Assembly (NCBI RefSeq): GCF_029846175.1
Contig: NZ_JARWAC010000004.1
Span: 248,001 to 312,000, forward strand
From: Sphaerisporangium sp. TRM90804
GTDB taxonomy: Bacteria > Actinomycetota > Actinomycetes > Streptosporangiales > Streptosporangiaceae
Direction of reading: 5' to 3'
DNA length: 64,000 nucleotides
The position numbers and the translations under genes are program-made. Of the stretch, positions 1 to 64,000 are shown in pieces (within the stretch, counting starts at the first letter, position 1; each line of letters opens with the position of its first letter). The notes under the pieces are model-generated. The model had not been told where the DNA came from, did no database searches, and was given only the letters and a program-made list of their open reading frames with translations.

Positions 1-521
1 TACCAATCCTGCGCGATGGGATGCCACAACTCATCAGGCTCCGGCCGCTCCACCTCAGTGGCTGGTACGCGGACCGACTCAACCTCCCCGCCTTCCTTGT
101 TCCGACGGCGACGTTCCGACGACCGCTTTGGAACTGGGCCTCTAGCGCCCATGATGGCCACCTCCAAGGGGGTGAGACGCCACAAGACGCCTTTCGAGAG
201 GGATCACGAACAGCGAGGACTCATGGGCCTGGAAACCCGTACAGGACCGCTCTGGCTATACCTGCCGAGCTTGGACAAACCGGGCATAGGGGGCATATCC
301 CCAGAGGGTGCCTTAATGGGACATATATGCTTCACGAAGCGTGACTGTTTGTCGTCACGTCAAGCTCCGCGCCGAGGTGACGTCTCAGGATTCCATGTAC
401 GACGGCCCATCGGATCGAGCCTTGGTGCTCTACTGCCTCACGTGTCGGTGCACATGGGCAGTCATACGCGGTGGTGTGCTCGGCCTCTTCGCGTTGAGGC
501 ATGAGGTGTAGTGCCATGGTG
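1..521. other. No supportable gene
   Basis: Open frames occur on both strands, but their translations are unlike any family I know, overlap one another and have no convincing Shine-Dalgarno site. The patch around 270-340 is less GC-rich than the rest. The leftward transcription unit ending at 522 may simply run out here, or the 520 bases may be the non-coding end of a neighbouring unit off the window. No tRNA was seen. Confidence 0.5.
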
Positions 522-770
522 TTAGTCGTCTTCGTCGTCGACTGACACGAACTGTTGGCTGTCGTTGATGCGTTCGGCTGCCTTGATGAGGGCGTACTGG
601 CTGAGCCAGTCAAGGCTGTGGCTGTCGGAGATGACGACCTTGGGGATGCCGTCTGGGCCTATGACCTTGGCGATGACGATGGCGTCGGAGACCAGGTCGT
701 CTGTGCGTAGGTCGAGGGTGAGGCCGAGGCCGTCGATGACTGGGCCGGCGGGTTGGTCTGTCACGCTCAT
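522..770 (-). CDS. Conserved-looking small phage protein
   Basis: An 82-residue acidic protein of unknown function. Its core has alternating hydrophobic stretches (TLDLRTDDLVSDAIVIAKV, then KVVISDSHSLDWLSQYALI), followed by a helix and an acidic tail ending DDEDD. It has no signal peptide or membrane segment. The open frame runs further upstream, but that part is basic and low in complexity. I chose the ATG at 770 because GAGAGGCGGG lies directly before it. It is the last gene of the leftward unit in this window. Confidence 0.75.
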   Translation of the reverse strand: MSVTDQPAGPVIDGLGLTLDLRTDDLVSDAIVIAKVIGPDGIPKVVISDSHSLDWLSQYALIKAAERINDSQQFVSVDDEDD

Positions 771-858
771 CCCGCCTCTCGCTGAGCTGGGATGATTACA
801 GTTCGGGGTTTGCGACCTGCACCGGAACGCTGACCTTCGCTGCTGATGTGACGTTGTG

Positions 859-1065
859 TTACCGGTTGCGGCGGTCGCCGGGCCACATCCCTGTCGCGGT
901 TCGGTGCAGTGTTGCGCAGTAAGCCGCGGCTCGGGGGCCGAGGTACTTCCGGAGCTGGGTACTGCATCTGCGGTGGTCACCGGAGGTGTTCCAGCGGATC
1001 TTCGCCGCGCCGCGGCCGGTGAGCCAGTACGACTTCAGGGTGGTGGCGTTTCCTCTGCGTGCCAT
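859..1065 (-). CDS. Small basic phage protein, virion-operon type
   Basis: A 68-residue basic protein containing SYWLTGRGAAKIRW, a middle LRKYLG, and an end YCATLHRTATGMWPGD. Small proteins with this pattern (GKGAAKIRWGTPGD-like, then YC..LH..A.G..PG) recur in actinophage genomes, often near capsid maturation genes; the exact role is not known to me. ATG 1065 is chosen because GAGAGG lies 8 nt upstream; a GTG nine bases earlier overlaps that site. It lies between 1095-2045 and 522-770 with short gaps. Confidence 0.8.
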   Translation of the reverse strand: MARRGNATTLKSYWLTGRGAAKIRWNTSGDHRRCSTQLRKYLGPRAAAYCATLHRTATGMWPGDRRNR

Positions 1066-1094
1066 GTGGGTCACCTCTCACACGGGGTGTGGGT

Positions 1095-2045
1095 CTACTT
1101 CCTCCGCTTCATCTCGGGGTAGTAGATCTCCAGGTTCTCGCCGGCGTCTTCGACCTTGGACATGGCGTCGCTGAATGCCTGCTGGTGGGGGCCGGCGATG
1201 ATGAGGCCCCAGGAGTCGTCGTCTGCGGTGATGCGGAGCTGGTCTGTGGGGCTGTTGCCGCCGTAGTCGCCGATGAGTTCCACGGTGACTTTGCCGGCGT
1301 TGGTGGTGACGGTTTCCTTGGTGACGATGTCGTCGTCGGCGAGAGAGTCGTCGTCGTCGTCCCCGCCGTCGATGACGATGTCGATGGCGTGGGCGAGTTT
1401 GGCGTACGAGCGGGGGTTGAGTTCCACGTCTGTGGGGTATCCGTCGTCGCCGATGTGGCGGATGCCGAACTTGTTGTCGTCGGTGATGTGGATGTCGGCG
1501 TCGCCGTACCCGGTGTCTACTCGGGTGGCGGCTTGGACGCGGGTGAATGCCTGGTCGAGTTGGTCGGCGTCTTTGCGGTTGAGGTGGACCGGGGTGGTGT
1601 TCTGGAGTTCCTCGGCTGAGGGGTCGTCGTTGGGGGGTAGACGCAGGGATGCGGTTCCGGGGCCTTCGTTGCGGATCAGGGCGGCGAAGGTGGAGCGGGG
1701 TCGGCCTTGGGCGTCGGTTTCGATGCTCTTGACCCATGCCTCTTCGCCCGCGCCGGCGGCTTCGCTGGCCAGGTCCGACAGGTTGTACTTCAGGTCGTTG
1801 ACGGCGTTCCGGGTCAGGGAGACGCTGTGTTTGCCTGTGGAGATGGAGACGCTGCCGTCGGGGTGGTAGTCCAGGGCGATCTCTTTGCCGTCCCTGACTG
1901 CGACGGTTGACGTTGCGGCAGCGTCTGGCATGCCGCGCCGGCGGGGTGGTTCGTCGTCGCTGTCGGGGCCGCCGTTGGAGTGGGCGAATTTGCCGTCGTA
2001 CGCGCGAGGGTGGTCCTCTTCGTTCCAGGTACTGTGCTTGCCCAC
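1095..2045 (-). CDS. Hypothetical phage protein with HPR..DGKFA N-terminus
   Basis: A 316-residue acidic protein. The N-terminus reads EEDHPRAYDGKFAHS, which resembles the HPRD..GRF motif found near the start of many actinophage head and portal-region proteins. The rest alternates short beta-like stretches with Asp-rich loops, including a DDDDD run near residue 233, and ends in a basic PEMKRRK tail. It has no Cys cluster and no membrane segment. A virion-associated role is an inference from the motif only. Confidence 0.8.
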   Translation of the reverse strand: MGKHSTWNEEDHPRAYDGKFAHSNGGPDSDDEPPRRRGMPDAAATSTVAVRDGKEIALDYHPDGSVSISTGKHSVSLTRNAVNDLKYNLSDLASEAAGAGEEAWVKSIETDAQGRPRSTFAALIRNEGPGTASLRLPPNDDPSAEELQNTTPVHLNRKDADQLDQAFTRVQAATRVDTGYGDADIHITDDNKFGIRHIGDDGYPTDVELNPRSYAKLAHAIDIVIDGGDDDDDSLADDDIVTKETVTTNAGKVTVELIGDYGGNSPTDQLRITADDDSWGLIIAGPHQQAFSDAMSKVEDAGENLEIYYPEMKRRK

Positions 2046-2081
2046 CCGTCACCTCCTTAGGTGCGAGCAGGGGCGTGTGGG

Positions 2082-2417
2082 TTAGGACTGGACGCAGATC
2101 CCGGAGATGCCGCCGATGACGGTGAACGAGACGCCGGGGAACGACTCGCTGAGGACCGTGGCTAGCCGGTCGGCGTCCGCTTGGCCGGGGTCCTCGACCA
2201 GGGTCACGAGGACCTTGTCACCAGGGCGGAGAACCAGCAGGGCGGGCTGTGCCCGATGGCTGGCCGGGCCGGGTGGTCGGTACGGGGTGGCGTCGGCGTG
2301 GCGGTTGGGGAGTGCGCCGAGCTGGGCTTGGAGCTGTTGACGGATCTCACGGAGGTCAACCATGAGTCTCTCCACATGCTCGTGGTCGTAGCCGTCGTCA
2401 GCCGTTGCGGTGGTCAC
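2082..2417 (-). CDS. Hypothetical protein
   Basis: A 111-residue protein with an N-terminal helix (ERLMVDLREIRQQLQAQL), a Pro-rich linker and a C-terminal alpha/beta part (VLRPGDKVLVTLVEDPGQADADRLATVLSESF, given here only by its pattern). The GTG at 2417 overlaps the upstream stop by four bases (GTGA), which favours coupled translation. ATG 2363 has a better Shine-Dalgarno site (GGAGAG, 4 nt) and would give 93 residues; the choice between them is open. Confidence 0.75.
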   Translation of the reverse strand: MTTATADDGYDHEHVERLMVDLREIRQQLQAQLGALPNRHADATPYRPPGPASHRAQPALLVLRPGDKVLVTLVEDPGQADADRLATVLSESFPGVSFTVIGGISGICVQS

Positions 2418-2638
2418 GTGTGGCTCTTGCAGGTGCAGTGGTTGGCGTAGCGGATCAACGCCCCACCGAGCAGCCGAGCGTGGTCTTCGGTAAGCGCATG
2501 GGAACCGTCCGCCTGGCCGTCCCCGGTGAGCGTGGAGAACAGGACCGGGGGCTTGGCGCCGTCAACTCGTTCCACGCGGAAGCGGGCGTCGACCTCGGTC
2601 CACGCTCTGCGGCTGGTCGACTCGTCGGGGTCAGGCAT
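2414..2638 (-). CDS. Hypothetical protein with C-terminal NHCTC motif
   Basis: A 74-residue protein with two short beta-like stretches (ARFRVERVDG, PPVLFSTLTGDG), a helix (EDHARLLGGALIRYA) and a C-terminal NHCTCKSHT that could bind a metal. Its ATG sits in an 8-bp overlap, ATGCCTGA, with the upstream gene, a junction type that recurs in this window. Function unknown. Confidence 0.8.
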   Translation of the reverse strand: MPDPDESTSRRAWTEVDARFRVERVDGAKPPVLFSTLTGDGQADGSHALTEDHARLLGGALIRYANHCTCKSHT

Positions 2639-2786
2639 CGCGCGGTCCCTGCCACTCGCAGGAGGGGACGTACGGGGCGGAGGCGATGCTCTCCATTGCC
2701 CGCTCGATGTCTTCGACCGTGATGGGAGCGGTCACGGGCGCGGGCGGAACCCACGGGCGGGTACCGAGACCTGGGAAGTCCGTCAT
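2631..2786 (-). CDS. Very small hypothetical protein
   Basis: A 51-residue protein: a Pro-rich start (GTRPWVPPAPV), one helix (VEDIERAMESIASA) and a short Cys/Trp tail. The start overlaps the stop of 2783-3085 by four bases (ATGA) and the end overlaps the next start by eight. The tight coupling on both sides is the main support. The frame stays open upstream but becomes Arg-rich and runs antisense-like across the neighbouring gene. Confidence 0.65.
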   Translation of the reverse strand: MTDFPGLGTRPWVPPAPVTAPITVEDIERAMESIASAPYVPSCEWQGPRDA

Positions 2787-3085
2787 ACGGCACTCCGTTG
2801 TGCGAAGAGCCGCTGCACGTACGTCTCCCACGGGGGCGCGATGTTGTTCTCGACGGCGGGTCCGGGGAGGTTGCGGGTGTCGTTGACTCCCAGGGCGTCG
2901 TACGCGTGGTGCATCGCATCCCACATGGCGCGATCCTCCGGTTCGGACGCGGGTGGCTTCGGGGTTCCTGCGTACCTGAACGCCAGCGCGCGTGCGCACT
3001 GGATGAGCGCGGCACGTTCGCGCTCCCATTGGTTGAGAGCCGTGGCCGGAGAGGCGGCAGGCCGCGAGACGACGGAATCACGCAT
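2783..3085 (-). CDS. Hypothetical helical protein
   Basis: A 100-residue, mostly helical soluble protein. A central region LIQCARALAFRYAGTP is followed by EPEDRAMWDAMHHAYDALG. There are no clear catalytic or metal motifs. It overlaps its upstream neighbour by eight bases (ATGCGTGA) and its downstream neighbour by four. The composition is protein-like and it sits inside a coupled operon. Function unknown. Confidence 0.8.
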   Translation of the reverse strand: MRDSVVSRPAASPATALNQWERERAALIQCARALAFRYAGTPKPPASEPEDRAMWDAMHHAYDALGVNDTRNLPGPAVENNIAPPWETYVQRLFAQRSAV

Positions 3086-3371
3086 CCTGGTCGCCCTTCT
3101 GGTCCTCGTCCCGGATGGCTGCCTGGAGGGACCAGCGGATCTCTTCAGCCACCTTCACGAGGGAGTCCTTGTCGACCTTCGGGAGCATGTACACGGTGAC
3201 GGCGCCCATCTTCGCTGGCGACTCCTCCAGGTCGGATGCGACTTCGAGGTCCTCGTACCGTGATGGGGCGATGCGTTCCACGAGTTGCCACGCCTGGGTG
3301 TCTGAGAACCCGTCGGAGAGGAGTTCTTCGCGGTAGGCGGCGAGCCGCTGAGCAGTCGTCAGGTCAGGCAT
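3078..3371 (-). CDS. Repeat-family protein, one copy of the TTA.RL..YREEL module
   Basis: A 97-residue protein. Residues 5-31 (TTAQRLAAYREELLSDGFSD and the helix after it) match two copies of the same module in the neighbouring gene 3372-3764. The rest is an alpha/beta tail with KVDKDSLVKVAEEIRWSL. The ATG lies one base before the upstream stop (TGAATG). Shared ancestry with the neighbour is visible; function is not known. Confidence 0.8.
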   Translation of the reverse strand: MPDLTTAQRLAAYREELLSDGFSDTQAWQLVERIAPSRYEDLEVASDLEESPAKMGAVTVYMLPKVDKDSLVKVAEEIRWSLQAAIRDEDQKGDQDA

Positions 3372-3764
3372 TCAGATCCACCGCTTCCGGAACAGAGAGA
3401 ACCCGGACGGCTCAGCCCGCTCCTTCGCTAGCCTCATGCGGATGTCGAGCCCCATCTGGGCGACGGCCAGGCTCGCCTTGGCCTCTTCGTATGACCAGCG
3501 GGCCTTTCGATCACGGTCCGCCTGCGTCTCGAAACCGCCGGAGTTCGCGGCGGCGCGGCACACCATCTCCGCGACTTGCTCGTCCGGGAATCCGGCAGCG
3601 AGAAGCTCGTCGCGGTACTCCACCAGCCTGGCTGCGGTCGTGGGCTTCACCGGCACCGGGGCGTCGTCGTCGTAGACCTTCGCGGCGCTTTCCGGGGTGA
3701 ACCCTCGTTTGGCGAGGTCATCTCGAAGGCCAGCAAGGCGGTCGGCTGTCGTGGGATCGGGCAT
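3372..3764 (-). CDS. Repeat-family protein, two copies of the TTA.RL module
   Basis: A 130-residue helical protein with a duplicated module at residues 5-31 (TTADRLAGLRDDLAKRGFTP) and 41-67 (TTAARLVEYRDELLAAGFPD). Each copy predicts a helix, a GF turn and a second helix. A third copy is in the next gene. The C-terminal half is a basic helix ending FRKRWI. Shine-Dalgarno GGAGAACCCCC precedes ATG 3764. Two hairpins lie just upstream, so this may be the first gene of its own unit. Confidence 0.82.
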   Translation of the reverse strand: MPDPTTADRLAGLRDDLAKRGFTPESAAKVYDDDAPVPVKPTTAARLVEYRDELLAAGFPDEQVAEMVCRAAANSGGFETQADRDRKARWSYEEAKASLAVAQMGLDIRMRLAKERAEPSGFSLFRKRWI

Positions 3765-3786
3765 GGGGGTTCTCCTCGTGGATGGC

Positions 3787-3843
3787 GAGAGCCCCGGTGC
3801 ACGAGGACACCAGGGCTCTCTACCTGCGGTGTACGGCCGCAGG
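3787..3843 (-). terminator. Two adjacent hairpins after the HNH gene
   Basis: GAGAGCCC.GGTG at 3787-3799 pairs with CACC.GGGCTCTC ending at 3820. A second stem, CCTGCGG at 3823-3829, pairs with CCGCAGG at 3837-3843. They sit between the end of the HNH gene and the start of 3372-3764. There is no clear T-run, so termination, attenuation or RNA processing are all possible. Confidence 0.55.
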
Positions 3844-3859
3844 GTTCTTGTGTAGGGGG

Positions 3860-4159
3860 TCAGATCAAACCGGGATGGGGTTCTTGGGGGCGTTGCCTCT
3901 TGGGTTGCTTCGCGGCTTTGGCCCGGCCGCCCTCAGCGCTGCTTTTCACCCGGTGGCACGGCTCGCAGATGGCCTTGAGGTTCTCCGAATTGTCGGAACC
4001 GCCGGACGCCGCGTTCTTCACGTGGTCCACGTGGTTGGCGTACGCCTTGCACTTGTAGCAGGTGTAGTTGTCCCGCAGCAGGATGGCGCGGCGAATCGCC
4101 TCCCAACCGGGAGGCATCGTGGCTTTGCGGTTATGCCCTGCCCACTGCCCGTTCGGCAT
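3860..4159 (-). CDS. HNH endonuclease
   Basis: A 99-residue HNH nuclease of the small free-standing type. Two zinc knuckles are visible, CYKC and CEPC, around the HNH core: HVDHV (first catalytic His pair), the Asn of SENL, and the His of CEPCH. The tail is basic and Pro/Gln-rich. Enzymes like this nick or cut double-stranded DNA with one metal ion; phages use them in packaging or as homing enzymes. It overlaps the upstream glycosyltransferase gene by 29 bases. The specific target is unknown. Confidence 0.92.
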   Translation of the reverse strand: MPNGQWAGHNRKATMPPGWEAIRRAILLRDNYTCYKCKAYANHVDHVKNAASGGSDNSENLKAICEPCHRVKSSAEGGRAKAAKQPKRQRPQEPHPGLI

Positions 4160-4832
4160 CGACAGCCTCCCGCTCAGCGATCAACGCCCTCATCGCGTCC
4201 GGGTCGCCCTGGGCTTGCTGGTACCGGAAGCACAACGCGAAGTTCGCCGAGTACTGCGGCCCTTCCTTCGTCGCGCTCTCATGAGTCAGCGAGTACACCC
4301 GGCCCGGGTGACGCACCGGCTCGGAACCCAGGAGGGCGACGTGGGCGGAGTAGAAAGCGGCGTCCTCGGCTCCCCAACCCAAGAACCGTTCGTCCTGGCC
4401 CCCGACGGCCCGCCATGTCGCCGGCGTGGCGACGAGGACGCCCGAGCAGGCGCCCGGGACCTCGAAGTGGTTGCACTTGTGCAGGGGGACGCCGCGGCGG
4501 TACTGGGCGGTGCCGTCGCCTCGAAGTGACCAGTACGCGGTGTAGGGCAGGTTGACCTTGCCGTTCCTCGCGGCGCCTTCGATGGCGGCAAGCAGCGGTT
4601 CCCGCTCGGGCAGGGTGTCGGCGTCTCCGATGACCACCACGTCAGCGCCCAAGTCCTCGGCGAGGCGGACGCCTTTGTTGCGGCACCCGGCGAGGCAGAA
4701 CGGCTGGTGGTCGGTGTCGACCGACAGGGTCTCGGTGTTCGGGAGCAGCTCACGGTACCGGGCCACGGTGAGGCCGTGGGCGTAGACGCGGTCTGGTTGG
4801 GGGCGCCACGGGATGGCGACGACGACGCGCAT
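4131..4832 (-). CDS. Glycosyltransferase, GT-A fold
   Basis: A 233-residue predicted glycosyltransferase without signal peptide or membrane segment. It starts with MRVVVAIPWRPQPDR, has VVVIGDADTLPE near residue 70 (the DxD motif that binds metal and nucleotide sugar), and GWGAEDAAF near residue 158, the WG.ED signature of galactosyltransferase-like GT-A enzymes. It is clearly related to 6933-7607. ATG 4832 is chosen because GGAGG lies 5 nt upstream. It starts beside the palindromes at 4852-4905, so its operon may be controlled there. The acceptor is unknown; virion protein or cell wall glycan are both possible. Confidence 0.9.
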   Translation of the reverse strand: MRVVVAIPWRPQPDRVYAHGLTVARYRELLPNTETLSVDTDHQPFCLAGCRNKGVRLAEDLGADVVVIGDADTLPEREPLLAAIEGAARNGKVNLPYTAYWSLRGDGTAQYRRGVPLHKCNHFEVPGACSGVLVATPATWRAVGGQDERFLGWGAEDAAFYSAHVALLGSEPVRHPGRVYSLTHESATKEGPQYSANFALCFRYQQAQGDPDAMRALIAEREAVDAERAVGRA

Positions 4833-4851
4833 GTCCACCTCCAGTGAGATG

Positions 4852-4867
4852 TGTCTAGTGGTAGACA
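4852..4867. promoter_or_regulatory. Palindromic operator, copy 1
   Basis: TGTCTA-GTGG-TAGACA, a perfect 6-4-6 inverted repeat. It lies 19 bases upstream of the leftward glycosyltransferase start and 38 bases from a second copy with the same half-sites. A binding site for the divergent HTH protein at 4922-5218 is the simplest reading, but that is inference. Confidence 0.7.
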
Positions 4868-4889
4868 GGAAGCCGCCATGCCGCTAGAG

Positions 4890-4905
4890 TGTCTACTACT
4901 AGACA
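4890..4905. promoter_or_regulatory. Palindromic operator, copy 2
   Basis: TGTCTA-CTAC-TAGACA, with the same half-sites as 4852-4867 and a different spacer. It ends 16 bases before the ATG of the plus-strand regulator, close to its Shine-Dalgarno site, so binding would block that gene's transcription or initiation. The centre-to-centre distance of 38 bp to copy 1 would allow two dimers between the divergent genes. Confidence 0.7.
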
Positions 4906-4921
4906 AACGAAGGAGGCGCTA

Positions 4922-5218
4922 ATGACCGAAGTTATATGGAACAAAGACCCCGAATTCGATTTCGTCAACGAGGTGGACGCCCTCGAAACACTGGTCGACC
5001 TCGGCGACCAGCTAAGGGCGTCACGCGAGCAGACCCGTCAGATCATGCGCTACATGAGAGCCGCCGTCATCGCCGCGCGCAACGCCACGGACGACGGTGA
5101 GAGAGTTTCTCCGCAGGCCATCATCAACCACTCCGGACTCGCCCGTCAGACCGTGTACGACATTCTCGGCGAAACATCGGCCACCGCTGCATCGACACCC
5201 TCTAAGGAGAAGCTGTGA
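4922..5218 (+). CDS. Small HTH regulator, divergent from the glycosyltransferase operon
   Basis: A 98-residue protein on the minority strand. Residues 10-55 are helical (LETLVDLGDQLRASREQTRQ) and residues 65-85 hold a helix-turn-helix-like stretch (SPQAIINHSGLARQTVYDIL), the form seen where a recognition helix follows a GLAR turn. GGAGG lies 7 nt before ATG 4922. The two TGTCTA-N4-TAGACA palindromes just upstream make it a likely autoregulator that also controls the leftward genes. The family was not identified. Confidence 0.85.
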   Translation: MTEVIWNKDPEFDFVNEVDALETLVDLGDQLRASREQTRQIMRYMRAAVIAARNATDDGERVSPQAIINHSGLARQTVYDILGETSATAASTPSKEKL

Positions 5219-5427
5219 ACACCCAGCCCATCGCGTGGATGAAGAACGTCTCCATCGCCCTGTTCCTCGGCGTCGCAGTGATGCTGATCGCGTGGATCTG
5301 GTTAGGAGACTGGCGTTGGGGAGCGACCGCCGGAGTGGCGTTCTGCGCGGGCATCGTGTTCCTCGGCCTGTCGCTGTCGCAAGGCAAGCCCGTCGAGCCG
5401 CAGGGCATCCCGCAGGACCGGATCTAG
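5215..5427 (+). CDS. Small membrane protein
   Basis: A 70-residue protein with two predicted membrane helices (VSIALFLGVAVMLIAWIWL and the stretch from about residue 36 to 54) separated by DWRWG, and a polar C-terminal tail. GTG 5215 overlaps the regulator stop by four bases (GTGA), so both genes form one plus-strand operon. Its stop shares CTAG (5424-5427) with the stop of the convergent gene. A superinfection or membrane-sensing role would fit the pairing with a regulator, but nothing in the sequence shows it. Confidence 0.85.
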   Translation: MNTQPIAWMKNVSIALFLGVAVMLIAWIWLGDWRWGATAGVAFCAGIVFLGLSLSQGKPVEPQGIPQDRI

Positions 5428-6095
5428 TAGTCGGTCCCGGCGCGTTCGTGGCCGATGTGCGTGACCCGAGGAGGGTCTCCGCGTCTCCCCCAGTACGCGC
5501 CACGAGCGGCCTTGTCGCCGAAGAGGGCGCGCCCGAAGCGGGACTCCGACCACGCGCCGTCAGGCCACGGACGGTTGAACGTCCTTGCGGGGATCAACGA
5601 CGGGTTGCCGGTGAAGCAGGCCCGGTGCTCGATCCACCAGCGGGAGCCGTCGGTGCGTTCCTCGAAGCGGTTGCCCTGGGCTTCCAGCGCCTCGATCAGG
5701 CCGCCGTGCGCGTGCTCGTTACCGAACCACGCCTGTCTGAGTAAGGCGATTTGAGTGAGGTGGGGGTTGTCGTCCAGCACCGTCGCGAGGTCGCCGAGGT
5801 CGAGCGGCTCGCTCAGGACAAAGTCGTCCTCATGAAACCAGAACGCGCCGGCGCCTGAGTCTCGGGCCAGGGCCCACACACAGCGCATCGCCTGCCAGTA
5901 CCCGCACGGCTTGTCCCCGACGGGGATCGGAACCGCGCCGAACTCCTCGGCGATCCATTCGCGGTAGGCGGGGTCTCCGGAGTCGTCCACGACCGTCAAC
6001 GACGTGAAGCCCTTGAGGTGCTCGCGGACCGAGGGGATCGACTGGGAGAGGCAATCGCGGCGACCATTCGTCAGAACGATCAACGGGAGGGGCAT
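5424..6095 (-). CDS. Glycosyltransferase-like protein
   Basis: A 223-residue predicted GT-A glycosyltransferase. The N-terminus MPLPLIVLTNGRRDCL fits the nucleotide-binding strand, VVDDSGD follows near residue 36, and FWFHEDDFVL near residue 86 carries the acidic DD pair expected at the metal site. The C-terminal part is Trp/Arg-rich. ATG 6095 has GAGGGAGTCGC upstream. It ends on the same CTAG as the plus-strand membrane gene. Part of a carbohydrate gene cluster reaching to 9740. Confidence 0.8.
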   Translation of the reverse strand: MPLPLIVLTNGRRDCLSQSIPSVREHLKGFTSLTVVDDSGDPAYREWIAEEFGAVPIPVGDKPCGYWQAMRCVWALARDSGAGAFWFHEDDFVLSEPLDLGDLATVLDDNPHLTQIALLRQAWFGNEHAHGGLIEALEAQGNRFEERTDGSRWWIEHRACFTGNPSLIPARTFNRPWPDGAWSESRFGRALFGDKAARGAYWGRRGDPPRVTHIGHERAGTDY

Positions 6096-6113
6096 GCGAC
6101 TCCCTCGGCTATG

Positions 6114-6530
6114 TCAGGGGCGCGCGTCCTCGGGCCAGTCGGAGTGCTTGGTGGCGATGTGGTCGCGTAGCTGCGGAGCGACCTCGGCTAGAGGGATGGG
6201 GGCGCCGTCCTCGCCCTCTACTCGGTGGCCGCAGCGACACTGCCCGCGCCCGTACCCGGAGGGGAGCAGCCGTGGAAACAGGTGCCCCGGTACCTCCCAC
6301 GCCTCCTGAGTAATCTCCCAAGGCGGAGCGTCAGGCAACACAGGCGTTGGCGTTGGCCTGCTCACGTCCCAGGTCTGCTTGCAGCAGTCGCAACGGATCG
6401 CGATCGGCTCTCCCGACCTGTCGGCCATGGTCACCGATTGAATGACGTCTAGGTCGTGGCCCTCGCTGCGACATGTCCGCTGAGCGAGTTCCGTGCAAGC
6501 CTCGTCGAGGGTGTAGGTCTGCTCAGTCAC
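6114..6530 (-). CDS. Cys-rich hypothetical protein
   Basis: A 138-residue protein with two cysteine pairs, RCDCCKQTW near residue 47 and QCRCGHRV near residue 97, that could build one zinc site. The part between is Pro-rich (RPTPTPVLPDAPPW). GTG 6530 overlaps the upstream stop by four bases. Function unknown; a small zinc-bound adaptor is one possibility. Confidence 0.75.
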   Translation of the reverse strand: MTEQTYTLDEACTELAQRTCRSEGHDLDVIQSVTMADRSGEPIAIRCDCCKQTWDVSRPTPTPVLPDAPPWEITQEAWEVPGHLFPRLLPSGYGRGQCRCGHRVEGEDGAPIPLAEVAPQLRDHIATKHSDWPEDARP

Positions 6531-6907
6531 AGCTTCCAGCCCTCCTTGTAGTCCTCATGATCGGCGTACGGAAGAGCGAGTGCACGCGTCGTGGGGCATG
6601 CTTCACCGTCAAGAATCCACATGCAGTTGTCGTCCGGGCCGGAACACTCGTGGGCGCCCGTGTGCCACTGGAGGATCCGCCGCTTGGCCTCGACCTCGCG
6701 GAGAACCCGAGCCGGGTCATGCCGCTCAATGTGGTTGGCGACCGTCCGGTCGCCTGCGTAGAACTCGTCACCGCCAGTGTCTACCGTGGCTGACGCCGTA
6801 AGGCTCCACGTTGGACTGTTCACCGAGCCATCCCACATCGTGGATCGGGCGTACTGCTCGTCCTCGACGAGGCGGGCACGCAGGAACGCTACGAGGTCGT
6901 CGCTCAT
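6527..6907 (-). CDS. DUF6221 family protein
   Basis: A 126-residue protein that I recognise as DUF6221, a family common in actinobacteria and their phages. The start MSDDLVAFLRARLVEDEQYA, the middle HDPARVLREVEAKRRIL and the C-terminal CPTTRALALPYADHEDYKEGW match the family pattern. Function is unknown. ATG 6907 is the family start; a longer open frame upstream is antisense to the next gene and was not used. Confidence 0.9.
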   Translation of the reverse strand: MSDDLVAFLRARLVEDEQYARSTMWDGSVNSPTWSLTASATVDTGGDEFYAGDRTVANHIERHDPARVLREVEAKRRILQWHTGAHECSGPDDNCMWILDGEACPTTRALALPYADHEDYKEGWKL

Positions 6908-6932
6908 GCGGCCATCCTCCCGCAGGCGGGGC

Positions 6933-7607
6933 CTAGCCTCGCTCGGCGATGAGTGCCCGCATCGCGTTCGCGTCTCGGTCGGCTTGGGCGTACCGTGCGG
7001 CGAGGTCCCACACGGCGTCATTCGCTGGTGTGCCGACTCGTTGGGCTGGTGGGTGCCACAGGTGGACGATGTGCCCGGGGTGGCGGAGAGTCTGCCCGAG
7101 AAGCGTGTCAGCGGCTCGCACAAAGGCCACGTCTTCACTTCCCCAGACGGTGAACCGCTCGTCCATCCCGCCTGCTGCGGCCCACGCGTCGGGGCGGATG
7201 ACAAACACACCGCCGACCGACCACGCGTAGTCCAGCTCAACCTCACACGCCTCAACCGGGGCACCTTGCAGGTAGTCGTGGGCGCCCTGCTCGGTCAAGC
7301 CCAAGAACCTGTTGAACGGCGTGTGGAGCCTGCCGTCCTCGCGTGCCCCGTCGATCGCGGCGAGCAGCGGCGTCTTCTGGGGGATGGTGTCTGCGTCGCA
7401 GAGCACCACCACGTCGCACCCAGCGTCCCCGGCCAGGCGGACGCCGAGGTTGCGGGACGCGGCCCGGTTGAACGGCTCATGCCCGGAGTCCACGGCGAGG
7501 TGAACCGCGTCGGGGAGCATGCCGCGCAACGCCTTGCTCACGGCCTTGTAGGCGCGTTCCCGCTCCGGAGTAGTGCCCCGGTAGGGGATGACAACGGCGA
7601 CGCTCAC
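6933..7607 (-). CDS. Glycosyltransferase, GT-A fold
   Basis: A 224-residue homologue of 4131-4832. It opens MSVAVVIPYRGTTPERERAY, has VVVLCDADTIPQ near residue 68 (DxD) and TVWGSEDVAF near residue 155 (WG.ED). The two proteins also share an R-N-x-G-V-R-L-A segment and a C-terminal A-M-R-A-L-I-A-E, so they are paralogues. Start GTG 7607 overlaps the stop of the epimerase gene by four bases. The operon with an epimerase suggests a dedicated nucleotide-sugar supply. Confidence 0.9.
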   Translation of the reverse strand: MSVAVVIPYRGTTPERERAYKAVSKALRGMLPDAVHLAVDSGHEPFNRAASRNLGVRLAGDAGCDVVVLCDADTIPQKTPLLAAIDGAREDGRLHTPFNRFLGLTEQGAHDYLQGAPVEACEVELDYAWSVGGVFVIRPDAWAAAGGMDERFTVWGSEDVAFVRAADTLLGQTLRHPGHIVHLWHPPAQRVGTPANDAVWDLAARYAQADRDANAMRALIAERG

Positions 7608-8470
7608 GGGGCGCCCAGGGCCCGGCGCACGCCTTCAGCCAGCGACACCCGGGGCTGGTAGAACTCCAGCATCCCCGTCGGGTCACCCACCCTGTAGGCG
7701 ACACCAGCCGGCGCGTCGGCCTTGTAGTCGAAGGTCGGCGAGTAGCCAGCCTCCTTGGCGAACAGCTCGGCCAGTTCGGTCATCGACGTGCCGATACCTG
7801 TGCAGAGGTTGACGGGGCCGTCTACGCCTTCGCGGGCGGCGGTCAGGGTTGCGCCAACCAGGTCGTCCACGTGGATCCAGTCGCGGACCTGTGTGCCATC
7901 GCCCCAGATCGTGAACGGGTCCTCCTGGCGCTGTGCGCGACCCTGGAAAGCTCCGAAGGGGAATCGCTCGCCCTGGTCTTCGCCATATCCGGAGAAGGGC
8001 CGTACGACCGTCACAGCGCCGCCTTGCTTGCGGTACGCCTCGGCGAGCTGCTCCCCCAGAAGCTTGACCCATCCGTAGATGGCGTCCGGCTGCTCGGGGA
8101 CCGTCAAGTCGATGTGGCGTTCGGTGAGGCGGACGTTCAGGCCGGGCCGCTGGAGCGCGATCGGGTACGCAGCCGAGGAACTGAAGTACACGATGCGGCC
8201 GGGCTTGGTCCGCGCTGCCCACCCGAAGAGTGCGGCGTCCAACTCCAGGCACCCTGCGCCGACGATGACCGGTGAGGTGTCGATGGCGGAGCGGTGCGGC
8301 TGGACAGCGGCAGCGTGCAGCACCAGGTCGAAGCGGCGGTCGCTCAGGCGGAACACGTCCAGCGCGTTGGCGCCGTGAACGATGTCCACCGTGGACACGT
8401 CGTGCCCGTCCAGGGCTGCTACCAGGTGACGCCCCAGGAAACCAGCGGAACCGGTGACGAGGACCTTCAC
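7604..8470 (-). CDS. NAD-dependent epimerase/dehydratase (extended SDR)
   Basis: A 288-residue extended short-chain dehydrogenase. The Rossmann motif is MKVLVTGSAGFLGRHL (GxxGFLG), the cofactor-site Asp is in VDIV, and the active site has SSSAAYP with YGWVK (Tyr-x-x-x-Lys) near residue 137. The end has the DWIHVDDL pattern seen in sugar-nucleotide epimerases. It probably converts an NDP-sugar for one of the surrounding glycosyltransferases. GTG start, 4-bp overlaps on both sides. Which sugar is made cannot be told. Confidence 0.92.
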   Translation of the reverse strand: MKVLVTGSAGFLGRHLVAALDGHDVSTVDIVHGANALDVFRLSDRRFDLVLHAAAVQPHRSAIDTSPVIVGAGCLELDAALFGWAARTKPGRIVYFSSSAAYPIALQRPGLNVRLTERHIDLTVPEQPDAIYGWVKLLGEQLAEAYRKQGGAVTVVRPFSGYGEDQGERFPFGAFQGRAQRQEDPFTIWGDGTQVRDWIHVDDLVGATLTAAREGVDGPVNLCTGIGTSMTELAELFAKEAGYSPTFDYKADAPAGVAYRVGDPTGMLEFYQPRVSLAEGVRRALGAP

Positions 8471-9057
8471 GGGCGCACCGCCATCAGGACTTGGAAGTAC
8501 CCGAGGTCCTCATGGCGCAGGACCTCGAACCCGGCGGACTCAACCAGGTGGCGGTAGCCGTCCATGTCGTAAGCCCAAAGATGATGTTCGTAGTGGCTCT
8601 GATCGGTCTCCGTTGCCGGGCTGGAAGCGACCAGGACCCGAGAGTGCTCCGCGATGCGACGGACGAACGCTGCGGGGTCCACGAGATGCTCCAGCATCTC
8701 CGTGGCCACGGCGATCTGACCCCACTCCACGTCCCCGGCGACGCAGTCCCCGTACCGGACGTCCACCCCGCGGACATTGGTAGCGGCGTCGACGTTCGTG
8801 GGCTGGAGGTCGTACCCCCAGCACTTGAGACCGGATGTGGCCAGCAGCGACAGCAGGCCACCGTCACCGCAACCGAGATCCACGACCGTGCCGAGGCCGA
8901 ACTGGTCGGACGCGGCGCGGACCATCTTCGCCGACATGCGGAGCCGGTCCTGATGCGCCCACTGCTCCAAGTGCGGGGCACGCTCCCGGCCGGCGTACCA
9001 CTCCGGTGTCGCGCACTCCGGGACCGTGCCCTCGGGGAACAGGCGCCAGGCGGTCAA
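8467..9057 (-). CDS. SAM-dependent methyltransferase
   Basis: A 196-residue class I methyltransferase. The SAM loop is TVVDLGCGDGGLLSLL near residue 57, an acidic strand end follows (GYDLQP) and VATEMLEHLVDPAAF lies near residue 117. These resemble small-molecule or sugar methyltransferases. The start is TTG 9057, which overlaps the upstream stop by four bases (TTGA). Its place between an epimerase and a glycosyltransferase suggests methylation of a sugar, as an inference. Confidence 0.88.
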   Translation of the reverse strand: MTAWRLFPEGTVPECATPEWYAGRERAPHLEQWAHQDRLRMSAKMVRAASDQFGLGTVVDLGCGDGGLLSLLATSGLKCWGYDLQPTNVDAATNVRGVDVRYGDCVAGDVEWGQIAVATEMLEHLVDPAAFVRRIAEHSRVLVASSPATETDQSHYEHHLWAYDMDGYRHLVESAGFEVLRHEDLGYFQVLMAVRP

Positions 9058-9740
9058 GGCAGCTCCTTCAGCTTCACCACGTCGCGGACGAAGTCGCCGG
9101 AGTCGCGGTACGCCTGGTAAGCGTCCCTGTCGCGGGCATAGCGGGCGTCGTCGTTCAGTTCCCGGTACAGCTCATCCCACCGGCCCTTGCCGATCGCGGG
9201 GTGACAGTGCTCGATCACCACGTCTGGGACGTACCGAAGCCGACCGATCGCCTGCCCCAGGTCCCGCCACGCGTCGTCGACGAACAGGTGGGCCAGAGTG
9301 GGCGGCGCCATCCAACCGAGGGTGCGCACGATGTTGGAGGTCATGGCGACCGCTGTGGGCAGATCCTCGCCGCGGAGGAGGTCGTCGCCGTAGGCAATGC
9401 CGGTTTTCATCTCGGTGAGCGTGTCCGCGAGCGCCTGATCCCAGCCGACGGTGCGGGGCCGGTGGTCGTCACCGAAGAACCCCACCATCGGGTACCGGTC
9501 CGCAGCCTCGACCGCGGCGGCGTTGAGCACCGGCACGATCCCCCGCGTCCCAGTCGACTCATGGACGCGGACGTTCACGCCGAGGCCCTGATACGCCGGG
9601 AGCGTCGGGTCGTCGTTGTCGACCACCACGAGCAGGTCTGCGGCGCCGGTCGCCGTGAGCTGCCATACGTTCAGCAGTTCGTCCACAGCCTGTGGGCGGC
9701 CACGGGACGGGACGATCACCAGCAGGTCAGCCAATGTCAC
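9054..9740 (-). CDS. Glycosyltransferase-like protein
   Basis: A 228-residue protein. The start LLVIVPSRGRPQ and LLVVVDNDDP near residue 35 fit the GT-A nucleotide-binding half, and VGFFGDDHRPRT near residue 82 supplies a second acidic motif. GTG 9740 overlaps the tail-fibre stop by four bases, which ties this glycosyltransferase directly to the tail-fibre gene. Modification of the fibre itself is a reasonable guess. Confidence 0.82.
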   Translation of the reverse strand: MTLADLLVIVPSRGRPQAVDELLNVWQLTATGAADLLVVVDNDDPTLPAYQGLGVNVRVHESTGTRGIVPVLNAAAVEAADRYPMVGFFGDDHRPRTVGWDQALADTLTEMKTGIAYGDDLLRGEDLPTAVAMTSNIVRTLGWMAPPTLAHLFVDDAWRDLGQAIGRLRYVPDVVIEHCHPAIGKGRWDELYRELNDDARYARDRDAYQAYRDSGDFVRDVVKLKELP

Positions 9741-10822
9741 ACCACCCGGGAGAAACGAATGCCGTCGAGGGCGACGAACCCCGCCGAGGTCACTGACCGG
9801 TTCACGATGAGCTGACCCGAAGGGTTGATGGACCCCGTGATGGCCGTGCCCGCGTTGTTGCCCCACTGCACGTTGACGGTGCGCGCGGGCCGGGCCCCGG
9901 CGGGGAGGATCGCGAAGATGTCCGCGTTGACGGTGTTCGTGACGTTGAACCGCCCCCGCAGTTCTACCGTCTCGCCAGCGGCGCCGGCGAGACGGAAACC
10001 GGGCTCGTACCCGGTGCCGCCGGACGTCTCAGCGGTGTAGTCGCCATCATTGGAGGTGAGCACGGTCCACGCCGAGTTGGCGTAGTTCGCGGCCGTGAGG
10101 TTGCCGACGATTTCCAGGGCCCCGTTGGCCTTCACCGCGGCGAGCACGTTCGCGTCGGTGCGGTTGTCGAGGACCTGCCAGATGTCTGCGGTCTGCCCGG
10201 TCCTGCCGTACCAGCGGGCCGCGGCCTCCGTGGTCTTCGCCGCCTGCCCGCGGACGGACCCGTTCTCATTGAGCCACGTGACCGGCTGTCCGCCTTGAAG
10301 CACCTGGAGCAGGTCGGCCGACGTCACCGAGTCGGTGTCCCCGGCGGCCGGCGCGACGAGGACGACGAGAGTTGTCTGGTCGTCCGGGGTTGTCATCGAC
10401 AACCGGTCCAGGGTGAGGAGGTCTTGGACCTCGACGGGCCCGGTCACGGTCCCACCGGCGAGGGGCAGCAGGTCTTCGGCAACGCTGTCGGCGTAGGCGC
10501 GGTCGCCGTGAGGGTCGCTCGCCGCGGCGTGGGTGGAGACTGCGGACGTGGTGAACGCCCGGTCCCCGTGCGGGTCGCTCGCGCCCGCGTGGGTGGTCAC
10601 CTTGGCTGCGCTTCCGGTGGTTGTCTCCAGGGCGGCGGTGTTGCTGATGCCGTGAACGCTCGTGGTGTCAGCCGAGTGAGCGGCTACCGCGGCGACTGCT
10701 GTCCCTGCGGCATCGGCTCCAACGTCCGATGCGGACAGGGTGACCGTCCCGGACTCACCGTTGACGGAGTCGACCGCTCCCCCGCCACCGCCGCCGTTGG
10801 GTGCGAACGTGCGGATGCTCAT
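9737..10822 (-). CDS. Tail fibre / minor tail protein
   Basis: A 361-residue, Ala/Thr/Gly-rich protein with the features of phage tail fibres. After a Gly run (residues 10-15) comes VNGESGTVTLSASDVGAD, the collagen-free linker motif typical of actinophage and Bacillus phage fibres. The module THAxASDPHGDRA occurs twice (about residues 77-90 and 97-110). The C-terminal third is beta-rich (TVNVQWGNNAGTAITG). It is the only clear virion gene in the window. ATG 10822 overlaps the upstream stop by four bases. It probably mediates host binding; the receptor is unknown. Confidence 0.88.
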   Translation of the reverse strand: MSIRTFAPNGGGGGGAVDSVNGESGTVTLSASDVGADAAGTAVAAVAAHSADTTSVHGISNTAALETTTGSAAKVTTHAGASDPHGDRAFTTSAVSTHAAASDPHGDRAYADSVAEDLLPLAGGTVTGPVEVQDLLTLDRLSMTTPDDQTTLVVLVAPAAGDTDSVTSADLLQVLQGGQPVTWLNENGSVRGQAAKTTEAAARWYGRTGQTADIWQVLDNRTDANVLAAVKANGALEIVGNLTAANYANSAWTVLTSNDGDYTAETSGGTGYEPGFRLAGAAGETVELRGRFNVTNTVNADIFAILPAGARPARTVNVQWGNNAGTAITGSINPSGQLIVNRSVTSAGFVALDGIRFSRVV

Positions 10823-11091
10823 ATCGCGCCGACCGAGACGGTGGGGGTGCCTTCAGAGATCAGCTTGACCACGGTCGGCCCTGCTGTGGAGGGTTCCAAG
10901 TCGATCGCGGAGACCACTGCGGGCAGCACCCACGACCCGTTCCCCTCAACCTCAGGGGTGGAGCCGTCGAGGGTGAACCACACCGCTGCGGTGCCGGTCA
11001 CGTTGCACACGTTGACCTTGCGGGCATCGCGGTCCAGCGTGATCGTTGCCACCACGTCCGCTTGCAGGGTGGCGTGAATCGGGTTAGCCAC
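10819..11091 (-). CDS. Small beta-rich virion-type protein
   Basis: A 90-residue protein with a repeated beta-strand pattern: NPIHATLQADVVATITLD, VCNVTGTAAVWFTLDGSTP and a C-terminal VVKLISEGTPTVSVGAI. Small proteins of this pattern occur beside tail-fibre genes in many actinophages and are thought to be structural or fibre-associated. GTG 11091 has GGAGG 5 nt upstream; the GTG six bases earlier overlaps that site. The stop overlaps the tail-fibre start. Confidence 0.82.
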   Translation of the reverse strand: MANPIHATLQADVVATITLDRDARKVNVCNVTGTAAVWFTLDGSTPEVEGNGSWVLPAVVSAIDLEPSTAGPTVVKLISEGTPTVSVGAI

Positions 11092-11120
11092 AGCCACCTC
11101 CTCAGGCAGGCATGCGAAAA

Positions 11121-11149
11121 CAGGGCCACCCGGGTTCGGGCGTCCCCTG
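11121..11149 (-). terminator. Rho-independent-type hairpin
   Basis: CAGGG at 11121-11125 pairs with CCCTG at 11145-11149 and CCCG pairs with CGGG inside. Read leftward the stem is followed directly by TTTT (complement of 11117-11120), the form of a factor-independent terminator after the gene at 11163-11423. Confidence 0.6.
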
Positions 11150-11162
11150 CAGGAGTCGGAGA

Positions 11163-11423
11163 TCAGTCAGACAGCGGTTCGGCGTGGAAACGCGGCACCC
11201 GCGAGTAGTCGTAGCCCCTGCGCGGCTCGACCGCGGAGGAGTGAACGCAGAACCCGTAGGACACGAACGACTCGCCGCGTTGCACGAACGCCTCAGGCGG
11301 GACGAGAACAGTCCGTTCGACGTGGGCCCACCACTCGCCATCCGGGTGGAGCAACCACGCCAAGATGTGGGCTCCGTGGTTCAGGGACGGTAGCCAGACG
11401 ACCGGTGGTCGAGGCTCGTCCAT
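11163..11423 (-). CDS. Hypothetical protein
   Basis: An 86-residue protein: PPVVWLPSLNHGAHILAWLL, then WWAHVERTVLVPPEAF and YGFCVHSSAVEPRRGYDYS. It looks like a compact beta-rich soluble domain. The start is unclear: ATG 11423 and a TTG at 11453 both lack a good Shine-Dalgarno site. The hairpin at 11121-11149 follows it. Function unknown. Confidence 0.7.
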   Translation of the reverse strand: MDEPRPPVVWLPSLNHGAHILAWLLHPDGEWWAHVERTVLVPPEAFVQRGESFVSYGFCVHSSAVEPRRGYDYSRVPRFHAEPLSD

Positions 11424-11473
11424 GCAGGTGAGCGTACCCAGCGGTTCGAACAAGCATTCGAGCGGGTCCGGCC

Positions 11474-11689
11474 TTAGTCAGGCGGGTCGAGGTCGCAGCC
11501 TGCGATCCATGACCCCACCCGGAGCCCCACCCGGTGGCGGAACTCCCGCAACGCCCAACGAGCCCGGTCGCGCCAAGGGACGACCACCGGAGGGCGAGTA
11601 TCCGGGATCAGCCCGTACTCCATGGCCTCCCAATCCGAGACCGGCACGTAGGTGGCGATCTTTCGGACTTCGAGGCGAGGCTCAGCCAT
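11474..11689 (-). CDS. Small basic hypothetical protein
   Basis: A 71-residue protein with VSDWEAMEYGLIPDTRPP and a basic helix WRDRARWALREFRHRVGLRVG, ending in an acidic tail. It has no metal or membrane motif. It is separated from its neighbours by short gaps. Support is composition and position only. Confidence 0.65.
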   Translation of the reverse strand: MAEPRLEVRKIATYVPVSDWEAMEYGLIPDTRPPVVVPWRDRARWALREFRHRVGLRVGSWIAGCDLDPPD

Positions 11690-11706
11690 GGCTACTCCCG
11701 GGGGGG

Positions 11707-11895
11707 TCAGGGGGTTGGGTCAGGCAGCGGGACGAACACGGCCCCACGCCGGCGGTAGTGGTCCGCGACGTCACGCTCGCGCCGGCCGATCGACCAACGC
11801 GCGATCGGGGCCGCGTCCACCACCAGGCCGTCAGCGACGACGACCGCGAACGTGGCCCACGGGAGCGACACCCACACCCACCGGTCAGAAGTCAT
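11707..11895 (-). CDS. Small hypothetical protein
   Basis: A 62-residue protein. A hydrophobic stretch (WVWVSLPWATFAVVVADGLVV) is followed by a basic helix (RWSIGRRERDVADHYRRRG). The stretch contains Trp and acidic residues and is more likely buried than membrane-spanning. The start overlaps the end of 11885-12139 by 11 bases. Confidence 0.62.
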   Translation of the reverse strand: MTSDRWVWVSLPWATFAVVVADGLVVDAAPIARWSIGRRERDVADHYRRRGAVFVPLPDPTP

Positions 11896-12139
11896 GGCCG
11901 CAGTGCGGGCACGACGTCACCGCCGCCGGATCCGTCCACACCCCGCTACCGCCCGGGTCATGGGCGGAAGCAGACGCGTCTGCGAGCAAAGCCCCGACAG
12001 TGAGGAACACGTGCCCGCATTCCAGGCACACCGTGTACGCCTCCGGGGGGCAGGGTTCGTCCACGTCGTGGGAGTAGCAGTGCTCGCGCAGGTCCACGCA
12101 CGCGGGGCCTGCGGTGTGGCGGGAGGTGCGGGGATTCAC
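11885..12139 (-). CDS. Zinc-ribbon protein
   Basis: An 84-residue protein with two C-x2-C pairs, CLECGH near residue 38 and CPHCGH at the C-terminus, plus further Cys/His in the first 30 residues; together they look like one or two zinc sites. GTG 12139 is chosen because GGAGG lies 5 nt upstream; the longer frame to 12364 is low in complexity and crosses two strong hairpins. Function unknown. Confidence 0.75.
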   Translation of the reverse strand: MNPRTSRHTAGPACVDLREHCYSHDVDEPCPPEAYTVCLECGHVFLTVGALLADASASAHDPGGSGVWTDPAAVTSCPHCGHDF

Positions 12140-12156
12140 CGCCACCTCCACGGTTC

Positions 12157-12197
12157 CGGGGTGGGTGACCGGGCTGCGCTTCCCGCCACCCACCCCG
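12157..12197 (-). terminator. Strong hairpin upstream of the zinc-ribbon gene
   Basis: CGGGGTGGGTG at 12157-12167 pairs perfectly over 11 bases with CACCCACCCCG at 12187-12197. It lies only 18 bases from the GTG start of 11885-12139, so it could attenuate that gene or end the upstream unit. Confidence 0.5.
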
Positions 12198-12206
12198 AAG
12201 ACGAAC

Positions 12207-12244
12207 CCGGGGCGATGCCACCGCCGACTGCGGCACCGCCCCGG
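12207..12244 (-). terminator. Strong hairpin downstream of 12297-12722
   Basis: CCGGGGCGATGCC at 12207-12219 pairs with GGCACCGCCCCGG at 12232-12244, 12 of 13 bases matching. It is the first of two tandem hairpins met after the gene at 12297-12722 in the leftward direction. No T-run follows. Confidence 0.5.
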
Positions 12245-12296
12245 AGCTAGTCCGGCCCGGCCCCCTGCTTCCTGGACAGAGAGACCGGACCGAAGA

Positions 12297-12722
12297 TCAG
12301 GAGCCGCCGAGGATCTGACGGAGACCGACATCGATCTCGTCGTCAGCAGGGTCCGGCTCGTCACCGAGGAGACTCTTCGCGTGGGCGATCTTCAGCAGGT
12401 TGCGGACGATCGCCTTGGTCTCAGCGTGAGTGAAGCGGTTCGGGTTGCGCTCCAGTTGCATGCCGAGCGCGAGCCACGCCTGGTCAGCACCCATCTGCCG
12501 CAGGTGCTTGGCCCCACACCGGTCGTGCCACCACGTACCGAAGATCTTCGTGATGAGGGAGCCGTTCAACGGCACCTTGCCGCACCCCGGGCAGGCCGTG
12601 GCCGTACCGATCGTCTGATACTCGAACTCCACACCGTTCTCGTCCACGTCTCGAACGACGCTGCCCATGTGTGGGCCCTTGGACTCGGAGATGGAGATGC
12701 GGATCTCGGTGGGGCGGCTCAC
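12297..12722 (-). CDS. Zinc-knuckle hypothetical protein
   Basis: A 141-residue protein. ACPGCG near residue 43 and WWHDRCG near residue 64 look like the halves of a treble-clef or ribbon zinc site around FGTWWHDRC. The C-terminal half is helical (HAETKAIVRNLLKIAHAKSLL) and acidic. It overlaps the antirepressor gene stop by four bases, which suggests co-expression. Function unknown. Confidence 0.82.
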   Translation of the reverse strand: MSRPTEIRISISESKGPHMGSVVRDVDENGVEFEYQTIGTATACPGCGKVPLNGSLITKIFGTWWHDRCGAKHLRQMGADQAWLALGMQLERNPNRFTHAETKAIVRNLLKIAHAKSLLGDEPDPADDEIDVGLRQILGGS

Positions 12723-13597
12723 GCGGCACCCTCGATCGGGTTGCGCTCAAGCCACTTCTTGATCCCGACCTTGCCGACCGGGGTGACGTACAGCGTCGTC
12801 TGGAGCTGGCCGTTGTGCAGCCGAGGCGCGTCTACCTGGTCAACCGGGTGAAACCACGTCTTGTAGGGGGCGTGGGCGTAGTACTGGTGAACGTCTTCCC
12901 ACGCCTTCTTGGACTTCGACCAGCGGCGGCCCGCAAGCTTGCGGTAGATGATGCCCTTGGCCTTCAAGTGCTCGCGTAGCAGGCGCTCGGGGGCGTTGAT
13001 CTGGCCGCAGAAGGTGCGGAACAGCGTCGTGTCCTTCGCCGGATCCACGAAGGTGTCCACGAAGTCAGCCTTAGGCATGTTGATCGCCAGGACCCGCTGC
13101 TGCTCGGCGATCCTCGCGTTCTGCGCTTCGATCTCTCGCGCCTGCTTGGCCGCAAGCTCCAGCGCCTCCGGGTAGGTCTTGGGGATCGTCATCTCGTGCG
13201 CCCGCTTGAACGCCTTGAGAACGACCTTGACGACCCACTGGCGGAACATGCGGGGGCCGTCGCCTCGACCGGCGAGCCCGACCGTGGCGAAGCCGTCTTC
13301 GTTGACGAACCATGTCTCGGCGTTGCCGGTGATGGCTGCCCTCAGGCCGGATAGGGCGGTTTGACCTGCGGAAAGGCTCCGCATGTTGATCTTGCGCTTG
13401 TCTTCGTCTTCAACGAGATGGATGGCGGCGGACGGGTTCTTGTGCCCTGCACCCTTGCACACGTCGCCGAAGTGCATCCAGAGCACGCCGTCCAACTTCA
13501 CCCAGCGGAGCGCTTGACCCGTCTCGGGGTAATGCATGACGCCGCTGTCAGCACCCGCCACATCTCCAAGTGAGCCTGTGGCGATAAGGTCTGTCAC
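12719..13597 (-). CDS. Phage antirepressor, BRO-N and KilAC domains
   Basis: A 292-residue antirepressor of the BRO/Ant class. Residues 25-115 fit a BRO-N domain (LRWVKLDGVLWMHFGDVCK, then ETWFVNEDGFATVGLAGRG), residues 140-175 a coiled-coil linker, and residues 185-280 a KilAC-type domain (FRTFCGQINAPERLLREHLK, YRKLAGRRW). Such proteins bind or displace repressors and help switch to lytic growth. GTG 13597 has AGGAGA 6-7 nt upstream. The upstream spacer holds a hairpin and a phased repeat array, so control by them is likely. Confidence 0.93.
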   Translation of the reverse strand: MTDLIATGSLGDVAGADSGVMHYPETGQALRWVKLDGVLWMHFGDVCKGAGHKNPSAAIHLVEDEDKRKINMRSLSAGQTALSGLRAAITGNAETWFVNEDGFATVGLAGRGDGPRMFRQWVVKVVLKAFKRAHEMTIPKTYPEALELAAKQAREIEAQNARIAEQQRVLAINMPKADFVDTFVDPAKDTTLFRTFCGQINAPERLLREHLKAKGIIYRKLAGRRWSKSKKAWEDVHQYYAHAPYKTWFHPVDQVDAPRLHNGQLQTTLYVTPVGKVGIKKWLERNPIEGAA

Positions 13598-13632
13598 TGT
13601 CGGTCTCCTGGTCCTAGCAGGTTGATCGGCAA

Positions 13633-13662
13633 GCCCGGCAGTCGCGCTAACGACTGTCGGGC
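13633..13662. terminator. Hairpin with T-rich side
   Basis: GCCCGGCAGTCG at 13633-13644 pairs with CGACTGTCGGGC at 13651-13662 with one G-T wobble. On the plus strand it is followed by ATTCTCTTTTC, so it would terminate rightward, antisense transcription; on the minus strand it lies in the 5' leader of the antirepressor, 36 bases from its start. Confidence 0.5.
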
Positions 13663-13819
13663 ATTCTCTTTTCGAGACGCCTTACGGGAAGTTTACCATT
13701 CCGGACTTATTGGCGAGGCGCAGAGAAGGCACCCAAGAAGGTCGGCCAGACAGCCATCGTCCCACGTCACCGACGACGGCAGTTGTGCGAAGAAATGCGA
13801 ACGCTCGACTTATCTCAGC

Positions 13820-13897
13820 GAAACTCAGGGAAACTAAGAGAAACTCCCCGGAAACTCGGCGATACTCGGGGAAACTTGGCGATACTCGGGAGATACG
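13820..13897. repeat. Eight-copy GAAACT/GATACT array, phased with the DNA helix
   Basis: GAAACT or GATACT begins at 13820, 13830, 13840, 13851, 13861, 13871, 13881 and 13892 (the last copy reads GATACG). The spacing is 10, 10, 11, 10, 10, 10, 11 bases, about 10.3 on average, so every copy faces the same side of the helix. The bases after it are often CGG or CAG. The array lies in a gene-free stretch between 13953-14108 and the antirepressor. It may be a cooperative protein binding site or a bent-DNA element; it is not a known site to me. Confidence 0.75.
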
Positions 13898-13952
13898 CCC
13901 CGTAAGTCCGGTTTTGGAGACCGGGCACGTGGTGAGCGCGCACGCCAAACGG

Positions 13953-14108
13953 TCAGTTCTCGGACGTGCGGCGTCGAAAGGTCCACCGCAAGTCCTCGGC
14001 GACTGCCGACCAGTCGTACACACCGCTCGGTTCGATCCGGTACTCGAAGCCGGGGGGATCGAGCTTGTCGGCGAGGGCGCGGAGGAAGCGGGTTAGACGG
14101 AAGCGGAT
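13953..14108 (-). CDS. Small basic protein with an apparent ATC start
   Basis: A 51-residue reading frame with clear protein character: RFRLTRFLRALADKLDPPG, FEYRIEPSGVYDW, EDLRWTFRRRTSEN. It follows the stop of 14115-14381 in the same frame after only two codons. No ATG, GTG, TTG or CTG lies before the conserved-looking part; the codon where a start is expected is ATC (14106-14108), with AAGGGATG about 10 nt upstream. So it either uses a rare ATC start, lost its start by mutation, or is reached by readthrough of the TGA at 14115-14117. Function unknown. Confidence 0.6.
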   Translation of the reverse strand: MRFRLTRFLRALADKLDPPGFEYRIEPSGVYDWSAVAEDLRWTFRRRTSEN

Positions 14109-14114
14109 CGCCGG

Positions 14115-14381
14115 TCATCCCTTCCCGTGGATCAAGGGCTCGTGTTTCGCCAACGCGCAGTGCAGCAGCCCCACGACCTTGTACACGGGGCTGACACCGC
14201 CGGGATAGCAGGCGAAGTGCCGGGTCTCCCCTTCGTCGTGGAGCGCCTGGGCGACGCCGACGGCGATGTAGTCGAGGATCATCTCCCCGTCCGCGATCAA
14301 CCCGAAGGCTCGGGCGTACCCCTCGATAGCGGCCCTCAGGTCAGCGTCAGCGGCGATTTGCGCGGCGTTGAGGGCGGCCAC
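14115..14381 (-). CDS. Hypothetical helical protein
   Basis: An 88-residue protein starting with helices (ALNAAQIAADADLRAAIEGY) and ending with a hydrophobic part (YPGGVSPVYKVVGLLHCALA). GTG 14381 lies three bases before the stop of the upstream gene. The last codon is Gly, followed by TGA and, in the same frame, the small reading frame 13953-14108. Confidence 0.72.
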   Translation of the reverse strand: MAALNAAQIAADADLRAAIEGYARAFGLIADGEMILDYIAVGVAQALHDEGETRHFACYPGGVSPVYKVVGLLHCALAKHEPLIHGKG

Positions 14382-14384
14382 CGG

Positions 14385-14807
14385 TCAGCCCCCCGCCTGC
14401 TGCGCGAAGTACTCGGCGCGGAGCTGCTGGTACTTCGCTTCAACGAGCGCCTTGTCCCAGCCCTGTACGTCCAAGCCCAGAGACACGCGAGGCTCTGTGG
14501 ACCACTCGTACTGGACCTCATCCCCTGGCGGATCGCCGTGGAACTCCCGACGGATCTCGTGCCAACCCGGGCTAGCGAAGACGTAGTCTCTCGGACGCGC
14601 GTCCTCGGGAGAGCAATCGGGTCGATCAGGGAACCAGGTCAGCCAGTACCAAGTACGCACCTCGACAGGGCCGTCCTCGATGTCCAGCGGGAGGATCTCC
14701 TCTCCTAGGCCGTACGCTTCGGCATCCTCCTGCTTGGAGAAGGCCCGGAGCACCTTGTAGAAGCCCTGACCTTCGCCGTCGTACTCGACGGCCGCGTAGA
14801 CCTTCAC
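14385..14807 (-). CDS. Hypothetical acidic protein
   Basis: A 140-residue protein that begins MKVYAAVEYDGEG with a beta-helix pattern and contains VEVRTWYWLTWFPDRP, then an acidic, aromatic-rich part (HEIRREFHGDPPGDEVQYEW). The end is a helix (LVEAKYQQLRAEYFAQQ). GTG 14807 overlaps the upstream stop by four bases. Function unknown. Confidence 0.8.
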   Translation of the reverse strand: MKVYAAVEYDGEGQGFYKVLRAFSKQEDAEAYGLGEEILPLDIEDGPVEVRTWYWLTWFPDRPDCSPEDARPRDYVFASPGWHEIRREFHGDPPGDEVQYEWSTEPRVSLGLDVQGWDKALVEAKYQQLRAEYFAQQAGG

Positions 14808-15115
14808 AGGTAAGCCCTCCGCTTGACGGGCTGACTCAGAATGGCGGCCATCTGCGCGGCGCAGACGTCAGATCCGTCATGCATGATCTGGACGGGCGGG
14901 GGTTCGGTCTTGGGTTCCGGCGCGTACCGGTCCACCACTTCCACGGTCTCCGCGGTGAAGACGATGGCACGGGCGCCGCATTCGTCCTTGAACCTCGACC
15001 AAGCGGTGACACCGCCTTCGCCGAGTTCGTCGCACTCGTCAACGATCAACGCGAACGGCTCTTCGACCAGCTCGCCTACGACGTTCGACGGCAGGGGCAG
15101 GATTTGGATACGCAT
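14804..15115 (-). CDS. Hypothetical protein
   Basis: A 103-residue alpha/beta protein: MRIQILPLPSNVVGELVEEP, FALIVDECDELGEGG, CGARAIVFTAETVEVVDRY. ATG 15115 has GGAG 5 nt upstream. The open frame extends to 15481, but that part is low in complexity and crosses the two hairpins at 15143-15278, so it was cut here. Function unknown. Confidence 0.78.
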   Translation of the reverse strand: MRIQILPLPSNVVGELVEEPFALIVDECDELGEGGVTAWSRFKDECGARAIVFTAETVEVVDRYAPEPKTEPPPVQIMHDGSDVCAAQMAAILSQPVKRRAYL

Positions 15116-15142
15116 GCATTCTCCGGGGGGTCGGAAGGGGGG

Positions 15143-15198
15143 CTGGTACGGCCTGGGTTCACTCCCACCCCCCAGCGAGAGGACCCAGGCCGTACCAG
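15143..15198 (-). terminator. Long perfect hairpin, 16-bp stem
   Basis: CTGGTACGGCCTGGGT at 15143-15158 is the exact reverse complement of ACCCAGGCCGTACCAG at 15183-15198, with a 24-base loop. It lies 28 bases before the start of 14804-15115. No T-run follows on either side, so an attenuator, RNA-stability element or processing site is as likely as a terminator. Confidence 0.6.
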
Positions 15199-15246
15199 GG
15201 GTGGGGCGCTCGACAGCGGCTACGGGGAAGTCGCCGACTGGAGCAC

Positions 15247-15278
15247 CGCGCGTCTCCGCAGGAGTGAGAAGACGCGCG
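15247..15278 (-). terminator. Second hairpin in the same spacer
   Basis: CGCGCGTCT at 15247-15255 pairs exactly with AGACGCGCG at 15270-15278, loop 14 bases. It starts 13 bases beyond the stop of the HTH gene at 15291-15509 and, with 15143-15198, makes a tandem pair in a 175-base spacer. Confidence 0.55.
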
Positions 15279-15290
15279 TCTTGAGGGGAT

Positions 15291-15509
15291 TCAGGCGACG
15301 TCGGAGTCTGGGGTGTACCGCATCTCCGCTTCGACACGGGCAAGCACCCGGTAGTCGTACACGTTGTACCGGCCGATCGTCCCGAGGGGCTGGACGTCAT
15401 CCCGACGGGAGATCCACGTCCGCACGGTGCTGGCCGGCACACCCAACCGGGCAGCCGCCTGCGAAGGGGTGACAACCTCACTCGGGTCGATATCGATTTC
15501 CAGGGGCAT
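15291..15509 (-). CDS. MerR/AlpA-like helix-turn-helix protein
   Basis: A 72-residue DNA-binding protein. Residues 12-40 hold the helix-turn-helix (TPSQAAARLGVPASTVRTWI), followed by GTIGRYNVYDYRVLARVEAE, the wing-like part seen in excisionase and MerR-type domains. Proteins of this size act as excisionases or local regulators. ATG 15509 follows a GGGGG run. Hairpins flank the gene on both sides, so it may be a single-gene unit. Confidence 0.85.
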   Translation of the reverse strand: MPLEIDIDPSEVVTPSQAAARLGVPASTVRTWISRRDDVQPLGTIGRYNVYDYRVLARVEAEMRYTPDSDVA

Positions 15510-15530
15510 GAACACCCCCAGAAATGCGAA

Positions 15531-15558
15531 ATGCCCCCAGGTGAGCACCTGAGGGCAT
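15531..15558 (-). terminator. Hairpin upstream of the HTH gene
   Basis: ATGCCCCCAGGTG at 15531-15543 pairs with CACCTGAGGGCAT at 15546-15558, 12 of 13 positions, with a 2-base gap as loop centre. Leftward it is followed by TTCGCATTTC. It lies between the end of 15634-16497 and the HTH gene start. Confidence 0.55.
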
Positions 15559-15633
15559 GACTCCGTCAGGCGGTAGCGTCTCACACGGATGCAGATCTTG
15601 TCTATTTGCTCTATCGGAGCAGGTCAGAGGTCT

Positions 15634-16497
15634 CTACGCGCGCCCGCTCTTCAGGCCGTAATCGGGAAACGGGTTCGGCTGCTTCTCGGCTGCTGCGGCC
15701 ATCCGGGCGAGCTTCGCCGCGGGCTTCGCATCACCGACTCGGCCGTTGTACTCATCCAGGGTCATCACGACAGGGCCGCCGCGGTTCTCCCCGCACGACG
15801 GGTTGCGGCACTCGACGCGGTCTTCGCCTTCGAGCTGCGCGAGGGTTTTGGCGTGGCACTGGTAGCAGCGCAAGTCCCGGGGGATCCACCGCGGACGGAC
15901 GCGGGTCTTCGTGGCGGCTTCCAAGCGGGCGTGCCAGCGCAGGACGCCGTTGCCGAAGTCCTCGGCTAGGTCGGGGTGGGAGAGGATGCCGTCCAGGTGG
16001 GCTGTCAGCCACGCCACAGCGGACGTGAGCGCTGGTGCGGACTCCCCGCGGTACGGCGCCGCCGGCCACCCCTGGGACTCCCGGAAAGCGTGCTCCCATT
16101 CCCTCAGCCAGCGGACGAGTTCGTCCTGGTCGTCGTGCGCCGGTGAAGGGCTGCCGGGCTCTGCGGACCCGCTGACACGGTCCTGAAAGTTGAGCGAGCC
16201 GTGCCCGTCGCCTGCGAGGAGGTGCAGCGTCATCTTCTCGTCCAGGTCGACCAAGGCGGAGCGGACAGCGGCGGCGTCCGTGAGGCACCAGATCGGGTTA
16301 CCTGCGTAGGGGCGCAGGGTCGGCTCCGCGGGAGGGTCCGTCTCGGGGCCGGGGTCCTCGTCGGGGTCCTGTCCGGCGTCGATGGCTTCCGCGCGGGCGA
16401 GCTGGTGGGCGTGCCAGGCGTCGATGGCTTCGCTGTGGGCGTCTTGCTCGGCCCGGACCCGTCGGTTGCAATTTCCGACGCACGCGCGCTCGGACAT
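15634..16497 (-). CDS. Conserved-type phage protein with C-terminal zinc ribbon
   Basis: A 287-residue protein. The N-terminus SERACVGNCNRRVR has two cysteines, a central region is rich in acidic residues and Pro, and residues 150-205 are helical with repeated Trp (VRWLREWEHAFRESQGW). The C-terminal part has CYQCH and CRNPSCGENRGG, a zinc ribbon. Proteins with this plan occur in actinophages next to small HTH genes; role unknown. ATG 16497. Confidence 0.85.
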   Translation of the reverse strand: MSERACVGNCNRRVRAEQDAHSEAIDAWHAHQLARAEAIDAGQDPDEDPGPETDPPAEPTLRPYAGNPIWCLTDAAAVRSALVDLDEKMTLHLLAGDGHGSLNFQDRVSGSAEPGSPSPAHDDQDELVRWLREWEHAFRESQGWPAAPYRGESAPALTSAVAWLTAHLDGILSHPDLAEDFGNGVLRWHARLEAATKTRVRPRWIPRDLRCYQCHAKTLAQLEGEDRVECRNPSCGENRGGPVVMTLDEYNGRVGDAKPAAKLARMAAAAEKQPNPFPDYGLKSGRA

Positions 16498-16551
16498 TCC
16501 GGCCTCCCCTTGCCGTTAGCATTTCGGGCAGGCCCGTTCTCGGGGTGTGTG

Positions 16552-16600
16552 ACGGCTGTGGGCGGCTCCCTTGTTTCGCGGCAGGGAGCCGCAGCCGTGT
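16552..16600 (-). terminator. Strong hairpin
   Basis: GCGGCTCCC at 16562-16570 pairs with GGGAGCCGC at 16584-16592, and flanking ACGGCT pairs with AGCCGT around a small bulge; the loop is 13 bases. It stands in the 186-base spacer between 16684-16848 and 15634-16497 and separates the two leftward genes. Confidence 0.55.
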
Positions 16601-16683
16601 GCGGGGGGTTAGTGCGCCGGATGTCGTGTCAGCATCGCTGCCCCTTCCGCCCCGCGCTTCCCCCGAGTCTCATTCTGACCGGT

Positions 16684-16848
16684 TCAGCAACCTGCGCCGT
16701 CTCCGCATTCCTCACCGAGAAGCACCCGGGCGAACTGGACCCGCTGCTCAGGGGTGAGACGTACCGGCCACATCGCAGGCAGCAGAAGGACGTCACCGCT
16801 GGGAAGGCGCAGGACATCAACAGGGAGCTTGGGCGGGGAGGAGATCAT
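16684..16848 (-). CDS. Small hypothetical protein
   Basis: A 54-residue frame: MISSPPKLPVDVLRLPSG, then DVLLLPAMWPVRLTPEQRVQ and a helix ending in Cys-containing EECGDGAGC. Protein-like composition, but the Shine-Dalgarno site is weak (AGG close to ATG 16848, GGGAG 11 nt away). It would be divergent from the plus-strand gene at 16917. The longer GTG start at 16911 has no better support. Confidence 0.5.
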   Translation of the reverse strand: MISSPPKLPVDVLRLPSGDVLLLPAMWPVRLTPEQRVQFARVLLGEECGDGAGC

Positions 16849-16916
16849 CGCCTGCACATTCTCCCGGAAGTGTGGGCTCGTCAACCCTGCATCGCCCTGG
16901 AACGTCCCCACTGGTT

Positions 16917-17567
16917 GTGAACTACGACTTCGATGGCCCGAGCTTCGTCATCGCCTCCGTCGCTGCCCTTATCTCGCTGGCCGCCTGGTGGGAGAATCGG
17001 AGATCCCGGAAGGCGGCGGAACAGTCACGCGACGCAGCGGAGACGTCCGCAGGGGCCGCACAGCAGTCTGCCGCGGCGTCGGAGGTGTCAGCCAAAGCGG
17101 CGGCAAGGCTGACCGACATCGAGGCCGATCGCCGGCGTGACGAGCGGGAGCAGTACCACCGTGATCTCGCTCCGTCACACCCAGGAGAGATTGTCACCGG
17201 GCTGATGACCAGCGAGGTGACGCAACAGTTCGGCCTATTCGGGTCCATCTCGGTCGGGAGAGACTACCGAGTCCAAGTCATCGGCATAGCTGGCAACACT
17301 TGCACACCGATTACCGGGGTCCCACCTGTGCTGCGCGCAAACACTCTCTACCAGTTTCACATCGAGCAGTGGCCCGACGAGAAGACGACTCCCACGGTCA
17401 AGGAGATCGAGTTTCGCTTCTGGCCACCAGCTCCAGTCGACGAGGTTGAGGCCTGGACGTGTCCGTGTGGCCGACTCGCCACTCAAGCAGACAACCCCGC
17501 AGGGCACTGGGCGTTCCGGGCTGTTGTGAAGTCCCCACCCCCTCCACCGTTCGCGTTCTACTCCTGA
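16917..17567 (+). CDS. Membrane-anchored coiled-coil protein
   Basis: A 216-residue protein on the minority strand. Residues 8-22 form one membrane helix (FVIASVAALISLAAWW), residues 24-75 an Ala/Ser/Glu-rich coiled coil (SRDAAETSAGAAQQSAAASE), and the C-terminal 130 residues a beta-rich soluble domain with CPCG near residue 182 and a Pro-rich end. The topology suggests an N-terminal anchor with the bulk on one side of the membrane. GTG 16917 is chosen from the start of the protein-like region; its Shine-Dalgarno site is weak. Function unknown; a lysogenic (moron) gene is possible since it opposes the local operons. Confidence 0.75.
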   Translation: MNYDFDGPSFVIASVAALISLAAWWENRRSRKAAEQSRDAAETSAGAAQQSAAASEVSAKAAARLTDIEADRRRDEREQYHRDLAPSHPGEIVTGLMTSEVTQQFGLFGSISVGRDYRVQVIGIAGNTCTPITGVPPVLRANTLYQFHIEQWPDEKTTPTVKEIEFRFWPPAPVDEVEAWTCPCGRLATQADNPAGHWAFRAVVKSPPPPPFAFYS

Positions 17568-17580
17568 TCCCGCCAACGAT

Positions 17581-17922
17581 CTACGAGCTTGAGCTGAACT
17601 CTGCCGCCCACCGATCACACACCAGCACGGCCAGATCGAGGTCTACCGTCTCGAACGGTTGCCCCCATTCCGAGCCGTTCCGCATGACGCTGTACACGCC
17701 GTCCCTCATCTCGTACACGGCCATTGAACGAGCGACATGCACCGGGTACAGATCCCGCGTCTCATAGGCGATTAGGGCCGGAGTTTCATCTCCGGTGACT
17801 ACGCCTGCGACCGGCCGACCCACTGAGGAGACGACGCGCAGCGGCATCGGGATCGACAACCGGGAAGGACTCGACAGTCCCCAAGGGATGAAGCCGTCGC
17901 AGGGGTCTATGTCGGCGCTCAA
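17581..17922 (-). CDS. Hypothetical protein
   Basis: A 113-residue protein with a beta-rich middle (VAGVVTGDETPALIAYETRD, MAVYEMRDGVYSVMRNG) and an acidic end with WAAEFSSSS. TTG 17922 is used because GGAGG lies 4-5 nt upstream and the codon overlaps the upstream stop (TTGA). The frame converges with the plus-strand gene ending at 17567, 14 bases apart. Function unknown. Confidence 0.75.
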   Translation of the reverse strand: MSADIDPCDGFIPWGLSSPSRLSIPMPLRVVSSVGRPVAGVVTGDETPALIAYETRDLYPVHVARSMAVYEMRDGVYSVMRNGSEWGQPFETVDLDLAVLVCDRWAAEFSSSS

Positions 17923-18209
17923 CTTGCCTCCTTGCTGGCGAAGTACTCCCGGGTCCATCGGCCGACCGGGAGGCGTGCCTCAGCCTTGCGGACCGCTTCC
18001 TGTGCCTCGGCGACCGCTGCCTTCGCCGCTGCCGGGTCTGCCTCGGTGCGGTAGGCGGCTCCCAAGGCGTGGTGTGCCGTTTCTCTTCGTTGCTGAGCTT
18101 CCACGACGTCGATGAGGCGGTCGTTCGCACGGAGGCGCCTCGCGATGTAGATCCCGAGCGGGATGCAGAGCGAGAGCACGAGGAGCGTCACAGCGTTCAG
18201 GGTGTTCAC
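17919..18209 (-). CDS. Small membrane-anchored helical protein
   Basis: A 96-residue protein with an N-terminal membrane helix (TLLVLSLCIPLGIYIARRL) and a long charged, Ala-rich helix (AAAKAAVAEAQEAVRKAEAR). The positive residues after the helix suggest the bulk is cytoplasmic. GTG 18209 overlaps the upstream stop by four bases. Function unknown. Confidence 0.82.
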   Translation of the reverse strand: MNTLNAVTLLVLSLCIPLGIYIARRLRANDRLIDVVEAQQRRETAHHALGAAYRTEADPAAAKAAVAEAQEAVRKAEARLPVGRWTREYFASKEAS

Positions 18210-18559
18210 GTGCTCTCCCCCATGGCTTCGGCGTACCCAGGCTGCTCCCGGTGTGCCTTAGCCAGGGCGATGAGCGCATCCTCCAGCGCGGAGACTTCGC
18301 CGAGAGCTTTCAGGGCTATCCACTTGGCGAACTCGGGGTCGCCCGAGGGTGCCTCTGTGGCAACGGCGCGGGCGTAGCGGCGGAGGATCTTCTGGTGCGC
18401 TTCGATGTCACGTTCGAGCCGGTCAGCGACTTCGCTCAGGAGAAGCGCGGTGCCTTCGGGAAGGTCCGCAGCCGCAGCACGTAATGCGTTCGCGTGCTCT
18501 CGCGTGTCCTCGAACCGGGTCTTCAGGAACTCAATCACGGCGCCTGTGTCTGGGCTCAC
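18206..18559 (-). CDS. Hypothetical helical protein
   Basis: A 117-residue, almost fully helical, acidic protein: TGAVIEFLKTRFEDTREHAN, LLLSEVADRLERDIEAHQKI, then EFAKWIALKALGEVSALEDA. GTG 18559 has AGGAG 7 nt upstream and overlaps the stop of the next gene by four bases. The N-terminus is loosely like the start of DUF6221 but the rest is not. Function unknown. Confidence 0.8.
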   Translation of the reverse strand: MSPDTGAVIEFLKTRFEDTREHANALRAAAADLPEGTALLLSEVADRLERDIEAHQKILRRYARAVATEAPSGDPEFAKWIALKALGEVSALEDALIALAKAHREQPGYAEAMGEST

Positions 18560-19128
18560 GATGCACTCCTGCTGCTGATCAACGTACTGAGGTGCATGGC
18601 TTCCCGCTGCCACGTCGCCTGGACCGACTCGCCGCGTTCTCTCGCGAGGACCCCTGTCAGGTATGCGATCACGGCGGCTCCGGCCCTGAACTCGGCGAGC
18701 GCAGCCGCGTCCGTAATCATGTCCCGGGTGATGAATCCTTCTAGTAACACCCTGACCAGTTCGGGGTCCGGCTTGGAGTCTTCTTCGGGCCCGAGGGACG
18801 TCAGCACCGCGATGAGAGCGAGTGTCTTCTCATCCACCAAGGCTTCGAACGCGTCCGCGCCATCCGGTGCCGGTGATGTGGCCTCGAACAGGCGAGAGAG
18901 ACTCTTCTTGCGGCCGTACAACAGGAAGGGCCTGCCGAGCATCCGCCGGCGCTTGGCTTCCCAGCAAACGAACGCGGTACACAGGTTAACCAGGGCGACG
19001 AGCAGCAGCCCCCCCAACGCGTCGCGACCGTTCATGAACGCCACGACAGCACCTGCGGGGATGCCGGGCACTCCGATGAGCACACCGGCCAGCAGAACCA
19101 GGTAGATGGCTTTGTCGCGTCTGGTCAT
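18556..19128 (-). CDS. Membrane protein with soluble C-terminal domain
   Basis: A 190-residue protein. Two membrane helices (AIYLVLLAGVLIGVPGIPAG and the stretch around residues 38-55) are followed by a basic RRRMLGRPFLLYGRKK and a helical cytoplasmic domain of about 110 residues. GGGAGG lies just before ATG 19128; the longer open frame is Arg-rich and antisense-like. Translationally coupled to 18206-18559. Function unknown. Confidence 0.8.
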   Translation of the reverse strand: MTRRDKAIYLVLLAGVLIGVPGIPAGAVVAFMNGRDALGGLLLVALVNLCTAFVCWEAKRRRMLGRPFLLYGRKKSLSRLFEATSPAPDGADAFEALVDEKTLALIAVLTSLGPEEDSKPDPELVRVLLEGFITRDMITDAAALAEFRAGAAVIAYLTGVLARERGESVQATWQREAMHLSTLISSRSAS

Positions 19129-19157
19129 GTCACCTCCCGGACTGAGGGGCGACCAGC

Positions 19158-19574
19158 CTAGAAGTCGCCTTCGGCGACTTGGAGCACGGTCAGGCCAAGA
19201 GAACGCCACATTGCGACTACGCCGGCACGGTCGTCGAGGACGCCGAACACGTCGAGGTGCGCGAAGTGCTTGCGGTAGATGCCGCGTTTCACCTGGACGT
19301 CTGACCGGTTGTCGTGGTCGTCGCGCATCCACAGGCCTTCGCAGTCGTCCCAGTAGCCGACGTTGGCGCATAGCCACACCTCGGTCTGATACCGGCACTG
19401 CTCTTTACGCCCGGACAGGTAAGCCACCTTGTGGCCGGCCTGTAGGAGTGCTTGGACCACGGCGACGACGGGTGGGTTCGGCAGGTCCTCCCCTACCCGG
19501 TCCCAGTCGTAGGGGCCGCGGTCACCGCGGAGGGCGAGGGTGCCGTCGATGTCTACGAGCCACAGCTTGCTCAC
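19158..19574 (-). CDS. HAD-superfamily phosphatase, polynucleotide-kinase-phosphatase type
   Basis: A 138-residue HAD hydrolase. VDIDGTLA (residues 7-14) is motif I with both aspartates, AYLSGRKEQCR near residue 51 is motif II with Ser, and FGVLDDRAGVVAMW near residue 110 is motif IV with paired Asp. The YDWDRVGEDLPNPPV spacer resembles the 3'-phosphatase half of T4 polynucleotide kinase, so DNA or RNA 3'-phosphate may be the substrate. No kinase domain is present. GTG start, 4-bp overlap upstream. Confidence 0.9.
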   Translation of the reverse strand: MSKLWLVDIDGTLALRGDRGPYDWDRVGEDLPNPPVVAVVQALLQAGHKVAYLSGRKEQCRYQTEVWLCANVGYWDDCEGLWMRDDHDNRSDVQVKRGIYRKHFAHLDVFGVLDDRAGVVAMWRSLGLTVLQVAEGDF

Positions 19575-19855
19575 GGGGTCGACTCCCCGCCCACCTCAGC
19601 TTCAAGCCTCTCAAGGATGCTCGCCATGTCGCCGAAGTCGCCCCACTCGAAGCCGTCCCGCTCGCCGTGTGGACAGGTGATCGTGGCTTCGAATTGGACG
19701 TAGTCGCAACCCGTGTCACAGCCGTACGAGCCGTCGCTGCCTTCGGCGTTCTCGGTGGTGATGTCCGGGCACGCCTTCAGGTGCTCGTTGGTGCCCTCCT
19801 CGCGGTACTGGTTCAGGACGAAACGGGTCACCAGGGCGTCGATGTCGGTGCTCAC
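19571..19855 (-). CDS. Cys-containing hypothetical protein
   Basis: A 94-residue acidic protein with KACPDI, YGCDTGCDYV and TITCPHGERDGFEW; four cysteines and a His could form one metal site. Helical ends (DIDALVTRFVLNQYREE and DMASILERLEAEVGG). Start overlaps the upstream stop by one base. Function unknown. Confidence 0.8.
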   Translation of the reverse strand: MSTDIDALVTRFVLNQYREEGTNEHLKACPDITTENAEGSDGSYGCDTGCDYVQFEATITCPHGERDGFEWGDFGDMASILERLEAEVGGESTP

Positions 19856-20034
19856 TAGTCCTCCTGTGCGGATGCCGTCAGGAACCGCTTCGCCGGCCAG
19901 TGCCCGTCAAGCATCTCCGTGTCGTGGCGACCGCACCGGCAGCGGCGGAGCACCACCGTGACCAAGCCACCGATGGCGCGTTCTCCGTAGGAGACGTCCA
20001 CAGCTTCCATGCGGTGCCGGTGAAACCATCTCAT
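19855..20034 (-). CDS. Small RCRCG-WPA domain protein
   Basis: A 59-residue protein that is essentially one domain: VLRRCRCGRHDTEMLDGHWPA. The same pattern VLRRCRCG..DT..L.G.WPA is in the N-terminal part of 28879-29289, so both share a domain. The start has several His/Arg residues (MRWFHRHRMEAVDVSYGERA). ATG 20034 has GGAGG 7 nt upstream; the longer frame starts inside the upstream spacer. A zinc or nucleic-acid binding role is a guess. Confidence 0.82.
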   Translation of the reverse strand: MRWFHRHRMEAVDVSYGERAIGGLVTVVLRRCRCGRHDTEMLDGHWPAKRFLTASAQED

Positions 20035-20050
20035 TCGCAAGCCTCCTCCT

Positions 20051-20359
20051 TCACGGAACATGGTGGGTCCTGGTGGCCGCTGCCTCGTTGACCGGTGAAC
20101 CCTCCCCCGTGGGGATCCCTAGCTTGGTACAGCACTTCACGCATCGGGGCATCCCGAACCGGGAACCCAATCCCGGGTACGCGAGGCTGTACTCCCGGCC
20201 GCAGGCGGTGTCGCGGAGCAGCGGGTCGCCGGAGTCGATCGCCTCATGGAGTTGGTCGGAGGTCAGGGCGTCACCGGGGACGGCGTGGAGCCGGTTCCAT
20301 GACTGGCGGGTCGTTAGCCACCAGTGCGAGAAGTTGGCCGTGATCGGGTAGCAGGTCAC
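20051..20359 (-). CDS. Hypothetical protein with CVKCC motif
   Basis: A 102-residue protein: an aromatic start (ITANFSHWWLTTRQSWNRLH), a helix (TSDQLHEAIDSGD) and PRCVKCCTKLG near residue 72. The cysteines could bind a metal together with C53. GTG 20359 overlaps the upstream stop by four bases. Function unknown. Confidence 0.72.
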   Translation of the reverse strand: MTCYPITANFSHWWLTTRQSWNRLHAVPGDALTSDQLHEAIDSGDPLLRDTACGREYSLAYPGLGSRFGMPRCVKCCTKLGIPTGEGSPVNEAAATRTHHVP

Positions 20360-20649
20360 GTGCGTTCCGCAGGGTCGCCGGCGCGGTGGACGCAGGTGTC
20401 CTCGGTCTCGCCCCACAACAGGGTATGGACGTGGCACGGCCACCCGAGGCAGTGGAAGCTGGAGCACTCGACGTCGTACGTCTTCACGCAGTCCGGGCAG
20501 GCGTCCATGACCTCCCACGGCACTTGGCCTAAGTGGGCGGGGCAGCGGCGGTACCAGGTGGCCTGCCTCGGCTGGTGCGCGGCGTCCACGCGGGCGACGG
20601 TGGCTTCTGCTCGTAGGGCGCGGTCTCGCCAGCGCTCGGCGTCGTTCAC
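20356..20649 (-). CDS. WPC-type Cys/His protein, short paralogue
   Basis: A 97-residue protein. The helix WRDRALRAEATVARVDAAHQ and the cysteine part RRCPAHL, DACPDCV, CSSFHCLGWPCHVHTLLW and ETEDTCVH match the C-terminal half of 20646-21107 segment by segment. The two are tandem duplicates. At least seven cysteines suggest a zinc fold. ATG 20649 overlaps the upstream stop by four bases. Function unknown. Confidence 0.82.
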   Translation of the reverse strand: MNDAERWRDRALRAEATVARVDAAHQPRQATWYRRCPAHLGQVPWEVMDACPDCVKTYDVECSSFHCLGWPCHVHTLLWGETEDTCVHRAGDPAERT

Positions 20650-21107
20650 CGCGGCCCGCTTCCTGAAGCCTCTTCCGGGTGGTGGGCGCAGGTGTCCTCG
20701 GTCTCGTCATACAGGGCGAGGTGGATGGCGCAGGGCCAGTAGCAGCAGGTGATGTGGGTGCAGTTCCACACCGGGCGGACCGCGCACATCGGGCAGTCCA
20801 CCGGAGCGACCCAGTACCGGCCCGGTTTGTGCTCGGGGCAGCGGACATGCTGCTGCGCCCTGTGAGGCTGGTGAAGGGCATCCATGCGGGCGACAGCGGC
20901 CTCGGCGTTCCTCGCCCGGTCTCGCCAATGTTGGGCGTAGTGGCGCCAAGCATCCACGGTCATCTGGGCGTAACCACGACGCAGTTCGTCTTCCCGCGGA
21001 GCAAGCAGCTCGGCGGTGTCAGCGACCTCCGGGCAGTCGCGCAGATGCCCGAGGAACACCAGCTTGCTATCGGCAGGGCAGGTGCACTGAGCGGTCTTCT
21101 TAGCCAC
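20646..21107 (-). CDS. WPC-type Cys/His protein, long paralogue
   Basis: A 153-residue protein. The first 50 residues carry QCTCPADSKLVFLGHLRDCPE; the remainder (WRDRARNAEAAVARMDALHQ, RCPEHKPG, DCPMCAV, CCYWPCAIHLAL, ETEDTCAHH) is the same unit as 20356-20649. GTG 21107 overlaps the stop of 21100-21762. It looks like a zinc-stabilised protein; the role is unknown. Confidence 0.82.
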   Translation of the reverse strand: MAKKTAQCTCPADSKLVFLGHLRDCPEVADTAELLAPREDELRRGYAQMTVDAWRHYAQHWRDRARNAEAAVARMDALHQPHRAQQHVRCPEHKPGRYWVAPVDCPMCAVRPVWNCTHITCCYWPCAIHLALYDETEDTCAHHPEEASGSGPR

Positions 21108-21762
21108 GGCGCTCGTCCCCCGTCCGCCGTCCCGGCTCCGGCAAGTCGCCGTCCAACGCCTTGATCGTGTCGCACGGCCAAGGCACCTCATAGGCGCCGT
21201 TGCACGCGGCACACGAGTCGAAGTCCGATGGGCCCCGGTACCTGAAATGCAGCTTCCGCACACGACCCACAGCGGCGAAGACCGGTGCGGCTTCTTCCTT
21301 GTAGGCGCGGTACTGCGCCATCACCACATCGAACGCCTCGCGCAAGGTAGCCAGCTCGCCGTCTCCTACGGCCGCGCACACCTCGGCCGCTTCCAGGCAG
21401 GTAACCCCCGTGAACGACCGGTACCCGTCGCCCGCGACGAAGCTAACCCGCATCTGCCGGTTGACGCGTTCAGCCGGGGTCGCGCCTTCCACCGTCTCGG
21501 TGTCCGTCTTCCGGTCGTAGCGGTGAGTCGACTCGGTGAACTTCTCGGCAAGCGCTTCGGCGTACCGCTGGCGAAGGTCGTCTCGGGCCTCACCCACGGC
21601 GGGTCCGGAAGACCGGTAGCCGCCAGCCCGCTCGTACCGCATACGGGCCTCGCGGGCAGCCTCGTCGAACCCTTCGGGGTCGCTGCCTTGGAAGTACTCC
21701 AGGGCAAGGATCTTCTCCTCCGGGGTCATCTCGTCGATGACTTTGGATCGGTCGTCACGCAC
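21100..21762 (-). CDS. Hypothetical protein with C-terminal CAAC...PWPCDT motif
   Basis: A 220-residue, mostly helical protein with many charged residues (PEEKILALEYFQGSDPEGFD at the start) and a C-terminal CAACNGAYEVPWPCDTIKAL. The PWPCDTI end recurs in 27702-28241 and, in a variant, in three other genes here. Function unknown; the shared end suggests a common partner or metal site. Confidence 0.8.
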   Translation of the reverse strand: MRDDRSKVIDEMTPEEKILALEYFQGSDPEGFDEAAREARMRYERAGGYRSSGPAVGEARDDLRQRYAEALAEKFTESTHRYDRKTDTETVEGATPAERVNRQMRVSFVAGDGYRSFTGVTCLEAAEVCAAVGDGELATLREAFDVVMAQYRAYKEEAAPVFAAVGRVRKLHFRYRGPSDFDSCAACNGAYEVPWPCDTIKALDGDLPEPGRRTGDERRG

Positions 21763-22519
21763 GGCGGGCCCCTTCCCACTGCATCGTCTGGACGTTCAGG
21801 ACGTCGTAGTTGTGGGCACTGCCGTCGCAGTCCAGTCCGGTGACGTGGCACGTTCCGTAGTGCATGTCCACGTCTGTTCGGTGGGCCAGGTGGTAGTGGC
21901 CGTGCAGCAGATGAGACGGCTGCACCTCGTCCACCACGTCCTGGAGACGCCCACGGTGCTTGTTGGCGCGCCTCAGGTCCTCGGGCGCCCACAGCGACGG
22001 CGGGGCCGGCAGGTTCAGGGGGACCCAGCTAGGGGCGTCGTGGCACACCATGACGTCGGCGTGGCCGTCGTCGGCTGCCCGGCGGGCCTGTCCCTGGGTG
22101 ATCTCCTCGTCGGGCCACCACGTCTCCCCCGGCGCTCGTAACGCACGGTCCACCGAAACGGCGCCACCGAGGGCTAGCCATGTCCGGTCGTGCCACTTCC
22201 ACCGGTATCCCCGCGGGAGGTGCCAGATCCGGTCCGTCACCGCGCCCATGCCGTCGTAGAGCGGTATCCGGTTGAGCTGGCTGAAGTCTTCGTGGTTTCC
22301 ATCCACGAACCACAGCACCGCCCCGGCCTCCTCCAGGTACCGGTCAACGGCGTTCAGGTAGTGGTCCCCGCCGGGCCATACGCCGAAGTCGCCGAGATGC
22401 AGCACGATCCTGGTTGACCCCCCGGGCAGCAACTCGGGGAGGCGACGCAGCACGGAGAACGCCCAAGATGTACGACCATGCCAGTCCCCAGCGACCAGGA
22501 CACGAGTGGGGTCAGGCAT
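21755..22519 (-). CDS. Calcineurin-like metallophosphoesterase
   Basis: A 254-residue metallophosphoesterase with all standard motifs: VLVAGDWHG (residues 7-15; D-x-H), LHLGDFGVW (GD), FVDGNHEDF (GNHE), VMVCHDAPSW (His) and LLHGHYHLAH (GHxH). It should use two metal ions to cleave phosphoester bonds; Ser/Thr phosphatase, nuclease and cyclic-nucleotide activities all occur in the family and the substrate here is not known. ATG 22519 sits in an ATGCCTGA overlap with the upstream gene. Confidence 0.93.
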   Translation of the reverse strand: MPDPTRVLVAGDWHGRTSWAFSVLRRLPELLPGGSTRIVLHLGDFGVWPGGDHYLNAVDRYLEEAGAVLWFVDGNHEDFSQLNRIPLYDGMGAVTDRIWHLPRGYRWKWHDRTWLALGGAVSVDRALRAPGETWWPDEEITQGQARRAADDGHADVMVCHDAPSWVPLNLPAPPSLWAPEDLRRANKHRGRLQDVVDEVQPSHLLHGHYHLAHRTDVDMHYGTCHVTGLDCDGSAHNYDVLNVQTMQWEGARRA

Positions 22520-22763
22520 CGACTACCTCCCTGATCAGATGCATCTCACAGTCGTGGCCGTCCGCGTCCCCGCACCAGCGGCAGGCCAGGCCGCCCTTCG
22601 CGAGGCGTTCGACGTGGTACTGGCAGACCGACACCTCCGCCAGATGCTCATGGACGCAACCGCACAACACCCGGATGGCGGGCTCGCGCGGGCAGACCGG
22701 GCCGGCGAGCCCGTCATTGGAGGCGCACTCGCTGTCGGTGAACTGGACAGTCAGACGCGACAT
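22512..22763 (-). CDS. Cys/His-rich hypothetical protein
   Basis: An 83-residue protein with CGCVHEH, CQYHVERL, CRWCGDADGHDCEMH, enough Cys/His for two zinc ions. The last part CRWCG...HDCEMHL is typical of small phage zinc fingers. ATG 22763 is used; another ATG at 22781 gives six extra residues and has no Shine-Dalgarno site. Function unknown. Confidence 0.75.
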   Translation of the reverse strand: MSRLTVQFTDSECASNDGLAGPVCPREPAIRVLCGCVHEHLAEVSVCQYHVERLAKGGLACRWCGDADGHDCEMHLIREVVDA

Positions 22764-22767
22764 CGGC

Positions 22768-23019
22768 TCAGGCCTCTGCATCGAGCACCTGCGGCGCGAC
22801 CACCATGGGCTGCCAATCGCCGATGGACCGGTAGACCACGTCCGCGTCGGCGGGCAACCCCTGGTGGGGCTGCCACGCCCTCGTCTGCCGAGCGATATTC
22901 AGGGCGGCCCTCAGCCCTTCGTCGCCGCTACCTGCGATGTCGTAGCGGACACGGGTCTTCTCGTCGCTGCCCGTGTCCCAGTCGGTCCAACAGCAGGCGT
23001 ACTCGCGGATCTCCGGCAT
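22768..23019 (-). CDS. Hypothetical protein
   Basis: An 83-residue soluble protein with an aromatic N-terminus (EIREYACCWTDWDTG), a helix (GLRAALNIARQTRAW) and a beta-like end (DVVYRSIGDWQPMVVAPQV). Four bases separate it from the next gene. Function unknown. Confidence 0.75.
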   Translation of the reverse strand: MPEIREYACCWTDWDTGSDEKTRVRYDIAGSGDEGLRAALNIARQTRAWQPHQGLPADADVVYRSIGDWQPMVVAPQVLDAEA

Positions 23020-23022
23020 GGG

Positions 23023-23622
23023 TCAGTCCTCCTCGGAGACGGGAAGCAGAGCGAGAAGCTTGTCGACCTCGTCAAGCGTGATGACGAGAGCGGCCGGGTT
23101 GTTCGGATTGTCAGGGGTCGCGTCGACCCCGACCTTGCGCAGAGCTGCTGTTAGGGCCCGTGCTCGCCGCTGTGCTGCCTCACGCGCCCGCTCCTCGCGG
23201 TCCCATTGCTGACGCGCCTCTTCCTGGCGCTGCTTCTGCTCGGCGAGGGCATCTTCGTACAGGCCCACGACGCCCGTCAGCGACGTGAGGACCTTGAACT
23301 CGGCGCCCAGCTCTGCGTTGTAGTAGTGCGAGGTCGTGGCCTCGAAGCCCTCCAAAGTGGCACCTTCAAGGGCTTCGGCCGGCCCGATGACGACGGGGTA
23401 GCCGACGTCCGGGGCGCTCCATCCCTGGCCACGCTTCGGCTTGGCCCCGGATCGGACCTTCGCGAACAGCGGGCTTCCTGCCGCCCGGTGATGGCTCGTG
23501 GTCTGGTAAAGGTGGTCGCCGTCGGCGGGGGCGAGCAGTACCACTGCCTGGAGGGGGGCGTACTCTCCGCGTCCGCGCTGGTAGGCGTACACGACTCCTG
23601 GCTTGATGTCCTTGGCTTTCAT
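23023..23622 (-). CDS. Hypothetical protein with KOW-like start and coiled coil
   Basis: A 199-residue protein. The N-terminal third is beta-rich and starts KAKDIKPGVVYAYQRGRG, loosely like small SH3/KOW barrels. Residues 125-170 form a highly charged helix (EQKQRQEEARQQWDREERAR), and the end is acidic (DEVDKLLALLPVSEED). ATG 23622. Function unknown. Confidence 0.8.
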   Translation of the reverse strand: MKAKDIKPGVVYAYQRGRGEYAPLQAVVLLAPADGDHLYQTTSHHRAAGSPLFAKVRSGAKPKRGQGWSAPDVGYPVVIGPAEALEGATLEGFEATTSHYYNAELGAEFKVLTSLTGVVGLYEDALAEQKQRQEEARQQWDREERAREAAQRRARALTAALRKVGVDATPDNPNNPAALVITLDEVDKLLALLPVSEED

Positions 23623-23748
23623 GGTTGTCTCCGAGTCGATTCAGGGGGCTGCGTCTTGGTGCTTTCTCTCGCTTCCGAAGCACGCCCAGCCGACACCGGG
23701 AAGAGAAAGCTGGATGTGGTGACCCGCCTGACGGGTCCGTGACTGAAG

Positions 23749-24225
23749 TCAGCGCAGGGCATCAAGGAGCGCGTTGATCCGCTGCACCTTGGCCCGGTCG
23801 GCGTCGCTCTCGGTGAACCGGTAACAGGCCAAGCGCACCCGGCGCGGGATGTCCCGGTGCCCTCGGAGCCTCCAGTTGCCGAGGTCGTCGAGCAGGGCCT
23901 CGAAAGCCGGCGACGGGACCACGGCGTTCTGCTGGATCGCCTCGCCGATGACCTCAGCGACGTACGGCTTCCCGTCGAGGTCCGGGAAGTCGGGTCGGAG
24001 CGTTTCGAGAACGGCTCTCGCGTAGCGCCCGAGGGTGCCCTTCGGCGGGTAACCAGCCCCGGGGCAGCGGTTGCCGTCCGGGAAGAGGAACGAACTGCCC
24101 TTGCGGTCGGCGCGGACGTGCATCCGCAGCGTCTCATCTTTCTTTAGTCCGACATCGGTGCGCCCGCACACCCGGCAGCCCTTGTGCGTGTCACCGAGGC
24201 GGCTGTTCGCCCAGTCGCTACTCAT
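23749..24225 (-). CDS. Hypothetical protein with N-terminal zinc knuckle
   Basis: A 158-residue protein. HKGCRVCGRTD near residue 14 and NRCPGAGYP near residue 52 could form one zinc site. The C-terminal half is helical (VIGEAIQQNAVVPSPAFEAL, LDDLGNWRLRGHRDI). ATG 24225 is preceded by the leader AACCCCCTGAACGGAGAA, which is shared with other genes here. Function unknown. Confidence 0.82.
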   Translation of the reverse strand: MSSDWANSRLGDTHKGCRVCGRTDVGLKKDETLRMHVRADRKGSSFLFPDGNRCPGAGYPPKGTLGRYARAVLETLRPDFPDLDGKPYVAEVIGEAIQQNAVVPSPAFEALLDDLGNWRLRGHRDIPRRVRLACYRFTESDADRAKVQRINALLDALR

Positions 24226-24227
24226 CT

Positions 24228-24249
24228 CGTTCTCCGTTCAGGGGGTTGG
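24228..24249 (-). promoter_or_regulatory. Shared leader with Shine-Dalgarno, copy 1
   Basis: The strand-sense sequence AACCCCCTGAACGGAGAA directly precedes the start at 24225. Near-identical leaders stand before 24286-24477 (24486-24505) and 47429-48103 (48109-48126), with shorter variants before 24547-24879 and 24957-25205. The GGAG is the Shine-Dalgarno site; the conserved CCCCCTGAAC part upstream is unexplained. Confidence 0.6.
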
Positions 24250-24285
24250 GGGGCGCAGAGCACGACGTTGCGCGGAGCGGGAGAC

Positions 24286-24477
24286 CTAAGCAAAGCGGAT
24301 CGTCACCCCCACCGGCAGTTCTGCCTCCAGGGCCTCTATCGCGGCCACAAACTCGGGTCCACCAATTTCCTCCGCCTTGTACTGATCCCAGATCCGCGCG
24401 GCCCGTGACTGGACCTCCTCAACGTCGACGCCGTAAAGCGCCTCACAGAGACGGGTGGCAGTTTCGTTGTTAATCAC
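24286..24477 (-). CDS. Small hypothetical protein
   Basis: A 63-residue helical protein: ETATRLCEALYGVDVEEVQS, RIWDQYKAEEIGGPEF and VAAIEALEAELP. GTG 24477 follows the shared leader at 24486-24505, with GGAG about 10 nt upstream. Function unknown. Confidence 0.75.
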   Translation of the reverse strand: MINNETATRLCEALYGVDVEEVQSRAARIWDQYKAEEIGGPEFVAAIEALEAELPVGVTIRFA

Positions 24478-24546
24478 CGGTCGAGTTCTCCGTTCAGAGG
24501 GTTGGTGTTCTCTCCCTGGTGTTCCAACACAAGGGAGAGAGGCGGC

Positions 24547-24879
24547 TCAGTGGAGGCTGCGGACACGCTCGGTCTGGTCGACGGCACCCATGCCGGCGAG
24601 GATGGCGACGACCTCGGGAAGCGTCGTCGTCCGCTGCTCGGCCAGCGCGGCGAAGAACTCCGGGATCTGCCTGAATGCGTCGAACGCATCGTGGAAGATG
24701 TCGACGCGGATCGCCCGGTGGCCGTAGTCGACCTCCTCGACGCTGAACTCCCACTCGACCCCGCCACCGGCAGCGGCGGCGACCCAGACCCTCGGGCGAT
24801 CCACGACCCCAAGCACCTGCCCGTACCACGCCTCATGGGCGACGACGTACGCGAGACGGCATCCGTCAGGCATCTGCAT
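24547..24879 (-). CDS. Hypothetical protein
   Basis: A 110-residue alpha/beta protein, MQMPDGCRLAYVVAHEAWYG, VWVAAAAGGGVEWEFSVEEV, then helices (AFDAFRQIPEFFAALAEQ). ATG 24879 has GGAGAACCGAA directly upstream, a short form of the shared leader. Function unknown. Confidence 0.8.
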   Translation of the reverse strand: MQMPDGCRLAYVVAHEAWYGQVLGVVDRPRVWVAAAAGGGVEWEFSVEEVDYGHRAIRVDIFHDAFDAFRQIPEFFAALAEQRTTTLPEVVAILAGMGAVDQTERVRSLH

Positions 24880-24956
24880 TTCGGTTCTCCGGGGGGTTGA
24901 GGGGTCTGGTGGTCTGTGAGGCGGACCTACCGGGAGAGATCCGCCAGGACAGGCCG

Positions 24957-25205
24957 TCAGGCTTCGGGGAAGACCGCTCCGAGCGCGTTGACGTAGGCGA
25001 CCAGCAGACGCTCAGCGTTGTCCTTGAGCACCTCGTCGTCGTCACCGCTCATGTCGATGTCGACGGTCAAGAACTCCATCCGGCTGCGGAGGAAGTACTT
25101 CGGTCCCGACCGGGTCGTACTGGGGTCGATCGTGAAGAGTTCCAGTTTGCCGACACAGCCACGGCGTGTGTTGTGCCGGTCCTTCGTCCAAGTGATGCGG
25201 TTCAT
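24957..25205 (-). CDS. Small hypothetical protein
   Basis: An 82-residue protein, NRITWTKDRHNTRRGCVGKL at the start and an acidic middle (VDIDMSGDDDEVLKDNAERL), with a hydrophobic helix at the end. ATG 25205 has GGAGAACC upstream. The longer frame is low in complexity. Function unknown. Confidence 0.77.
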   Translation of the reverse strand: MNRITWTKDRHNTRRGCVGKLELFTIDPSTTRSGPKYFLRSRMEFLTVDIDMSGDDDEVLKDNAERLLVAYVNALGAVFPEA

Positions 25206-25275
25206 GCGCGGTTCTCCAGGGGGTTGGGGGTGTCGGCCCGTCCAGGAGGCGGGCCGGGGACGCGTGGGCTGGGTG

Positions 25276-25497
25276 CTACTCGCCGCAGAGCGCGCCGAGG
25301 GTGGCGAGGTAGTCGGGGTGGGTGTCGTGCATCGTCTGGAGCGTGGCCCACGCCTTGGCCTGGGCGATGGTGCCGGGGTAGACGGTCTGCCGGAGGAAGA
25401 CGCCGTCCCGGTAGACGTTGACCCGCTGGGCGGCGTGGCCGTCCTTGAGACGCTCGGCGGGGACGGCGCTGGCAGTGGTCTCAAGGGTGGCGGTCAT
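25276..25497 (-). CDS. Small hypothetical protein, first gene of a leftward operon
   Basis: A 73-residue protein (RVNVYRDGVFLRQTVYPGT, IAQAKAWATLQTMHDTHPDY). ATG 25497 has GGGAGAG upstream. The gene starts 20 bases from the palindrome at 25517-25536, so it and the operon behind it are probably controlled there. Function unknown. Confidence 0.8.
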   Translation of the reverse strand: MTATLETTASAVPAERLKDGHAAQRVNVYRDGVFLRQTVYPGTIAQAKAWATLQTMHDTHPDYLATLGALCGE

Positions 25498-25516
25498 CTT
25501 GTTCTCTCCCTTTCTA

Positions 25517-25536
25517 AAAGGTGGACGTCCACCTTT
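25517..25536. promoter_or_regulatory. Perfect 20-bp palindromic operator
   Basis: AAAGGTGGACGTCCACCTTT is an exact palindrome. Its core GGTGG-N4-CCACC recurs at 25568-25581, 48 bp away. A possible leftward promoter, TTGCCA (25576-25571) and TACCTT (25553-25548) with 17 bases between, places this palindrome just behind the transcription start. Confidence 0.75.
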
Positions 25537-25567
25537 CGATACCCCGAAGGTAGCACAGGGGTAGAAA

Positions 25568-25581
25568 GGTGGCAACCCACC
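25568..25581. promoter_or_regulatory. Second operator, GGTGG-N4-CCACC
   Basis: GGTGG-CAAC-CCACC, preceded by AAA as in the first copy. It overlaps the proposed leftward -35 box (TTGCCA) and lies 16 bases before the plus-strand regulator's ATG. Binding at both copies would block both divergent genes. Confidence 0.68.
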
Positions 25582-25597
25582 ATGCGAGGATGGCTCC

Positions 25598-25825
25598 ATG
25601 CCCAACGTGCACAGGCTCAGAAACCGAACATGGAGAGCCGAAGAACCAGAGGTGGAGGCCGCACACCCCAACCTCCCGGAGGGTAAGAACATGGGGGCAT
25701 ACCTGCGGGCAGCCGTGCGCGCCTTGGGAGCGAATCCCGAGCAAGCCCTAGCGGCGGTCGCCGAACACTGGCCACCCGACCCCGAGCCCAAAGGACGACC
25801 ACGCAACGAGCCATCCACGGACTGA
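25598..25825 (+). CDS. Small regulator-like protein, divergent from the operon at 25497
   Basis: A 75-residue protein: NVHRLRNRTWRAEEPEVEAA, then NMGAYLRAAVRALGANPEQA and a Pro-rich tail. The short N-terminal strand, the turn and two helices resemble small ribbon-helix-helix or related repressors of actinobacteria. GAGGATGG lies upstream of ATG 25598. Two palindromes lie directly upstream, so autoregulation and control of the leftward operon are likely. The fold assignment is tentative. Confidence 0.82.
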   Translation: MPNVHRLRNRTWRAEEPEVEAAHPNLPEGKNMGAYLRAAVRALGANPEQALAAVAEHWPPDPEPKGRPRNEPSTD

Positions 25826-25837
25826 CCTTCGCCCACA

Positions 25838-26056
25838 TCACGCATCGCTGTCTCGCGCTTTCTCCCAGGCTCCGACCATGACCTCGGCTTCGTACCGGTC
25901 CAGCGCCCGGCCGGTATGCGCCAGCAGGGCGCGGAGAATGGCCCTTTGCCGGCCGTTCAGCGCTCCGAAGTCAAGGGTCTGGTCGACCACCGTGGTTGCG
26001 CCGTCGATGACGTACAGCAGAGCTGGTTGCTTAGACGGGGGCGGGATCTCAAGCAT
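25838..26056 (-). CDS. Small hypothetical protein
   Basis: A 72-residue protein with PALLYVIDGATTVVDQTLDF and a helical RAILRALLAHTGRALDRYEA end. It converges with the regulator ending at 25825. ATG 26056 sits in an 8-bp overlap ATGCTTGA with the upstream gene. Function unknown. Confidence 0.75.
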   Translation of the reverse strand: MLEIPPPSKQPALLYVIDGATTVVDQTLDFGALNGRQRAILRALLAHTGRALDRYEAEVMVGAWEKARDSDA

Positions 26057-26501
26057 CGGTGTGCCTCCTGCACCTGCAGGCGCCTTTGCACTGGCCGTGG
26101 GTTCCGCCTCCGCAGGTTAGGTCACGCGGGTTGGGGGCGCTGGTCGGCGGGTCGTGGCGGATCGGTTTCCCGTCGTCTCGTTTGACCACGGTGAGACCGC
26201 AGACGGGGCAGTCCACGCGGGGTTTGGGGCCGCGCCGGCGACGGTTCGGGACAGGCTGGGGCGGGTCTTCGCTGCCCGGACCGATCTCGCGCCGCGGGGC
26301 GATCGTCGCTCGTTCCTCGGCGCGGGCCTGCTCGGCGATCAGCGGAGCAACCCTCAACAGGACGAACGCCAACACCTCGTCCAAGAGCAACCCCTGCGGG
26401 GACTCGTGCCAGGCGTCTACCGCTTCAAGGACCCACTCCTGCGGTACGCCGAAGAAGCGATGCGAGGACGGGCCTGTGGCGGCAGGAGAGGTCTCAGGCA
26501 T
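26049..26501 (-). CDS. Hypothetical protein with zinc-ribbon-like C-terminus
   Basis: A 150-residue protein. Helices at residues 20-75 include LLLDEVLAFVLLRVAPLIAE. After a basic RRRRGPKPR linker come VDCPVCGLTV, LTCGGGTHGQCKGACRCRRH, enough Cys/His for two zinc ions. ATG 26501 is favoured since it forms the recurring ATGCCTGA junction; ATG 26510 is possible. Function unknown. Confidence 0.8.
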   Translation of the reverse strand: MPETSPAATGPSSHRFFGVPQEWVLEAVDAWHESPQGLLLDEVLAFVLLRVAPLIAEQARAEERATIAPRREIGPGSEDPPQPVPNRRRRGPKPRVDCPVCGLTVVKRDDGKPIRHDPPTSAPNPRDLTCGGGTHGQCKGACRCRRHTDA

Positions 26502-26871
26502 CGTCGGCATCCTCGGCGTTGGCGATCTTCAGCAGGACGGCTGCGTGGCAGTAGTCGGGCTGACCCGGCTCCGGGAGCGGGCACCAACACGCCAGATCGC
26601 GGCCGCCGAGTTCGCGGCGGATGTCCGCCTGCGTGTACGGGACCTTGGCCATCAGCCAGAAGGCGTAGAGGGCGACGGCGTGCGCCCGGTCCTCGACGAC
26701 GCCCTGTCTGGCGAGGGGCGAGCCATTGATCACCGCGTTCCGGTACAGCGGGTCATCGCAGGAGCCCCCGACCGTGAACGGGTTCCCGAAGCGGGACGGC
26801 CGGGACACGACGACCGCGCCCGGCGGCTTACGCCACCCAGCGGTACGACGAAGTTGGATGCGCTCAGGCAT
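26494..26871 (-). CDS. DUF4326 family protein
   Basis: A 125-residue DUF4326 protein. The family pattern is clear: RIQLRRTAGWRKPPGAVVVS, RPSRFGNPF, RRELGGRDLACWCPL and CHAAVLLKIAN. DUF4326 proteins are frequent in actinophages; the function is not established, though the conserved RPS..GNPF and C-W-C..CH residues suggest an enzymatic or metal site. ATG 26871 in an ATGCCTGA overlap, GGAGACGACC upstream. Confidence 0.93.
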   Translation of the reverse strand: MPERIQLRRTAGWRKPPGAVVVSRPSRFGNPFTVGGSCDDPLYRNAVINGSPLARQGVVEDRAHAVALYAFWLMAKVPYTQADIRRELGGRDLACWCPLPEPGQPDYCHAAVLLKIANAEDADDA

Positions 26872-27196
26872 GGTCGTCTCCGCTCGGTGTCGGCTCCTGC
26901 CGTGATGGGCGGAGGCCAAGGAGTTCTGAGGCGTTGGCCCTGCCGTCGGGGGTGAGCCGGTAGAGGCGGCGCGGAGGCCGGTCAACGGCGCTTTCCTCCC
27001 GGGTGTAGTTGACCCAGCCGGCGCGTTCGAGGCGCGCCAGGTTGACGTAGACAGTGCCCGCGCCCAGCTCGGCGGCTTGGGTGAAGGCATGCACGCTCAG
27101 ATCGGGGGCGTCGGTGAGCAACACCAGCAGAACGCGCTTCATTGACCTGGTGCCCACGATGCCGCCGACGGTGCGGTGCGTGTAGAGCAGGCTCAC
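26864..27196 (-). CDS. PadR-like winged-helix regulator
   Basis: A 110-residue protein. SMKRVLLVLLTDAPDLSVHA, then AAELGAGTVYVNLARLERAG and PPRRLYRLTPDGRANASEL match the winged helix of PadR-type repressors (recognition helix TVYVNLARLE, wing RRLYRLT). No large C-terminal effector domain follows, so it is the short form. GTG 27196 has GGAG 8 nt upstream and overlaps the upstream stop. It sits inside an operon, so its targets are not evident. Confidence 0.88.
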   Translation of the reverse strand: MSLLYTHRTVGGIVGTRSMKRVLLVLLTDAPDLSVHAFTQAAELGAGTVYVNLARLERAGWVNYTREESAVDRPPRRLYRLTPDGRANASELLGLRPSRQEPTPSGDDHA

Positions 27197-27471
27197 GGTG
27201 TCGGCTCCTGGGGGTCGAGGGCGGGCGAACCCTGGGGCAACCAGGTGATCTCCCAGGTTGTAAGCGCGTTGGGCGTCTCGCGCATCACGAGCGCGGCTGG
27301 CCTCCCACTGGAGGCGGTCGACCACGATTGAGCGCGGGCAACGCGCAGAACCAGCCAGCGGGGAACGCGGGGACGCGCGACCACGGTGACGGTCACGCCG
27401 TGACCGGGATCCGATATGACAGCGGCTGCGTGGTGGACGACAGTCACAACCCGGGCGAGACGGTTAAGCAT
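27193..27471 (-). CDS. Hypothetical beta-rich protein
   Basis: A 92-residue basic protein with repeated Val-rich strands (RLARVVTVVHHAAAVI, GVTVTVVARPRVPRWLVLRV) and TTWEITWLPQG at the end. It is soluble rather than membrane-bound to judge by the Arg/His content. ATG 27471 sits in the 8-bp overlap ATGCTTAA. Function unknown. Confidence 0.73.
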   Translation of the reverse strand: MLNRLARVVTVVHHAAAVISDPGHGVTVTVVARPRVPRWLVLRVARAQSWSTASSGRPAALVMRETPNALTTWEITWLPQGSPALDPQEPTP

Positions 27472-27709
27472 CGCGGTCTCCGGTCTGCTCGGGGGTGGTG
27501 GGCTCGACGTGGGTGAGCGCGATGCACGACGAATGGCCGGTCACCCAGACGACGGGCGTGTGACCGCCGAGGAGCCGGGCGGCGCTCCTGGTGCGGCCTG
27601 AGCGCCCGTCGCCTTCGCGGCGTCCGGGCCAGTAGCGGACGGGGGTTCCCTCGGGGACGGTGGCGTTCCAGGCGTCCACGGTGGACGCGGTGAGCGGGGT
27701 CTCAGCCAT
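27464..27709 (-). CDS. Small hypothetical protein
   Basis: An 81-residue protein: TASTVDAWNATVPEGTPVRY then WPGRREGDGRSGRTRSAARL and a beta-like HTPVVWVTGHSSCIALTHV. The pattern of a short strand, P.G.R and a hydrophobic second strand occurs in small phage proteins of unknown role. ATG 27709 sits in the overlap ATGGCTGA. GGAGG upstream. Confidence 0.77.
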   Translation of the reverse strand: MAETPLTASTVDAWNATVPEGTPVRYWPGRREGDGRSGRTRSAARLLGGHTPVVWVTGHSSCIALTHVEPTTPEQTGDRDA

Positions 27710-28241
27710 GGTCGGCCTCCGGGGTGGCGGGGTAGTCGAGGTCGCGGATGGTGTCGCACGGCCACGGTTCCACGACGTACCGGCGTGGACCGTCTCCGGC
27801 CTTCGGGGAGCAGGCGTCGCAGATGGTCTCGCCAGCTCGCTTCACCGCGCGGTGTCGACTGCGGACCCGTGCGACGGCGGCCTCGGCCTGCTCGGCACGC
27901 ACCGCCTCGGCGGACCGCTCGGCGTCGGCTCGCTGCCACAGGCGACGCCACTCCTCCTGCGTCGCGACAGCGGAATCCACGTCCCGCTGGAGCCGGAAAC
28001 GATCCGCCTCGGCCTGCTCGGCGCGCTGACGGAGAGCGGCCATTTCTTCGTCTCGTACGGCGAGGATGCGGTCGACCGCCGTGAAGACGCTGCCGCCGTA
28101 GAACGCCCTCTCGGTGATCTCCTCGGGCGAATACTCGTCGTTCAGGATTGCCACGGCGTACCGGTGGCGAAGGTCTCCATGTGAGGCCGTGGGGGTGCCC
28201 TCCCGAGATTCAGGGACCGCACGAGGCTTCCGCTCAGGCAT
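27702..28241 (-). CDS. Coiled-coil protein with C-terminal PWPCDT motif
   Basis: A 179-residue protein. Residues 60-140 are a long charged coiled coil (RDEEMAALRQRAEQAEADRF), followed by CDACSPKAGDGPRR and VVEPWPCDTIRDL. The end is shared with 21100-21762. ATG 28241 is in an ATGCCTGA overlap; a GTG just before it is possible. Function unknown. Confidence 0.8.
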   Translation of the reverse strand: MPERKPRAVPESREGTPTASHGDLRHRYAVAILNDEYSPEEITERAFYGGSVFTAVDRILAVRDEEMAALRQRAEQAEADRFRLQRDVDSAVATQEEWRRLWQRADAERSAEAVRAEQAEAAVARVRSRHRAVKRAGETICDACSPKAGDGPRRYVVEPWPCDTIRDLDYPATPEADHG

Positions 28242-28581
28242 CACGGTCTTCTCCCTTCGGGAACACGGCCTGCACGACGCGGGCGACGTCCTCTAACTCC
28301 ATGGCCTGCCGAGTCGCATCCCATATCTGGCCGAGGTTCAGGGACTCCCCTCCGGGGCCCTTCATGCTGCGAGCTACCGCCTCAAAGCGGCCAGCGCGAT
28401 CACGGAACTGGGAGGCGATGTGCTCGGCGATGAGCGGGGCAGTGGCCTCAAGGGCAGCGACCGCGAGCGCCTCCAGGACGGACTTCGCGAACGCCTCCGG
28501 ATCGTCCTCCGGCAACTGCACGTACTCCTGTCCGATCGCGTGGGCGGCGGCCCGTACAGCGGCAGGAGGGATCTCAGGCAC
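28234..28581 (-). CDS. Hypothetical helical protein
   Basis: A 115-residue protein with helical stretches throughout (PPAAVRAAAHAIGQEYVQL, LEALAVAALEATAPLIAEHI, LEDVARVVQAVFP). GTG 28581 forms the recurring junction (GTGCCTGA) with the upstream gene, which decides against the longer ATG start at 28620. Function unknown. Confidence 0.76.
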   Translation of the reverse strand: MPEIPPAAVRAAAHAIGQEYVQLPEDDPEAFAKSVLEALAVAALEATAPLIAEHIASQFRDRAGRFEAVARSMKGPGGESLNLGQIWDATRQAMELEDVARVVQAVFPKGEDRDA

Positions 28582-28879
28582 GGTGGGTCCCCCGTTCGGT
28601 GATACCGAGTTCATGCTCAAGCTCCGCGATGCGGGCGTCGCGCTCGCGGAGTTGGTTGCGGATCTCCTGATCGGTCTTCGGAAGCCGGCCGGTCACGAGG
28701 ACAGCGACGGCGATCAGAGGCCAAAGCAGCCCGGCCAAGAACCCCATGAGGCGGGCGATGACCCGGTCTTCCAGGTCATTGCTCCCCGGCGTGTCGCTGT
28801 TGAGCAACAACCAGGAGATCCTGCGGGCCGCGTACACCAGCCCTGCGAGGTAGGCGAGGAGAATGAGCCAGCCAACCAT
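28574..28879 (-). CDS. Small membrane protein
   Basis: A 101-residue protein with two membrane helices (GWLILLAYLAGLVYAARRI and FLAGLLWPLIAVAVLVTG) and a charged C-terminal coiled coil (QEIRNQLRERDARIAELEHE). The ends probably lie inside the cell. ATG 28879 forms TGATG with the upstream stop. Function unknown; small membrane proteins in this position are common in actinophages. Confidence 0.82.
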   Translation of the reverse strand: MVGWLILLAYLAGLVYAARRISWLLLNSDTPGSNDLEDRVIARLMGFLAGLLWPLIAVAVLVTGRLPKTDQEIRNQLRERDARIAELEHELGITERGTHRA

Positions 28880-29289
28880 CAGCGGGTCACCTCGCTGCCC
28901 TGCTCGACGCGCTCGCCCGACGTCTCCTGGGACGTCGCCTCCTCGGCCGGGGGGTTCGACTTGCGGCGGGCTCTCCACGTGAGCATGAAAGCTCCCACAG
29001 CGCCTACCGCGGCCCACAGCGCGGCGACGACAGGGCGGTCCCTTAGCAGGTTGTCCGTGATCGAGATGCCGATCAGGACGAACATCAGGATGTCCTGCAA
29101 CCCGACCTGTCCGGCGGCTGGCCGGAACGCGTCTGCGGGCCAAATCCCGGTCAGGGCGACGGTGTCGTAGTCGCCGCATCGGCAACGCCGCAAGACCAAG
29201 GTGTGACCTTCGGCGACGGTGAAGGCCCGCTTGGGCCGGGTTACTCGGATCGGGGTCCATCGGTGCTGGTGCCCGAAAGGGCTGATCAT
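28879..29289 (-). CDS. RCRCG-WPA domain protein with two membrane helices
   Basis: A 136-residue protein. Residues 20-55 hold VLRRCRCGDYDTVALTGIWPA, the same domain as the whole of 19855-20034. After it come two membrane segments (LQDILMFVLIGISI, and a second around residues 85-105) and a charged tail. The domain would thus be held at the membrane. ATG 29289 has GGAG 7 nt upstream. Function unknown. Confidence 0.83.
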   Translation of the reverse strand: MISPFGHQHRWTPIRVTRPKRAFTVAEGHTLVLRRCRCGDYDTVALTGIWPADAFRPAAGQVGLQDILMFVLIGISITDNLLRDRPVVAALWAAVGAVGAFMLTWRARRKSNPPAEEATSQETSGERVEQGSEVTR

Positions 29290-29316
29290 CGGTGCTCCGA
29301 TTCGTTGATCTTGGGG

Positions 29317-29343
29317 GCCCGCCCGATAAGACACCGGGCGGGC
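29317..29343 (-). terminator. GC-rich hairpin
   Basis: GCCCGCCCG at 29317-29325 pairs exactly with CGGGCGGGC at 29335-29343, loop 9 bases. It lies between the end of 29354-29689 and the start of 28879-29289, in the leftward reading direction a stem of nine G-C pairs. No T-run follows clearly. Confidence 0.6.
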
Positions 29344-29353
29344 GAGGCCAGAG

Positions 29354-29689
29354 CTAGCAACTGATGCGGATGCGGCACTTCGGATGCGAAGCGCACGCCT
29401 CAGCGAGCCTGCGGAGGTAGTCCAAAGCGCCCTCGTAGTTGCCCCACCCGTTCGGCGGGTTCATCGCCCGGTAGGCGTCCGGGTCGGCTTCCATCCGCTT
29501 GACCGCTTCGGCGAGCGGCCCAGCGGCTTCAGTGCACGGGGCGTGGTGGAACTCGTAGAGGCCGGTCCCGTTGAGGGCTTTGATCCACATCCCGGCGACG
29601 TTGGATGTGTAGTTCCCGATCTCTACGACGTCTGGCCAGGTCTCTTCCGGGCCGCCGGTGTCGATCTCCAGGTAGGTCCAGTAGCTCAC
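29354..29689 (-). CDS. Hypothetical protein
   Basis: A 111-residue alpha/beta protein: SYWTYLEIDTGGPEETWPDV, then NVAGMWIKALNGTGLYEFHH and a helical end with CASHPKCRIRISC. GTG 29689 has AGGACC upstream. It is followed by the hairpin 29317-29343 and so may be a small unit of its own. Function unknown. Confidence 0.82.
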   Translation of the reverse strand: MSYWTYLEIDTGGPEETWPDVVEIGNYTSNVAGMWIKALNGTGLYEFHHAPCTEAAGPLAEAVKRMEADPDAYRAMNPPNGWGNYEGALDYLRRLAEACASHPKCRIRISC

Positions 29690-29807
29690 GATGAGGTCCT
29701 TTCCGATCGTTTTATCGATCTTGAGTACGAGAAGCTGGTGGTTTGCCGCTCACCAGTTCGCAGCGAAGGGCTGTAAAAGCCCCTGAGCGATCAGAAACCG
29801 GCGGGTC

Positions 29808-30197
29808 CTACCCGTGGACGGATTCGGCGGGTTCTCCCGCGACAGGACCGCACAGCCCCGCCCACGCCGTCCCACGAGTCACGCCCGCCCCGCCGAACAC
29901 GCTGGAGGCCGCATCCCAGGGCGCCAGGCCCCCAGCGGTCAACTCCGCGAGCCGCCCCAACGCGAAGCCATCGGACTCCGACTCATCCACGATCGACGCC
30001 ATCAGCTCCTCGACCTCCAGCAGCGGATCCGGCTCATCCACGCTGAACGGTTCCGGGGCGTACGCGCACCGCCCGCGGGTCAGGGTGTGCGTGAACCGGC
30101 ACTCCGACTGGCAGCCCATCCACTCCCAGTCCGACTCCGGCTTGCGCGGCGACCCTGGGGTGGTCACGCGGCGTAGCAGCAGCGACAGCAGGTTCAC
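29808..30197 (-). CDS. Hypothetical protein
   Basis: A 129-residue protein with a basic N-terminus (NLLSLLLRRVTTPGSPRKP), CQSECRFTHTLTRGRCAYAP, then an acidic part (DEPDPLLEVEELMASIVDES). Three cysteines could form a small metal site. GTG 30197 overlaps the upstream stop by four bases. Function unknown. Confidence 0.72.
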   Translation of the reverse strand: MNLLSLLLRRVTTPGSPRKPESDWEWMGCQSECRFTHTLTRGRCAYAPEPFSVDEPDPLLEVEELMASIVDESESDGFALGRLAELTAGGLAPWDAASSVFGGAGVTRGTAWAGLCGPVAGEPAESVHG

Positions 30198-30463
30198 GGC
30201 GTCTCCCCCGGCCCCTTGCCGCCCGGGAGGTCCAGCCCGTCCCGCATCTCCGGGATCTCCCGCACGTACCGCAGCAGCCGGTCCATCCCCGCTGCCGGGC
30301 CCGACTCGTGCGCCGCGGTGATGGCGTCTCGCATCACCTCGGCCATCTCGTCCAACCGCCGGCCGAGTTCTTGGGCCCCGCGGGCGAGACGCTGATACGG
30401 CAGGTGATCGCAGGCGGCCCGGCACCCGCAGGGCTTGGAAGGCGCCTCGCTGACCGCGGTCAC
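30194..30463 (-). CDS. Small Cys-containing hypothetical protein
   Basis: An 89-residue protein with KPCGCRAACDHL at the start, then helices (RLARGAQELGRRLDEMAEVM). The CGC..AC segment could bind a metal. GTG 30463 and the stop overlap both neighbours by four bases. Function unknown. Confidence 0.76.
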   Translation of the reverse strand: MTAVSEAPSKPCGCRAACDHLPYQRLARGAQELGRRLDEMAEVMRDAITAAHESGPAAGMDRLLRYVREIPEMRDGLDLPGGKGPGETP

Positions 30464-30858
30464 CGGGACTCCCCCTCAGCAGACGCAGCCTCGGCGTCGT
30501 CCTGGCAGTCGCAGTCGCCGGAGCAGGGCTCGCACTTCTGCGTCCCGTCCTCAGCGAGAGTCCAGCCGCACAGCACCGCCACCGAACGGGCGGACTCGAC
30601 GGTCGGGTGGTGCTCGACGGCACCGTTACCGTCCTCGTCGAAGACCGTCCCGCAGCACGAGCAAGCGATCGACACGCAAGCCTCGTCAAGCTGCTCCGGA
30701 GTCGGCGCCCCACTGTCGTTGGTGTACCTCGGCGCGTCCTTGGCCGCGTCCACATCGCTGGCGTAATGGACCTCCCCGTCGAGGTCGACGCTTTCCCCGT
30801 CCGGGTAGACGAGGATCCAGCACCGGCGCGCCTCGGGCTCGGCGATTGTCGCGGTCAT
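30460..30858 (-). CDS. Cys-rich acidic hypothetical protein
   Basis: A 132-residue protein. The first 35 residues are beta-rich (RRCWILVYPDGESVDLDGEV); the C-terminal half has CVSIACSCCG, LCGWTL and KCEPCSGDCDCQDD, eight or more cysteines. ATG 30858 has GGAG 4-5 nt upstream; the longer open frame crosses a hairpin. Function unknown; zinc binding is likely. Confidence 0.8.
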   Translation of the reverse strand: MTATIAEPEARRCWILVYPDGESVDLDGEVHYASDVDAAKDAPRYTNDSGAPTPEQLDEACVSIACSCCGTVFDEDGNGAVEHHPTVESARSVAVLCGWTLAEDGTQKCEPCSGDCDCQDDAEAASAEGESR

Positions 30859-30983
30859 CTGCTCTCCTTCGTTGATCTTGAGTAGGTCTTCCTGTCCTTG
30901 CACCGGTCCCCGCCACCCCGGCGAGAACCGCGGACCCTCCGGCCGGCCGATGCCCCGCCTCCCTGCGCACTCCGGGCCGACCT

Positions 30984-31022
30984 CCCCGACCCCAGGGATC
31001 CGCCTCTCGGGCGGGGTCGGGG
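30984..31022 (-). terminator. Hairpin with 10-bp stem in a 233-bp spacer
   Basis: CCCCGACCCC at 30984-30993 pairs exactly with GGGGTCGGGG at 31013-31022 (loop 19 bases). It separates the HNH-like gene at 31092-31649 from the gene starting at 30858. I see nothing else that is supportable in 30859-31091. Confidence 0.55.
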
Positions 31023-31091
31023 CTGTTAGCGGGTGGTGGCAGTCCGCACACCTACGCCGCGACGCCGGCGGGGATGGGATGTCGAGCGGAA

Positions 31092-31649
31092 TCACCCCGA
31101 CTCGCCGTGCTCGAAACGGGCCGACCTTGCCACCGTCTGCTCGCGCATCGTTCGTTCGCGCTGGCGCATGCTCTGGCAAGCGCGACAGAACTGCTTGCCG
31201 TTGGACGGCTGGATGTAGAGGTTGTCCCCGGCGAGCCGGTGCCCGCGATGACATTCCGCGCGGCCGAGGTCTTGCTTGTTGTGGCATGGCTTGCACAGAT
31301 TCCGATACAAATCCGGATCAGTGGAGTACTTGTAACCCTCAGGGGAGATCAGAAGGCCATCCGCGGGTGCATCCGCCCGGAGCGCCCACTCGAAACGACC
31401 TTCGGTGGTGCCACACTCCGCGCATCCGGCTGGCCGAGGGCGGTTGGACATCCTGAGGTGGACCGCGCCGTAGGTGGCCGAATCACCCTTCCATGCAGAG
31501 TTGGCGGCGCCCTGACGCGGCTGAGGGTCGTCTGTCGTGCCCGTCTTGTGCTGGCGCTCCCAGTGGAGGCGGCAGTAACCCTTGGCGCAGTACGGCTTGG
31601 TGCATCCCGAAACCCCGCACCTGCGGACCTCGATCGGGTTGATGCTCAC
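31092..31649 (-). CDS. HNH-like zinc endonuclease
   Basis: A 185-residue protein with an N-terminal zinc pair (RRCGVSGCTKPYCAKGYC), a middle CAECGTT and YKYSTDPDLYRNLCKPCHN near residue 115, followed by CHRGHRL and CRACQ. The LCKPCHN-K segment is the HNH core of nucleases related to endonuclease VII; the EWAL..DAP..G loop before it is typical for actinophage homologues. GTG 31649 has GGAGG upstream. It is the first gene left of the replication module and may act in replication or recombination. Confidence 0.85.
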   Translation of the reverse strand: MSINPIEVRRCGVSGCTKPYCAKGYCRLHWERQHKTGTTDDPQPRQGAANSAWKGDSATYGAVHLRMSNRPRPAGCAECGTTEGRFEWALRADAPADGLLISPEGYKYSTDPDLYRNLCKPCHNKQDLGRAECHRGHRLAGDNLYIQPSNGKQFCRACQSMRQRERTMREQTVARSARFEHGESG

Positions 31650-31909
31650 GCGATCTCCTCCACCGCAGTACCCACAACCTGTGGACGGCCTGTCGCGGAG
31701 TTGAGCGGCACGCCGTACGGGTAGCCGTCGGCTGCTAACGCCTCCTCAATCTGGCGCTTGAAGTCGTCGGCGCTGTGCCGGGCGTCCGCAGGGTTGGCGT
31801 AGGAGCCGTCGATCACGAGGGCCACGTCGTAACCGCCCCAACGGTTCGGGACGACCACCACGCGGAAGTGATCCTCGCGGCGCTTGAACAGGTCCGCGGT
31901 GGCGCTCAT
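31646..31909 (-). CDS. Hypothetical protein
   Basis: An 87-residue protein, HFRVVVVPNRWGGYDVALVI followed by a helical DDFKRQIEEALAADGYPYG. ATG 31909 forms a TGATG junction with the CHC2 gene stop, so it is probably made with the replication proteins. Function unknown. Confidence 0.8.
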   Translation of the reverse strand: MSATADLFKRREDHFRVVVVPNRWGGYDVALVIDGSYANPADARHSADDFKRQIEEALAADGYPYGVPLNSATGRPQVVGTAVEEIA

Positions 31910-32226
31910 CAGTTGATCTCCTCGTACGTGAGAGCGATGCCTGCGTGGGCCGCCAGAAACTCCACGGCCTGGCTGTAGGTGAGGTTGCGGGTCTTCCGCG
32001 TGAACGTGATGACGTCGCCGCCCTCGGCGCAGGCGAAGCAGTACCAGCAGCCCAGGAGCGGGACGACCCTGAGTGACCAGGAGTCGTCGTCGTGGAGTGG
32101 GCACAGGCCCTTGAGGTTGCCGCCTCCAGCGTCGGAAAGGTCGACGGTGCTTCCGACGATGGAACCGATGGGATTGAGGTTGCAGACCTTCGCAATTTCG
32201 CGGTCCGGGATACGCATTCGGGTCAC
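31909..32226 (-). CDS. CHC2 zinc-finger primase-like protein
   Basis: A 105-residue protein that holds only the primase zinc domain: LKGLCPLHDDDSWSLRVVPL, CWYCFACAEGGDVITFTRKT and LTYSQAVEFLAAHAG, the CHC2 pattern (C-x2-H ... C-x2-C) of DnaG and phage primases. The TOPRIM and helicase-binding parts are absent. It probably helps primer-site recognition by a primase encoded elsewhere. GTG 32226 has AGGA 7 nt upstream. The gene follows dnaB closely. Confidence 0.9.
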   Translation of the reverse strand: MTRMRIPDREIAKVCNLNPIGSIVGSTVDLSDAGGGNLKGLCPLHDDDSWSLRVVPLLGCWYCFACAEGGDVITFTRKTRNLTYSQAVEFLAAHAGIALTYEEIN

Positions 32227-32251
32227 AGCACGTCCTTTCGGAGAAGAGCGG

Positions 32252-33610
32252 TTAGCGCATGCCAGCCGTGGGGCTCCACTGGTGGGAAGGCTCGGGGGCC
32301 ATGTCGGCGATGCGGGAGTAGTGGCCTTGGAAGGCCGCGGTGATGGTGGCGGTCGCGCCTTGCCGGTGCTTGTCGACGATCAGGTCGACTTCGCCGGCGC
32401 GCGGGGACTCGGCTTCGTAGGCGTCTTCGCGGTGCAGCAGGATCACGATGTCGGCGTCCTGCTCCAGTGACCCCGACTCTCTGAGGTCGGACTTCATTGG
32501 CCGTTTGTTCGCGCGAAGCTCCGGCCCGCGGTTGAGCTGGGCGCCGACGACGACGGGGACACCCATGTCCTTGGCCAGCAGCTTGAGATTGCGGGACAGG
32601 TCGGACACTTCCTGCTGCCGGTTCTCCGACCGTTTGGCCGAGGACATGAGTTGCAGGTAGTCGATGAACACGATCGCTGCGGGGTGACCCGAGCGGCGCA
32701 TCGTGGAGAGCTTCGCCCGCAAGTGCCCAATCGAGATGCCCGGGTCGTCGTCGACGATCAGGTGGTCGGCCTCGTCGAGTTCGGCCTGCTTCTTCGCGAC
32801 ACGGGTCCAGTCGTCGGCGTTGAGGTCCCGCTGTTGCAGCTTCTGGAGCGTGACGCCGGCTTCGTGGGCGACCATGCGGGCGAGGATTTCGTCGTGGCTC
32901 ATCTCCAGCGACGCGAAGAACACCGGGAGCTTCAGCCGCACGCCGACGTGCAAAGCCATGTTGACCATCAGGACCGACTTGCCCATGCCGGGTCGGGCAC
33001 CGACCACGATCAACTGTCCGGGGCGGAGCCTGGTCACCAGGGAGTCGAGGTCGACCCATCCGGTGGTGACCCCGACCTCGGGGGCCTTGGACTCCAGGCG
33101 GTCCAGGTAGGGCCCGATCAGCTCCGAGACGGGCTTCGCGGACGACCCTTCCGGGACTTCAGCGACCTGGTCGAGGATCTTCCTGGACTGTTCGGCGACG
33201 TCCTCGATGTCCAAGTCCGAGCGCGACCCGAGGGCCTTCAGGCGCCTGCCGGCCATGAACAACTTGCGGCGGAAGTACTGCTCCTGGAGCAGCCGCAGGT
33301 GGTACTCGATGTGACCGGCCGCGGTCACCGACTCGATCAGGTCGAACAACAGCCGCGGGTGGACCTGCTCCCGTTCCTGGGTGCTGCGGCGCTCCAGTTC
33401 GGCCCTGACGGTCACGATGTCTACGGGGGCGGACCGCTCGACCAGGGAGGTGACGCACTCGAACACGACTTGGTGTGCCGCCCGGTAGAAGTGCCGGATC
33501 GTGAGGGTGTCGACGACCAGGCCGGCGGATTCGGGGGACAGCATCGCGGCGCCGAGGACCGACCGTTCGGCTTCGAGGTCGTGGGGAAGGTCCGCGTAGT
33601 CCTCGCTCAT
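32252..33610 (-). CDS. dnaB: Replicative DNA helicase, DnaB family
   Basis: A 452-residue hexameric helicase, of normal DnaB length. The N-terminal domain spans residues 5-110 (ERSVLGAAMLSPESAGLVVD), the linker 110-180 and the RecA-like domain from about 180: Walker A GARPGMGKS (204-212), Walker B VFIDYLQLM (314-322), QLNRGPE near 358 and RESGSLEQDADIVILL near 377. It unwinds DNA at the fork using ATP. ATG 33610 overlaps the loader stop by four bases. It forms a module with the loader and initiator genes. Confidence 0.97.
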   Translation of the reverse strand: MSEDYADLPHDLEAERSVLGAAMLSPESAGLVVDTLTIRHFYRAAHQVVFECVTSLVERSAPVDIVTVRAELERRSTQEREQVHPRLLFDLIESVTAAGHIEYHLRLLQEQYFRRKLFMAGRRLKALGSRSDLDIEDVAEQSRKILDQVAEVPEGSSAKPVSELIGPYLDRLESKAPEVGVTTGWVDLDSLVTRLRPGQLIVVGARPGMGKSVLMVNMALHVGVRLKLPVFFASLEMSHDEILARMVAHEAGVTLQKLQQRDLNADDWTRVAKKQAELDEADHLIVDDDPGISIGHLRAKLSTMRRSGHPAAIVFIDYLQLMSSAKRSENRQQEVSDLSRNLKLLAKDMGVPVVVGAQLNRGPELRANKRPMKSDLRESGSLEQDADIVILLHREDAYEAESPRAGEVDLIVDKHRQGATATITAAFQGHYSRIADMAPEPSHQWSPTAGMR

Positions 33611-34185
33611 CGTCCCTTCCTCCGGTCTGCGCCGCTCAGCGCGATCACGGTGGCGCCGTCACGCAGACGGCTGGCGAGCCGGTCCCCCAGCGGTTCCGAC
33701 AGCTTGCGCATGTTGGTCGTGATCGCGGTCGGCAACCCGTGCTGCCACCGCTCGTCGACGACCGACAGCAGGCACTCCCGCTGCCAGTCGTTGATCCGGA
33801 ACGACCCGAGATCGTCCAGCGCGAGGAAGTCGACGACCCGCATCGCGCGGAGCTGCTCGCGGTCTACGGGCGGCGCGGTGGCGTCCTGCCAGTCAGCGGA
33901 CGTGGCGACCTTGAACCCACCCAGCCACCCGGCCCGCACGGCGCGGTCCAGGGCTTCCCAGACGCTCCAGGTCTTCCCCACGCCCACGTCGCCGACGACC
34001 ACGAGGTTCCCGGCCCTGCGGGCGACCAGCTCGGCGGACCACGCGGCGATGCGCTGGTCGAGCACTCCCTGGTGGGAGAGCTGCGGCGGGCGCTGGGCGC
34101 GAATGGTGTTGAGCCGGAGCGCTAGCCGGTCGGCGCGCCACTCGGCGTCGAGAAGCTCCTCAACGGGCTCGCGGGTCTCAGTCAT
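33607..34185 (-). CDS. Helicase loader, DnaC-like AAA+ ATPase
   Basis: A 192-residue AAA+ protein. Walker A is GDVGVGKT (65-72), Walker B LALDDLG (121-127), with TTNMR as sensor 1 near 158. This is the short DnaC/IstB-type loader that brings DnaB onto initiator-bound DNA. ATG 34185 lies in an 8-bp overlap (ATGACTGA) with the initiator gene, so both are coupled. Confidence 0.92.
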   Translation of the reverse strand: MTETREPVEELLDAEWRADRLALRLNTIRAQRPPQLSHQGVLDQRIAAWSAELVARRAGNLVVVGDVGVGKTWSVWEALDRAVRAGWLGGFKVATSADWQDATAPPVDREQLRAMRVVDFLALDDLGSFRINDWQRECLLSVVDERWQHGLPTAITTNMRKLSEPLGDRLASRLRDGATVIALSGADRRKGR

Positions 34186-35296
34186 TCCCGAACACGTCCT
34201 CAGGGTCGTCGGAATAGGGCTGGGATCGATCGATGTGGGGGCCAGAGCCGTTGCCGGAGCGGCCGTCGGTGCCGGCGTGCCACCGACCGTGGATCTGGCC
34301 TCCACCGCGCTCGCCGCGTGACTTCATTTCAAGAGCGCCGTACTTCTCGCGGAACTTGGGCAGCGCGTTGATGTTCAGCGACCAAAAGCCATCCCGCTGC
34401 GACCAGTCGAGGACATCGAGAGCCTCAGCCAGCGGGATGCCGTCGAGGTCCAAAAGCTTGCGCGCCTCGTCGCGCCAGCCGTCGGGCACGGCGGCGGGGC
34501 GCTGGCGGTAGTTCTTCTTGATCAGCCACTGAAGGAGTCGGGCGCAGAGCTGCTCGACGTCCTCTCTCGGTGGGGCGTCCGCCAGCTTGGGCTTGGTTCG
34601 CTTCTTCGGACGAGAAGAAGAAGTTCTTTTCTCGTAGTTCTCCGTAGGAGAACTACTTGCGCGGCCAATTTGGCCGGTAGGCAGGTCAGACCCAGTGGCC
34701 AGATTGGCCAGTGGCCAGATTGGCCGCTGGTCGGCCTCACCATCGGCCGAATTGGCCACTGGGTTCGACCTGGCGGTATCCGTTTCGTCCCCTTCGACCA
34801 CCGGCCAATCTGGCCACAGGTCGGCCTGCCTACCGGCCAAATTGGCCGGTGGGTTGACCTGCCTACCGTCCAATCTGGCCGTTGGGTCGGCTTCACCACC
34901 GGCCAAATTGGCCACTGGTGTGACCTGCCTACCGTCCAGATTGGCCAGTAGGGTTTCGCCCGGGTTCAGACGGCACCGATCGGAGAGCCGATGCCCCTTG
35001 TCGTCGTATCGCTTGTGCCGCTGAATGTGACCGCCCTCCTCCAACTGCTCCATATAGCGGCGCACCGAGCGGGCTGGCACTAGCGCTACGGCGGCGATTT
35101 CTTCCTGACTGGCTGCGCACTCCCACGCGTCGTCCGCCATGCCCGCAAGGCTGAGCAAGACGATCCGTGCGCCGGGGTTGTTCGCGATCGGCTGGGCCCA
35201 TGCCCATTCAGCCGCCTCGCCGTCCAGGCACACAGGGCGCTCGCCGGCGGCTGACGTGCCGGTCTGGGCTTCACCCTGGAGCGTGTTGTCGTTCAC
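34178..35296 (-). CDS. Phage replication initiator, winged helix protein with internal origin
   Basis: A 372-residue protein. Residues 35-110 are a winged helix-turn-helix (ECAASQEEIAAVALVPARSV, then RRYMEQLEEGGHIQRHKRYD), like initiators of the DnaD/lambda O type. Residues 115-215 are a repetitive, low-complexity linker (VANLAGGEADPTARLDGRQV and similar) encoded by the iteron array. Residues 245-345 are a second helical domain (LLQWLIKKNYRQRP, SQRDGFWSLNINALPKFREK), probably the loader-binding part. Starts at GTG 35296. It should bind its own gene as origin and recruit the loader and helicase. Confidence 0.85.
   Translation of the reverse strand: MNDNTLQGEAQTGTSAAGERPVCLDGEAAEWAWAQPIANNPGARIVLLSLAGMADDAWECAASQEEIAAVALVPARSVRRYMEQLEEGGHIQRHKRYDDKGHRLSDRCRLNPGETLLANLDGRQVTPVANLAGGEADPTARLDGRQVNPPANLAGRQADLWPDWPVVEGDETDTARSNPVANSADGEADQRPIWPLANLATGSDLPTGQIGRASSSPTENYEKRTSSSRPKKRTKPKLADAPPREDVEQLCARLLQWLIKKNYRQRPAAVPDGWRDEARKLLDLDGIPLAEALDVLDWSQRDGFWSLNINALPKFREKYGALEMKSRGERGGGQIHGRWHAGTDGRSGNGSGPHIDRSQPYSDDPEDVFGND
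34634..34656. repeat. Inverted repeat next to the iterons
   Basis: GTAGTTCTCC at 34634-34643 and GGAGAACTAC at 34647-34656 form a perfect 10-bp inverted repeat with a GTA centre. It adjoins an AA/TT-richer segment (34604-34636) and starts 7 bases from the first iteron. A DNA-unwinding or protein-binding site of the origin would fit. Confidence 0.6.
34663..34946. repeat. Nine palindromic iterons, proposed replication origin
   Basis: GGCC-N5-GGCC units with an A/T-rich centre (typical GGCCAAATTGGCC, GGCCAGATTGGCC, GGCCAATCTGGCC) begin at 34663, 34697, 34713, 34745, 34803, 34835, 34868, 34901 and 34934; those at 34868 and 34934 have GTCC on the left. The last five steps are 32, 33, 33 and 33 bases, about three helical turns; earlier steps are 34, 16, 32 and 58. 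They lie inside the initiator gene, beside an AT-richer segment, as in the lambda origin within gene O. Binding by the initiator is inferred. Confidence 0.8.
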
Positions 35297-35435
35297 CTAG
35301 CCTGGCTCTTCCTTGGTGCTTGATCTTTGTGGTTGGGCTTACTCCTCTCGACGCGAGCCCTGTCTTCGACCTGCCGAGTCATCCACGGCAGTCCCCCTCA
35401 TCGCTTGAGTGTTCGGGTTCATCATATGCCTCACC

Positions 35436-35532
35436 CTGTGGCACAGTGTGCGGCAGACAGTGTGACATTTGGTGTGGCAGACTGGTCGCCATGGATATAG
35501 GCCACCAGGTAATGCCGCATGTCCTGTGGCAC
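35436..35532. promoter_or_regulatory. Direct and inverted repeats upstream of the regulator
   Basis: CTGTGGCAC occurs at 35436-35444 (extended to the palindrome CTGTGGCACAG) and 35524-35532; TGTGGCA also occurs at 35473-35479, and GGCAGAC twice between 35451 and 35482. They fill the 245-bp spacer between the divergent initiator gene and the plus-strand HTH gene. A set of binding sites for that HTH protein is likely; exact borders are uncertain. Confidence 0.55.
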
Positions 35533-35541
35533 CATGTGGGC

Positions 35542-35820
35542 ATGGACGAAGAGCGCCGGAGACGATTGCGCCGCCTCGGGCGCGCCTACCGGGCCGCCAT
35601 GGACGCCGAGAAGAAGGCCCGCGAGGCACTCGCTGCCGAGGTCCTCGCAGCCCTCTCCGCAGAAGAGCCCGTGGGCGAGGTCGCCCGAGAGGCCGGCTTC
35701 GACAGGGAGTGGGTCCGCCGGGCTCGCATCGCCGAAGAGAAGCGCCTCGCGGATGAGGCGAATAAAAAAAACTCTTTGTTGTCCTCCAATGCGGCGGGTT
35801 TGTCGCCCAACGCGGACTGA
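35542..35820 (+). CDS. Small HTH regulator, divergent from the replication operon
   Basis: A 92-residue basic helical protein: ERRRRLRRLGRAYRAAMDAE, then EEPVGEVAREAGFDREWVRR (residues 45-64), a helix-turn-helix-like segment, and an Asn/Ser tail. ATG 35542 is the start at which the protein-like part begins; Shine-Dalgarno is weak, and ATG 35491 is possible. Repeats precede it. It faces the GTG of the initiator gene, so it may control replication functions. Confidence 0.75.
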   Translation: MDEERRRRLRRLGRAYRAAMDAEKKAREALAAEVLAALSAEEPVGEVAREAGFDREWVRRARIAEEKRLADEANKKNSLLSSNAAGLSPNAD

Positions 35821-35878
35821 ACGTCTGACTTCTGAACGGCCGTAACGCTGCATCGCTACCTCCCTCCCGCGGGGACAG

Positions 35879-35904
35879 GAGGGGCGGACCCGAGTCCGCC
35901 CCTC
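35879..35904. terminator. Bidirectional terminator between convergent genes
   Basis: GAGGGGCGGAC at 35879-35889 pairs exactly with GTCCGCCCCTC at 35894-35904 (loop CCGA). It lies between the stop of the plus-strand regulator (35820) and the stop of the leftward ParB-like gene (35910). Confidence 0.7.
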
Positions 35905-35909
35905 GCGGG

Positions 35910-36815
35910 TTACTTGGGCTGGGGGAACTTCTCGTGCTCGGCGAACCGCAGCGTCATCAGGTCCCGGCCGTCGCGGTAGTAGTTCCACGCCTTGATGGTC
36001 ATCGCGAGGACGTGCTTCTCGTGGAGGCGGCCGGGTTGGGCGTTGATGTCAGCGAGCCGGTTCCGCAGGGTCAGGACGGCGTGGCCCTTGGGGAGCATGG
36101 CGCCGTCTCCGAGGCGGTCGAAGAACTCGGTGCACTGGGCGGGGTTGATGCGGTTGAACAGCCACCACGTCAGGCCGATCGTCGAGGCCGGGAGGAGCTT
36201 GGCTTTGCGGTAGTGGTCTGCGGCGCGGGCGGCGTCCCGCAGGTCGGGGTTCTCGGCGAGGAACGCGAACGCTTCCGGGGTTGAGGCGGTGAACCGGCCG
36301 ATCTGCGGCTTGAGGCTCAGCTCCCACAGCAGTGCTTTGCGGACTGTCGCTGCGAGGGTGGTGGCGGACGCTTCGCCGTGGAACTGGAACCGGTCGGCCA
36401 TGGTCCGCTTGGTGCCGTCGTCCACGGTGTCCCGGGCGGTGGCTGGGAGGTTGGACACCACGAGCAGCCACGCCGGGGTCGCGGACTTGACCATGGCGTG
36501 GAGGCGGTGCTGCCCGTCGAGAAGGTTTCCGTCGGCGGAGAAGCGGACGGCGTCGCCGTTCTCCATGAACCTGCCGTTCTTCAGGTCTCGGCCGATCTTG
36601 TCGACCACCTCGCCGCGCAGACTCCGGTTGCCGTTGTTGCGGTACAGCCACTCGTGGGCGGTGTCAGGAGTGACCCACACCAGCTCGTACACCACGCCGT
36701 CAGGGGAGACGAAGCTACGCGGGTTGGGCTGCCCGGTGACGCTACGCACGAGCCCGGTCGCCCCGTTGGAGGCGGGTGCCTGCGGGGCGATGAACGCTAC
36801 GGTTGTGGCTGACAT
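35910..36815 (-). CDS. ParB/Srx-fold protein with DGQHRL motif
   Basis: A 301-residue protein. Residues 65-110 read VDKIGRDLKNGRFMENGDAV and SADGNLLDGQHRLHAMVKSA, the DGQHR core of ParB-like nuclease or sulfiredoxin-fold domains found in many phages. The remaining 180 residues are helical. Members may be nucleotide-dependent regulators or accompany DNA-modification genes; here the neighbour is an amino-methyltransferase. ATG 36815 has AAGGAG 8 nt upstream. Confidence 0.87.
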   Translation of the reverse strand: MSATTVAFIAPQAPASNGATGLVRSVTGQPNPRSFVSPDGVVYELVWVTPDTAHEWLYRNNGNRSLRGEVVDKIGRDLKNGRFMENGDAVRFSADGNLLDGQHRLHAMVKSATPAWLLVVSNLPATARDTVDDGTKRTMADRFQFHGEASATTLAATVRKALLWELSLKPQIGRFTASTPEAFAFLAENPDLRDAARAADHYRKAKLLPASTIGLTWWLFNRINPAQCTEFFDRLGDGAMLPKGHAVLTLRNRLADINAQPGRLHEKHVLAMTIKAWNYYRDGRDLMTLRFAEHEKFPQPK

Positions 36816-36919
36816 GAGGTCTTCTCCTTGATGTGTGATCTCGTGGTGGCCGCCCGCGCACCGGGCGGCCACATTCGTTTCTGGGGGGTTCAGGGGCCGC
36901 GGCTCGCTCGCCGGGGTCG

Positions 36920-38425
36920 TCACGACGCGCCACCGAACAGGTTCAGAGCGATGGGCTTGGTCAGGCGTCGTTTGATCAGCTCGGCGTGCGGCTGCTCCAA
37001 CTCGATCAGCACGCAGCGGAAGCCCTCGATGACGCACGCCTCGGCGGTGGTGCCTGAGCCCGCGAACGGGTCGAGAACGGTCCCGCCGGGCGGGGTGACG
37101 AGCCGGACCAGCCACCGCATCAGATCGACGGGCTTCACCGTCGGGTGCGTGGTGCCGTCGTCGAGGCGGGGCCGCTCCGATGTGGAGGCCTTTGCCTCGT
37201 AGCGGAAGGTCGGGAAGAACCGGGACGCGCCACCGGTCTTGGACATTTCCCAACCGTCACTGGCCGTCGCGCCGGACGGCTTCCCGACCCGGCTGACGGT
37301 TGCGCCGCTCTGGCGGTCGAGTTCGACAACCGGGCATTCCGCCTCGCAGGGCCTGCCTTGCACACAACCCTGGCCATGGGTGAACACCACGTTGGTCGGC
37401 CACCGGCCGATCGCCGAGGCGGTGTCGTTCCTTTGTGCGTCCTTGCCGTAGACCTCGTTGGATCGCTCGCCGAAGCGGCCTTTGTTGCTGTTGTGCTCGT
37501 AAGTTGCCCGATCAGTCACGTCGATCCGGCACCCGTCGATGTTAAGTGCGCCTGTGCCATATGTCAGGACGTTGGAGGCCACCGTCCCACCCAAGGGTTT
37601 CCGGACCAGCCACCAGTGTTCCTGGGACGGCTTGAGGGCTGTTCCCCAGCCCTCCCAGCGCTTCGCCATCTCCGTCGCAGGAGCAGTTAGGGTGCGGTCC
37701 TCGCTATCCCCGATGTAGGGCACCGAGCCTCGTCCAGTGCCGACTCCGGTGGTCCGCTCGCCGATGACCTCCCGCTGGTGCCACGCCTCACCCGGCTGGC
37801 CCTTACGGCCGTTCAGCCGCCAGACCTCGGCGTCCATCTCGTCGCCGAACCCAAGCAGGTGCTTGAGCTTGAGCCACTGATCCCATGTGGGCACCATGGC
37901 GATCTTTAGATGAGGGCGTGCGGTCCAGTGCCCTGCCATGCCGTGAAAGCCGAAAGCCTCGTCGATCCGCCGATTCGTCCACCCTGTGGCGTCCCGGGCC
38001 GATGCGATGAACGCGGTCACGTTGAGAATTTCGGCCCGATCGTCCCGGGCCCTATCAATGGCCTTGGATACGTCTAGCGACTTAGGGAAGCCGGACCCGA
38101 AGACATGGACGATGCAGTCCCGGATCTCAAACCCAGCGCCTTCCAGGGCCATGGCGGTCCAGTGGGAGGTGCGGGGCAGCGCCCACACCAAGGCGTGGCC
38201 GCCAGGCTTGAGAACCCGGCATGCCTGCTTCATGCGGTCAGCGAGCCAGGCGATCCAGGCGTCACGGCCGCCCTTGTCGGAGTCCCAGTCACGGCCCATA
38301 AAGGCGACCCCGGCGGGCGGGTCAGTGACAACGGCGTCGACGCTCGCGCCGGCCATCCCGGTGAGCACCTCGCGGCAATCCCCGACATGTAAGGTCACGC
38401 CTTCGTCTTCCCAGTAGGGCGTCAC
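36920..38425 (-). CDS. DNA adenine or N4-cytosine methyltransferase
   Basis: A 501-residue beta-class amino-methyltransferase: motif IV is VVTDPPAGVAF (residues 32-42) at the N-terminal side and motif I VLDPFAGSGTTAEA near residue 455, with HPTVKPVDLMRWL before it. Motif IV reads DPPA where most enzymes have DPPY/W/F. The long middle (residues 150-400) probably holds the target-recognition region. It should methylate an exocyclic amino group of A or C in DNA, likely for protection from host restriction. GTG 38425 overlaps the WhiB stop by four bases. Confidence 0.9.
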   Translation of the reverse strand: MTPYWEDEGVTLHVGDCREVLTGMAGASVDAVVTDPPAGVAFMGRDWDSDKGGRDAWIAWLADRMKQACRVLKPGGHALVWALPRTSHWTAMALEGAGFEIRDCIVHVFGSGFPKSLDVSKAIDRARDDRAEILNVTAFIASARDATGWTNRRIDEAFGFHGMAGHWTARPHLKIAMVPTWDQWLKLKHLLGFGDEMDAEVWRLNGRKGQPGEAWHQREVIGERTTGVGTGRGSVPYIGDSEDRTLTAPATEMAKRWEGWGTALKPSQEHWWLVRKPLGGTVASNVLTYGTGALNIDGCRIDVTDRATYEHNSNKGRFGERSNEVYGKDAQRNDTASAIGRWPTNVVFTHGQGCVQGRPCEAECPVVELDRQSGATVSRVGKPSGATASDGWEMSKTGGASRFFPTFRYEAKASTSERPRLDDGTTHPTVKPVDLMRWLVRLVTPPGGTVLDPFAGSGTTAEACVIEGFRCVLIELEQPHAELIKRRLTKPIALNLFGGAS

Positions 38426-38799
38426 GACGCGGCCTCCACAGGAGCAAGGGCGTCGCCGTCAGCGTCAACGGCGCGTTCGGCTCGTGCGCGTTCGACTGAG
38501 GCTCTGCGGCTGCGCCGGCGGCGTTCGACGTCCCGCTCGTCGTCGTTCAGGCCGCCCCAGGTGCCGTACTTCTCAGGCCTGCTGGTGGCGTAATCCAGGC
38601 AATCGGAGCGGACCGGGCACCAGGAGCAGATCTCCTTGGCCTTACGCTCCCGCACGTCTCTGTCGGGCTGTCGTTCGCCTTCAGGGCCGAAGAACAGGTA
38701 CAGGCTCTCTCCGCGGCAGGCGGCGTTGTTCTGCCACTCCCATGACGGCCGGGTGATGGGGTTGTGGGTTCCGTGGGGGATGCCGGTCTGTGCGGCCAT
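38422..38799 (-). CDS. WhiB-family iron-sulphur transcription factor
   Basis: A 125-residue WhiB-like protein. The four cluster cysteines are at 28, 58, 61 and 67 (AACRGE, EICSWCPVRSDC), the turn GTWGGLNDDER follows, and the C-terminus is Arg-rich for DNA contact. WhiB proteins bind a 4Fe-4S cluster and the sigma factor and alter host promoter use. ATG 38799 with GGAGG 4 nt upstream. It may redirect host transcription after infection. Confidence 0.95.
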   Translation of the reverse strand: MAAQTGIPHGTHNPITRPSWEWQNNAACRGESLYLFFGPEGERQPDRDVRERKAKEICSWCPVRSDCLDYATSRPEKYGTWGGLNDDERDVERRRRSRRASVERARAERAVDADGDALAPVEAAS

Positions 38800-39311
38800 C
38801 ACGCCTCCTCAAGGGCGGTTACGGCGTGCTCGGTGACCTCGGCGTCGCCGGGGGTATGGTCGGGCGTTTCCTCGATCAGCCGGTTGTGGATCGCCATTTG
38901 GGCGCGGGGCACGCCCACCGTGCGTGGGGTCCCGCCGCGGGCCGGGGCGGTGGAGACGACGACTTTCGTCTCGGTGACCGCGATCACGGTCAGGCGCCGG
39001 TCGTCGCGGCCGGGGTCCCGCGGCTGCCACACCTGGCCTTCGCGGACGTCGGTGTACCCGTCTTCTTCGCGGGCGGCGAGGAGTTTGCGGAGGCGCTGGC
39101 ACCGGCGGATCGCGTCCCTCAGGCGGTCCTCGGCCTCACACATCTCCCGGCCCGCCAGGACGGTGCCGGCGCGGCCTGTGGACAGGTGGGCGGCGCATCG
39201 CCTCATGGATTCCTCCGCGTGGCGGGCAGCCCGGGCAGTCACCTGGATTTCGTGTTCAGCGGTCCCGACGGGCGGGTTGACCGGGTACACGTCGCGGAGT
39301 AGGTCAGTCAC
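38799..39311 (-). CDS. Hypothetical protein with zinc-free helical and beta parts
   Basis: A 170-residue protein: a helical N-terminal region (RRCAAHLSTGRAGTVLAGRE, EDRLRDAIRRCQRLRKLLAA), then a beta-rich section (EGQVWQPRDPGRDDRRLTVI, AVTETKVVVSTA) that resembles a small SH3-like barrel. GTG 39311 forms an 8-bp overlap with the upstream gene; ATG 39335 would add eight residues. It is translationally linked to the WhiB gene. Function unknown. Confidence 0.78.
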   Translation of the reverse strand: MTDLLRDVYPVNPPVGTAEHEIQVTARAARHAEESMRRCAAHLSTGRAGTVLAGREMCEAEDRLRDAIRRCQRLRKLLAAREEDGYTDVREGQVWQPRDPGRDDRRLTVIAVTETKVVVSTAPARGGTPRTVGVPRAQMAIHNRLIEETPDHTPGDAEVTEHAVTALEEA

Positions 39312-39603
39312 GGTGATCCGCTCCCATCCGGTCACGTCCCGAGTCGTCCGGATTTGCTGTCTGGCCGGTGTCGACGCCAGCGAGCCGCAGCACCGTGCGG
39401 GCTGCCATGCGGAGCCCTTCAGCGATGCCTGCGGCGTGCTCGCCGGATCCGGTGGGCGGTGTCATCTGGAGGAGCGTGACTGCGGTGGTGGACGCGAAGT
39501 CCTGGCGGTCCCACCGGGCCTGCTCCGTGTGGAGGCGGGTGATCGCCGCCTCCACACGGGCAGCGAGCTGCTCCTCCCAGACGGGAAGCGTGTCGACGGT
39601 CAA
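39304..39603 (-). CDS. Hypothetical helical protein
   Basis: A 99-residue protein with TLPVWEEQLAARVEAAITRL and AAGIAEGLRMAARTVLRLAG. TTG 39603 is chosen for GGAGG 4 nt upstream; ATG 39660 is an alternative that adds 19 residues. It is the first gene after the repeat-rich spacer. Function unknown. Confidence 0.7.
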   Translation of the reverse strand: MTVDTLPVWEEQLAARVEAAITRLHTEQARWDRQDFASTTAVTLLQMTPPTGSGEHAAGIAEGLRMAARTVLRLAGVDTGQTANPDDSGRDRMGADHRD

Positions 39604-40135
39604 CACGCCTCCCGCGGCTGGCGGGTTGCCGGCGGGCCCAGGAACGGCGTGGCGTGGCATGTCACTGAGAGAAGGCATGGCAGGGCTTGTCCCGGAAGGT
39701 CGAAACGGCATGGGCAGGCCGGTAAATGGGAAGGCGGTAAGGGTCGGATGGCAGAGCTGGTCGCCAGGTGTTGAGACGACTCGGGTAGTCGGCTGGGGCG
39801 GTGTAAGACGGTGGCTTGGCGAGTCGCGCAAAGAGGGCAGGCAAGGACGGTGTGTGAGGTGGACTGTCGGCTTGGCATGGCTGAGCTCGGCAAGTCGGCC
39901 CGGCACGGGCAGGGAAGTGGTGGCATGAACTGTCGGAGTGACCTCGACAGGCGACGAGTCGGCTTGTCGACTCGGGACGTAATGGCACAGGAGCGGAGGG
40001 GCTTGTCGGCGTGACATGAGTCAGGCGTGGCCAAGGCAAGTCGGATGGGCTCAACGAAGACGCGGGTAAGCCAGGCGTGCCTGCCTGTATGGCTAGCCGT
40101 ATCGGTCACGGCGTCGCGGGTCCGGTAGGCCATGG
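39604..40135. repeat. Repeat-rich spacer without a supportable gene
   Basis: About 530 bases with many short repeats: GGCTTGTC at 39684-39691, 39961-39968 and about 39999-40006; GGCAAGTCGG around 39889 and 40034; GGCTTGG around 39813 and 39870; and several CATGCC/GGCATG. Some pairs are inverted (GGCTTGTC and GACAAGCC). Frames in the leftward direction are open but low in complexity (Ser/Pro/Arg-rich) and are not convincing proteins. It could be a binding array, a non-coding RNA or a decayed gene. Confidence 0.6.
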
Positions 40136-40852
40136 TCAGGCGACCTTCTCGAACGCGAGGAGTTCGAACCGGCCGTCAGACCGACCACGGTCGGCACCGA
40201 TGCCGATGCCCTCACCACGCTCCCAGATGCGGCCCCACTCCTCCATCGACAGGAAGTCGTCGTGGACTTCGAGGACGAACTCCAGCAGGGGGCGCTCCAC
40301 GAACTCGACCCGGTTGATAGAGCTGCGGGGCCCCTGCGGGCCGTTGGTGTGCTTGATCCGCTCCTCAACACCGGTCGGCTCCTTCACGCCCAAGCCGATG
40401 TACACGCCCTCGACGAAGACCCGCTCTGCCAGAGTGGACATCAGGCCCTTTCGGAAGCTGGCGGCGACCTTCTTCTTGCTGGGCCAGTCCACGCCCGGGT
40501 AGGCACTGTTGGCCCACTCCTTGATGGCTGCCTTCATGCACCGCGCCTCGTACGCCAGCTCACCGCTGTCGGGGATGCGTTTGAACCCGTTGACCGATGG
40601 TGCCGCGTCCGATTCCATGAGCGCCTCGGCGAGTTCGTCCGCGGATGGCTGCCGGTCAGGGAACCGCTCTTTCAGCGTCTGCTCGGTCAGCTCCTGCAAG
40701 TCCCGGTCGCCGAGCTCCATCCGGGTCTTGAGCCAGCCTTTGATGACCGACTCTTGGGACGGCACCCCGCCCACGATCTTGTCCAGGACCTGGAGACGAA
40801 CCCGGTACCTGGTGACGTGAGACTTGATCGCGAAGACATCGACGGCGCTCAC
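40136..40852 (-). CDS. Conserved-type actinophage protein with Gly-rich C-terminal loop
   Basis: A 238-residue protein: VDVFAIKSHVTRYRVRLQVL at the start, a middle CMKAAIKEWANSAYPGVDWP, and a C-terminus GEGIGIGADRGRSDGRFELL. I recognise the overall pattern (FAIKSHV..YRV; GPQGP; G..RS.GRFE) from actinophages, where it has no assigned role. The glycine-rich GxGADRGRSDGRF end is reminiscent of RNA-binding RAMP-type ferredoxin folds; that is only a resemblance. GTG 40852 overlaps the upstream stop. Confidence 0.85.
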   Translation of the reverse strand: MSAVDVFAIKSHVTRYRVRLQVLDKIVGGVPSQESVIKGWLKTRMELGDRDLQELTEQTLKERFPDRQPSADELAEALMESDAAPSVNGFKRIPDSGELAYEARCMKAAIKEWANSAYPGVDWPSKKKVAASFRKGLMSTLAERVFVEGVYIGLGVKEPTGVEERIKHTNGPQGPRSSINRVEFVERPLLEFVLEVHDDFLSMEEWGRIWERGEGIGIGADRGRSDGRFELLAFEKVA

Positions 40853-41310
40853 GAGGCCACCTCGCGCTGCTCGGCAGGACGCTCGACCGCGCCCTGAACG
40901 ACACGGCCGGCCGTCGACAGCGGCGTAGCGCCGCGGCCCGCGTTCAGCGCCGCGTTCGCGGCCCGTAGGGCGGCGTTCTCCTGCTTCGCCTCATCCAGGC
41001 GTCGCTGCACGTCGGCCACGTACGCCGCAGTCTCCATCGGCATATCCGCCGGCGGCAGCGCGGCAAGCTCGGCGCGGACCTGCCGCACCATCTGCCGGGC
41101 CCGTCCATACTTGGCGACCGAGATCTGCAACTCGGCGGCCTGGCCGATCGCCCGGAAGGTGTCGAACAGCTCCCGCGGGTTCTTACCGTTGAGGGACTGG
41201 CCGGTGATGGCCTCGATGTCCGCGCGTAGCGACGCATCACCCTGGATCAGCGCTACGACGGCGTCGAACTCCTCCGCGGAGTACTGCTGCGCGGTCTTTC
41301 TGTGGTTCAT
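40849..41310 (-). CDS. Hypothetical coiled-coil protein
   Basis: A 153-residue protein: EEFDAVVALIQGDASLRADI, FDTFRAIGQAAELQISVAKY and a long helix (VADVQRRLDEAKQENAALRA) with Ala-rich heptads. ATG 41310 with GAGGACCCA upstream. Co-occurs with 40136-40852 in one coupled unit. Function unknown. Confidence 0.82.
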   Translation of the reverse strand: MNHRKTAQQYSAEEFDAVVALIQGDASLRADIEAITGQSLNGKNPRELFDTFRAIGQAAELQISVAKYGRARQMVRQVRAELAALPPADMPMETAAYVADVQRRLDEAKQENAALRAANAALNAGRGATPLSTAGRVVQGAVERPAEQREVAS

Positions 41311-41404
41311 TGGGTCCTCACTTCGGGGGACGATGTAAGAACGGCGGGGGTCCCGTGTGCTCTCTGGGAGGCCACTACGCGGCCACTTCCGGGGACAGGG
41401 AAAG

Positions 41405-43348
41405 TCATGCGCGGCACTCCTCGGCGTGCAGGACGGCGCGGAGCCGGTTGCCGATCCAGTGCCCGACCGGAGGGCTGACGGCGTTGCCGAACCCGTCGAC
41501 CTGGTCTCGTGCGGAGCCCCAGACGATGAAGGTGCCTTGACGGTCGGCGAAGTCGACGTCGAAGCCACAGCCGGCGCCGACCTCGTGCGAGGCCATCATG
41601 CGGAAGTAGCAGTCCTCCAGCTTCAGGTTCGCGAGGACCTCGCGCCACTGGGCGCCGAGTGCTGTGGTGTCACGAGCGGTCAGGGTCCCGGTGGCGGTGA
41701 GCAGGCCGGGGATCTGGTCGGACGTGACGGTGGGCATGGCCTGGGCATGCGATGTCGGGGTGGTGTTCTTCCGGAACGGGAGGACTCCCGAGGAGAGGAC
41801 GCCGAGGCCACCGGAGCCGGCGCCGCCGACAAGGGTTTCCATCGGCTCGCCGACGCTGCGGCTTGTGCCGTTGGTGCGATTCGGCAGGACCCGCGCGGCA
41901 AGGAGCCCCATCGTCTCCGAGCCGCCCTGCGTGGGAAGCGGCTCGTCGGCGCCACGAGGCGCGCCCTGGAAGTTGTTCACCGCGAGCAGGACTGCCTTCT
42001 CGTGCGTGCTGGTGACCGTGTCCATCGCCTGGGTGATGTGCTTGCCGTCGCCGTTGTGCCGGTGCGCGACCATCACCTGTCCGGTCATTAAGGCGACCGG
42101 AGGCGTGAACAGCGCCTGGGTGTTGGTCGCGGTCTGCGACGGCAGCACCTCGCCCAGGGTGCGGGTGCGGCACTCGGAGCCGGGCCGCTCGTAGGTGTTG
42201 CCTGCGGCGGCGATGAGCGCGCCGGTCGAAAGGATCGACGTCTCCTGCTGGCTGGTCTGCGTCGCGAGGGGCTGCCACGGGTGGCGTTCGGAGCCGCGCT
42301 GGGACTTGGCCGGCATGAGCACGGCGGGGAAGTCGGCGAACCGCTGCCTGCATCGCTCGGCCCTGGCCATGGTTGCCGGTGCGAGTGGGCTGCGGGTGAT
42401 TTCACCGGTGTGCTTGTCCTTGAACTCGCGGAGTGGCTTGTCGCCGATCCTGCTACCGAGGTTGGACAGGTCGAGTGCGTGCAGCGACGGCGCGAACGGA
42501 GGCACCACGACGCTCCTGCATGAGCGGCACCGGTACTCGTACTGCTTGCCGTAGCGGACGCTGCCGGTGGGCGGTATCCCGGTCTTCCAGGTCCATGCGG
42601 CTTGCACGAGGGTGTCGCAGAAGGAGCACCATGACTCGGGCTGGTGGTCGAGGTCCGGGGTAGGTAGGTGTTCGTCCCAGAAGATCCAGTAGCCGCGGTC
42701 GCGGGATTGCGGGACATCGAAGAACATCGAGTTGAGGTACAGCACGCGGTGCTTGTAGCCCAAGGTGCCGAACTGCTTGAGCCACCACCGGTACGTGGAC
42801 CCGTCGCCGTACTTCTTGCCCTGCACCGCTGGGCCCCATGAGGTGAGTTCGGTGGTGCATTCGATGAGGATCATCCGAGGGTGGTGCTGGGCGGCGTAGT
42901 GAAGCACGCAGTTCGCCGTGGCGCGGTCACGCTCTGATTTGGTGACGCGCTCGTCGAACTCCGGGTCGTCGAGGTCGAAGAGCGACAGACGCTGCTGGTA
43001 GGCCTTCTTAGTGTTGGCCTGCGAGTGGTTGACGCAGCTCACGCCGGCGACGAGGAGATCGCCAGGGGGGAGGTCCCTGGCGGAGTGGTAGTCGGCCGCC
43101 TCCGGGTCGACTAGGTCCGCGATCCAGTGCTCGGCGTGTGGGTGGTTAGCCTCGTGGATCTCGACCTTGTAGGCGTTGTGGTTCGCCGCCATGATCGTGG
43201 TGAATCCCGCGAGCTCGATGCCCTTCGTAAGCCCGCCGAAGCCCGAGAACAGGTCCACAGCGATGAGATCGTCGTGGCGGAACCGGCGCTGGCGCACAGC
43301 AGGGCGGTGGGTCGCAATACGGCGCTGCTGCGAAGGTCGGCGACTCAT
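41405..43348 (-). CDS. C5-cytosine DNA methyltransferase, large, atypical motif IV
   Basis: A 647-residue enzyme. Motif I is DLFSGFGG (32-39), motif IV LLVAGVSCVNHS with the candidate catalytic Cys at 105 (usually PPCQ; here V-S-C), motif VI LIECTTEL near 161, motif VIII VPQSRDRGYW near 215 and motif X VDGFGNAVSPPVGHWIGN near 620. A zinc-like insert, WCSFCDTL and CRSCRS, lies near 240-290. The catalytic scaffold is complete, so transfer of methyl to C5 of cytosine is expected, but motif IV and the long insert leave room for another C5 modification. ATG 43348. Confidence 0.9.
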   Translation of the reverse strand: MSRRPSQQRRIATHRPAVRQRRFRHDDLIAVDLFSGFGGLTKGIELAGFTTIMAANHNAYKVEIHEANHPHAEHWIADLVDPEAADYHSARDLPPGDLLVAGVSCVNHSQANTKKAYQQRLSLFDLDDPEFDERVTKSERDRATANCVLHYAAQHHPRMILIECTTELTSWGPAVQGKKYGDGSTYRWWLKQFGTLGYKHRVLYLNSMFFDVPQSRDRGYWIFWDEHLPTPDLDHQPESWCSFCDTLVQAAWTWKTGIPPTGSVRYGKQYEYRCRSCRSVVVPPFAPSLHALDLSNLGSRIGDKPLREFKDKHTGEITRSPLAPATMARAERCRQRFADFPAVLMPAKSQRGSERHPWQPLATQTSQQETSILSTGALIAAAGNTYERPGSECRTRTLGEVLPSQTATNTQALFTPPVALMTGQVMVAHRHNGDGKHITQAMDTVTSTHEKAVLLAVNNFQGAPRGADEPLPTQGGSETMGLLAARVLPNRTNGTSRSVGEPMETLVGGAGSGGLGVLSSGVLPFRKNTTPTSHAQAMPTVTSDQIPGLLTATGTLTARDTTALGAQWREVLANLKLEDCYFRMMASHEVGAGCGFDVDFADRQGTFIVWGSARDQVDGFGNAVSPPVGHWIGNRLRAVLHAEECRA

Positions 43349-43560
43349 CGGTCTTCCTTGCGGGTGTCGGCAAGGGCGCGACGGCGGAGGCCGACGGCCA
43401 TGGACAGCAAAAGAAGCGCCCAGCCGGCGACCTGTAGGGCCATGTCCATCAGGTGCTCCTTCTGCTGGTCGGGGTGGGTTTTCTCCGTGTGTACGACGCG
43501 GAGGGTGAGGGCGACGCCTACGACGGCGACTGCGAGGGTGGCGAGCATCAGGGGCATCAT
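43345..43560 (-). CDS. Small membrane protein
   Basis: A 71-residue protein with two membrane helices (LMLATLAVAVVGVALTLRV and MALQVAGWALLLLSMAVGL) joined by a His/Lys-rich loop, both ends likely in the cytoplasm. Stop overlaps the methyltransferase start by four bases. Function unknown. Confidence 0.82.
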   Translation of the reverse strand: MMPLMLATLAVAVVGVALTLRVVHTEKTHPDQQKEHLMDMALQVAGWALLLLSMAVGLRRRALADTRKEDR

Positions 43561-43757
43561 TGGTGGGTCCCGTTGGAGCGGTAGCGGGCCAAGTCGTCCG
43601 CAGTGGTCGCCGTGTTGGCGTCGAACTCAGGCGGCGGGGTGCGGGGCGGTGTCGGGCGTCGGCGGGTCCAGATCGCGAGCAGCGTGACCGCGAGCAGGCA
43701 GGCGAACACGGTGACTCCGAACCCGGCGGCGATGTTGAGGAAGACGTCCCACATCAC
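43557..43757 (-). CDS. Small membrane protein
   Basis: A 66-residue protein: one membrane helix (FGVTVFACLLAVTLLAIW) followed by RRRP and a polar tail with RTPPPEFDANTATT. GTG 43757 is favoured by GGAG 5 nt upstream and by the GTGA overlap. Three small membrane genes in a row (43345-44056) are notable. Function unknown. Confidence 0.78.
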   Translation of the reverse strand: MMWDVFLNIAAGFGVTVFACLLAVTLLAIWTRRRPTPPRTPPPEFDANTATTADDLARYRSNGTHQ

Positions 43758-44056
43758 AACCACTCCGCTTCGTCAGCGCAGGAGCCTTCGAGGGCGGCCC
43801 GTTCGGCGTCAGCGCCCACCAGGCCGGACAGCATGGTGTTGCGGTCACGGAGGGACGTGTTCTCGGTTTCGAGGTCCGAGACCCGGGACTCCAGCTCATC
43901 GACGCGGTTTCCAAGGCGCAGGTTCGTTCCGAGCGCGAGCGTCAGCCGGGCGGTGATGTCGGTGATGCGCTTGACGTCCGAGCGGCGCAGAAGCCACATC
44001 AAGACGAGGCCGACCACCAGGCCGGCGACAAAGAGCCCTGCGGTAAGCAGCGTCAC
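43754..44056 (-). CDS. Small membrane-anchored coiled-coil protein
   Basis: A 100-residue protein: an N-terminal membrane helix (TLLTAGLFVAGLVVGLVLMW), RRSDVKR, then a coiled coil (NRVDELESRVSDLETENTSL) and an acidic tail. The anchor-and-coil layout resembles small spanin or holin-associated proteins but also many unrelated ones. GTG 44056, 4-bp overlap. Function unknown. Confidence 0.78.
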   Translation of the reverse strand: MTLLTAGLFVAGLVVGLVLMWLLRRSDVKRITDITARLTLALGTNLRLGNRVDELESRVSDLETENTSLRDRNTMLSGLVGADAERAALEGSCADEAEWL

Positions 44057-44481
44057 CGTCCCTCCCCCACGTACACCGGAGGACCAGGAGCAGGCGCGGT
44101 GTTGCCGAGGATGGCGCGTGCGACGTCGACGGCGTACCGCACGGAGCCGGGTTCGTCGCACACCCCCCAGTCCTCGGGGTGGGTCATGGAGGCCGCTTGG
44201 CGTGCGCAGGACTCCAGCCAAGCGGCGAGCGGCTCGGCCAAGCCCGGATGCATCAGCGCGATCCACGGGGCACAGCCTGCGGCTCGCGGATGCTGGTTGT
44301 ACTCGGGGGCGAGGACCGCGACCATCTGCCGTTCGGGGTCGGTGGTGATCGTCGCCGAGCACGTGATGGGCTTCGTTTCCCACCACCAGGGGCCGTCAGC
44401 GTGCCATGGCCCTGGGACGGCGGCAGCGGCCAGTTCGCGCACCTTGGCGGCGGCGGCGTTGAGTTCTTCGGCGACGGTCAT
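44053..44481 (-). CDS. Hypothetical protein of the PGPW type
   Basis: A 142-residue protein. EELNAAAAKVRELAAAAVPGPW at the start and a later NQHPRAAGCAPWIALMHPGLAEPL segment match small actinobacterial and phage proteins in which a helix precedes a PGPW strand and a HPG..A..L helix closes. Function unknown. ATG 44481 overlaps the upstream stop by four bases. Confidence 0.82.
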   Translation of the reverse strand: MTVAEELNAAAAKVRELAAAAVPGPWHADGPWWWETKPITCSATITTDPERQMVAVLAPEYNQHPRAAGCAPWIALMHPGLAEPLAAWLESCARQAASMTHPEDWGVCDEPGSVRYAVDVARAILGNTAPAPGPPVYVGEGR

Positions 44482-44783
44482 CGGGCGAACACCTCGCCGC
44501 CCTGCTCTGAGGCGGTCTTGCACGGCCACGGGGTGATGGCGATCTCGTCCCAGCACACCGCGCACACCCAGATGCCGGGCCTGCACGTGTCCAGCCACTT
44601 CGGAATGTGGAATCGTGCCGGGAGCGTCGCCCGCTCCTCCAGCATCTCTGGCAGCGTCTCGTAGTGCGGGTGGTCCGGCGCTTCGAGGAGGATCGCCTTG
44701 ACCGGCTCGGAGTAGGCGCGGCGGTGAAGCAGCGCCACCTCCTTCATCGCCTTCGTGACGGCGGTCTCGCCGGTGGCGGTCAT
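44478..44783 (-). CDS. Hypothetical protein with CAVC...PWPCKT motif
   Basis: A 101-residue protein. Helices (AMKEVALLHRRAYSEPVKAI) precede IWVCAVCWDEIAITPWPCKTASEQ. The CxxC...PWPC end is the same pattern as in 21100-21762 and 27702-28241. ATG 44783 with GGAGG upstream. Function unknown; a metal site is likely. Confidence 0.82.
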   Translation of the reverse strand: MTATGETAVTKAMKEVALLHRRAYSEPVKAILLEAPDHPHYETLPEMLEERATLPARFHIPKWLDTCRPGIWVCAVCWDEIAITPWPCKTASEQGGEVFAR

Positions 44784-44941
44784 CGTCCACCTCCGTGGGC
44801 GGTCGGGGCAGGAGCCGGGGACGGGGACGGGGCCAGACCGCTCACAGGAACGGGCAGCGACCACGAGAAGACCGCCACCACGAGCAGAGCCGCGAGGACC
44901 GCTCCACCGCCGGCGAGCACAACGGGAAGGGCATAGCGCAT
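44780..44941 (-). CDS. Very small secreted or membrane protein
   Basis: A 53-residue frame: MRYALPVVLAGGGAVLAALL, one membrane helix, then a Ser/Pro/Ala tail (LAPSPSPAPAPTAHGGGR). It could be a signal peptide with a short Pro-rich tail or a single-span membrane protein. ATG 44941 forms a TAATG junction with the upstream stop, and its stop overlaps the next start (ATGA). Function unknown. Confidence 0.65.
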   Translation of the reverse strand: MRYALPVVLAGGGAVLAALLVVAVFSWSLPVPVSGLAPSPSPAPAPTAHGGGR

Positions 44942-45297
44942 TACGCACCCCCGCCCTGCTCGGCGAGTCCGCCAGCCTCCAAAAGGTCAGCCGCCTTGGC
45001 CAGCGCCGCAGCGGAGGAGACACCAGAGAGGGCCGCTTCCTTTCCTCCGGCGTATTCGATGACCGACTGGTCCATACGCTCCTTGGAGTGGCTGCGAAGC
45101 TCCTCTATGCAGCGACGGCGCTCATCGTCGCGAACGCCGTCCTGTTCGGAGCGGAGGCGCTGCACTTCGGCCACCAGTTCGCGTCGGGCTTCATCCAGCG
45201 TCCATATGTCAGGGTTGTAGGGCGCCTCACCAGCGGTTGAGTCCACCTGCATGTCGCGGATCTCGGCGAAGCGTCCGGCGCTCATCGGCTCAGCCAC
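44941..45297 (-). CDS. Hypothetical helical protein
   Basis: A 118-residue protein: FAEIRDMQVDSTAGEA, WTLDEARRELVAEVQRLRSE and EERMDQ-like acidic helices with a Cys near the middle (ERRRCIEELRSHSKERMDQS). GTG 45297 is used (AGG 8 nt upstream); GTG 45306 and ATG 45284 are alternatives. Function unknown. Confidence 0.76.
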   Translation of the reverse strand: MAEPMSAGRFAEIRDMQVDSTAGEAPYNPDIWTLDEARRELVAEVQRLRSEQDGVRDDERRRCIEELRSHSKERMDQSVIEYAGGKEAALSGVSSAAALAKAADLLEAGGLAEQGGGA

Positions 45298-45700
45298 GGT
45301 GCTCACCTACCGGGGCCGTCTCCTGGCCAGTGAGAGCCGCTTCGATCCGCGCGGCCTGCTCGGGCCCGGCGTACACGGTGGACATGGCGGCGAGGAGCCC
45401 GGTAGCGGGTCGGCCGGCGAACTGGTCGCCTTCCGCGCCGTGGTCCTCGGCGAGCCGCCGGGCCACGTCCACGGGCAGTTCAATGCCGTGTTCGCCGAGC
45501 GCTTTGGCGAGGGCACCGATCGACGGCAGCTCACACGGGGTCTCCCCCAGGGCGAGAACCTCGTCAGCGTCGTCGTATTCGAGGTCGGGGACGATGTCGG
45601 TCACCGACGCGAAGAACGTGCACAGGGGCGCGTCCCAGCCGACGATGGTCTTACGCCCGGGAGGGGAACCGGGAGCGTTGGGGATGACGTGTCGGCTCAC
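45290..45700 (-). CDS. Hypothetical protein
   Basis: A 136-residue acidic protein: TIVGWDAPLCTFFASVTDIV, DDADEVLALGETPCELPSIG and LAKALGEHGIELPVDVARRL. The GW-x-x-PL-x-T-F start and the acidic centre recur in small actinobacterial proteins of unknown role. GTG 45700, 4-bp overlap. Function unknown. Confidence 0.8.
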   Translation of the reverse strand: MSRHVIPNAPGSPPGRKTIVGWDAPLCTFFASVTDIVPDLEYDDADEVLALGETPCELPSIGALAKALGEHGIELPVDVARRLAEDHGAEGDQFAGRPATGLLAAMSTVYAGPEQAARIEAALTGQETAPVGEHRG

Positions 45701-45894
45701 TTCGAGTCACCGCCCCGGCCCACGAGAAGCAGCGTGATCGTCAGCAACAAGCTGGCCAGCAGCGCGGTGCCGTAGCTCATCGTCGGGATCACCGGCCACC
45801 ACTGGTGATGCAAGACGCCGACCAGCAGCATCAACGCCCAACCCGACAGGAGCCACCCGCCGGCAGCGACGGCGACGAAGAGGAGGAGAACCAT
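45697..45894 (-). CDS. Small membrane protein
   Basis: A 65-residue protein with two to three membrane segments (VLLLFVAVAAGGWLLSGWAL, MLLVGVLHHQWW, LLASLLLTITLLLVG). It is very hydrophobic and ends in RGGDSK. ATG 45894 with GAGG 4 nt upstream. Function unknown; a holin-like role cannot be shown. Confidence 0.76.
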   Translation of the reverse strand: MVLLLFVAVAAGGWLLSGWALMLLVGVLHHQWWPVIPTMSYGTALLASLLLTITLLLVGRGGDSK

Positions 45895-46310
45895 CACGCC
45901 TCACCGCCCGTCTGTGCCTCAGCCTGGTCAGCGAGAGCGGCCATGCGCGCGGCCTCGCGCCGCGCATCGGCCGGGGTCATCTCCGTGTTGTCGTCGATCT
46001 CCGCGCGGATCGTTCCGTCCGGCGAGATCCACGACCGGAACGAGGGCCGACCGCCCTCCAACCAGTCCTGAGCGAGAGTGGCCGGCCGTTCCAGGACGAT
46101 CGGCGCCCGGTCTCCCTCGACGACGACCGCCCGGAATTCGGTGGTGGTCTGCTCGGAGTCCTTCTCGCCGAACGACCTGACGCGGATCTGGACGACGTGC
46201 CCGGCTACCTCAACGAGCATGAACCACGGGTTGGCGTGGTCGTACTTCCCGCCGTTGTTGGCGAGGCTCGCGGCGACGTTCTCCGGGGTGGGCGGGGTGA
46301 TAGCGCTCAT
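45894..46310 (-). CDS. Hypothetical protein
   Basis: A 138-residue protein: a beta-rich first half (WFMLVEVAGHVVQIRVRSFG, TEFRAVVVEGDRAPIVLERP), then SWISPDGTIRAEIDDNTEMT and a helix (ADARREAARMAALADQAEAQ). The shape is of a small soluble domain with a helical tail. Coupled at both ends. Function unknown. Confidence 0.8.
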   Translation of the reverse strand: MSAITPPTPENVAASLANNGGKYDHANPWFMLVEVAGHVVQIRVRSFGEKDSEQTTTEFRAVVVEGDRAPIVLERPATLAQDWLEGGRPSFRSWISPDGTIRAEIDDNTEMTPADARREAARMAALADQAEAQTGGEA

Positions 46311-46714
46311 CGGGCGTCACCAACCTGAGCGTTGGTCTGCCCGTCGAGAACCTCAATGGTGAAGCGGCCACCGAGACTGAACCCGCAGAGAATGGAACCG
46401 GTCATGGCCTCCAGATCGACCACAACGTCCAGATCCTCTGACAGGACGTACTTGCGAACGTCGTTCCACACCAGATCAGAGAGATGGTCAGCTCCTGCAG
46501 CTACGACTACAAGCGGCGGGATGTCCCGGCGGCGGCCGACCCGGTCGTAGGTGACGCGGTACTGCGCCTGCGCCGGACGGGTCTCCTCCAGCGTGGCGTC
46601 GATGCTGGGGGTCTCGATCTGCTCGACGTACTCGCGGGCTGGTGGCGGGGTGAGAGTCACGCGGTTCAGATCCAGGCCAAGGGCCTTCACGGGGTTGGCG
46701 GGCGTGTCGTTCAT
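46307..46714 (-). CDS. Hypothetical protein
   Basis: A 135-residue alpha/beta protein: LDLNRVTLTPPPAREYVEQI, RVTYDRVGRRRDIPPLVVVA, then DLDVVVDLEAMTGSILCGFS. ATG 46714 with GACG upstream, 4-bp overlap. Function unknown. Confidence 0.78.
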   Translation of the reverse strand: MNDTPANPVKALGLDLNRVTLTPPPAREYVEQIETPSIDATLEETRPAQAQYRVTYDRVGRRRDIPPLVVVAAGADHLSDLVWNDVRKYVLSEDLDVVVDLEAMTGSILCGFSLGGRFTIEVLDGQTNAQVGDAR

Positions 46715-47307
46715 CGAGCGTCACCGCCGATCTCCGCAGCCTCGTCGTGAACCGAACCCGCGAACAGCTCGAACAGCCCCAGAGGAAGACGGGCCCGGAC
46801 CGTCTTGCCGTCCTCGCTGGTGAACACCAGCGTCCGGAACGGGGTGCCGTCGGCCGGCGCGGTGACCGCGTACAGGGTGGCGTCGAGTTCAACGGGCGGC
46901 TCGTCCACTGCGGTGTCCCCGCCGACCGCGTGCCGGACCATTTCCCGGTCGGTGGCCGGACGGATCACAATCGACGCGTCCTCGTCGGCGAGTTCGGCGC
47001 CGAGCGCGGCCACGAGGAACATCTCAACGGCCGTGTCAGCGTCCACGGGACCGGAAGGACGGGTCTGCCCCGGGTACGGCGCGGCGTGTCCGTCGAGCAG
47101 AACCCGCCACCGGCCCATGTTGGGGCCCGTCGGGAGAATCTGAAGGCCCCGGTCACGGAGGCAGTCGTCCAGAGCGTCAGCGTCCGCGAACGGGTGGTTG
47201 CTGGCCTCATCGTCGCTGGTGGGGTCGTTCTGCCACTTCACCAGGGCAGCGGCGATCTTCTCCCGCTTCGCCTGGTAGAAGCTCTTCTCGGGGGTTTCGG
47301 TGCTCAC
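46711..47307 (-). CDS. Hypothetical protein
   Basis: A 198-residue protein: a basic start (KSFYQAKREKIAAALVKWQN), an acidic centre, a beta-rich LQILPTGPNMGRWRVLLDG, and a helical end. GTG 47307. Six genes from 44941 to 47307 share GTG/ATG 4-bp overlaps, so they are one unit. Function unknown. Confidence 0.78.
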   Translation of the reverse strand: MSTETPEKSFYQAKREKIAAALVKWQNDPTSDDEASNHPFADADALDDCLRDRGLQILPTGPNMGRWRVLLDGHAAPYPGQTRPSGPVDADTAVEMFLVAALGAELADEDASIVIRPATDREMVRHAVGGDTAVDEPPVELDATLYAVTAPADGTPFRTLVFTSEDGKTVRARLPLGLFELFAGSVHDEAAEIGGDAR

Positions 47308-47432
47308 GGGGTGTCTCCTGGGGTTAGGTGCTTGAGTGCCTTGAAGGGCGGGGTGGCGTCCGGGTCCAGGCGGCGGGCGTGACGGGCCTTGTACGGCACG
47401 ACCAGGCGCACCAGTCGCCGCAGCGCGGTCAC
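47304..47432 (-). CDS. Very small basic protein
   Basis: A 42-residue frame: TALRRLVRLVVPYKARHARR, then LDPDATPPFKALKHLTPGDT. GTG 47432 overlaps the stop of 47429-48103 and its own stop overlaps the next start, 4 bp each (GTGA). Charged and helical; function unknown. It is too short to be secure on composition alone. Confidence 0.6.
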   Translation of the reverse strand: MTALRRLVRLVVPYKARHARRLDPDATPPFKALKHLTPGDTP

Positions 47433-48103
47433 GACGCCCTCTCCCGGTCCTCGCCCATGTCGGCGTACTGGGGGTTCTGGGCGTGCGGGTCGCACGACGC
47501 CCCCCACCCGTGGGTCAGGCCGTTCGGCGACGTTTCGGTGCGCTCGGTCCGCCACACCTCCTGGCCGCAGTGGATGCAATGGCCCACCGAAGGGTTGTCG
47601 AACGGGGACCCCTGCGGCGCGTCCTGCGCCGACCCCAACGGCTTGCTCGTGTCCAGCGGGTGCACCTTCAGGTCCGACACCCGCAGCGAAGGGATACCGG
47701 GCGCCGGAGACGTCACGGCCGGCGGCGCGGCGATCTGGGGGACGTGGACCCCGGTCATGCCGAGCAGCACTGAAGCGGGGTTGGCGACGTCGCATGCCTG
47801 CTGGGCGTGGTGGAGGTGCTGCTGCTTGTCCAGCGCCCGGGCGTCGATCTTCTTTTGCAGGTCCGCGATCTCGCCGAGCCAGGCGTCTACGTCGGCCTGT
47901 GCTTTGAACGCCTGCTCCCACTCGGCGTTGGCCAGGGCGACGGCGTTCTCGTACTTCTCGCGGATCGGCCCTGTGACGGTGTGCGCGGCTTCCGGGGTGG
48001 CGAACTGGACCAACGGTGCGCGGGACGCGGGGGGCTGGTTGTCGGTCAGGGTCGGGTTCGGGTCGTACGGCTCGCGGCGAGCATTTGATCCGCGGTCACG
48101 CAT
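47429..48103 (-). CDS. Hypothetical coiled-coil protein with zinc motif
   Basis: A 224-residue protein: a long helix (ENAVALANAEWEQAFKAQAD, EIADLQKKIDARALDKQQHL), a Pro-rich centre, then CIHCGQEVWRTERTETSPNG and GASCDPHAQ, which look like a zinc ribbon. ATG 48103 is preceded by the shared leader with GGAGAAC at 48109-48126. Function unknown. Confidence 0.82.
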   Translation of the reverse strand: MRDRGSNARREPYDPNPTLTDNQPPASRAPLVQFATPEAAHTVTGPIREKYENAVALANAEWEQAFKAQADVDAWLGEIADLQKKIDARALDKQQHLHHAQQACDVANPASVLLGMTGVHVPQIAAPPAVTSPAPGIPSLRVSDLKVHPLDTSKPLGSAQDAPQGSPFDNPSVGHCIHCGQEVWRTERTETSPNGLTHGWGASCDPHAQNPQYADMGEDRERAS

Positions 48104-48139
48104 GAGGGTTCTCCGTTCAGGGGGTAACAGGGGGAAAGA

Positions 48140-48814
48140 TCAGGAGGGGCGGTTGTCGCGGACCTGCTGGAGGGCTTCGCGGAGCCGTTCCAGTGGCACG
48201 CCACGCTCACGGATCGGGTTGAATAGCAGCCCGAACACGGCGGCCTCGACGTTGTCTTTTGGCTGGTCCAGCACGCCGGCGGGTTCGACGAGCGCCGCGA
48301 CGCCGTTCTTCACAGCCCACGTGTCCGCGACGTCGCCTTCGCCGTCGGGTTCGTCGTGAATGAGCTGGACGTGCATGTCCAGGTAAGGGAACGCTTCGGC
48401 GATGACCGTCAGGTCCTCAGTGACCTCGGCCCGGGTCGGCCACTTACCGATGTTGTACGACGCGCAGCCGATCTTCCCGTCCCAGTCACACCACCCATGG
48501 GGGCCGTCGATGTAGGCAGACGCGATCTGCTCGTTGTGGAGGTAGTGCAGTTCCAGCACCCCGAAGCTGCTCTTCCAGGCGTCTTCGGCGTTGAGGTGCT
48601 CAAGGAACGCGCGAGGCCGTTCTTTGTCGCGCGCCCAGTCGTAGGCGGCGGGGCGGCCGAACTCCTCGGTTAGGAGGTTGATTTCCTGTTCCCACGCCCG
48701 GTCGTTGGTCGCCATGTGCCACAGGTCGGTGCGGATCAGGATCTCGTTCGCCTGCTCCCGCGAGACCGGCTGACCGGCCACGATGAGCCGGGGCCACTTG
48801 CCGTACTCCGTCAC
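48140..48814 (-). CDS. Hypothetical protein
   Basis: A 224-residue, mostly helical, Trp-rich protein: REQANEILIRTDLWHMATND, then GPHGWCDWDGKIGCASYNIG, and LIHDEPDGEGDVADTWAVKN. I recognise this pattern from actinophage genomes, where it is uncharacterised. GTG 48814, 4-bp overlap with the DinD-like gene. Function unknown. Confidence 0.83.
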   Translation of the reverse strand: MTEYGKWPRLIVAGQPVSREQANEILIRTDLWHMATNDRAWEQEINLLTEEFGRPAAYDWARDKERPRAFLEHLNAEDAWKSSFGVLELHYLHNEQIASAYIDGPHGWCDWDGKIGCASYNIGKWPTRAEVTEDLTVIAEAFPYLDMHVQLIHDEPDGEGDVADTWAVKNGVAALVEPAGVLDQPKDNVEAAVFGLLFNPIRERGVPLERLREALQQVRDNRPS

Positions 48815-49554
48815 GACTCACCGCCCAGCGGTAGTTCGGGCCATCCCGGCGGGTCGAGCGGCAGTGCACGCTGGGCGGCCATATCCAGCCGGATCTTGGT
48901 CGACTCGTACAGGCGGTACAGCGGCTCGATCGCGTGGCCAAACACCTCGTACGTGGACTTGGCTGTCAGCCAAAACAGCGACTGGTATTCGACGCGAGGC
49001 TTACCGTCCTGTCGCAACACGCCGCCCTGTCGGAGAACTCGCGTCAACTCGACAACCGCAATGCGCACACCGAACCGTTGGCGCATAAGCACGACCGCGT
49101 CAGCCCAGGGGAACGTCAAAGGCTCGAACAGCTCCGGCGACGGAGGCGTCTCCACCGTGAGCTTGGCCGCAGCGTCTAGCGCCGAACGAACCTCTGCTTC
49201 GTGGGTACGCACGGCGAAGTACGTTTGCGCGGCAGCGACCTCGGGCTTGCGCGGGTCGCCGTTCATGGCCACGAGGTAGCAGGCGTAGCGAGTCAGGCGG
49301 TGGTCGTCGACAGGACGCTTGTGTCCACGGGCGTTCCTTGTGATCTTGAGGGCATCCTCAAAGTGATCATGGACTGCCGCGCCCACGGCCTGTGCGGCTG
49401 CCTTCGCCTTCTCAACGACCTCCATGAACTGACGCCAGTTGGTGTAGCCCTCAAGCGGTTGAAGATCACGGGCCGACCAGAACTCCCCGCGTTCGTCCAC
49501 GCGCTTGATCGCGTCGAACGGTGAAGCTCCGCCGAGGTGCTCAAGGTTGCTCAC
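48811..49554 (-). CDS. DinD-like antirepressor
   Basis: A 247-residue protein with the DinD pattern: SPFDAIKRVDERGEFWSARD, LQPLEGYTNWRQFMEVVEKA, HRLTRYACYLVAMNGDPRKP and QTYFAVRT, followed by a KilAC-like or helical C-terminal domain (GVLRQDGKPRVEYQSLFWL). DinD-like proteins are DNA-damage-inducible or antirepressor components of phages. It sits two genes from the repressor at 49852. GTG 49554. Confidence 0.9.
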   Translation of the reverse strand: MSNLEHLGGASPFDAIKRVDERGEFWSARDLQPLEGYTNWRQFMEVVEKAKAAAQAVGAAVHDHFEDALKITRNARGHKRPVDDHRLTRYACYLVAMNGDPRKPEVAAAQTYFAVRTHEAEVRSALDAAAKLTVETPPSPELFEPLTFPWADAVVLMRQRFGVRIAVVELTRVLRQGGVLRQDGKPRVEYQSLFWLTAKSTYEVFGHAIEPLYRLYESTKIRLDMAAQRALPLDPPGWPELPLGGES

Positions 49555-49739
49555 TGGTCTCCCCCAACGGCCATGCGGTTGCGCTCCAGATACGCCTGGA
49601 TTGATGCCAAGGGGATGCGCAGGTGGGAGTTGCGGGCGGGGCCTTTGATGGCCTCGATTTCGCCCTTCTGGATGAGTCGTGCCAGCGTGGCGCGGCCTTT
49701 GCCGATTGCTCCGCAGGCTTGCGCGGTGGACAGAAGCAT
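49551..49739 (-). CDS. AlpA/Xis-type HTH protein
   Basis: A 62-residue protein: LSTAQACGAIGKGRATLARL (residues 3-22) is a MerR-like helix-turn-helix, with GEIEAIKGPARNSHLRIPLA as the wing. Such proteins are excisionases or small activators. ATG 49739 has GGAGG upstream. It is the first leftward gene across from the repressor at 49852, in the place where a Cro or Xis gene is common. Confidence 0.85.
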   Translation of the reverse strand: MLLSTAQACGAIGKGRATLARLIQKGEIEAIKGPARNSHLRIPLASIQAYLERNRMAVGGDQ

Positions 49740-49758
49740 GTCACCTTCCTCCGTTTGC

Positions 49759-49787
49759 TTGCTCAGTCACAGTACACAAGTGAGCAA
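49759..49787. promoter_or_regulatory. Inverted repeat between the divergent genes
   Basis: TTGCTCA at 49759-49765 and TGAGCAA at 49781-49787 form an exact 7-bp inverted repeat with a 15-base centre. It lies 20 bases beyond the leftward AlpA-like start and 30 bases before the repressor -35 box. Probably an operator; the binding protein is inferred. Confidence 0.55.
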
Positions 49788-49816
49788 CTCGACGCAACGC
49801 AAAGTGCCCGGTTTGG

Positions 49817-49845
49817 TTGGTCAGAGACAGGACAGGGCGTACAAC
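49817..49845 (+). promoter_or_regulatory. Proposed promoter of the repressor, leaderless
   Basis: TTGGTC at 49817-49822 and TACAAC at 49840-49845, spacing 17. Transcription from it would start about at the GTG of 49852, and there is no Shine-Dalgarno site before that codon, so the mRNA is probably leaderless, as with some actinophage repressors. Confidence 0.5.
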
Positions 49846-49851
49846 CGTCAT

Positions 49852-50178
49852 GTGACCGCCGACAGAGCCCCCGCCGCGCCGTTCCACGCGCTCGTGCTCG
49901 CGACGCTCAACGAGCAGGGCAAGAGCCAGAACTGGCTGCACAAACGAACCGGCATTTCCCGGAACACCATCAGCGCATGGGCCAAGCAGCCCCGGCCCCC
50001 GCAGGCCGGCACAGTGCTCGCGGTCGCCGACGCACTCGGCATCGACAGAGGCGAGGCTCTCCGGCTGGCCGGCGTCATGGCGGACACCAAGGCTGCACTG
50101 GAGGGAACGACGGTGGACCTCTCCGAGGTAGACACCGAAGTTCTCCTCGCGGAGATTCGTCGCCGCATACGCGGCTGA
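49852..50178 (+). CDS. XRE-like HTH repressor
   Basis: A 108-residue protein. Residues 15-65 form a helix-turn-helix of the XRE/lambda-repressor type (ATLNEQGKSQNWLHKRTGIS, NTISAWAKQPRPPQAGTVLA), continuing in VADALGIDRGEALRLAG. The C-terminal part is short and acidic. Start GTG 49852; upstream reading in the same frame has no better start. It faces an AlpA-like and a DinD-like gene, the layout of a small lysogeny switch. Confidence 0.87.
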   Translation: MTADRAPAAPFHALVLATLNEQGKSQNWLHKRTGISRNTISAWAKQPRPPQAGTVLAVADALGIDRGEALRLAGVMADTKAALEGTTVDLSEVDTEVLLAEIRRRIRG

Positions 50179-50197
50179 CACGCTTCTCATCTGCGGC

Positions 50198-50629
50198 TCA
50201 CCGCTTCCCGGTGAAGCGCCGCCATGGGTGCTCGGCAAGGGTTCGCACCCACACCATGCGCCCGGCGTTGACAACCTCTTGGACGCGGAACGGGCTGCAC
50301 GGCAGCACCAGAGGTGCCTCGTCGGGATGTGAGCCGAAGGTTTCGATGTACTCCTCACGCGTCGGCAGATCTTCGAAGGCGTCGAGCTGCTCGCGCAGGT
50401 CTTCGAGTTCCGCGATCAGGTCGTAGACCCTCGCGACGGTTTCCATCACGGCCGGGCAGTCCTTGGGGCCGTTGGCGTGCAGCCACGCCAAAGCCGTCTG
50501 CCGGTCCGCCTTGATCACGGCCAGATCGAGCGGCAGTGCCGGCGGCATCTCTGAGTAGTCCACCGCCGGGTCCTGCTCGGCAGGTGGAAACTCTTCGAAC
50601 ACGCGGCCTTCGTTGTAGTCAGCGCCCAT
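50198..50629 (-). CDS. Hypothetical protein
   Basis: A 143-residue acidic protein with helices (DLAVIKADRQTALAWLHANG, VARVYDLIAELEDLREQLDA) and a basic end (TLAEHPWRRFTGKR). It converges with the repressor gene ending at 50178. ATG 50629. Function unknown. Confidence 0.8.
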   Translation of the reverse strand: MGADYNEGRVFEEFPPAEQDPAVDYSEMPPALPLDLAVIKADRQTALAWLHANGPKDCPAVMETVARVYDLIAELEDLREQLDAFEDLPTREEYIETFGSHPDEAPLVLPCSPFRVQEVVNAGRMVWVRTLAEHPWRRFTGKR

Positions 50630-50700
50630 GTTTCCGGACTCCAGTTCGTTCAAGAGGGCCGCCGGGCCCCACCCCCGAGAAGGGCCCGGCGGGCGGGTGA

Positions 50701-51855
50701 TCAGGTGTCGATGCGGTGCGGCACGAACGAAGAGGTGTTGTCCGTGATCAGGCCGCGGGTCTCGCGGATGCCGACGCCGGCCGCTTCGTCGCCGACGACC
50801 CACGCTCCGAGCACGGGGTGCCAGCCGTCGAAGTCGGGGAGCGGCCAGAACTCCTGGTAGACGTAGCCCTCAGCGCCGTACTCGCCGGGGGTGTCCTGCG
50901 TCTGCCCGGGGGTGACGATGCGCATGGAAGCGCCCTCGCGGCCGAGCAGCGGCTTACGGACGTAGGCGCTCAGCTCGCGGGGCCCGTCGAGGTAGGCGGG
51001 CAGCAGGTTGGGGTGGTCGGGGTACATCTCCCACAGCACGGCCAGGAGCGCCTTGTTCGACAGGAGCATCTTCCACAGCGGCTCCATCCACGACCCGTTG
51101 GCCTGGCGTTCCACCGCGGACTGGCCGAACGGGTCGGAGATCATCCACTCCCAGGGGTACAGCTTGAACAGCGACCCGATCGGCCGGTTTTCCAAGTCCA
51201 CGAACTGTTCACGGCCGGTGTCCCAGCCGATGTCCTCCATCGAAATGGCCGTGGTCCGCAAGCCGGCGGCCTGAGCGGTGTCTTGCAGGTAAGCGACGTT
51301 GAGGGCGTCCTCGCCGGACTCGTCGGTCGCGGTCCATGCGAAGTGCGCGGTCCCGCCGGGCGCGGCGAGTTTCTGCCACCGGGCCGCGAGCTTCTCGTGG
51401 ATGGAGTTCCACTGGTCGCTGTCGGGGTGGACGTCCTGGAGCCAGAACCACTGGATGACCGACGCCTCGACGAGGCTGGTCGGGGTGTCGGCGTTGTACT
51501 CCAGCAGCTTGGCGTGCCCGGCGCCGTCGTAGCACAGGTCGAACCGGCCATACAGGTGCGGGTCGTGGCGCTTCCACGAGGCGCGGATCGGTTCCCAGCA
51601 CCACTCGGGGATTCCGAAGTCGGCGTACCGCTTGCGCTTGATCACCCAGTCGACGGCCTTGAGGCACATGTCGTGCAGCTCCTCGACCGCGGCCTCCAGG
51701 TCCAAGACTTCGGCCATGGTGAAGACGTAGTGGGCTGCTTCGTCCCAGTACGGGCGCCCGTCATACCCGGGCGCTACCGACCGGTGAAACCCGAGCCCCT
51801 GGGACTCCACCAGGGCTTCCCAGCCCGGGCGCCGGTCCCCCAGTTCGCGGCGCAT
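50701..51855 (-). CDS. YgiC-like glutathionylspermidine synthase family protein
   Basis: A 384-residue ATP-grasp protein of the glutathionylspermidine-synthase family (synthetase domain only, as in E. coli YgiC, about 386 residues). Visible are FDLCYDGAGHAKLLEYNADT with N-x-D-T-P-T (substrate and metal side) near 120, NKALLAVLWEMYPDHPNLLP, RKPLLGREGASMRIV (ATP-grasp) near 302, and GYVYQEFWPLPDF near 334. Substrate unknown; polyamine or peptide ligation is the family chemistry. ATG 51855 forms TGATG with the lipoprotein gene stop. Confidence 0.9.
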   Translation of the reverse strand: MRRELGDRRPGWEALVESQGLGFHRSVAPGYDGRPYWDEAAHYVFTMAEVLDLEAAVEELHDMCLKAVDWVIKRKRYADFGIPEWCWEPIRASWKRHDPHLYGRFDLCYDGAGHAKLLEYNADTPTSLVEASVIQWFWLQDVHPDSDQWNSIHEKLAARWQKLAAPGGTAHFAWTATDESGEDALNVAYLQDTAQAAGLRTTAISMEDIGWDTGREQFVDLENRPIGSLFKLYPWEWMISDPFGQSAVERQANGSWMEPLWKMLLSNKALLAVLWEMYPDHPNLLPAYLDGPRELSAYVRKPLLGREGASMRIVTPGQTQDTPGEYGAEGYVYQEFWPLPDFDGWHPVLGAWVVGDEAAGVGIRETRGLITDNTSSFVPHRIDT

Positions 51856-52193
51856 CAGGATCCGCTCCCGCCATGGCCGCCGAACCCGCCGCGGATCACG
51901 GTCCCGGACCGGGTGGCGATGTTCCCGGCCGCCGGCCGGGTGATCGTGCCGCCGGTCAGCCGACCGTCTGCGGCGCGGGTGCTGCCGTACATCCAAATGA
52001 ACGCGCCGCCGCCGCTGCTCCCACCGCCACCGCTGTTGCAGTGCCGGTCATCGACCGCCTTGTAGGAGCCGTCGGCCTGCTTGACCGCGCAGTCAGCAGT
52101 GACCTGCGGCTCGTCGTCGGAGCAGGCGGTGACCATGGCGATCGACAGGGCGCCGAGCGCTAGCAGGGTGACGGCTCCGGATGCCTTAGGCAT
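51855..52193 (-). CDS. Lipoprotein, YgiB-like partner
   Basis: A 112-residue lipoprotein: LLALGALSIAMVTACSDDEP holds a signal peptide and lipobox (VTAC, Cys near residue 24). After it come VTADCAVKQADGSYKAVDDR, a Gly/Ser-rich linker and a Gly-rich end with GGFGGHGGSGS. In E. coli and in several phages a lipoprotein of the DUF1190 type (YgiB) is encoded beside a YgiC-like enzyme; the similarity here is in position and architecture. ATG 52193. Confidence 0.82.
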   Translation of the reverse strand: MPKASGAVTLLALGALSIAMVTACSDDEPQVTADCAVKQADGSYKAVDDRHCNSGGGGSSGGGAFIWMYGSTRAADGRLTGGTITRPAAGNIATRSGTVIRGGFGGHGGSGS

Positions 52194-52554
52194 GGATCTT
52201 TCCTTTCAGGGGGTCGGGGGTGTCAGGCAGGTCACCGGGAGGGTTGTGCGTGACCTCGGGCTGGACGTGGTTGGCGTGGTCGGCCGGCATGTCCTGTCCG
52301 CAGACCTCGCACGCGGACACCGGGACGGTCTCCACGTCGGGGCCCGGGGCCAGGCGGATCGACCGGGCACAGTTCCGCTCGTACCGGACCAGCCCCATCG
52401 CCTTCAGGCGCCGCACGTGGTGGGTAGCCGACGAAGGGCCCCCCAGGTGGGCTGCTTCAGCGATTTCCGCTAGGGTCGGCGAATAGCCGTGCCGCGCGTG
52501 GAACTCGGCGATCGCGTCGAGGACCATGTGCTGCCGCGGCGTGAGGGCCTTCAC
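52186..52554 (-). CDS. LexA-type DNA-binding domain protein without protease
   Basis: A 122-residue protein. Residues 3-62 fit the LexA winged helix: LTPRQHMVLDAIAEFHARHG, YSPTLAEIAEAAHLGGPSSA, HHVRRLKAMGLVRYERNCAR. The Ser/Lys peptidase domain is missing; instead there is CEVCGQDMPADHANH, a short metal-like segment. It could occupy SOS-type operators without self-cleavage. ATG 52554, 4-bp overlap. Confidence 0.9.
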   Translation of the reverse strand: MKALTPRQHMVLDAIAEFHARHGYSPTLAEIAEAAHLGGPSSATHHVRRLKAMGLVRYERNCARSIRLAPGPDVETVPVSACEVCGQDMPADHANHVQPEVTHNPPGDLPDTPDPLKGKIHA

Positions 52555-52874
52555 CGGGCCACCTCGTCAGCCTTGAGGTGCGCCTCTTGCGCGGCCAGAT
52601 CCGCAGGGCAGACACCACACGGGTTGCCGTCTGCGGTAGGGCACGCCGGCGGCCCACCACCGACACAGGCGTGACCGACGGGCATCATCTGGTTCTCGTA
52701 GTCGCACAGCTCCCACGCCACGACGGGAGGTGGGGTTGCGTCCTGGGCGGCGTCACGCAGCACCGGTGTCGACCGGCTGATCTGCCCGCACCCGGTGCAC
52801 GCCATCTCCTGGCCGTCGACCACATGCTCGCGGGACGCCATGCACGGCTGGCACCAGACCATGAGGGCCGTCAC
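52551..52874 (-). CDS. Cys-rich hypothetical protein
   Basis: A 107-residue protein with WCQPCMASREHVV and CTGCGQISRS at the start, and CVGGGPPACPTADGNPCGVC at the end, at least eight cysteines. Two zinc sites are likely. GTG 52874. Function unknown. Confidence 0.78.
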   Translation of the reverse strand: MTALMVWCQPCMASREHVVDGQEMACTGCGQISRSTPVLRDAAQDATPPPVVAWELCDYENQMMPVGHACVGGGPPACPTADGNPCGVCPADLAAQEAHLKADEVAR

Positions 52875-53362
52875 GACGCCACCTCCGCCGGGGTCACGCC
52901 GCCCTTGTCGTCAAGCCACACCCAGCCGTGAACCCAGTGCCACACCGGGACATCGCCGGGAGCGGCGATGCCGTGGCGGATCTTCCAGCCCCGGGCATAG
53001 GCACCCTTCGGATCCGCTTCCACCGCGTTATGACAGAGCCGGCACGCGTGCAGATTGTTCGACGGGGTGTTGCTGTGCGGGTCCTTCGTGCCTCCCATGC
53101 CCTTCGCCATCCGGTGGGACGGGTCCGTGGCGCGGGCGTTGCCAAGGCAGATCACGCCGATCTCGCACATTCCGCCAGAGCGGATGGCGAGGATGCTCAT
53201 CACCTTGCGGCTGGGGCCGGTGCGGCGGGACCGCTTTGGCGTGGCGGTCGCACGCTCCATCACCCCGCCGCCGGACGACATCCGCGTCTTCCGCTGGAGC
53301 GGCTTCCCCGGCTTTAGCCCCGTCTTGGCCTGGAGGCGGGTACGCCGCTGAAGGCTGCTCAC
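52871..53362 (-). CDS. HNH endonuclease
   Basis: A 163-residue protein with a basic N-terminus (RRTRLQAKTGLKPGKPLQRK). CEIGVIC.LG near residue 70, DPSHRMAKGMGGTKDPHSNT, and NNLHACRLCHNAVEADP form the HNH and zinc core (H-R in DPSHRM, N in NNLHAC, H in CRLCH). It stands between RecT and the LexA-like gene and is probably a DNA-processing nuclease. Confidence 0.92.
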   Translation of the reverse strand: MSSLQRRTRLQAKTGLKPGKPLQRKTRMSSGGGVMERATATPKRSRRTGPSRKVMSILAIRSGGMCEIGVICLGNARATDPSHRMAKGMGGTKDPHSNTPSNNLHACRLCHNAVEADPKGAYARGWKIRHGIAAPGDVPVWHWVHGWVWLDDKGGVTPAEVAS

Positions 53363-54201
53363 TCGTCGCCATCCCCGGTCGCCGGGCCCTGCGGTGTGGT
53401 GTCCTGGTCGTCCTTCACCAGTTCCCCGGGCACGCTGTCAGGCTGCTCGGGTTCGATATCGAGAGCGTCGGGCGCCAGATCGGTGCGCACCGCCCCGTCC
53501 TGCGCCAACGCGCGTGCCATCTCCGCGGACTTGGGGATCAAGTCGAACAGCGCACGGATACACGACTTCTCCGCCATGGCGTTGTAGTCGTTCTTCCACG
53601 CCGGAGACCACGGGCTCTGCCCACGGTGGCGACGCCGTTCGACTTCCCGCCTGTCCAGCACGACGAACCGGTAGCCGCCGTTGACCAGCTTGGCGACCGC
53701 GTACCACTCCCCGGTCTCCTTGCCGCGTTCCCCCTTGGCGGGCTTGTGGCGAAGGAACGCGCCGAGCCCGTACTCGTAGTCGAACTCGTCGTTCTCGTAC
53801 ACCGTCTGCGTGTCGAGATACGCGGCCAGGGGGTGCTGCCAGAACAGGGTGGCCATGCCCTTGTAGCCGAGTTCGAAGCTGGCCTCCAGCACACCCTTGT
53901 TCTTTCGGGGGACGATGAACGCCTCACCCGTCGGGCCCGGCTCCAGCCCGAGTTGGGCGCAGGTGAGGATCGCGCCGGCCAGGGACTCGGCGGTGCATTC
54001 GGCCAGGTCGGGGTTCTTGCGGATCTGGGTGTAGGTGATCCGTGCCATCCGCTCGGCGGTCATGTGCGCCGGGAGTGCTTTGGCGATCTCCGGGGCCATC
54101 GCGGTGAGCAGGTCCCGCACCCGCGTTAGGGGATGCGGGCCGCTGCCGTTGCCCGCTTCTTCACGGTTGGCGATGGCGCTGCTGATGGTCTGGCCTGCCA
54201 T
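53359..54201 (-). CDS. recT: RecT-family single-strand annealing protein
   Basis: A 280-residue RecT protein: MAPEIAKALPAHMTAERMAR, TYTQIRKNPDLAECTAESLA, AILTCAQLGLEPGPTGEAFI, ASFELGYKGMATLFWQHPLA and the KNDYNAMAEKSCIRAL segment are family marks. It anneals complementary single strands during recombination. The C-terminus is acidic and variable. ATG 54201 with GGAGCC upstream. Pairs with the YqaJ exonuclease that follows upstream. Confidence 0.95.
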   Translation of the reverse strand: MAGQTISSAIANREEAGNGSGPHPLTRVRDLLTAMAPEIAKALPAHMTAERMARITYTQIRKNPDLAECTAESLAGAILTCAQLGLEPGPTGEAFIVPRKNKGVLEASFELGYKGMATLFWQHPLAAYLDTQTVYENDEFDYEYGLGAFLRHKPAKGERGKETGEWYAVAKLVNGGYRFVVLDRREVERRRHRGQSPWSPAWKNDYNAMAEKSCIRALFDLIPKSAEMARALAQDGAVRTDLAPDALDIEPEQPDSVPGELVKDDQDTTPQGPATGDGDE

Positions 54202-54202
54202 A

Positions 54203-55174
54203 TCAAGGCTCCTTCGAAAGACGCGCGGGGTTGAGCCGGTCCACGGTCGACTCGACAAGGCACGCCGCGTACACGTCGGGGTAGTCGCGCTTCAGCCGCT
54301 CACGGTCGATGTCCTTGCGGGGGAAAACCGAGCGGGAGCACACCTTGCGGTCCCCGGCGACGGCTCGTTTGCCGTCGCCGAGGATCTCTCTCAACTGGTT
54401 CTCGCACGCGTCCCTACGGCTCTCGGCATCCGCGAGATCACGCCGCGCCCGCTCGTAGTGGTCCGCCAGGGATTCGGGTACTTCGACCTCGGGTTCGTCG
54501 TCCTGGTCGACGGCCGGCCATAGGGACTGAAGCGCGCGGGCCGTGGCCGCGGCGTCGTCGATCGGCGGCGCGTCTTTGCGGTTCAGGCGGTCGACGAAGT
54601 TCGTGGCCGCGTCCCGTAGGAGCTTCACGTCCCGCTCGTCGTAGGTGACCAGGTAGTGACGGACCTGCTTGGAGTGCAGGAACAGGCACGACACGTAGCC
54701 TTCGGTCAGGCCGAGGGTGTCGAGCTGCCACAGCACCTGAGCCCGGTAGTGCACCGGGATCTCGTCAGTGCCCGCCTCGCCCCACCCCTCGTAAGTGGCG
54801 GACGTCTTGCCTTCCCACACCGCGACGGGGGCCACAGAGTTGGGCGACTCGTGTACCAATCGGTCCGGGGTCGCGAGCTGGTAGGGCCGCTCAGTGGACT
54901 GCCACAGCCCCGCGTCCCGCACGTGGAAGTGCGGGTGCGCTTCGGCGAACCGGTCAGCCACCCACGGCTCCAACGTCCGCCCGAGCGACATGGAGTCGTT
55001 GTCCCGGATCTGCGGCAGAGCGCCGAGCTTCCGCCAGTACAGGGAGTACGGCGACTCGTACGGCGACAGCCCGAGCAGCGCCGCGACCTCGGAGGCTGTT
55101 ACGCCTACGAGACGGGCCGTGTGCCACTCGGGTGTCCGGTCCATGCCGGGAGGCAGGACCAACCGTGCTTTCAC
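54203..55174 (-). CDS. YqaJ-type exonuclease
   Basis: A 323-residue PD-(D/E)xK exonuclease. EWHTARLVGVTASEVAALLG, LGRTLEPWVADRFAEAHPHF (E side), VAVWEGKTSATYEGWGE (catalytic E-x-K) and IPVHYRAQVLWQLDTLG (Q helix) form the YqaJ core; the last 90 residues are a charged coiled coil. It produces single-stranded ends for RecT. GTG 55174 follows GGAG; ATG 55145 is also possible. Confidence 0.93.
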   Translation of the reverse strand: MKARLVLPPGMDRTPEWHTARLVGVTASEVAALLGLSPYESPYSLYWRKLGALPQIRDNDSMSLGRTLEPWVADRFAEAHPHFHVRDAGLWQSTERPYQLATPDRLVHESPNSVAPVAVWEGKTSATYEGWGEAGTDEIPVHYRAQVLWQLDTLGLTEGYVSCLFLHSKQVRHYLVTYDERDVKLLRDAATNFVDRLNRKDAPPIDDAAATARALQSLWPAVDQDDEPEVEVPESLADHYERARRDLADAESRRDACENQLREILGDGKRAVAGDRKVCSRSVFPRKDIDRERLKRDYPDVYAACLVESTVDRLNPARLSKEP

Positions 55175-55398
55175 TAGTGGTCGTCTCCTTGGTCGTTCAC
55201 GTCGTCGTCGGCCCGGTCGCGCCGGTCCCGTTCGCGGTCGGCCTCGGGCTGGACCTTCGCTGCGAGGTCGCGGCGCCGCTGCTCTACCGGGTCGGCGACG
55301 GGCTGCTGCGGCCGGCCGAGCCACATCGCTAGGGCGATGACGGCCACGCTGAACAAGATGGCCGCGCCGATGGACACCGCTGCCTGTACGCCGCTCAC
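55174..55398 (-). CDS. Small membrane protein
   Basis: A 74-residue protein: one membrane helix (AAVSIGAAILFSVAVIALAM) and a highly charged C-terminal tail (RDRADDDVNDQGDDH). Coupled to the exonuclease gene by overlapping stop and start (TAGTG). Function unknown. Confidence 0.79.
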   Translation of the reverse strand: MSGVQAAVSIGAAILFSVAVIALAMWLGRPQQPVADPVEQRRRDLAAKVQPEADRERDRRDRADDDVNDQGDDH

Positions 55399-55694
55399 AG
55401 GGCGCCCACCTGCGTTGGGCCCGCGCCGGTCACCGCTACCGCGTCACCCTGTGGGGCGGGGAACTCGGCCGGCGCGGGAGCCTTGGGGAGGAGGACGACC
55501 TCGGCGGTGCAGCAGGCGTGAAGCTTCTGCGGGCGAAGTGCGCCGTCGACCTGCGCCCACGCCTCGCAGCACCGGCCCGGCTCACAGGGGCGGGCGTCTT
55601 CGAGCATCAGCCACACCGGGGGGAGCACGGTCTCCCCGTCCAGCTCGTACAGGCGAACCTTGTTGCCACGGTGGAGGTCCTCGAAGGCGGTCAC
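55395..55694 (-). CDS. Hypothetical protein
   Basis: A 99-residue protein: TAFEDLHRGNKVRLYELDGE, VWLMLEDARPCEPGRCCEAW, HACCTAEVVLLPKAP. Beta-rich with five cysteines, possibly a small metal-bound domain. GTG 55694. Function unknown. Confidence 0.77.
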   Translation of the reverse strand: MTAFEDLHRGNKVRLYELDGETVLPPVWLMLEDARPCEPGRCCEAWAQVDGALRPQKLHACCTAEVVLLPKAPAPAEFPAPQGDAVAVTGAGPTQVGAL

Positions 55695-56476
55695 AGCGCC
55701 TCACCGCCCGCGGGCTCCTCGCGACGGTTGGCGGTCCGCTCGTAGGCGATGAGTCGGCAGTGGATCCCCCACCAGGTGACGTGATGCGGACTCCGCCCGA
55801 TCTCCGTCCACTCAGCGTCCAGCAGCTCGAAGAACGCGTCATCGGCACAGCAGCCGCTCTCGCCCTCCCCGACGTACAGCAGCAGGTCGCCTTCGTAGGC
55901 GGAGAGCGCGTGAGATGCCCACGGGTCGCTGTAGCTAGGCCATGACAGCAGCAGCGCCCTGTCGGGGTGCTTGCCAGCAGCCGACGCGTCATCGCGCAGC
56001 AACGGGTAATACGGCTCGGTGATCTCGACGAACGTGTTGTCGGTGACGTCGTTCGGCTCGTAAGCGACCACGTCGACACCGGCCTGGGCGAGTTGCCAAG
56101 CCCAGTACCCCGAACCCGCGCCCACTTCAACGACAGCGCGACCGTTCAGGACCCCGGCGATCCATGTGATGTCGCCGGGCGTCGGGATCGACCACGAGTA
56201 GGTGGAGACCAGCTTCGTACGGCCGACGCTCAACCCGGCGTAGTAGCCGGTCGGGGTGATCCCGTCGCCCATCCACCTGTCGTCGATCGAGGGCAGCAAC
56301 CGGACGATCTCCCAGTACGGATTGCTCACCCCTTCCGGGACGACCTGGTCGTGGGCGGTACCGGCGATGATGAACTGATCGCGATGCCTCAGGTAGTCGA
56401 ACTCGCCGTTCTCCACGTAGGCGCGGATCTCCGCGAGGGTCACGCCGAGGGCGTCCATGTCGATCTGTGTGGTCAC
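55691..56476 (-). CDS. SAM-dependent methyltransferase
   Basis: A 261-residue class I methyltransferase. AVVEVGAGSGYWAWQLAQAG near residue 121 is the SAM loop and VVAYEPNDVT ends strand 2. The last 100 residues contain SYSDPWASHALSAYEGDLLL and a Cys-rich ESGCCADDAFFELLDAEW. The N-terminal part is acidic (VTLAEIRAYVENGEFDYLRH). Substrate unknown. GTG 56476, 4-bp overlap. Confidence 0.87.
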   Translation of the reverse strand: MTTQIDMDALGVTLAEIRAYVENGEFDYLRHRDQFIIAGTAHDQVVPEGVSNPYWEIVRLLPSIDDRWMGDGITPTGYYAGLSVGRTKLVSTYSWSIPTPGDITWIAGVLNGRAVVEVGAGSGYWAWQLAQAGVDVVAYEPNDVTDNTFVEITEPYYPLLRDDASAAGKHPDRALLLSWPSYSDPWASHALSAYEGDLLLYVGEGESGCCADDAFFELLDAEWTEIGRSPHHVTWWGIHCRLIAYERTANRREEPAGGEAL

Positions 56477-56859
56477 CGGTCCACGTCCTCTCCGGTGTGC
56501 TGTGCGACGTGCGCGGCTTTGGTGAGCGCGTCGAACACCTCGGCGTCGCTGGCGCGGTCTGACCAGTCCCCCAGCAGCCCGACCAGCTCCCGGACGCTCA
56601 GCGCGTCGACTTCGGCCAGCGGAGCCACCACCCGACCAACCGTGCGGGCCGCCTCGATGAGGACCCGGTCGACAGGGGTGATCTCCTCCGGGGTGGCGCG
56701 CCACAGCCCGACCCACGTGTCCGGTTCCAAACCCACGGCGACGGCCAGCGCGCCGCACACATCTACGGACCCGTCGACCAACTCGTAGTGGCCACGGCAC
56801 CGGCCATGCCGCTCCAGCACCGGGATTGCTGCGTTGAGGAGGTTCTCGACGGTCTTCAC
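56473..56859 (-). CDS. DUF6197 family protein
   Basis: A 128-residue protein with the DUF6197 pattern: TVENLLNAAIPVLERHGRCR, GSVDVCGALAVAVGLEPDTW and a helical end. The family is common in actinobacterial phages and plasmids, function unknown. GTG 56859 with GGAGG 7 nt upstream. Confidence 0.88.
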   Translation of the reverse strand: MKTVENLLNAAIPVLERHGRCRGHYELVDGSVDVCGALAVAVGLEPDTWVGLWRATPEEITPVDRVLIEAARTVGRVVAPLAEVDALSVRELVGLLGDWSDRASDAEVFDALTKAAHVAQHTGEDVDR

Positions 56860-57353
56860 GCCGTCACCTCCGCGGCCTGCTCGGGCTTCACGAAGCGGGC
56901 GTTGTCCGGGTAGCGGTCTCGCCACTTCGGAGGAATGACGCCCTGATGCCATAGATCCCGGGTTGCCACCGTCCGACCGTCGAAGAACTCGACGTCGAAC
57001 CGGCGGCCTCCGAAACCTCGGGACGGACCAGTGCCATCGCCGATGAGGTAGTGCTCCCCATCGATGACGACCCGCCGGGTTGGATCGTCCCGGTCTCTGA
57101 ACCCGCCCGGCCCCCAGTAGTCGTCGTGATCCTCGCGGCCCTCGGAGACGGTCACAGTGATGGCGTAAGCCTTGCTGCCGCCGTCTGGCTGCGACACCGT
57201 GTAGACCGAGGTCACGTGGGTGGTGGCACCGTCCTTCGTGAACTCGCCAGCGGTTCGACTGGTGCCTGGCGTCTCCTGCGGCAGTTCCTTGATGACTGCG
57301 AGAACTCCAGCCCAGAGAGCGCCGTTGACGGACTCATTGCTGTTGCTTGTCAC
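56856..57353 (-). CDS. Hypothetical protein
   Basis: A 165-residue protein: LWAGVLAVIKELPQETPGTS, HVTSVYTVSQPDGGSKAYAI, TVTVSEGREDHDDYWGPGGF and RRFDVEFFDGRTVATRDLWH. Alternating beta strands suggest a small soluble barrel or sandwich. GTG 57353. Function unknown. Confidence 0.8.
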   Translation of the reverse strand: MTSNSNESVNGALWAGVLAVIKELPQETPGTSRTAGEFTKDGATTHVTSVYTVSQPDGGSKAYAITVTVSEGREDHDDYWGPGGFRDRDDPTRRVVIDGEHYLIGDGTGPSRGFGGRRFDVEFFDGRTVATRDLWHQGVIPPKWRDRYPDNARFVKPEQAAEVTA

Positions 57354-57823
57354 GCCGTCACCTCCGAGGGGACGACCTCGACCAGGCGGGCCACCAGGGC
57401 GAGGAACGCCGGGCAGGCCGCCATGTACGCTGCTTCACGCGCCGTAGCTGGGCTGTCGGGCCACGCCCCCCGGCACGCCGCCACGCTGAGAAGGCCAGGC
57501 GTGCTGGCCTCGTACGCGGCGACGATGTCCCACGCCGCGTCGTTGTGCTGGGTCAAGTGCCACCCGTCGAGCGGGCACACGTCCGGCATCAGGCACCACC
57601 GGGCGTGCAGCCACTCCCGGGCGGCCCGGAACCGCAACTCACGGGCCGCGTTCAGGGCGACGGTCACCCACGGGTCCAGGACGTCACCACAGTCCACGAC
57701 GAGCCGGGCATCCCGGTACAGGCCTACGAGTTCTAGGGTCGGCATGCTGCGGATGTGGTCTTCCGCGGGAAGCGACTGGTCGAAGGGGCCCATGGCTGCG
57801 GGGGCGAGCTGCTGGGCGGTCAC
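57350..57823 (-). CDS. Hypothetical protein
   Basis: A 157-residue, mostly helical protein: MPTLELVGLYRDARLVVDCG, ALNAARELRFRAAREWLHAR and CLMPDVCPLDGWHLTQHNDA, with a Cys/His pair and a helical end. Coupled on both sides. Function unknown. Confidence 0.78.
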   Translation of the reverse strand: MTAQQLAPAAMGPFDQSLPAEDHIRSMPTLELVGLYRDARLVVDCGDVLDPWVTVALNAARELRFRAAREWLHARWCLMPDVCPLDGWHLTQHNDAAWDIVAAYEASTPGLLSVAACRGAWPDSPATAREAAYMAACPAFLALVARLVEVVPSEVTA

Positions 57824-58038
57824 CTGGGGCCTCCGGCGTGCTCGGGGCAGTAGTCGATCGGTGAGCGGGAGCCCTTACCTCGGTTCGGGGGAACGTCCCA
57901 TCCCGCGTCGCGGGCCGCGACGCGGGCGGAGTGGGCATGTCTCCGCCCGAACTCGCTTGAGGGGGTGAAGACAGCGCCGCAGTCCGGGCTGTCGCAGCGC
58001 ACGACGTAGACCGGCGGCTGAGCTTCGTGGGTGCTCAT
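57820..58038 (-). CDS. Small zinc-ribbon protein
   Basis: A 72-residue protein: VVRCDSPDCGAVFTPSSEFG at the start, then helices and IDYCPEHAGGPR at the end, a C-x4-C ... C-x2-H site. This resembles the small C2CH zinc ribbons of actinobacterial phages. ATG 58038. Function unknown. Confidence 0.8.
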   Translation of the reverse strand: MSTHEAQPPVYVVRCDSPDCGAVFTPSSEFGRRHAHSARVAARDAGWDVPPNRGKGSRSPIDYCPEHAGGPR

Positions 58039-58304
58039 GCGACGCCCCCGGCCTGCTCCACCTTGTGGACCGCGTACCCGGTGGCCTCACGGAACCCGTC
58101 TACGGCCACCGCGTGCAGCGCCACCGTGGACGAGTCACCGTCACCGACGCGCACCCACTCCCAGCGCTGGCCATCACCGGGCCCGCCGTCGGCCTCGGCC
58201 AGCTCTTCGGCGTGCGCGCGGGCGACGTCCTCGCGGGCGGCGGTGTCGATCTGCTGCCCCTCGAAGGTGACGAGGTACGCGACGCCTCGGTCTGATGTGG
58301 CCAT
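58035..58304 (-). CDS. Hypothetical protein
   Basis: An 89-residue protein: GVAYLVTFEGQQIDTAARED, then AHAEELAEADGGPGDGQRWE and WVRVGDGDSSTVALHAVAVD. A strand-helix-strand pattern, soluble. ATG 58304 is next to a GTG at 58307; either may be used. Function unknown. Confidence 0.78.
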   Translation of the reverse strand: MATSDRGVAYLVTFEGQQIDTAAREDVARAHAEELAEADGGPGDGQRWEWVRVGDGDSSTVALHAVAVDGFREATGYAVHKVEQAGGVA

Positions 58305-58510
58305 CACGCAGCCCTCCGCTCAGCGGAGAGAACAGTGATGTCCCTGGCCAGCACAGCAGTCAAAGGCCCGTCGTCCACCTGGACGTACACCACCAGCTCA
58401 CCCCGAAGGGTCGTGGTCCTGTACGCGGTGCCCTTACGGCCCTGGCGGTCACGAACCCGGGCGGGCCCATTCCCGAGCTGCATCTGGAGGTAGGTCTCGC
58501 GGACGCTCAC
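58304..58510 (-). CDS. Small hypothetical protein
   Basis: A 68-residue beta-rich basic protein: SVRETYLQMQLGNGPARVRD, then TAYRTTTLRGELVVYVQVDD. GTG 58510 and the stop overlap both neighbours by four or two bases. The longer open frame upstream is antisense-like. Function unknown. Confidence 0.72.
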   Translation of the reverse strand: MSVRETYLQMQLGNGPARVRDRQGRKGTAYRTTTLRGELVVYVQVDDGPLTAVLARDITVLSAERRAA

Positions 58511-59145
58511 TGCGCCACCCCCGCCGGGGTCTCGACGGCCTGCTTGGCGGCGTCGTACTGGGCGATGCCCCAGACGATCCCGTGGAGCGCCCACAGGAAC
58601 CACCAGTGGAAGTCCTGAAGCTCCCACTCCCAGGTGTCCTGAAATCGGAACGGCTCCCCAGCCACCTCTTCGGGGAGATACTCGAAGTCGTTCAGAGCTG
58701 CGCGGGCGCCATCCTCGTACTCAGTGTTGTACTCAGCGAGTACGCCGTTGACGTGCTCGTCCCACGCCTTCGTCACGCCCGGATAGTCCTTCTCGACGTC
58801 CGCGAGATCGGCCGCGACCTGCTGATCGAAGACGTCCTTCGAGTACGTTCGGGTCGCATCCCTGTGGGAGGTCAGCTTCTCCGCCCAGTAGGAGGGGCTG
58901 ATGTGGCCGACCGGCCCCCGGAAGAAGGCGAACATGTCGTCGAGGCGGTCGAAGACGAAGCTCTCACCGTCGCCCCGGAAGATCAGCGCGTGAGGCACCG
59001 TGATCAGGTCAAACCAGTAAGAGCCGCTGCCCGGCTTCTGGAACCTCAGGTGCCGATACAGGCCGTCGTCGTGGCGGACCGTCATCGTGTGCTCAGCGGT
59101 CTCGCGGGCGAACCGCTCTGCGATGCCCTGGTAGCGGTCGCTCAT
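58507..59145 (-). CDS. Hypothetical protein
   Basis: A 212-residue protein rich in Trp/Phe/Tyr: GSGSYWFDLITVPHALIFRG, DDMFAFFRGPVGHISPSYWA and FQDTWEWELQDFHWWFLWAL. I recognise the general pattern from actinophages but no function is assigned. The high aromatic content near the C-terminus could be a membrane-near or dimer surface. ATG 59145, 4-bp overlap. Confidence 0.82.
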   Translation of the reverse strand: MSDRYQGIAERFARETAEHTMTVRHDDGLYRHLRFQKPGSGSYWFDLITVPHALIFRGDGESFVFDRLDDMFAFFRGPVGHISPSYWAEKLTSHRDATRTYSKDVFDQQVAADLADVEKDYPGVTKAWDEHVNGVLAEYNTEYEDGARAALNDFEYLPEEVAGEPFRFQDTWEWELQDFHWWFLWALHGIVWGIAQYDAAKQAVETPAGVAQ

Positions 59146-59570
59146 CGGGCCACCGCCGGGGTCTCGGCGTTCACGGGCAGGTCGAACACCAACGTGTACT
59201 CGACCTGCTCAACCATCCCGGTCACCCGCTGGGCGAACACCCGGTCGATCTCGGTGTACACATGCACGTGCACCGGACCGAAGAACAGGTCCACACCACC
59301 GAAGTCCTTGGTCCGGCACTGCCTGACCACCCCGCCCGCGTCCACGCACGCCCTGGCCGCGGTCACCATGAACTCGACCGCGTCAACGGGCTCGCCCAGG
59401 TAGGCCAACATGCGGTGCGACCCGGTATCGAGAGCGGCCCGCTCGGCGACCTTCGGGTTCACCGCCAGGAACGCGGCGACGTCACCCCAGCCCCGGCACA
59501 TCGCTGCGGCCTCGGAGACCGACGTCGGGGTTTCGGGGCGGGTCTGGTTCTCGTCTAATGTGGTGGCCAT
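59142..59570 (-). CDS. Hypothetical protein
   Basis: A 142-residue protein: SVSEAAAMCRGWGDVAAFLA, EPVDAVEFMVTAARACVDAG and GVDLFFGPVHVHVYTEIDRV, an alpha/beta arrangement. It is the first gene right of the spacer 59571-59665. ATG 59570; Shine-Dalgarno is weak. Function unknown. Confidence 0.78.
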   Translation of the reverse strand: MATTLDENQTRPETPTSVSEAAAMCRGWGDVAAFLAVNPKVAERAALDTGSHRMLAYLGEPVDAVEFMVTAARACVDAGGVVRQCRTKDFGGVDLFFGPVHVHVYTEIDRVFAQRVTGMVEQVEYTLVFDLPVNAETPAVAR

Positions 59571-59665
59571 CAGCCGCCACTTCCTTCCTGCTTTGGATCT
59601 GGTGTGTGGTGGGTTGAGATGGCCCGGCCGGTGCAGTCGGCTCGGGCCATCGAACGTTCAGGACT

Positions 59666-60193
59666 TCAGATGGCTTCAGGGAGCGTGTCGAGCGCGAGAG
59701 TGTCCGGATCAAGCCGCAGCTCCGCGCACACATCCGCCAAGGTCGGAAGCTTCATCAACTGCTTGTCCGACTTGAGCAACGCGGCGAGCTGCATGCGAAT
59801 CGCGTTGCTCTCAGCGCGACCATCGACAACCGCCGCCTCACGGAACACGGCCTCGACGAACTGAGCCGGCGTCGCTTCGACCCAGAGCACGCCCTGTCGA
59901 GCTCCGTCCGATCTACGGACTGACATGCTCGGGCTGATGAGTCGCCCCGAGGTGACGGAAACGCCCCGAGCGATGAGACGCTCGTTTCGGCGCTGAGCCT
60001 CCCGTCGAGTCCTCACGGTGTTGACGTAGGAGCCGAGCGCGGCTTCAAGACGCGAGTCGATCCACGCGTTGATCTCGGGGTCGTCATGCTCGGCGGCCAG
60101 CTTGATGAACTCGGCACCCCAGATGGCTTTGTCCGCTCCGGGGTGCAGTCCGAGCACCATCTCGGCGATGCCCTGCTTCAGTTCCTCGCTCAT
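59666..60193 (-). CDS. Hypothetical helical protein
   Basis: A 175-residue helical protein: LKQGIAEMVLGLHPGADKAI, EINAWIDSRLEAALGSYVNT and TLADVCAELRLDPDTLALD. The last section resembles a small HTH-like helix pair, but no clear DNA-binding signature. ATG 60193, 4-bp overlap. Function unknown. Confidence 0.8.
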   Translation of the reverse strand: MSEELKQGIAEMVLGLHPGADKAIWGAEFIKLAAEHDDPEINAWIDSRLEAALGSYVNTVRTRREAQRRNERLIARGVSVTSGRLISPSMSVRRSDGARQGVLWVEATPAQFVEAVFREAAVVDGRAESNAIRMQLAALLKSDKQLMKLPTLADVCAELRLDPDTLALDTLPEAI

Positions 60194-61005
60194 CGAGCAC
60201 CGCCCCCAATGACCCGCAACCCCGGACGGCGCGCGGCGCGAACCGCTTCCAGCCACTCAGTGACGTCACGAACCATGGCTGTAGCGACCTGCAACTCGGC
60301 CTCGGTGAGTGCTGCCGCGACTTCCTCTGCGTCCTGGAGGGGCAGGTCCGCGACCGCCGCGATCGAGCGGGACCAACGAGCCCGTACCCGGGTGCGGTTG
60401 ACCTCGGCTCGCGCACCGGGCTGACGCTTCTCGATGGCGTCGAGAAGCTGGTCATCGCTCGGAGTCGCCGGGTCGTCCTCGACGATCTCGGCGTCGACCA
60501 CTTCGACCACTTCAGGCGTCGGGGTCACTGGAGGAGCTGTGCGCAAGGGGGTCGGCTTGGGGGCCACGACTTCGCGGGCCTGCCGCACGGCAGCCGCCGT
60601 GGGCTTTCCGCCGGCGCCCTGAACGGCATGGTTCCAGGTCTCGCGAAGCTTCTCCGGCTTGTCGAGAAGAGGGGCAAGCTCACGGGCCTGAGACTCGGTC
60701 GGCACCCTAACCGGTCCGGGAAGTTGATCTACTTCCACAATTGTGGAATCGAGGTCCGCCTTCTCCGGAACGGTTTCCAGCGCTCGAACAACTCGCCCGT
60801 GGTCGAGGAGTTGGTAAGCGCGGGACTGGGACATCCCGAACTCGGTCATCGCGTAGTCGCGCCAGGAGTCGTAACCCAGGGCGCTCCACGCTTGCCCCTC
60901 ATGGGCGCGCAACAGGAGCGAGTAGAGCTGCTCCGTCGCCGCCTTGATCTGCTCGGTGAGCAGTCGTGCTTCGTCCTCACCGAGACGGGATTCGATGTCG
61001 CTCAC
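60190..61005 (-). CDS. ParB-like or DUF3102-like helix-turn-helix protein
   Basis: A 271-residue protein: the first 85 residues carry AWSALGYDSWRDYAMTEFGM and SQSRAYQLLDHGRVVRALE, a helix-turn-helix like those in DUF3102/ParB-related phage proteins. A Pro-rich acidic linker (VVAPKPTPLRTAPPVTPTPE) and a second helical region follow. It probably binds DNA; role in segregation or regulation is open. GTG 61005. Confidence 0.84.
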   Translation of the reverse strand: MSDIESRLGEDEARLLTEQIKAATEQLYSLLLRAHEGQAWSALGYDSWRDYAMTEFGMSQSRAYQLLDHGRVVRALETVPEKADLDSTIVEVDQLPGPVRVPTESQARELAPLLDKPEKLRETWNHAVQGAGGKPTAAAVRQAREVVAPKPTPLRTAPPVTPTPEVVEVVDAEIVEDDPATPSDDQLLDAIEKRQPGARAEVNRTRVRARWSRSIAAVADLPLQDAEEVAAALTEAELQVATAMVRDVTEWLEAVRAARRPGLRVIGGGAR

Positions 61006-61271
61006 GCCGCACCTGCCCGCTTGGCGGCCTTAGCCTGACGCATGCGAAGCGCAGCCTTCTGGTAGTACGCCGCTTTGGCGTTCTCCGCGAGCTTGAGCCG
61101 AACGCCGGGGGCGAGCTTGCCGTTGGGGTCGACCTTGCGCTTCCAGTACTCCAGCGACGCCGGGGAGTTGTTGCGGGCTTTGGCAGTCGCTCCGGCCCGG
61201 TTGTCCTCGTGGGACCACCGGGTGTGGGCGGCGATGCTCGCGATGATGCTGCGCTCAGAGGGCGTGGCCAT
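61002..61271 (-). CDS. Small basic hypothetical protein
   Basis: An 89-residue basic protein: SIIASIAAHTRWSHEDNRAG, then SPASLEYWKRKVDPNGKLAP and a Lys/Ala-rich helix (LKLAENAKAAYYQKAALRMR). Similar small proteins are common in actinobacterial prophages. ATG 61271 forms TAATG with the Cro-like stop. Function unknown. Confidence 0.83.
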   Translation of the reverse strand: MATPSERSIIASIAAHTRWSHEDNRAGATAKARNNSPASLEYWKRKVDPNGKLAPGVRLKLAENAKAAYYQKAALRMRQAKAAKRAGAA

Positions 61272-61546
61272 TACTCGGTCGCCCTGTACATGATCTCCTG
61301 CACGGTGCAGTCGAGTGCGTGGGCGAGGGAGTGGAGAAGGTCCACACTCGGACTTGCGGCGCCGCGCTCGATCGCTGAGATGTGCGGCTGAGTGACGCCC
61401 GCCTTCTCTGCGAGCTGCGCTTGCGAGAACCCTGCCTCCACGCGCTTGCGGCGTACCGCAGCGGCGTCGGCGTACTTGGGTCGCGCGCGGCTGCGGCGCT
61501 TCCGCCTCGGGGATTTCGTGGTCACAGACACCACACTACTGATCAC
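61271..61546 (-). CDS. Cro-like XRE-family repressor
   Basis: A 91-residue protein with an XRE helix-turn-helix at residues 35-75: VEAGFSQAQLAEKAGVTQPH, ISAIERGAASPSVDLLHSLA. A basic N-terminal arm (KSPRRKRRSRAR) precedes it. The codon at 61546 is GTG; other GTGs at 61534, 61531 and 61525 are possible and none has a clear Shine-Dalgarno site. It opposes the CI-like gene across an inverted repeat. Confidence 0.9.
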   Translation of the reverse strand: MISSVVSVTTKSPRRKRRSRARPKYADAAAVRRKRVEAGFSQAQLAEKAGVTQPHISAIERGAASPSVDLLHSLAHALDCTVQEIMYRATE

Positions 61547-61588
61547 TACACAGTTCTACAAGAATTTTTGGATGTCAGACTGTGTAGT
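61545..61588. promoter_or_regulatory. Operator-like inverted repeat between cro-like and cI-like genes
   Basis: ACTACACAGT at 61545-61554 and ACTGTGTAGT at 61579-61588 are exact reverse complements, each followed by TTCTA. The centre contains an AT-rich GAATTTTTGG. It overlaps the 5' end of the leftward gene. Likely operator half-sites for the lysogeny switch. Confidence 0.65.
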
Positions 61589-61688
61589 TCTATGCAACGC
61601 GTGTTGTCAAGGCTTGTAATCTTCGGCGGATCCGCTCACTATGCTGGTCATATAGCTCTAGAGAGATCCAGAGAGGAGTGCAGGTCCC

Positions 61689-62408
61689 ATGCCGCGAGAC
61701 CTGCCATCAACGCCCGAGGGCGCCCTCATTCGCCGGGCCCGCGAGAGGGTCCGACCGAAGATCTCAATCGCCGTAGCAGCCGCACGCGCGGCGATGAGTC
61801 CCGAGAATTGGGGACACGTCGAGCGTGGCTACCAATCGCAAGGCCGCGGACAGCCCCCTCGCGTAGTCGTCGCGCCGGCCGACACGCTCGCCCACATGTC
61901 AAGGGCAGTCGGCCTCACTGCTGAAGAGCTGCGGGACGCAGGACGCCATGACGCTGCCGATCAGTTGCAGGACTTGATCAACCAGACGCCCCCGGGCGGC
62001 TTCCGGACCCAGGCAAGGTTCCCCGCGCTGATTACCGACGCGCAGCCGGCGACCGAGACAGCCACAGAGGCGCCGGTCGGAGCGAAAAGTCCCGCATGGT
62101 TCACCAGCGAGGCGAACCGGCGTGGGCTGAACATTGATCTGCTTACCGTCGACCAGCTCCGGAGCTTGGCGGCCCACTTTGGCTACACGCTGGGCGAGCT
62201 GCTGCTGAACGCTGGTCTGGCCACTGAAAGCGAGCTGAAAATTGGCGAGCGCCCTGCATCCCAGAGCAGGGCGCTCGCCGAGTTCGATGCTGCGATCAAG
62301 GAGATCGTTTCGTCTCCGCTGCTGTCCAAGCGGGATCGGGAAGCGGTGCAAAAGTCCGCCGACAAGACCCGTCAGGAAATCGTGGAGACCTACCTCGGAG
62401 GACAGTGA
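61689..62408 (+). CDS. Immunity repressor-like protein
   Basis: A 239-residue protein on the plus strand. Residues 10-70 look like a helix-turn-helix (LIRRARERVRPKISIAVAAA, then MSPENWGHVERGYQSQGRGQ), consistent with an XRE-type DNA-binding domain. A linker (residues 110-140) leads to a helical C-terminal domain (LTVDQLRSLAAHFGYTLGEL) that may contain a second HTH-like unit. ATG 61689 has AGGAG about 10 nt upstream. The layout with the divergent XRE gene and the nearby integrase fits a temperate immunity region. Confidence 0.86.
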   Translation: MPRDLPSTPEGALIRRARERVRPKISIAVAAARAAMSPENWGHVERGYQSQGRGQPPRVVVAPADTLAHMSRAVGLTAEELRDAGRHDAADQLQDLINQTPPGGFRTQARFPALITDAQPATETATEAPVGAKSPAWFTSEANRRGLNIDLLTVDQLRSLAAHFGYTLGELLLNAGLATESELKIGERPASQSRALAEFDAAIKEIVSSPLLSKRDREAVQKSADKTRQEIVETYLGGQ

Positions 62409-62417
62409 TCCCCCACC

Positions 62418-62717
62418 TCAGGCGACGCCGTTGATGCGGTCCGTGAAGGGATGGCTACGCATCCGCCGTCCTTCCGACTCCTCGATCAGGGCAGCCTTGA
62501 GGCGGGCCGTCTCGATCTGGGTACGCCTGCTCGCCAAGGCTCCGTGATCTCCTCGGGTGAACCAGAGCACGAGGGTCCACAGACTGACCAACAGCGTGGC
62601 CAGCCAGACAACGAGGTACATCTTCAAGTGAAGATCTGTCATGGCGGCTCCGATCGTGCCGGCCCAGAGCAGGCCAGTGGCGCCCCCCAGCGCCACACGG
62701 ATGCGTCGTGCGGTCAT
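62418..62717 (-). CDS. Small membrane protein
   Basis: A 99-residue protein with two membrane helices (IRVALGGATGLLWAGTIGAA and YLVVWLATLLVSLWTLVLWF) and a charged C-terminal helix (RTQIETARLKAALIEESEGR). ATG 62717 with GGAGGGGAACG upstream. It lies in the immunity-integrase interval, where superinfection-exclusion genes are common; the role is not shown. Confidence 0.82.
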   Translation of the reverse strand: MTARRIRVALGGATGLLWAGTIGAAMTDLHLKMYLVVWLATLLVSLWTLVLWFTRGDHGALASRRTQIETARLKAALIEESEGRRMRSHPFTDRINGVA

Positions 62718-63001
62718 CGTTCCCCTCCATCAGCCGCGGGCGGCGCGGCTACTGCGGTGAATGCGTTCCCAGGCGTTCGCGGCAGTCCGGCTACTGTAAA
62801 CGAAGTGGGCTGGCAATGGAACGGTGCAAATTCATACTTTTGATTGAGGCTTAATAGGCACTGCTCCCTGCACGTGCAGCATCACACGGGGTAATTGAAC
62901 CCTTAACCACTTGCCCCTTTAGCTCCGTATGCCGGTTACGCCCCGCAAGCTTAGGTAAGCCATCCGTAACCCTCGGGACAGTGTCCCCGGTGGACTTCCA
63001 G
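62718..63001. other. Spacer before the integrase; attachment site candidate
   Basis: 284 bases without a supportable gene. The part 62840-63000 is AT-richer and holds an inverted repeat GGTTACG/CGTAACC (around 62933 and 62970) and a segment GGGTAATTGAACCC whose complement resembles a T-arm (GGGTTCAATTACCC) but with a mismatch at the closing base. Phage attachment sites often lie beside the integrase, so attP may be here; no core can be fixed without the flanking or host sequence. Confidence 0.4.
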
Positions 63002-64000
63002 CTAGATACGGTCACCAGGCGACAACCGGGCATGCGCCTGCCATGCGCGACGATCAGCGGCGGAGCGCCCATACCGGCGGATCATCTCCCATGACGCCCA
63101 ACCGGCGATTCTCATGAGATCACCCTCGTTTCCCCCCGATTCCAACCATTTGTGTGCAAAATCATGGCGGAACCGATGCGCGTGCACATTGGCCACGCCG
63201 GCTTGCTTGCCACGGCGCTTCAACATCTGGTGTATGCCGGAGTTCTTCAACTGCCCCTTAGGGCCAAGCCACAGCCACCCGCTTTCGGCCAATGGATGGC
63301 GGGCCCGGGCTCGAATGTAACGATCCAAGTCCCGGGCCGCTTTGTTACCGACGGGTACGAACATCGTGTCGCCCCCCTTCTTGCGGATCCGCAGCAGCTT
63401 GCGTGACAGCAGGACGTCGCTGGCGTCCTGGTCGGCCGAGTAGCGCAAGCCGGCCAACGAGTCCAGGCGCATACCGGTGTCGACGAGAAGGCGGAGCAGG
63501 GCTGTGTCCCGCCGGTCGACGAACGACGTGCCCGAGGCAGCTTTGAACAGCTTGATCAGATCTTCGTCGTCGAACGTCTCAGTGGGGTGGTCGGGGACCT
63601 TAGGTTGATCTACGTTGGCCATGGGGTTGGCGCTGTGGCGTTCGCCTTCGGCCACCAACCAGCGGAACATCACCCGGAGGTTGCGGAAGTGCTTGGCGGT
63701 GTCCCCAGGGCTGGACTGGGCGATGGAGCAGCCGCAGGGCTCCGGTTCGTCGTCCGGTTCGGCGCCGGGGATCCAGCACCCGTTCAATTTGACGCTGAGA
63801 TAGCTGCGTAGATGCTCGGCCTGGACTCCCTCGACGGTGTTGGGCATGTCATGCTCGTCGAGGTAGTCACAGAACTGGCGGCCCGTGAGGAGGTACGAGG
63901 TGATCGTCCCTTTGGAGCGGTTGGCCGCGGTGAGTGCCAGATCCCAGGAGTCGAGCAAAGTTCGCAACTCCGGTGATCTATCCTTAGTCTTGCGCCGGGG
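63002..64000 (-). CDS. int: Tyrosine integrase (5' end at or beyond the window edge)
   Basis: At least 321 residues of a phage integrase. The N-terminal SAM-like DNA-binding part ([20 protein letters not shown]) is followed by the catalytic domain: Arg in DTGMRLDSL, Lys in [19 protein letters not shown] (H-x-x-R), the Trp of AGWAS in the position of the last His, and the nucleophile Tyr in IRRYGRS. TTG 63967 is a possible start, but the frame stays open, without stop, up to position 64000 with a protein-like [15 protein letters not shown], so the real start may be outside the window. It would catalyse integration and excision. Confidence 0.9.

Follow-up and report, generated by a model that had tools for sequence, protein, structure and literature searches.

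A very probable lambda-type replication origin with nine dyad-symmetric iterons inside the initiator gene of a prophage

Introduction

Lambda-type origins, in which replication starts inside the gene of the initiator itself, are a known kind. The lambda record (NC_001416) annotates four iterons in gene O, spaced 20, 24 and 23 bp; these are inverted repeats of the TCCCTC-AAAAC-GAGGGA type, after which comes an AT-rich stretch. An excerpt of PMC6022878 describes them as 18-bp inverted repeats of hyphenated symmetry, and inverted repeats in ori-lambda are described together with dimers of O in an excerpt of PMC5043065. The phages lambda, P22 and L seem to differ from one another in the iterons that their initiator genes contain (PMC8022706, in excerpt), and the SPP1 origin oriL, situated within the initiator gene 38, combines repeats with an AT-rich unwinding element and is accompanied by a loader, gp39, and the DnaB-like gp40 (PMC6316719, in excerpt). 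In Stx phages, according to a portion of PMC7466680, iteron changes were made without altering the O protein, and two extra iterons were crucial for plasmid transformation. For extrachromosomal mycobacterial prophages, the authors of PMC7157519 report, in an excerpt of that paper, that the region from the tail genes to parS-L lacks repeated motifs, and suggest that the origin lies in repA or immediately upstream of it, as in lambda.

The window analysed here is the whole 64-kb stretch between positions 248001 and 312000 of contig C34, within an 8.3-Mb genome; the coordinates given below are those of the window. Its phage genes include an integrase (63002-63967), a RecE-like exonuclease, an anti-repressor and a weak match to a minor-tail protein. 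We examined a cluster of repeats inside one of its genes, for which an original prediction, made from the letters of the window, had proposed an origin of the lambda kind.

Results

The initiator and the adjoining replication genes

Three genes on the minus strand encode, in the order of reading, a lambda-O-like initiator (34178..35296), a DnaC-like helicase loader (33607..34305) and a DnaB-like replicative helicase (32252..33610). The expectation that a DnaC-like loader and DnaB follow the initiator was borne out by matches of the second gene to phrog_50 (E 1.3e-20) and IstB_IS21 (E 4.9e-7), and of the third to DnaB_C (E 2e-84) and phrog_19 (E 1e-101); a helicase loader encoded beside the initiator, here identified by phrog_50, is one of the features by which we recognise a lambda-type origin.

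The initiator comprises an N-terminal winged helix (approximately aa 25-110), a probably disordered linker that holds the repeated sites, and a C-terminal domain. It matches the Pfam family HTH_36 (E 2.6e-5; 24.4 bits, just below the curated cut-off of 25) and phrog_391, 'replication initiation O-like' (E 1.7e-20), and shares with lambda O the PHROG families 391, 2357, 22834, 2514 and others. Homology to lambda O was found for the C-terminal domain alone, in which aa 272-329 align with lambda O 218-275 in an hhalign comparison based on a two-sequence profile (E 1.2e-5, probability 81%); a profile of 12 diverse sequences gave a weak match to the lambda O C-terminus (E 0.028, probability 2%). 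At the level of sequence, the initiator C-terminal domain thus resembles its lambda counterpart. The AlphaFold model is poor as a whole (mean pLDDT 56.6, pTM 0.34), with block means of pLDDT above 90 for aa 41-110, where a helical domain closed by two strands is predicted with confidence, and below 50 for nearly all of aa 123-245. Sequence-profile searches of solved structures returned SlyA alone for the initiator (E 0.12) and no match at E 0.01 for lambda O.

As sole query against the genome and viral collections, the protein of the window retrieved no confirmed relative, and the DNA-pair pattern described below did better. Later protein-profile searches yielded no further near relative, the three viral loci matched being already known, and matched 19 of 345 genomes of the order, as an earlier search had done.

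Several neighbouring features are recorded for their own sake. Two DNA methyltransferases are predicted near the origin, of the N4/N6 type (36920-38425) and the C5 type (41405-43348). A gene for a WhiB-like regulator (38422-38802) is situated close to the replication genes, and the Streptomyces phages Alderaan and Austintatious carry WhiB genes two genes upstream of their initiators. The gap upstream of the initiator contains, at 35435-35538, the related repeats TGTGGCACAGTGTG / TGTGGCACCATGTG and a pair spaced 24 bp apart, which are possibly repressor operators. Elsewhere in the window, short tandem repeats with 10- and 20-bp units (13814-13890) adjoin the anti-repressor gene, and a glutathionylspermidine synthase-like gene (50701-51996; phrog_6215, E 7e-126) lies inside the prophage.

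An array of nine dyad sites

The array occupies 34663-34946 (gene positions 351-634), well within the initiator coding sequence, and nine units of the GGCC-N5-GGCC form were confirmed there, seven exact (GGCCNNNNNGGCC) and two with one mismatch, a GTCC arm. From the side nearest the AT-rich stretch, the exact sites are GGCCAATTTGGCC at 34663..34675, GGCCAGATTGGCC at 34697..34709 and again, 16 bp away, at 34713..34725, GGCCGAATTGGCC at 34745..34757, GGCCAATCTGGCC at 34803..34815, and GGCCAAATTGGCC at 34835..34847 and 34901..34913; the two with GTCC in one arm are at 34868..34880 and 34934..34946. Successive sites are separated by steps of 34, 16, 32, 58, 32, 33, 33 and 33 bp, in agreement with the spacing of 32-33 bp originally noted for the last five. 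Such repetition of dyad sites within the initiator coding sequence is characteristic of a lambda-type origin, in which the initiator would bind them.

Alignment of the nine sites on both strands yielded a symmetric 23-bp consensus, CCASYGGCCARWYTGGCCRSTGG, which establishes dyad symmetry for the individual site, again as in a lambda-type origin, and shows that the unit of 13 bp first described was too small, symmetric conservation reaching approximately 23 bp. Two contrasts with lambda had also been drawn, of which that in spacing holds (20, 24 and 23 bp in lambda versus mostly 32-34 bp here), whereas that in palindromic form was mistaken, lambda iterons being inverted repeats too according to the NC_001416 annotation and the excerpt of PMC6022878.

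The loose GGCC-N5-GGCC pattern is no more than mildly unusual in a GC-rich window such as this, with 9 occurrences found versus 5.7 expected, and 7 of 100 shuffles reached 9. The middle five bases are constrained as well, however, giving a tight motif, GGCCARWYTGGCC, with the centre conserved as ARWYT; this motif occurs six times in 251 bp versus 0.017 expected per 64 kb under a second-order Markov model of the window, and the whole 8.3-Mb genome contains nine exact copies, six of them in the array. A looser form, GGNCARWYTGNCC, matched at 10 of its 11 fixed positions, gave 12 matches in the 64-kb window, nine of which are the nine sites, and revealed no second cluster of sites there.

The conservation of the centre also bears on whether the cluster might be a target for restriction or methylation. 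GGCCN5GGCC is the SfiI recognition sequence, and the two methyltransferases predicted nearby would fit such a role. SfiI ignores the central five bases, however, and here these are strongly conserved as ARWYT, whilst relatives change the arms and keep the centre (GGACA...TGTCC in L012). We set the restriction-site reading aside on account of this conserved centre and consider it barely credible.

A further sequence, GGTCGAAGGGGAC, at 34787-34799 (gene-strand position 498), lies 16 bp past the iteron at gene position 482 and may be a tenth iteron that has decayed; at a 16-bp step a second site is frequent in relatives.

Selection on the DNA rather than the peptide

The nine sites are spread over the three codon frames as six, two and one, and accordingly encode six ANLA-like peptides, two containing PDWP or PIWP, and one GQIGR. 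In synonymous shuffles that kept the protein, the mean number of loose sites was 2.2 and only 4 of 20000 shuffles reached seven; for the looser motif, none of 1000 protein-preserving synonymous shuffles reached nine sites. The homologue L083 encodes AKLA at some sites and ANLA at others, depending on whether the centre base is A or T, the two being one DNA site read on opposite strands.

Selection acts on the DNA, given the reading in three frames and site counts beyond those of protein-preserving shuffles, and the three-frame reading likewise supports the earlier suggestion that the linker peptide is shaped by DNA sites. The converse would be a repeat at the level of the protein (ANLAG and similar) in a flexible linker, with the palindromes as a by-product of codon usage, and six of the nine sites do share one frame and similar peptides. 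Nevertheless, the remaining three, in other frames, encode the unrelated WPDWP, RPIWP and GQIGR, the L083 peptide varies between AKLA and ANLA at an unchanged DNA site, and the sites vanish in shuffles that preserve the protein; a protein-level repeat is accordingly disfavoured, and we rate it as highly improbable.

The AT-rich stretch and its stem-loop

The lowest-GC stretch of the gene (34600..34659; GC 0.45) adjoins the array, as in a lambda-type origin, and is a candidate DNA unwinding element; the 50-bp GC minimum of the gene (0.42 versus a gene mean of 0.65) begins 3 bp past the array. A 50-bp GC minimum within 20 bp of the 3' edge of the array was found in 14 of 17 array-bearing genes, a set hand-picked together with its array bounds (the window at +3, lambda O at +4), the exceptions being L078, L079 and L082; L123, outside the 17, has its minimum at +3. 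Overlapping the stretch, on its iteron side, is a perfect 10-bp inverted repeat with a 3-nt loop, GTAGTTCTCC-GTA-GGAGAACTAC (34634..34656), and the segment richer in AA/TT and the perfect inverted repeat that had been noticed beside the sites are thus both confirmed.

The three nearest homologues likewise have, after the iterons, a perfect inverted repeat within the stretch of the gene richest in AT. L123 has a 23-bp inverted repeat identical to that of the window, within the AT-rich stretch and after the iterons; L024 retains the repeat through compensated changes to four of its outer pairs, and L083 and L012 have perfect repeats of 10 and 11 bp, of other letters and slightly farther on. In 6 of the 16 genes tested, the window included, no more than 2 of 200 protein-preserving shuffles had such a stem, and the other ten, lambda among them, showed no unusual stem 3' of the array. 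Single-stranded folding surpassed that of shuffles for the window segment (z -3.0 and -2.5 for the two strands), L123 (-4.9) and L083 (-2.6). The stem-loop core, TTCTCCTACGGAGAA, was found in 62 viral stretches, near a rough chance estimate for a 15-mer; of these occurrences, that in L123 adjoins a clear array of iterons and that in L170 two weak sites. Among the family genomes the core was present in 3 of 200 (control 0), namely the genome of the window, G013, beside its iterons, and G214, with no iterons nearby. The stem-loop is conserved in a few relatives and absent from lambda, and looks new.

Serine runs give a hint of TCT enrichment (39 of 92 codons in runs versus 103 of 1036 elsewhere), in runs that mix genes with and without arrays.

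With the AT-rich stretch in place, the possibility may be weighed that the repeats are operators, through which the HTH protein controls transcription of its own operon and not the start of replication. Its N-terminal HTH is as in transcription regulators, dyad sites are typical of repressors, and autoregulation may coexist with origin function. The sites are, however, internal to the gene, with no copy in the upstream gap, and nine sites set beside the AT-richest part of the gene and followed by genes for a loader and a helicase form the lambda layout. We regard purely regulatory sites as very unlikely.

Relatives recovered from the DNA pattern

Relatives were sought independently of the protein with a blind pattern of two sites with 3-33 bases between them, applied to whole collections. 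In viral contigs 11 loci matched, and in 8 of these (L075-L079, L081, L082 and L083, with L075, L077 and L082 closely related among themselves) the sites lie inside genes matching replication-initiator families; L084 and L085 showed no match to initiator families, and in L080 no ORF of 300 nt covers the sites. The reversed control pattern matched three viral loci, none in an initiator-family gene. Among genome contigs 47 stretches matched, at least five of them in initiators (a Streptomyces sp., two Actinomyces, a Spirochaetota MAG and an Anaerolineaceae MAG, MAG assignments being fallible) and up to 42 outside recognised initiators; in 39 of the 47 the sites are covered by an ORF of 300 nt or more, and the scan took in 59 such ORFs. 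In the family genomes the pair pattern matched the genome of the window only (1 of 338) and the reversed control 10 of 338. Because of this control result the pair pattern alone is no proof of an origin, and such pairs of sites arise for other reasons too.

L123 (IMG/VR 3300049142_000060, a 71.6-kb viral contig) has an initiator 58% identical to that of the window, eight motif sites whose GGCC arms are mixed with GGAC, GGTC and GGGC, and a next ORF in which a P-loop was read by eye; L083 (IMG/VR 3300049165_000080) has an initiator 53% identical, seven sites, and both loader and helicase. Both share with the window the motif, a stem-loop, that of L083 being of different letters, and the AT-rich stretch. 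It had been proposed that homologues be checked for the dyad sites, and these are kept in the three nearest, with altered arms and the centre kept in L012 (GGACA...TGTCC); no homologue was seen that keeps the peptide and loses the palindromes, and in the more distant L103 and L104 both the sites and such peptides are absent. A motif-free palindrome detector found the most copies in the window gene (seven; 0 of 100 shuffles), and reached 0 of 100 shuffles also for L015, L021 and L104, two of which lack the window motif; the detector is underpowered, having missed the iterons of lambda itself.

The N-terminal module and the iteron letters

At least four GGNCARWYTGNCC sites occur in four of seven N-terminal relatives versus none of 29 C-terminal-only relatives found by protein search (Fisher 6e-4), a count that is partly circular and indicative only, as the motif was loosened after some of these genes were known and the protein query includes the linker encoded by the sites; L012 and L093, being the same gene, were counted once, and L083 and the other DNA-pattern genes were excluded. 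The individual numbers of sites are 9 in L012, 7 in L015, 5 in L017, 4 in L024, 1 in L114, and 0 in L103 and L104. The 29 genes without arrays, nine of them from named phages, match the end of the linker or the C-terminal part only, and lambda O has no GGNCARWYTGNCC array. Two C-terminal-only relatives contain GGGA-N6-TCCC arrays, of five units in L010 and six in L013. The iteron class thus appears to follow the N-terminal winged-helix domain, and the simplest reading of these sequences would be that the winged-helix module carries its iteron along.

Separately, the initiators of L010, L013 and L094 have a different N-terminal domain and other intragenic arrays, those of L094 being GGAAGC...TTCC-like repeats identified by eye.

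Discussion

The locus is very probably a lambda-type intragenic replication origin of a prophage. The original prediction of a lambda-like origin with iterons inside the initiator gene is, as far as sequence can indicate, the best-supported reading, because the initiator is O-like, a loader and DnaB are encoded downstream, the AT-rich stretch lies on the same side as in lambda, and selection acts at the level of the DNA.

Binding, melting and helicase loading, which we infer from lambda, could proceed as follows. The N-terminal winged helix of the initiator, probably as a dimer, would bind the 23-bp dyad sites in its own gene, and nine such complexes, mostly 32-34 bp apart (one step of 16 bp and one of 58 bp), would wrap or bend the DNA and thereby melt the adjoining AT-rich stretch (34600-34659), the stem-loop at 34634-34656 possibly helping or marking the melting. 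The C-terminal domain would then recruit the DnaC-like loader, which would place the phage DnaB on the melted strand.

Whilst an intragenic lambda-type origin is of a known kind, the iteron class looks new, and a stem-loop is added. No description of the iteron class, its spread or the stem-loop appeared among the literature matches listed, a scope outside which most subscription papers and bioRxiv preprints fall; the three papers that a full-text search with the motif letters brought up were unrelated. A bolder proposal is that the locus represents an undescribed class of phage origin, whose members in at least three bacterial phyla would share a dyad iteron, GGNCARWYTGNCC, recognised by an N-terminal winged-helix module that is interchangeable. 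In one lineage, a conserved stem-loop between the iterons and the AT-rich stretch would fold on the melted strand and give the DnaC-like loader, together with DnaB, a place to land. We put this forward tentatively, as possible but on balance doubtful.

To our knowledge, few origins of actinobacterial temperate phages have been mapped, and the present structure offers a concrete, testable origin for a group of them. The link between N-terminal domain and iteron letters provides a basis for matching initiators to the origins they read, and the stem-loop raises a mechanistic question about helicase loading.

Compared with described systems, an iteron plasmid origin of the RepA/RepE type was considered and rejected, that type having directly repeated sites bound by monomers of the plasmid Rep and the sites here being inverted repeats; the homologous initiator P0002, compared with 72,556 plasmid records, matched one of them, in its C-terminal part only. 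SPP1 differs in its direct repeats and in a second origin, oriR, located elsewhere, according to the excerpt cited for it, whereas no second array was found in the window. In gene 18 of the Salmonella phages P22 and L, as far as the corresponding excerpt describes them, the iterons also appear to be intragenic and are of other sequences, the L repeat being an 11-bp unit. Ori-lambda itself differs in having four iterons of unrelated sequence where nine of approximately 23 bp occur here, and no stem of at least 6 pairs in the 90 bp 3' of its array, and the prophage combines a DnaC-like loader with a DnaB of its own. The likeness to ori-lambda nevertheless covers several features: in both, the iterons lie in the middle of the initiator gene, each is an inverted repeat with an A-rich centre, an AT-rich stretch follows immediately 3' in the gene and on the same side, the C-terminal domain of the initiator is similar, and the gene downstream is P in lambda and that of the loader here.
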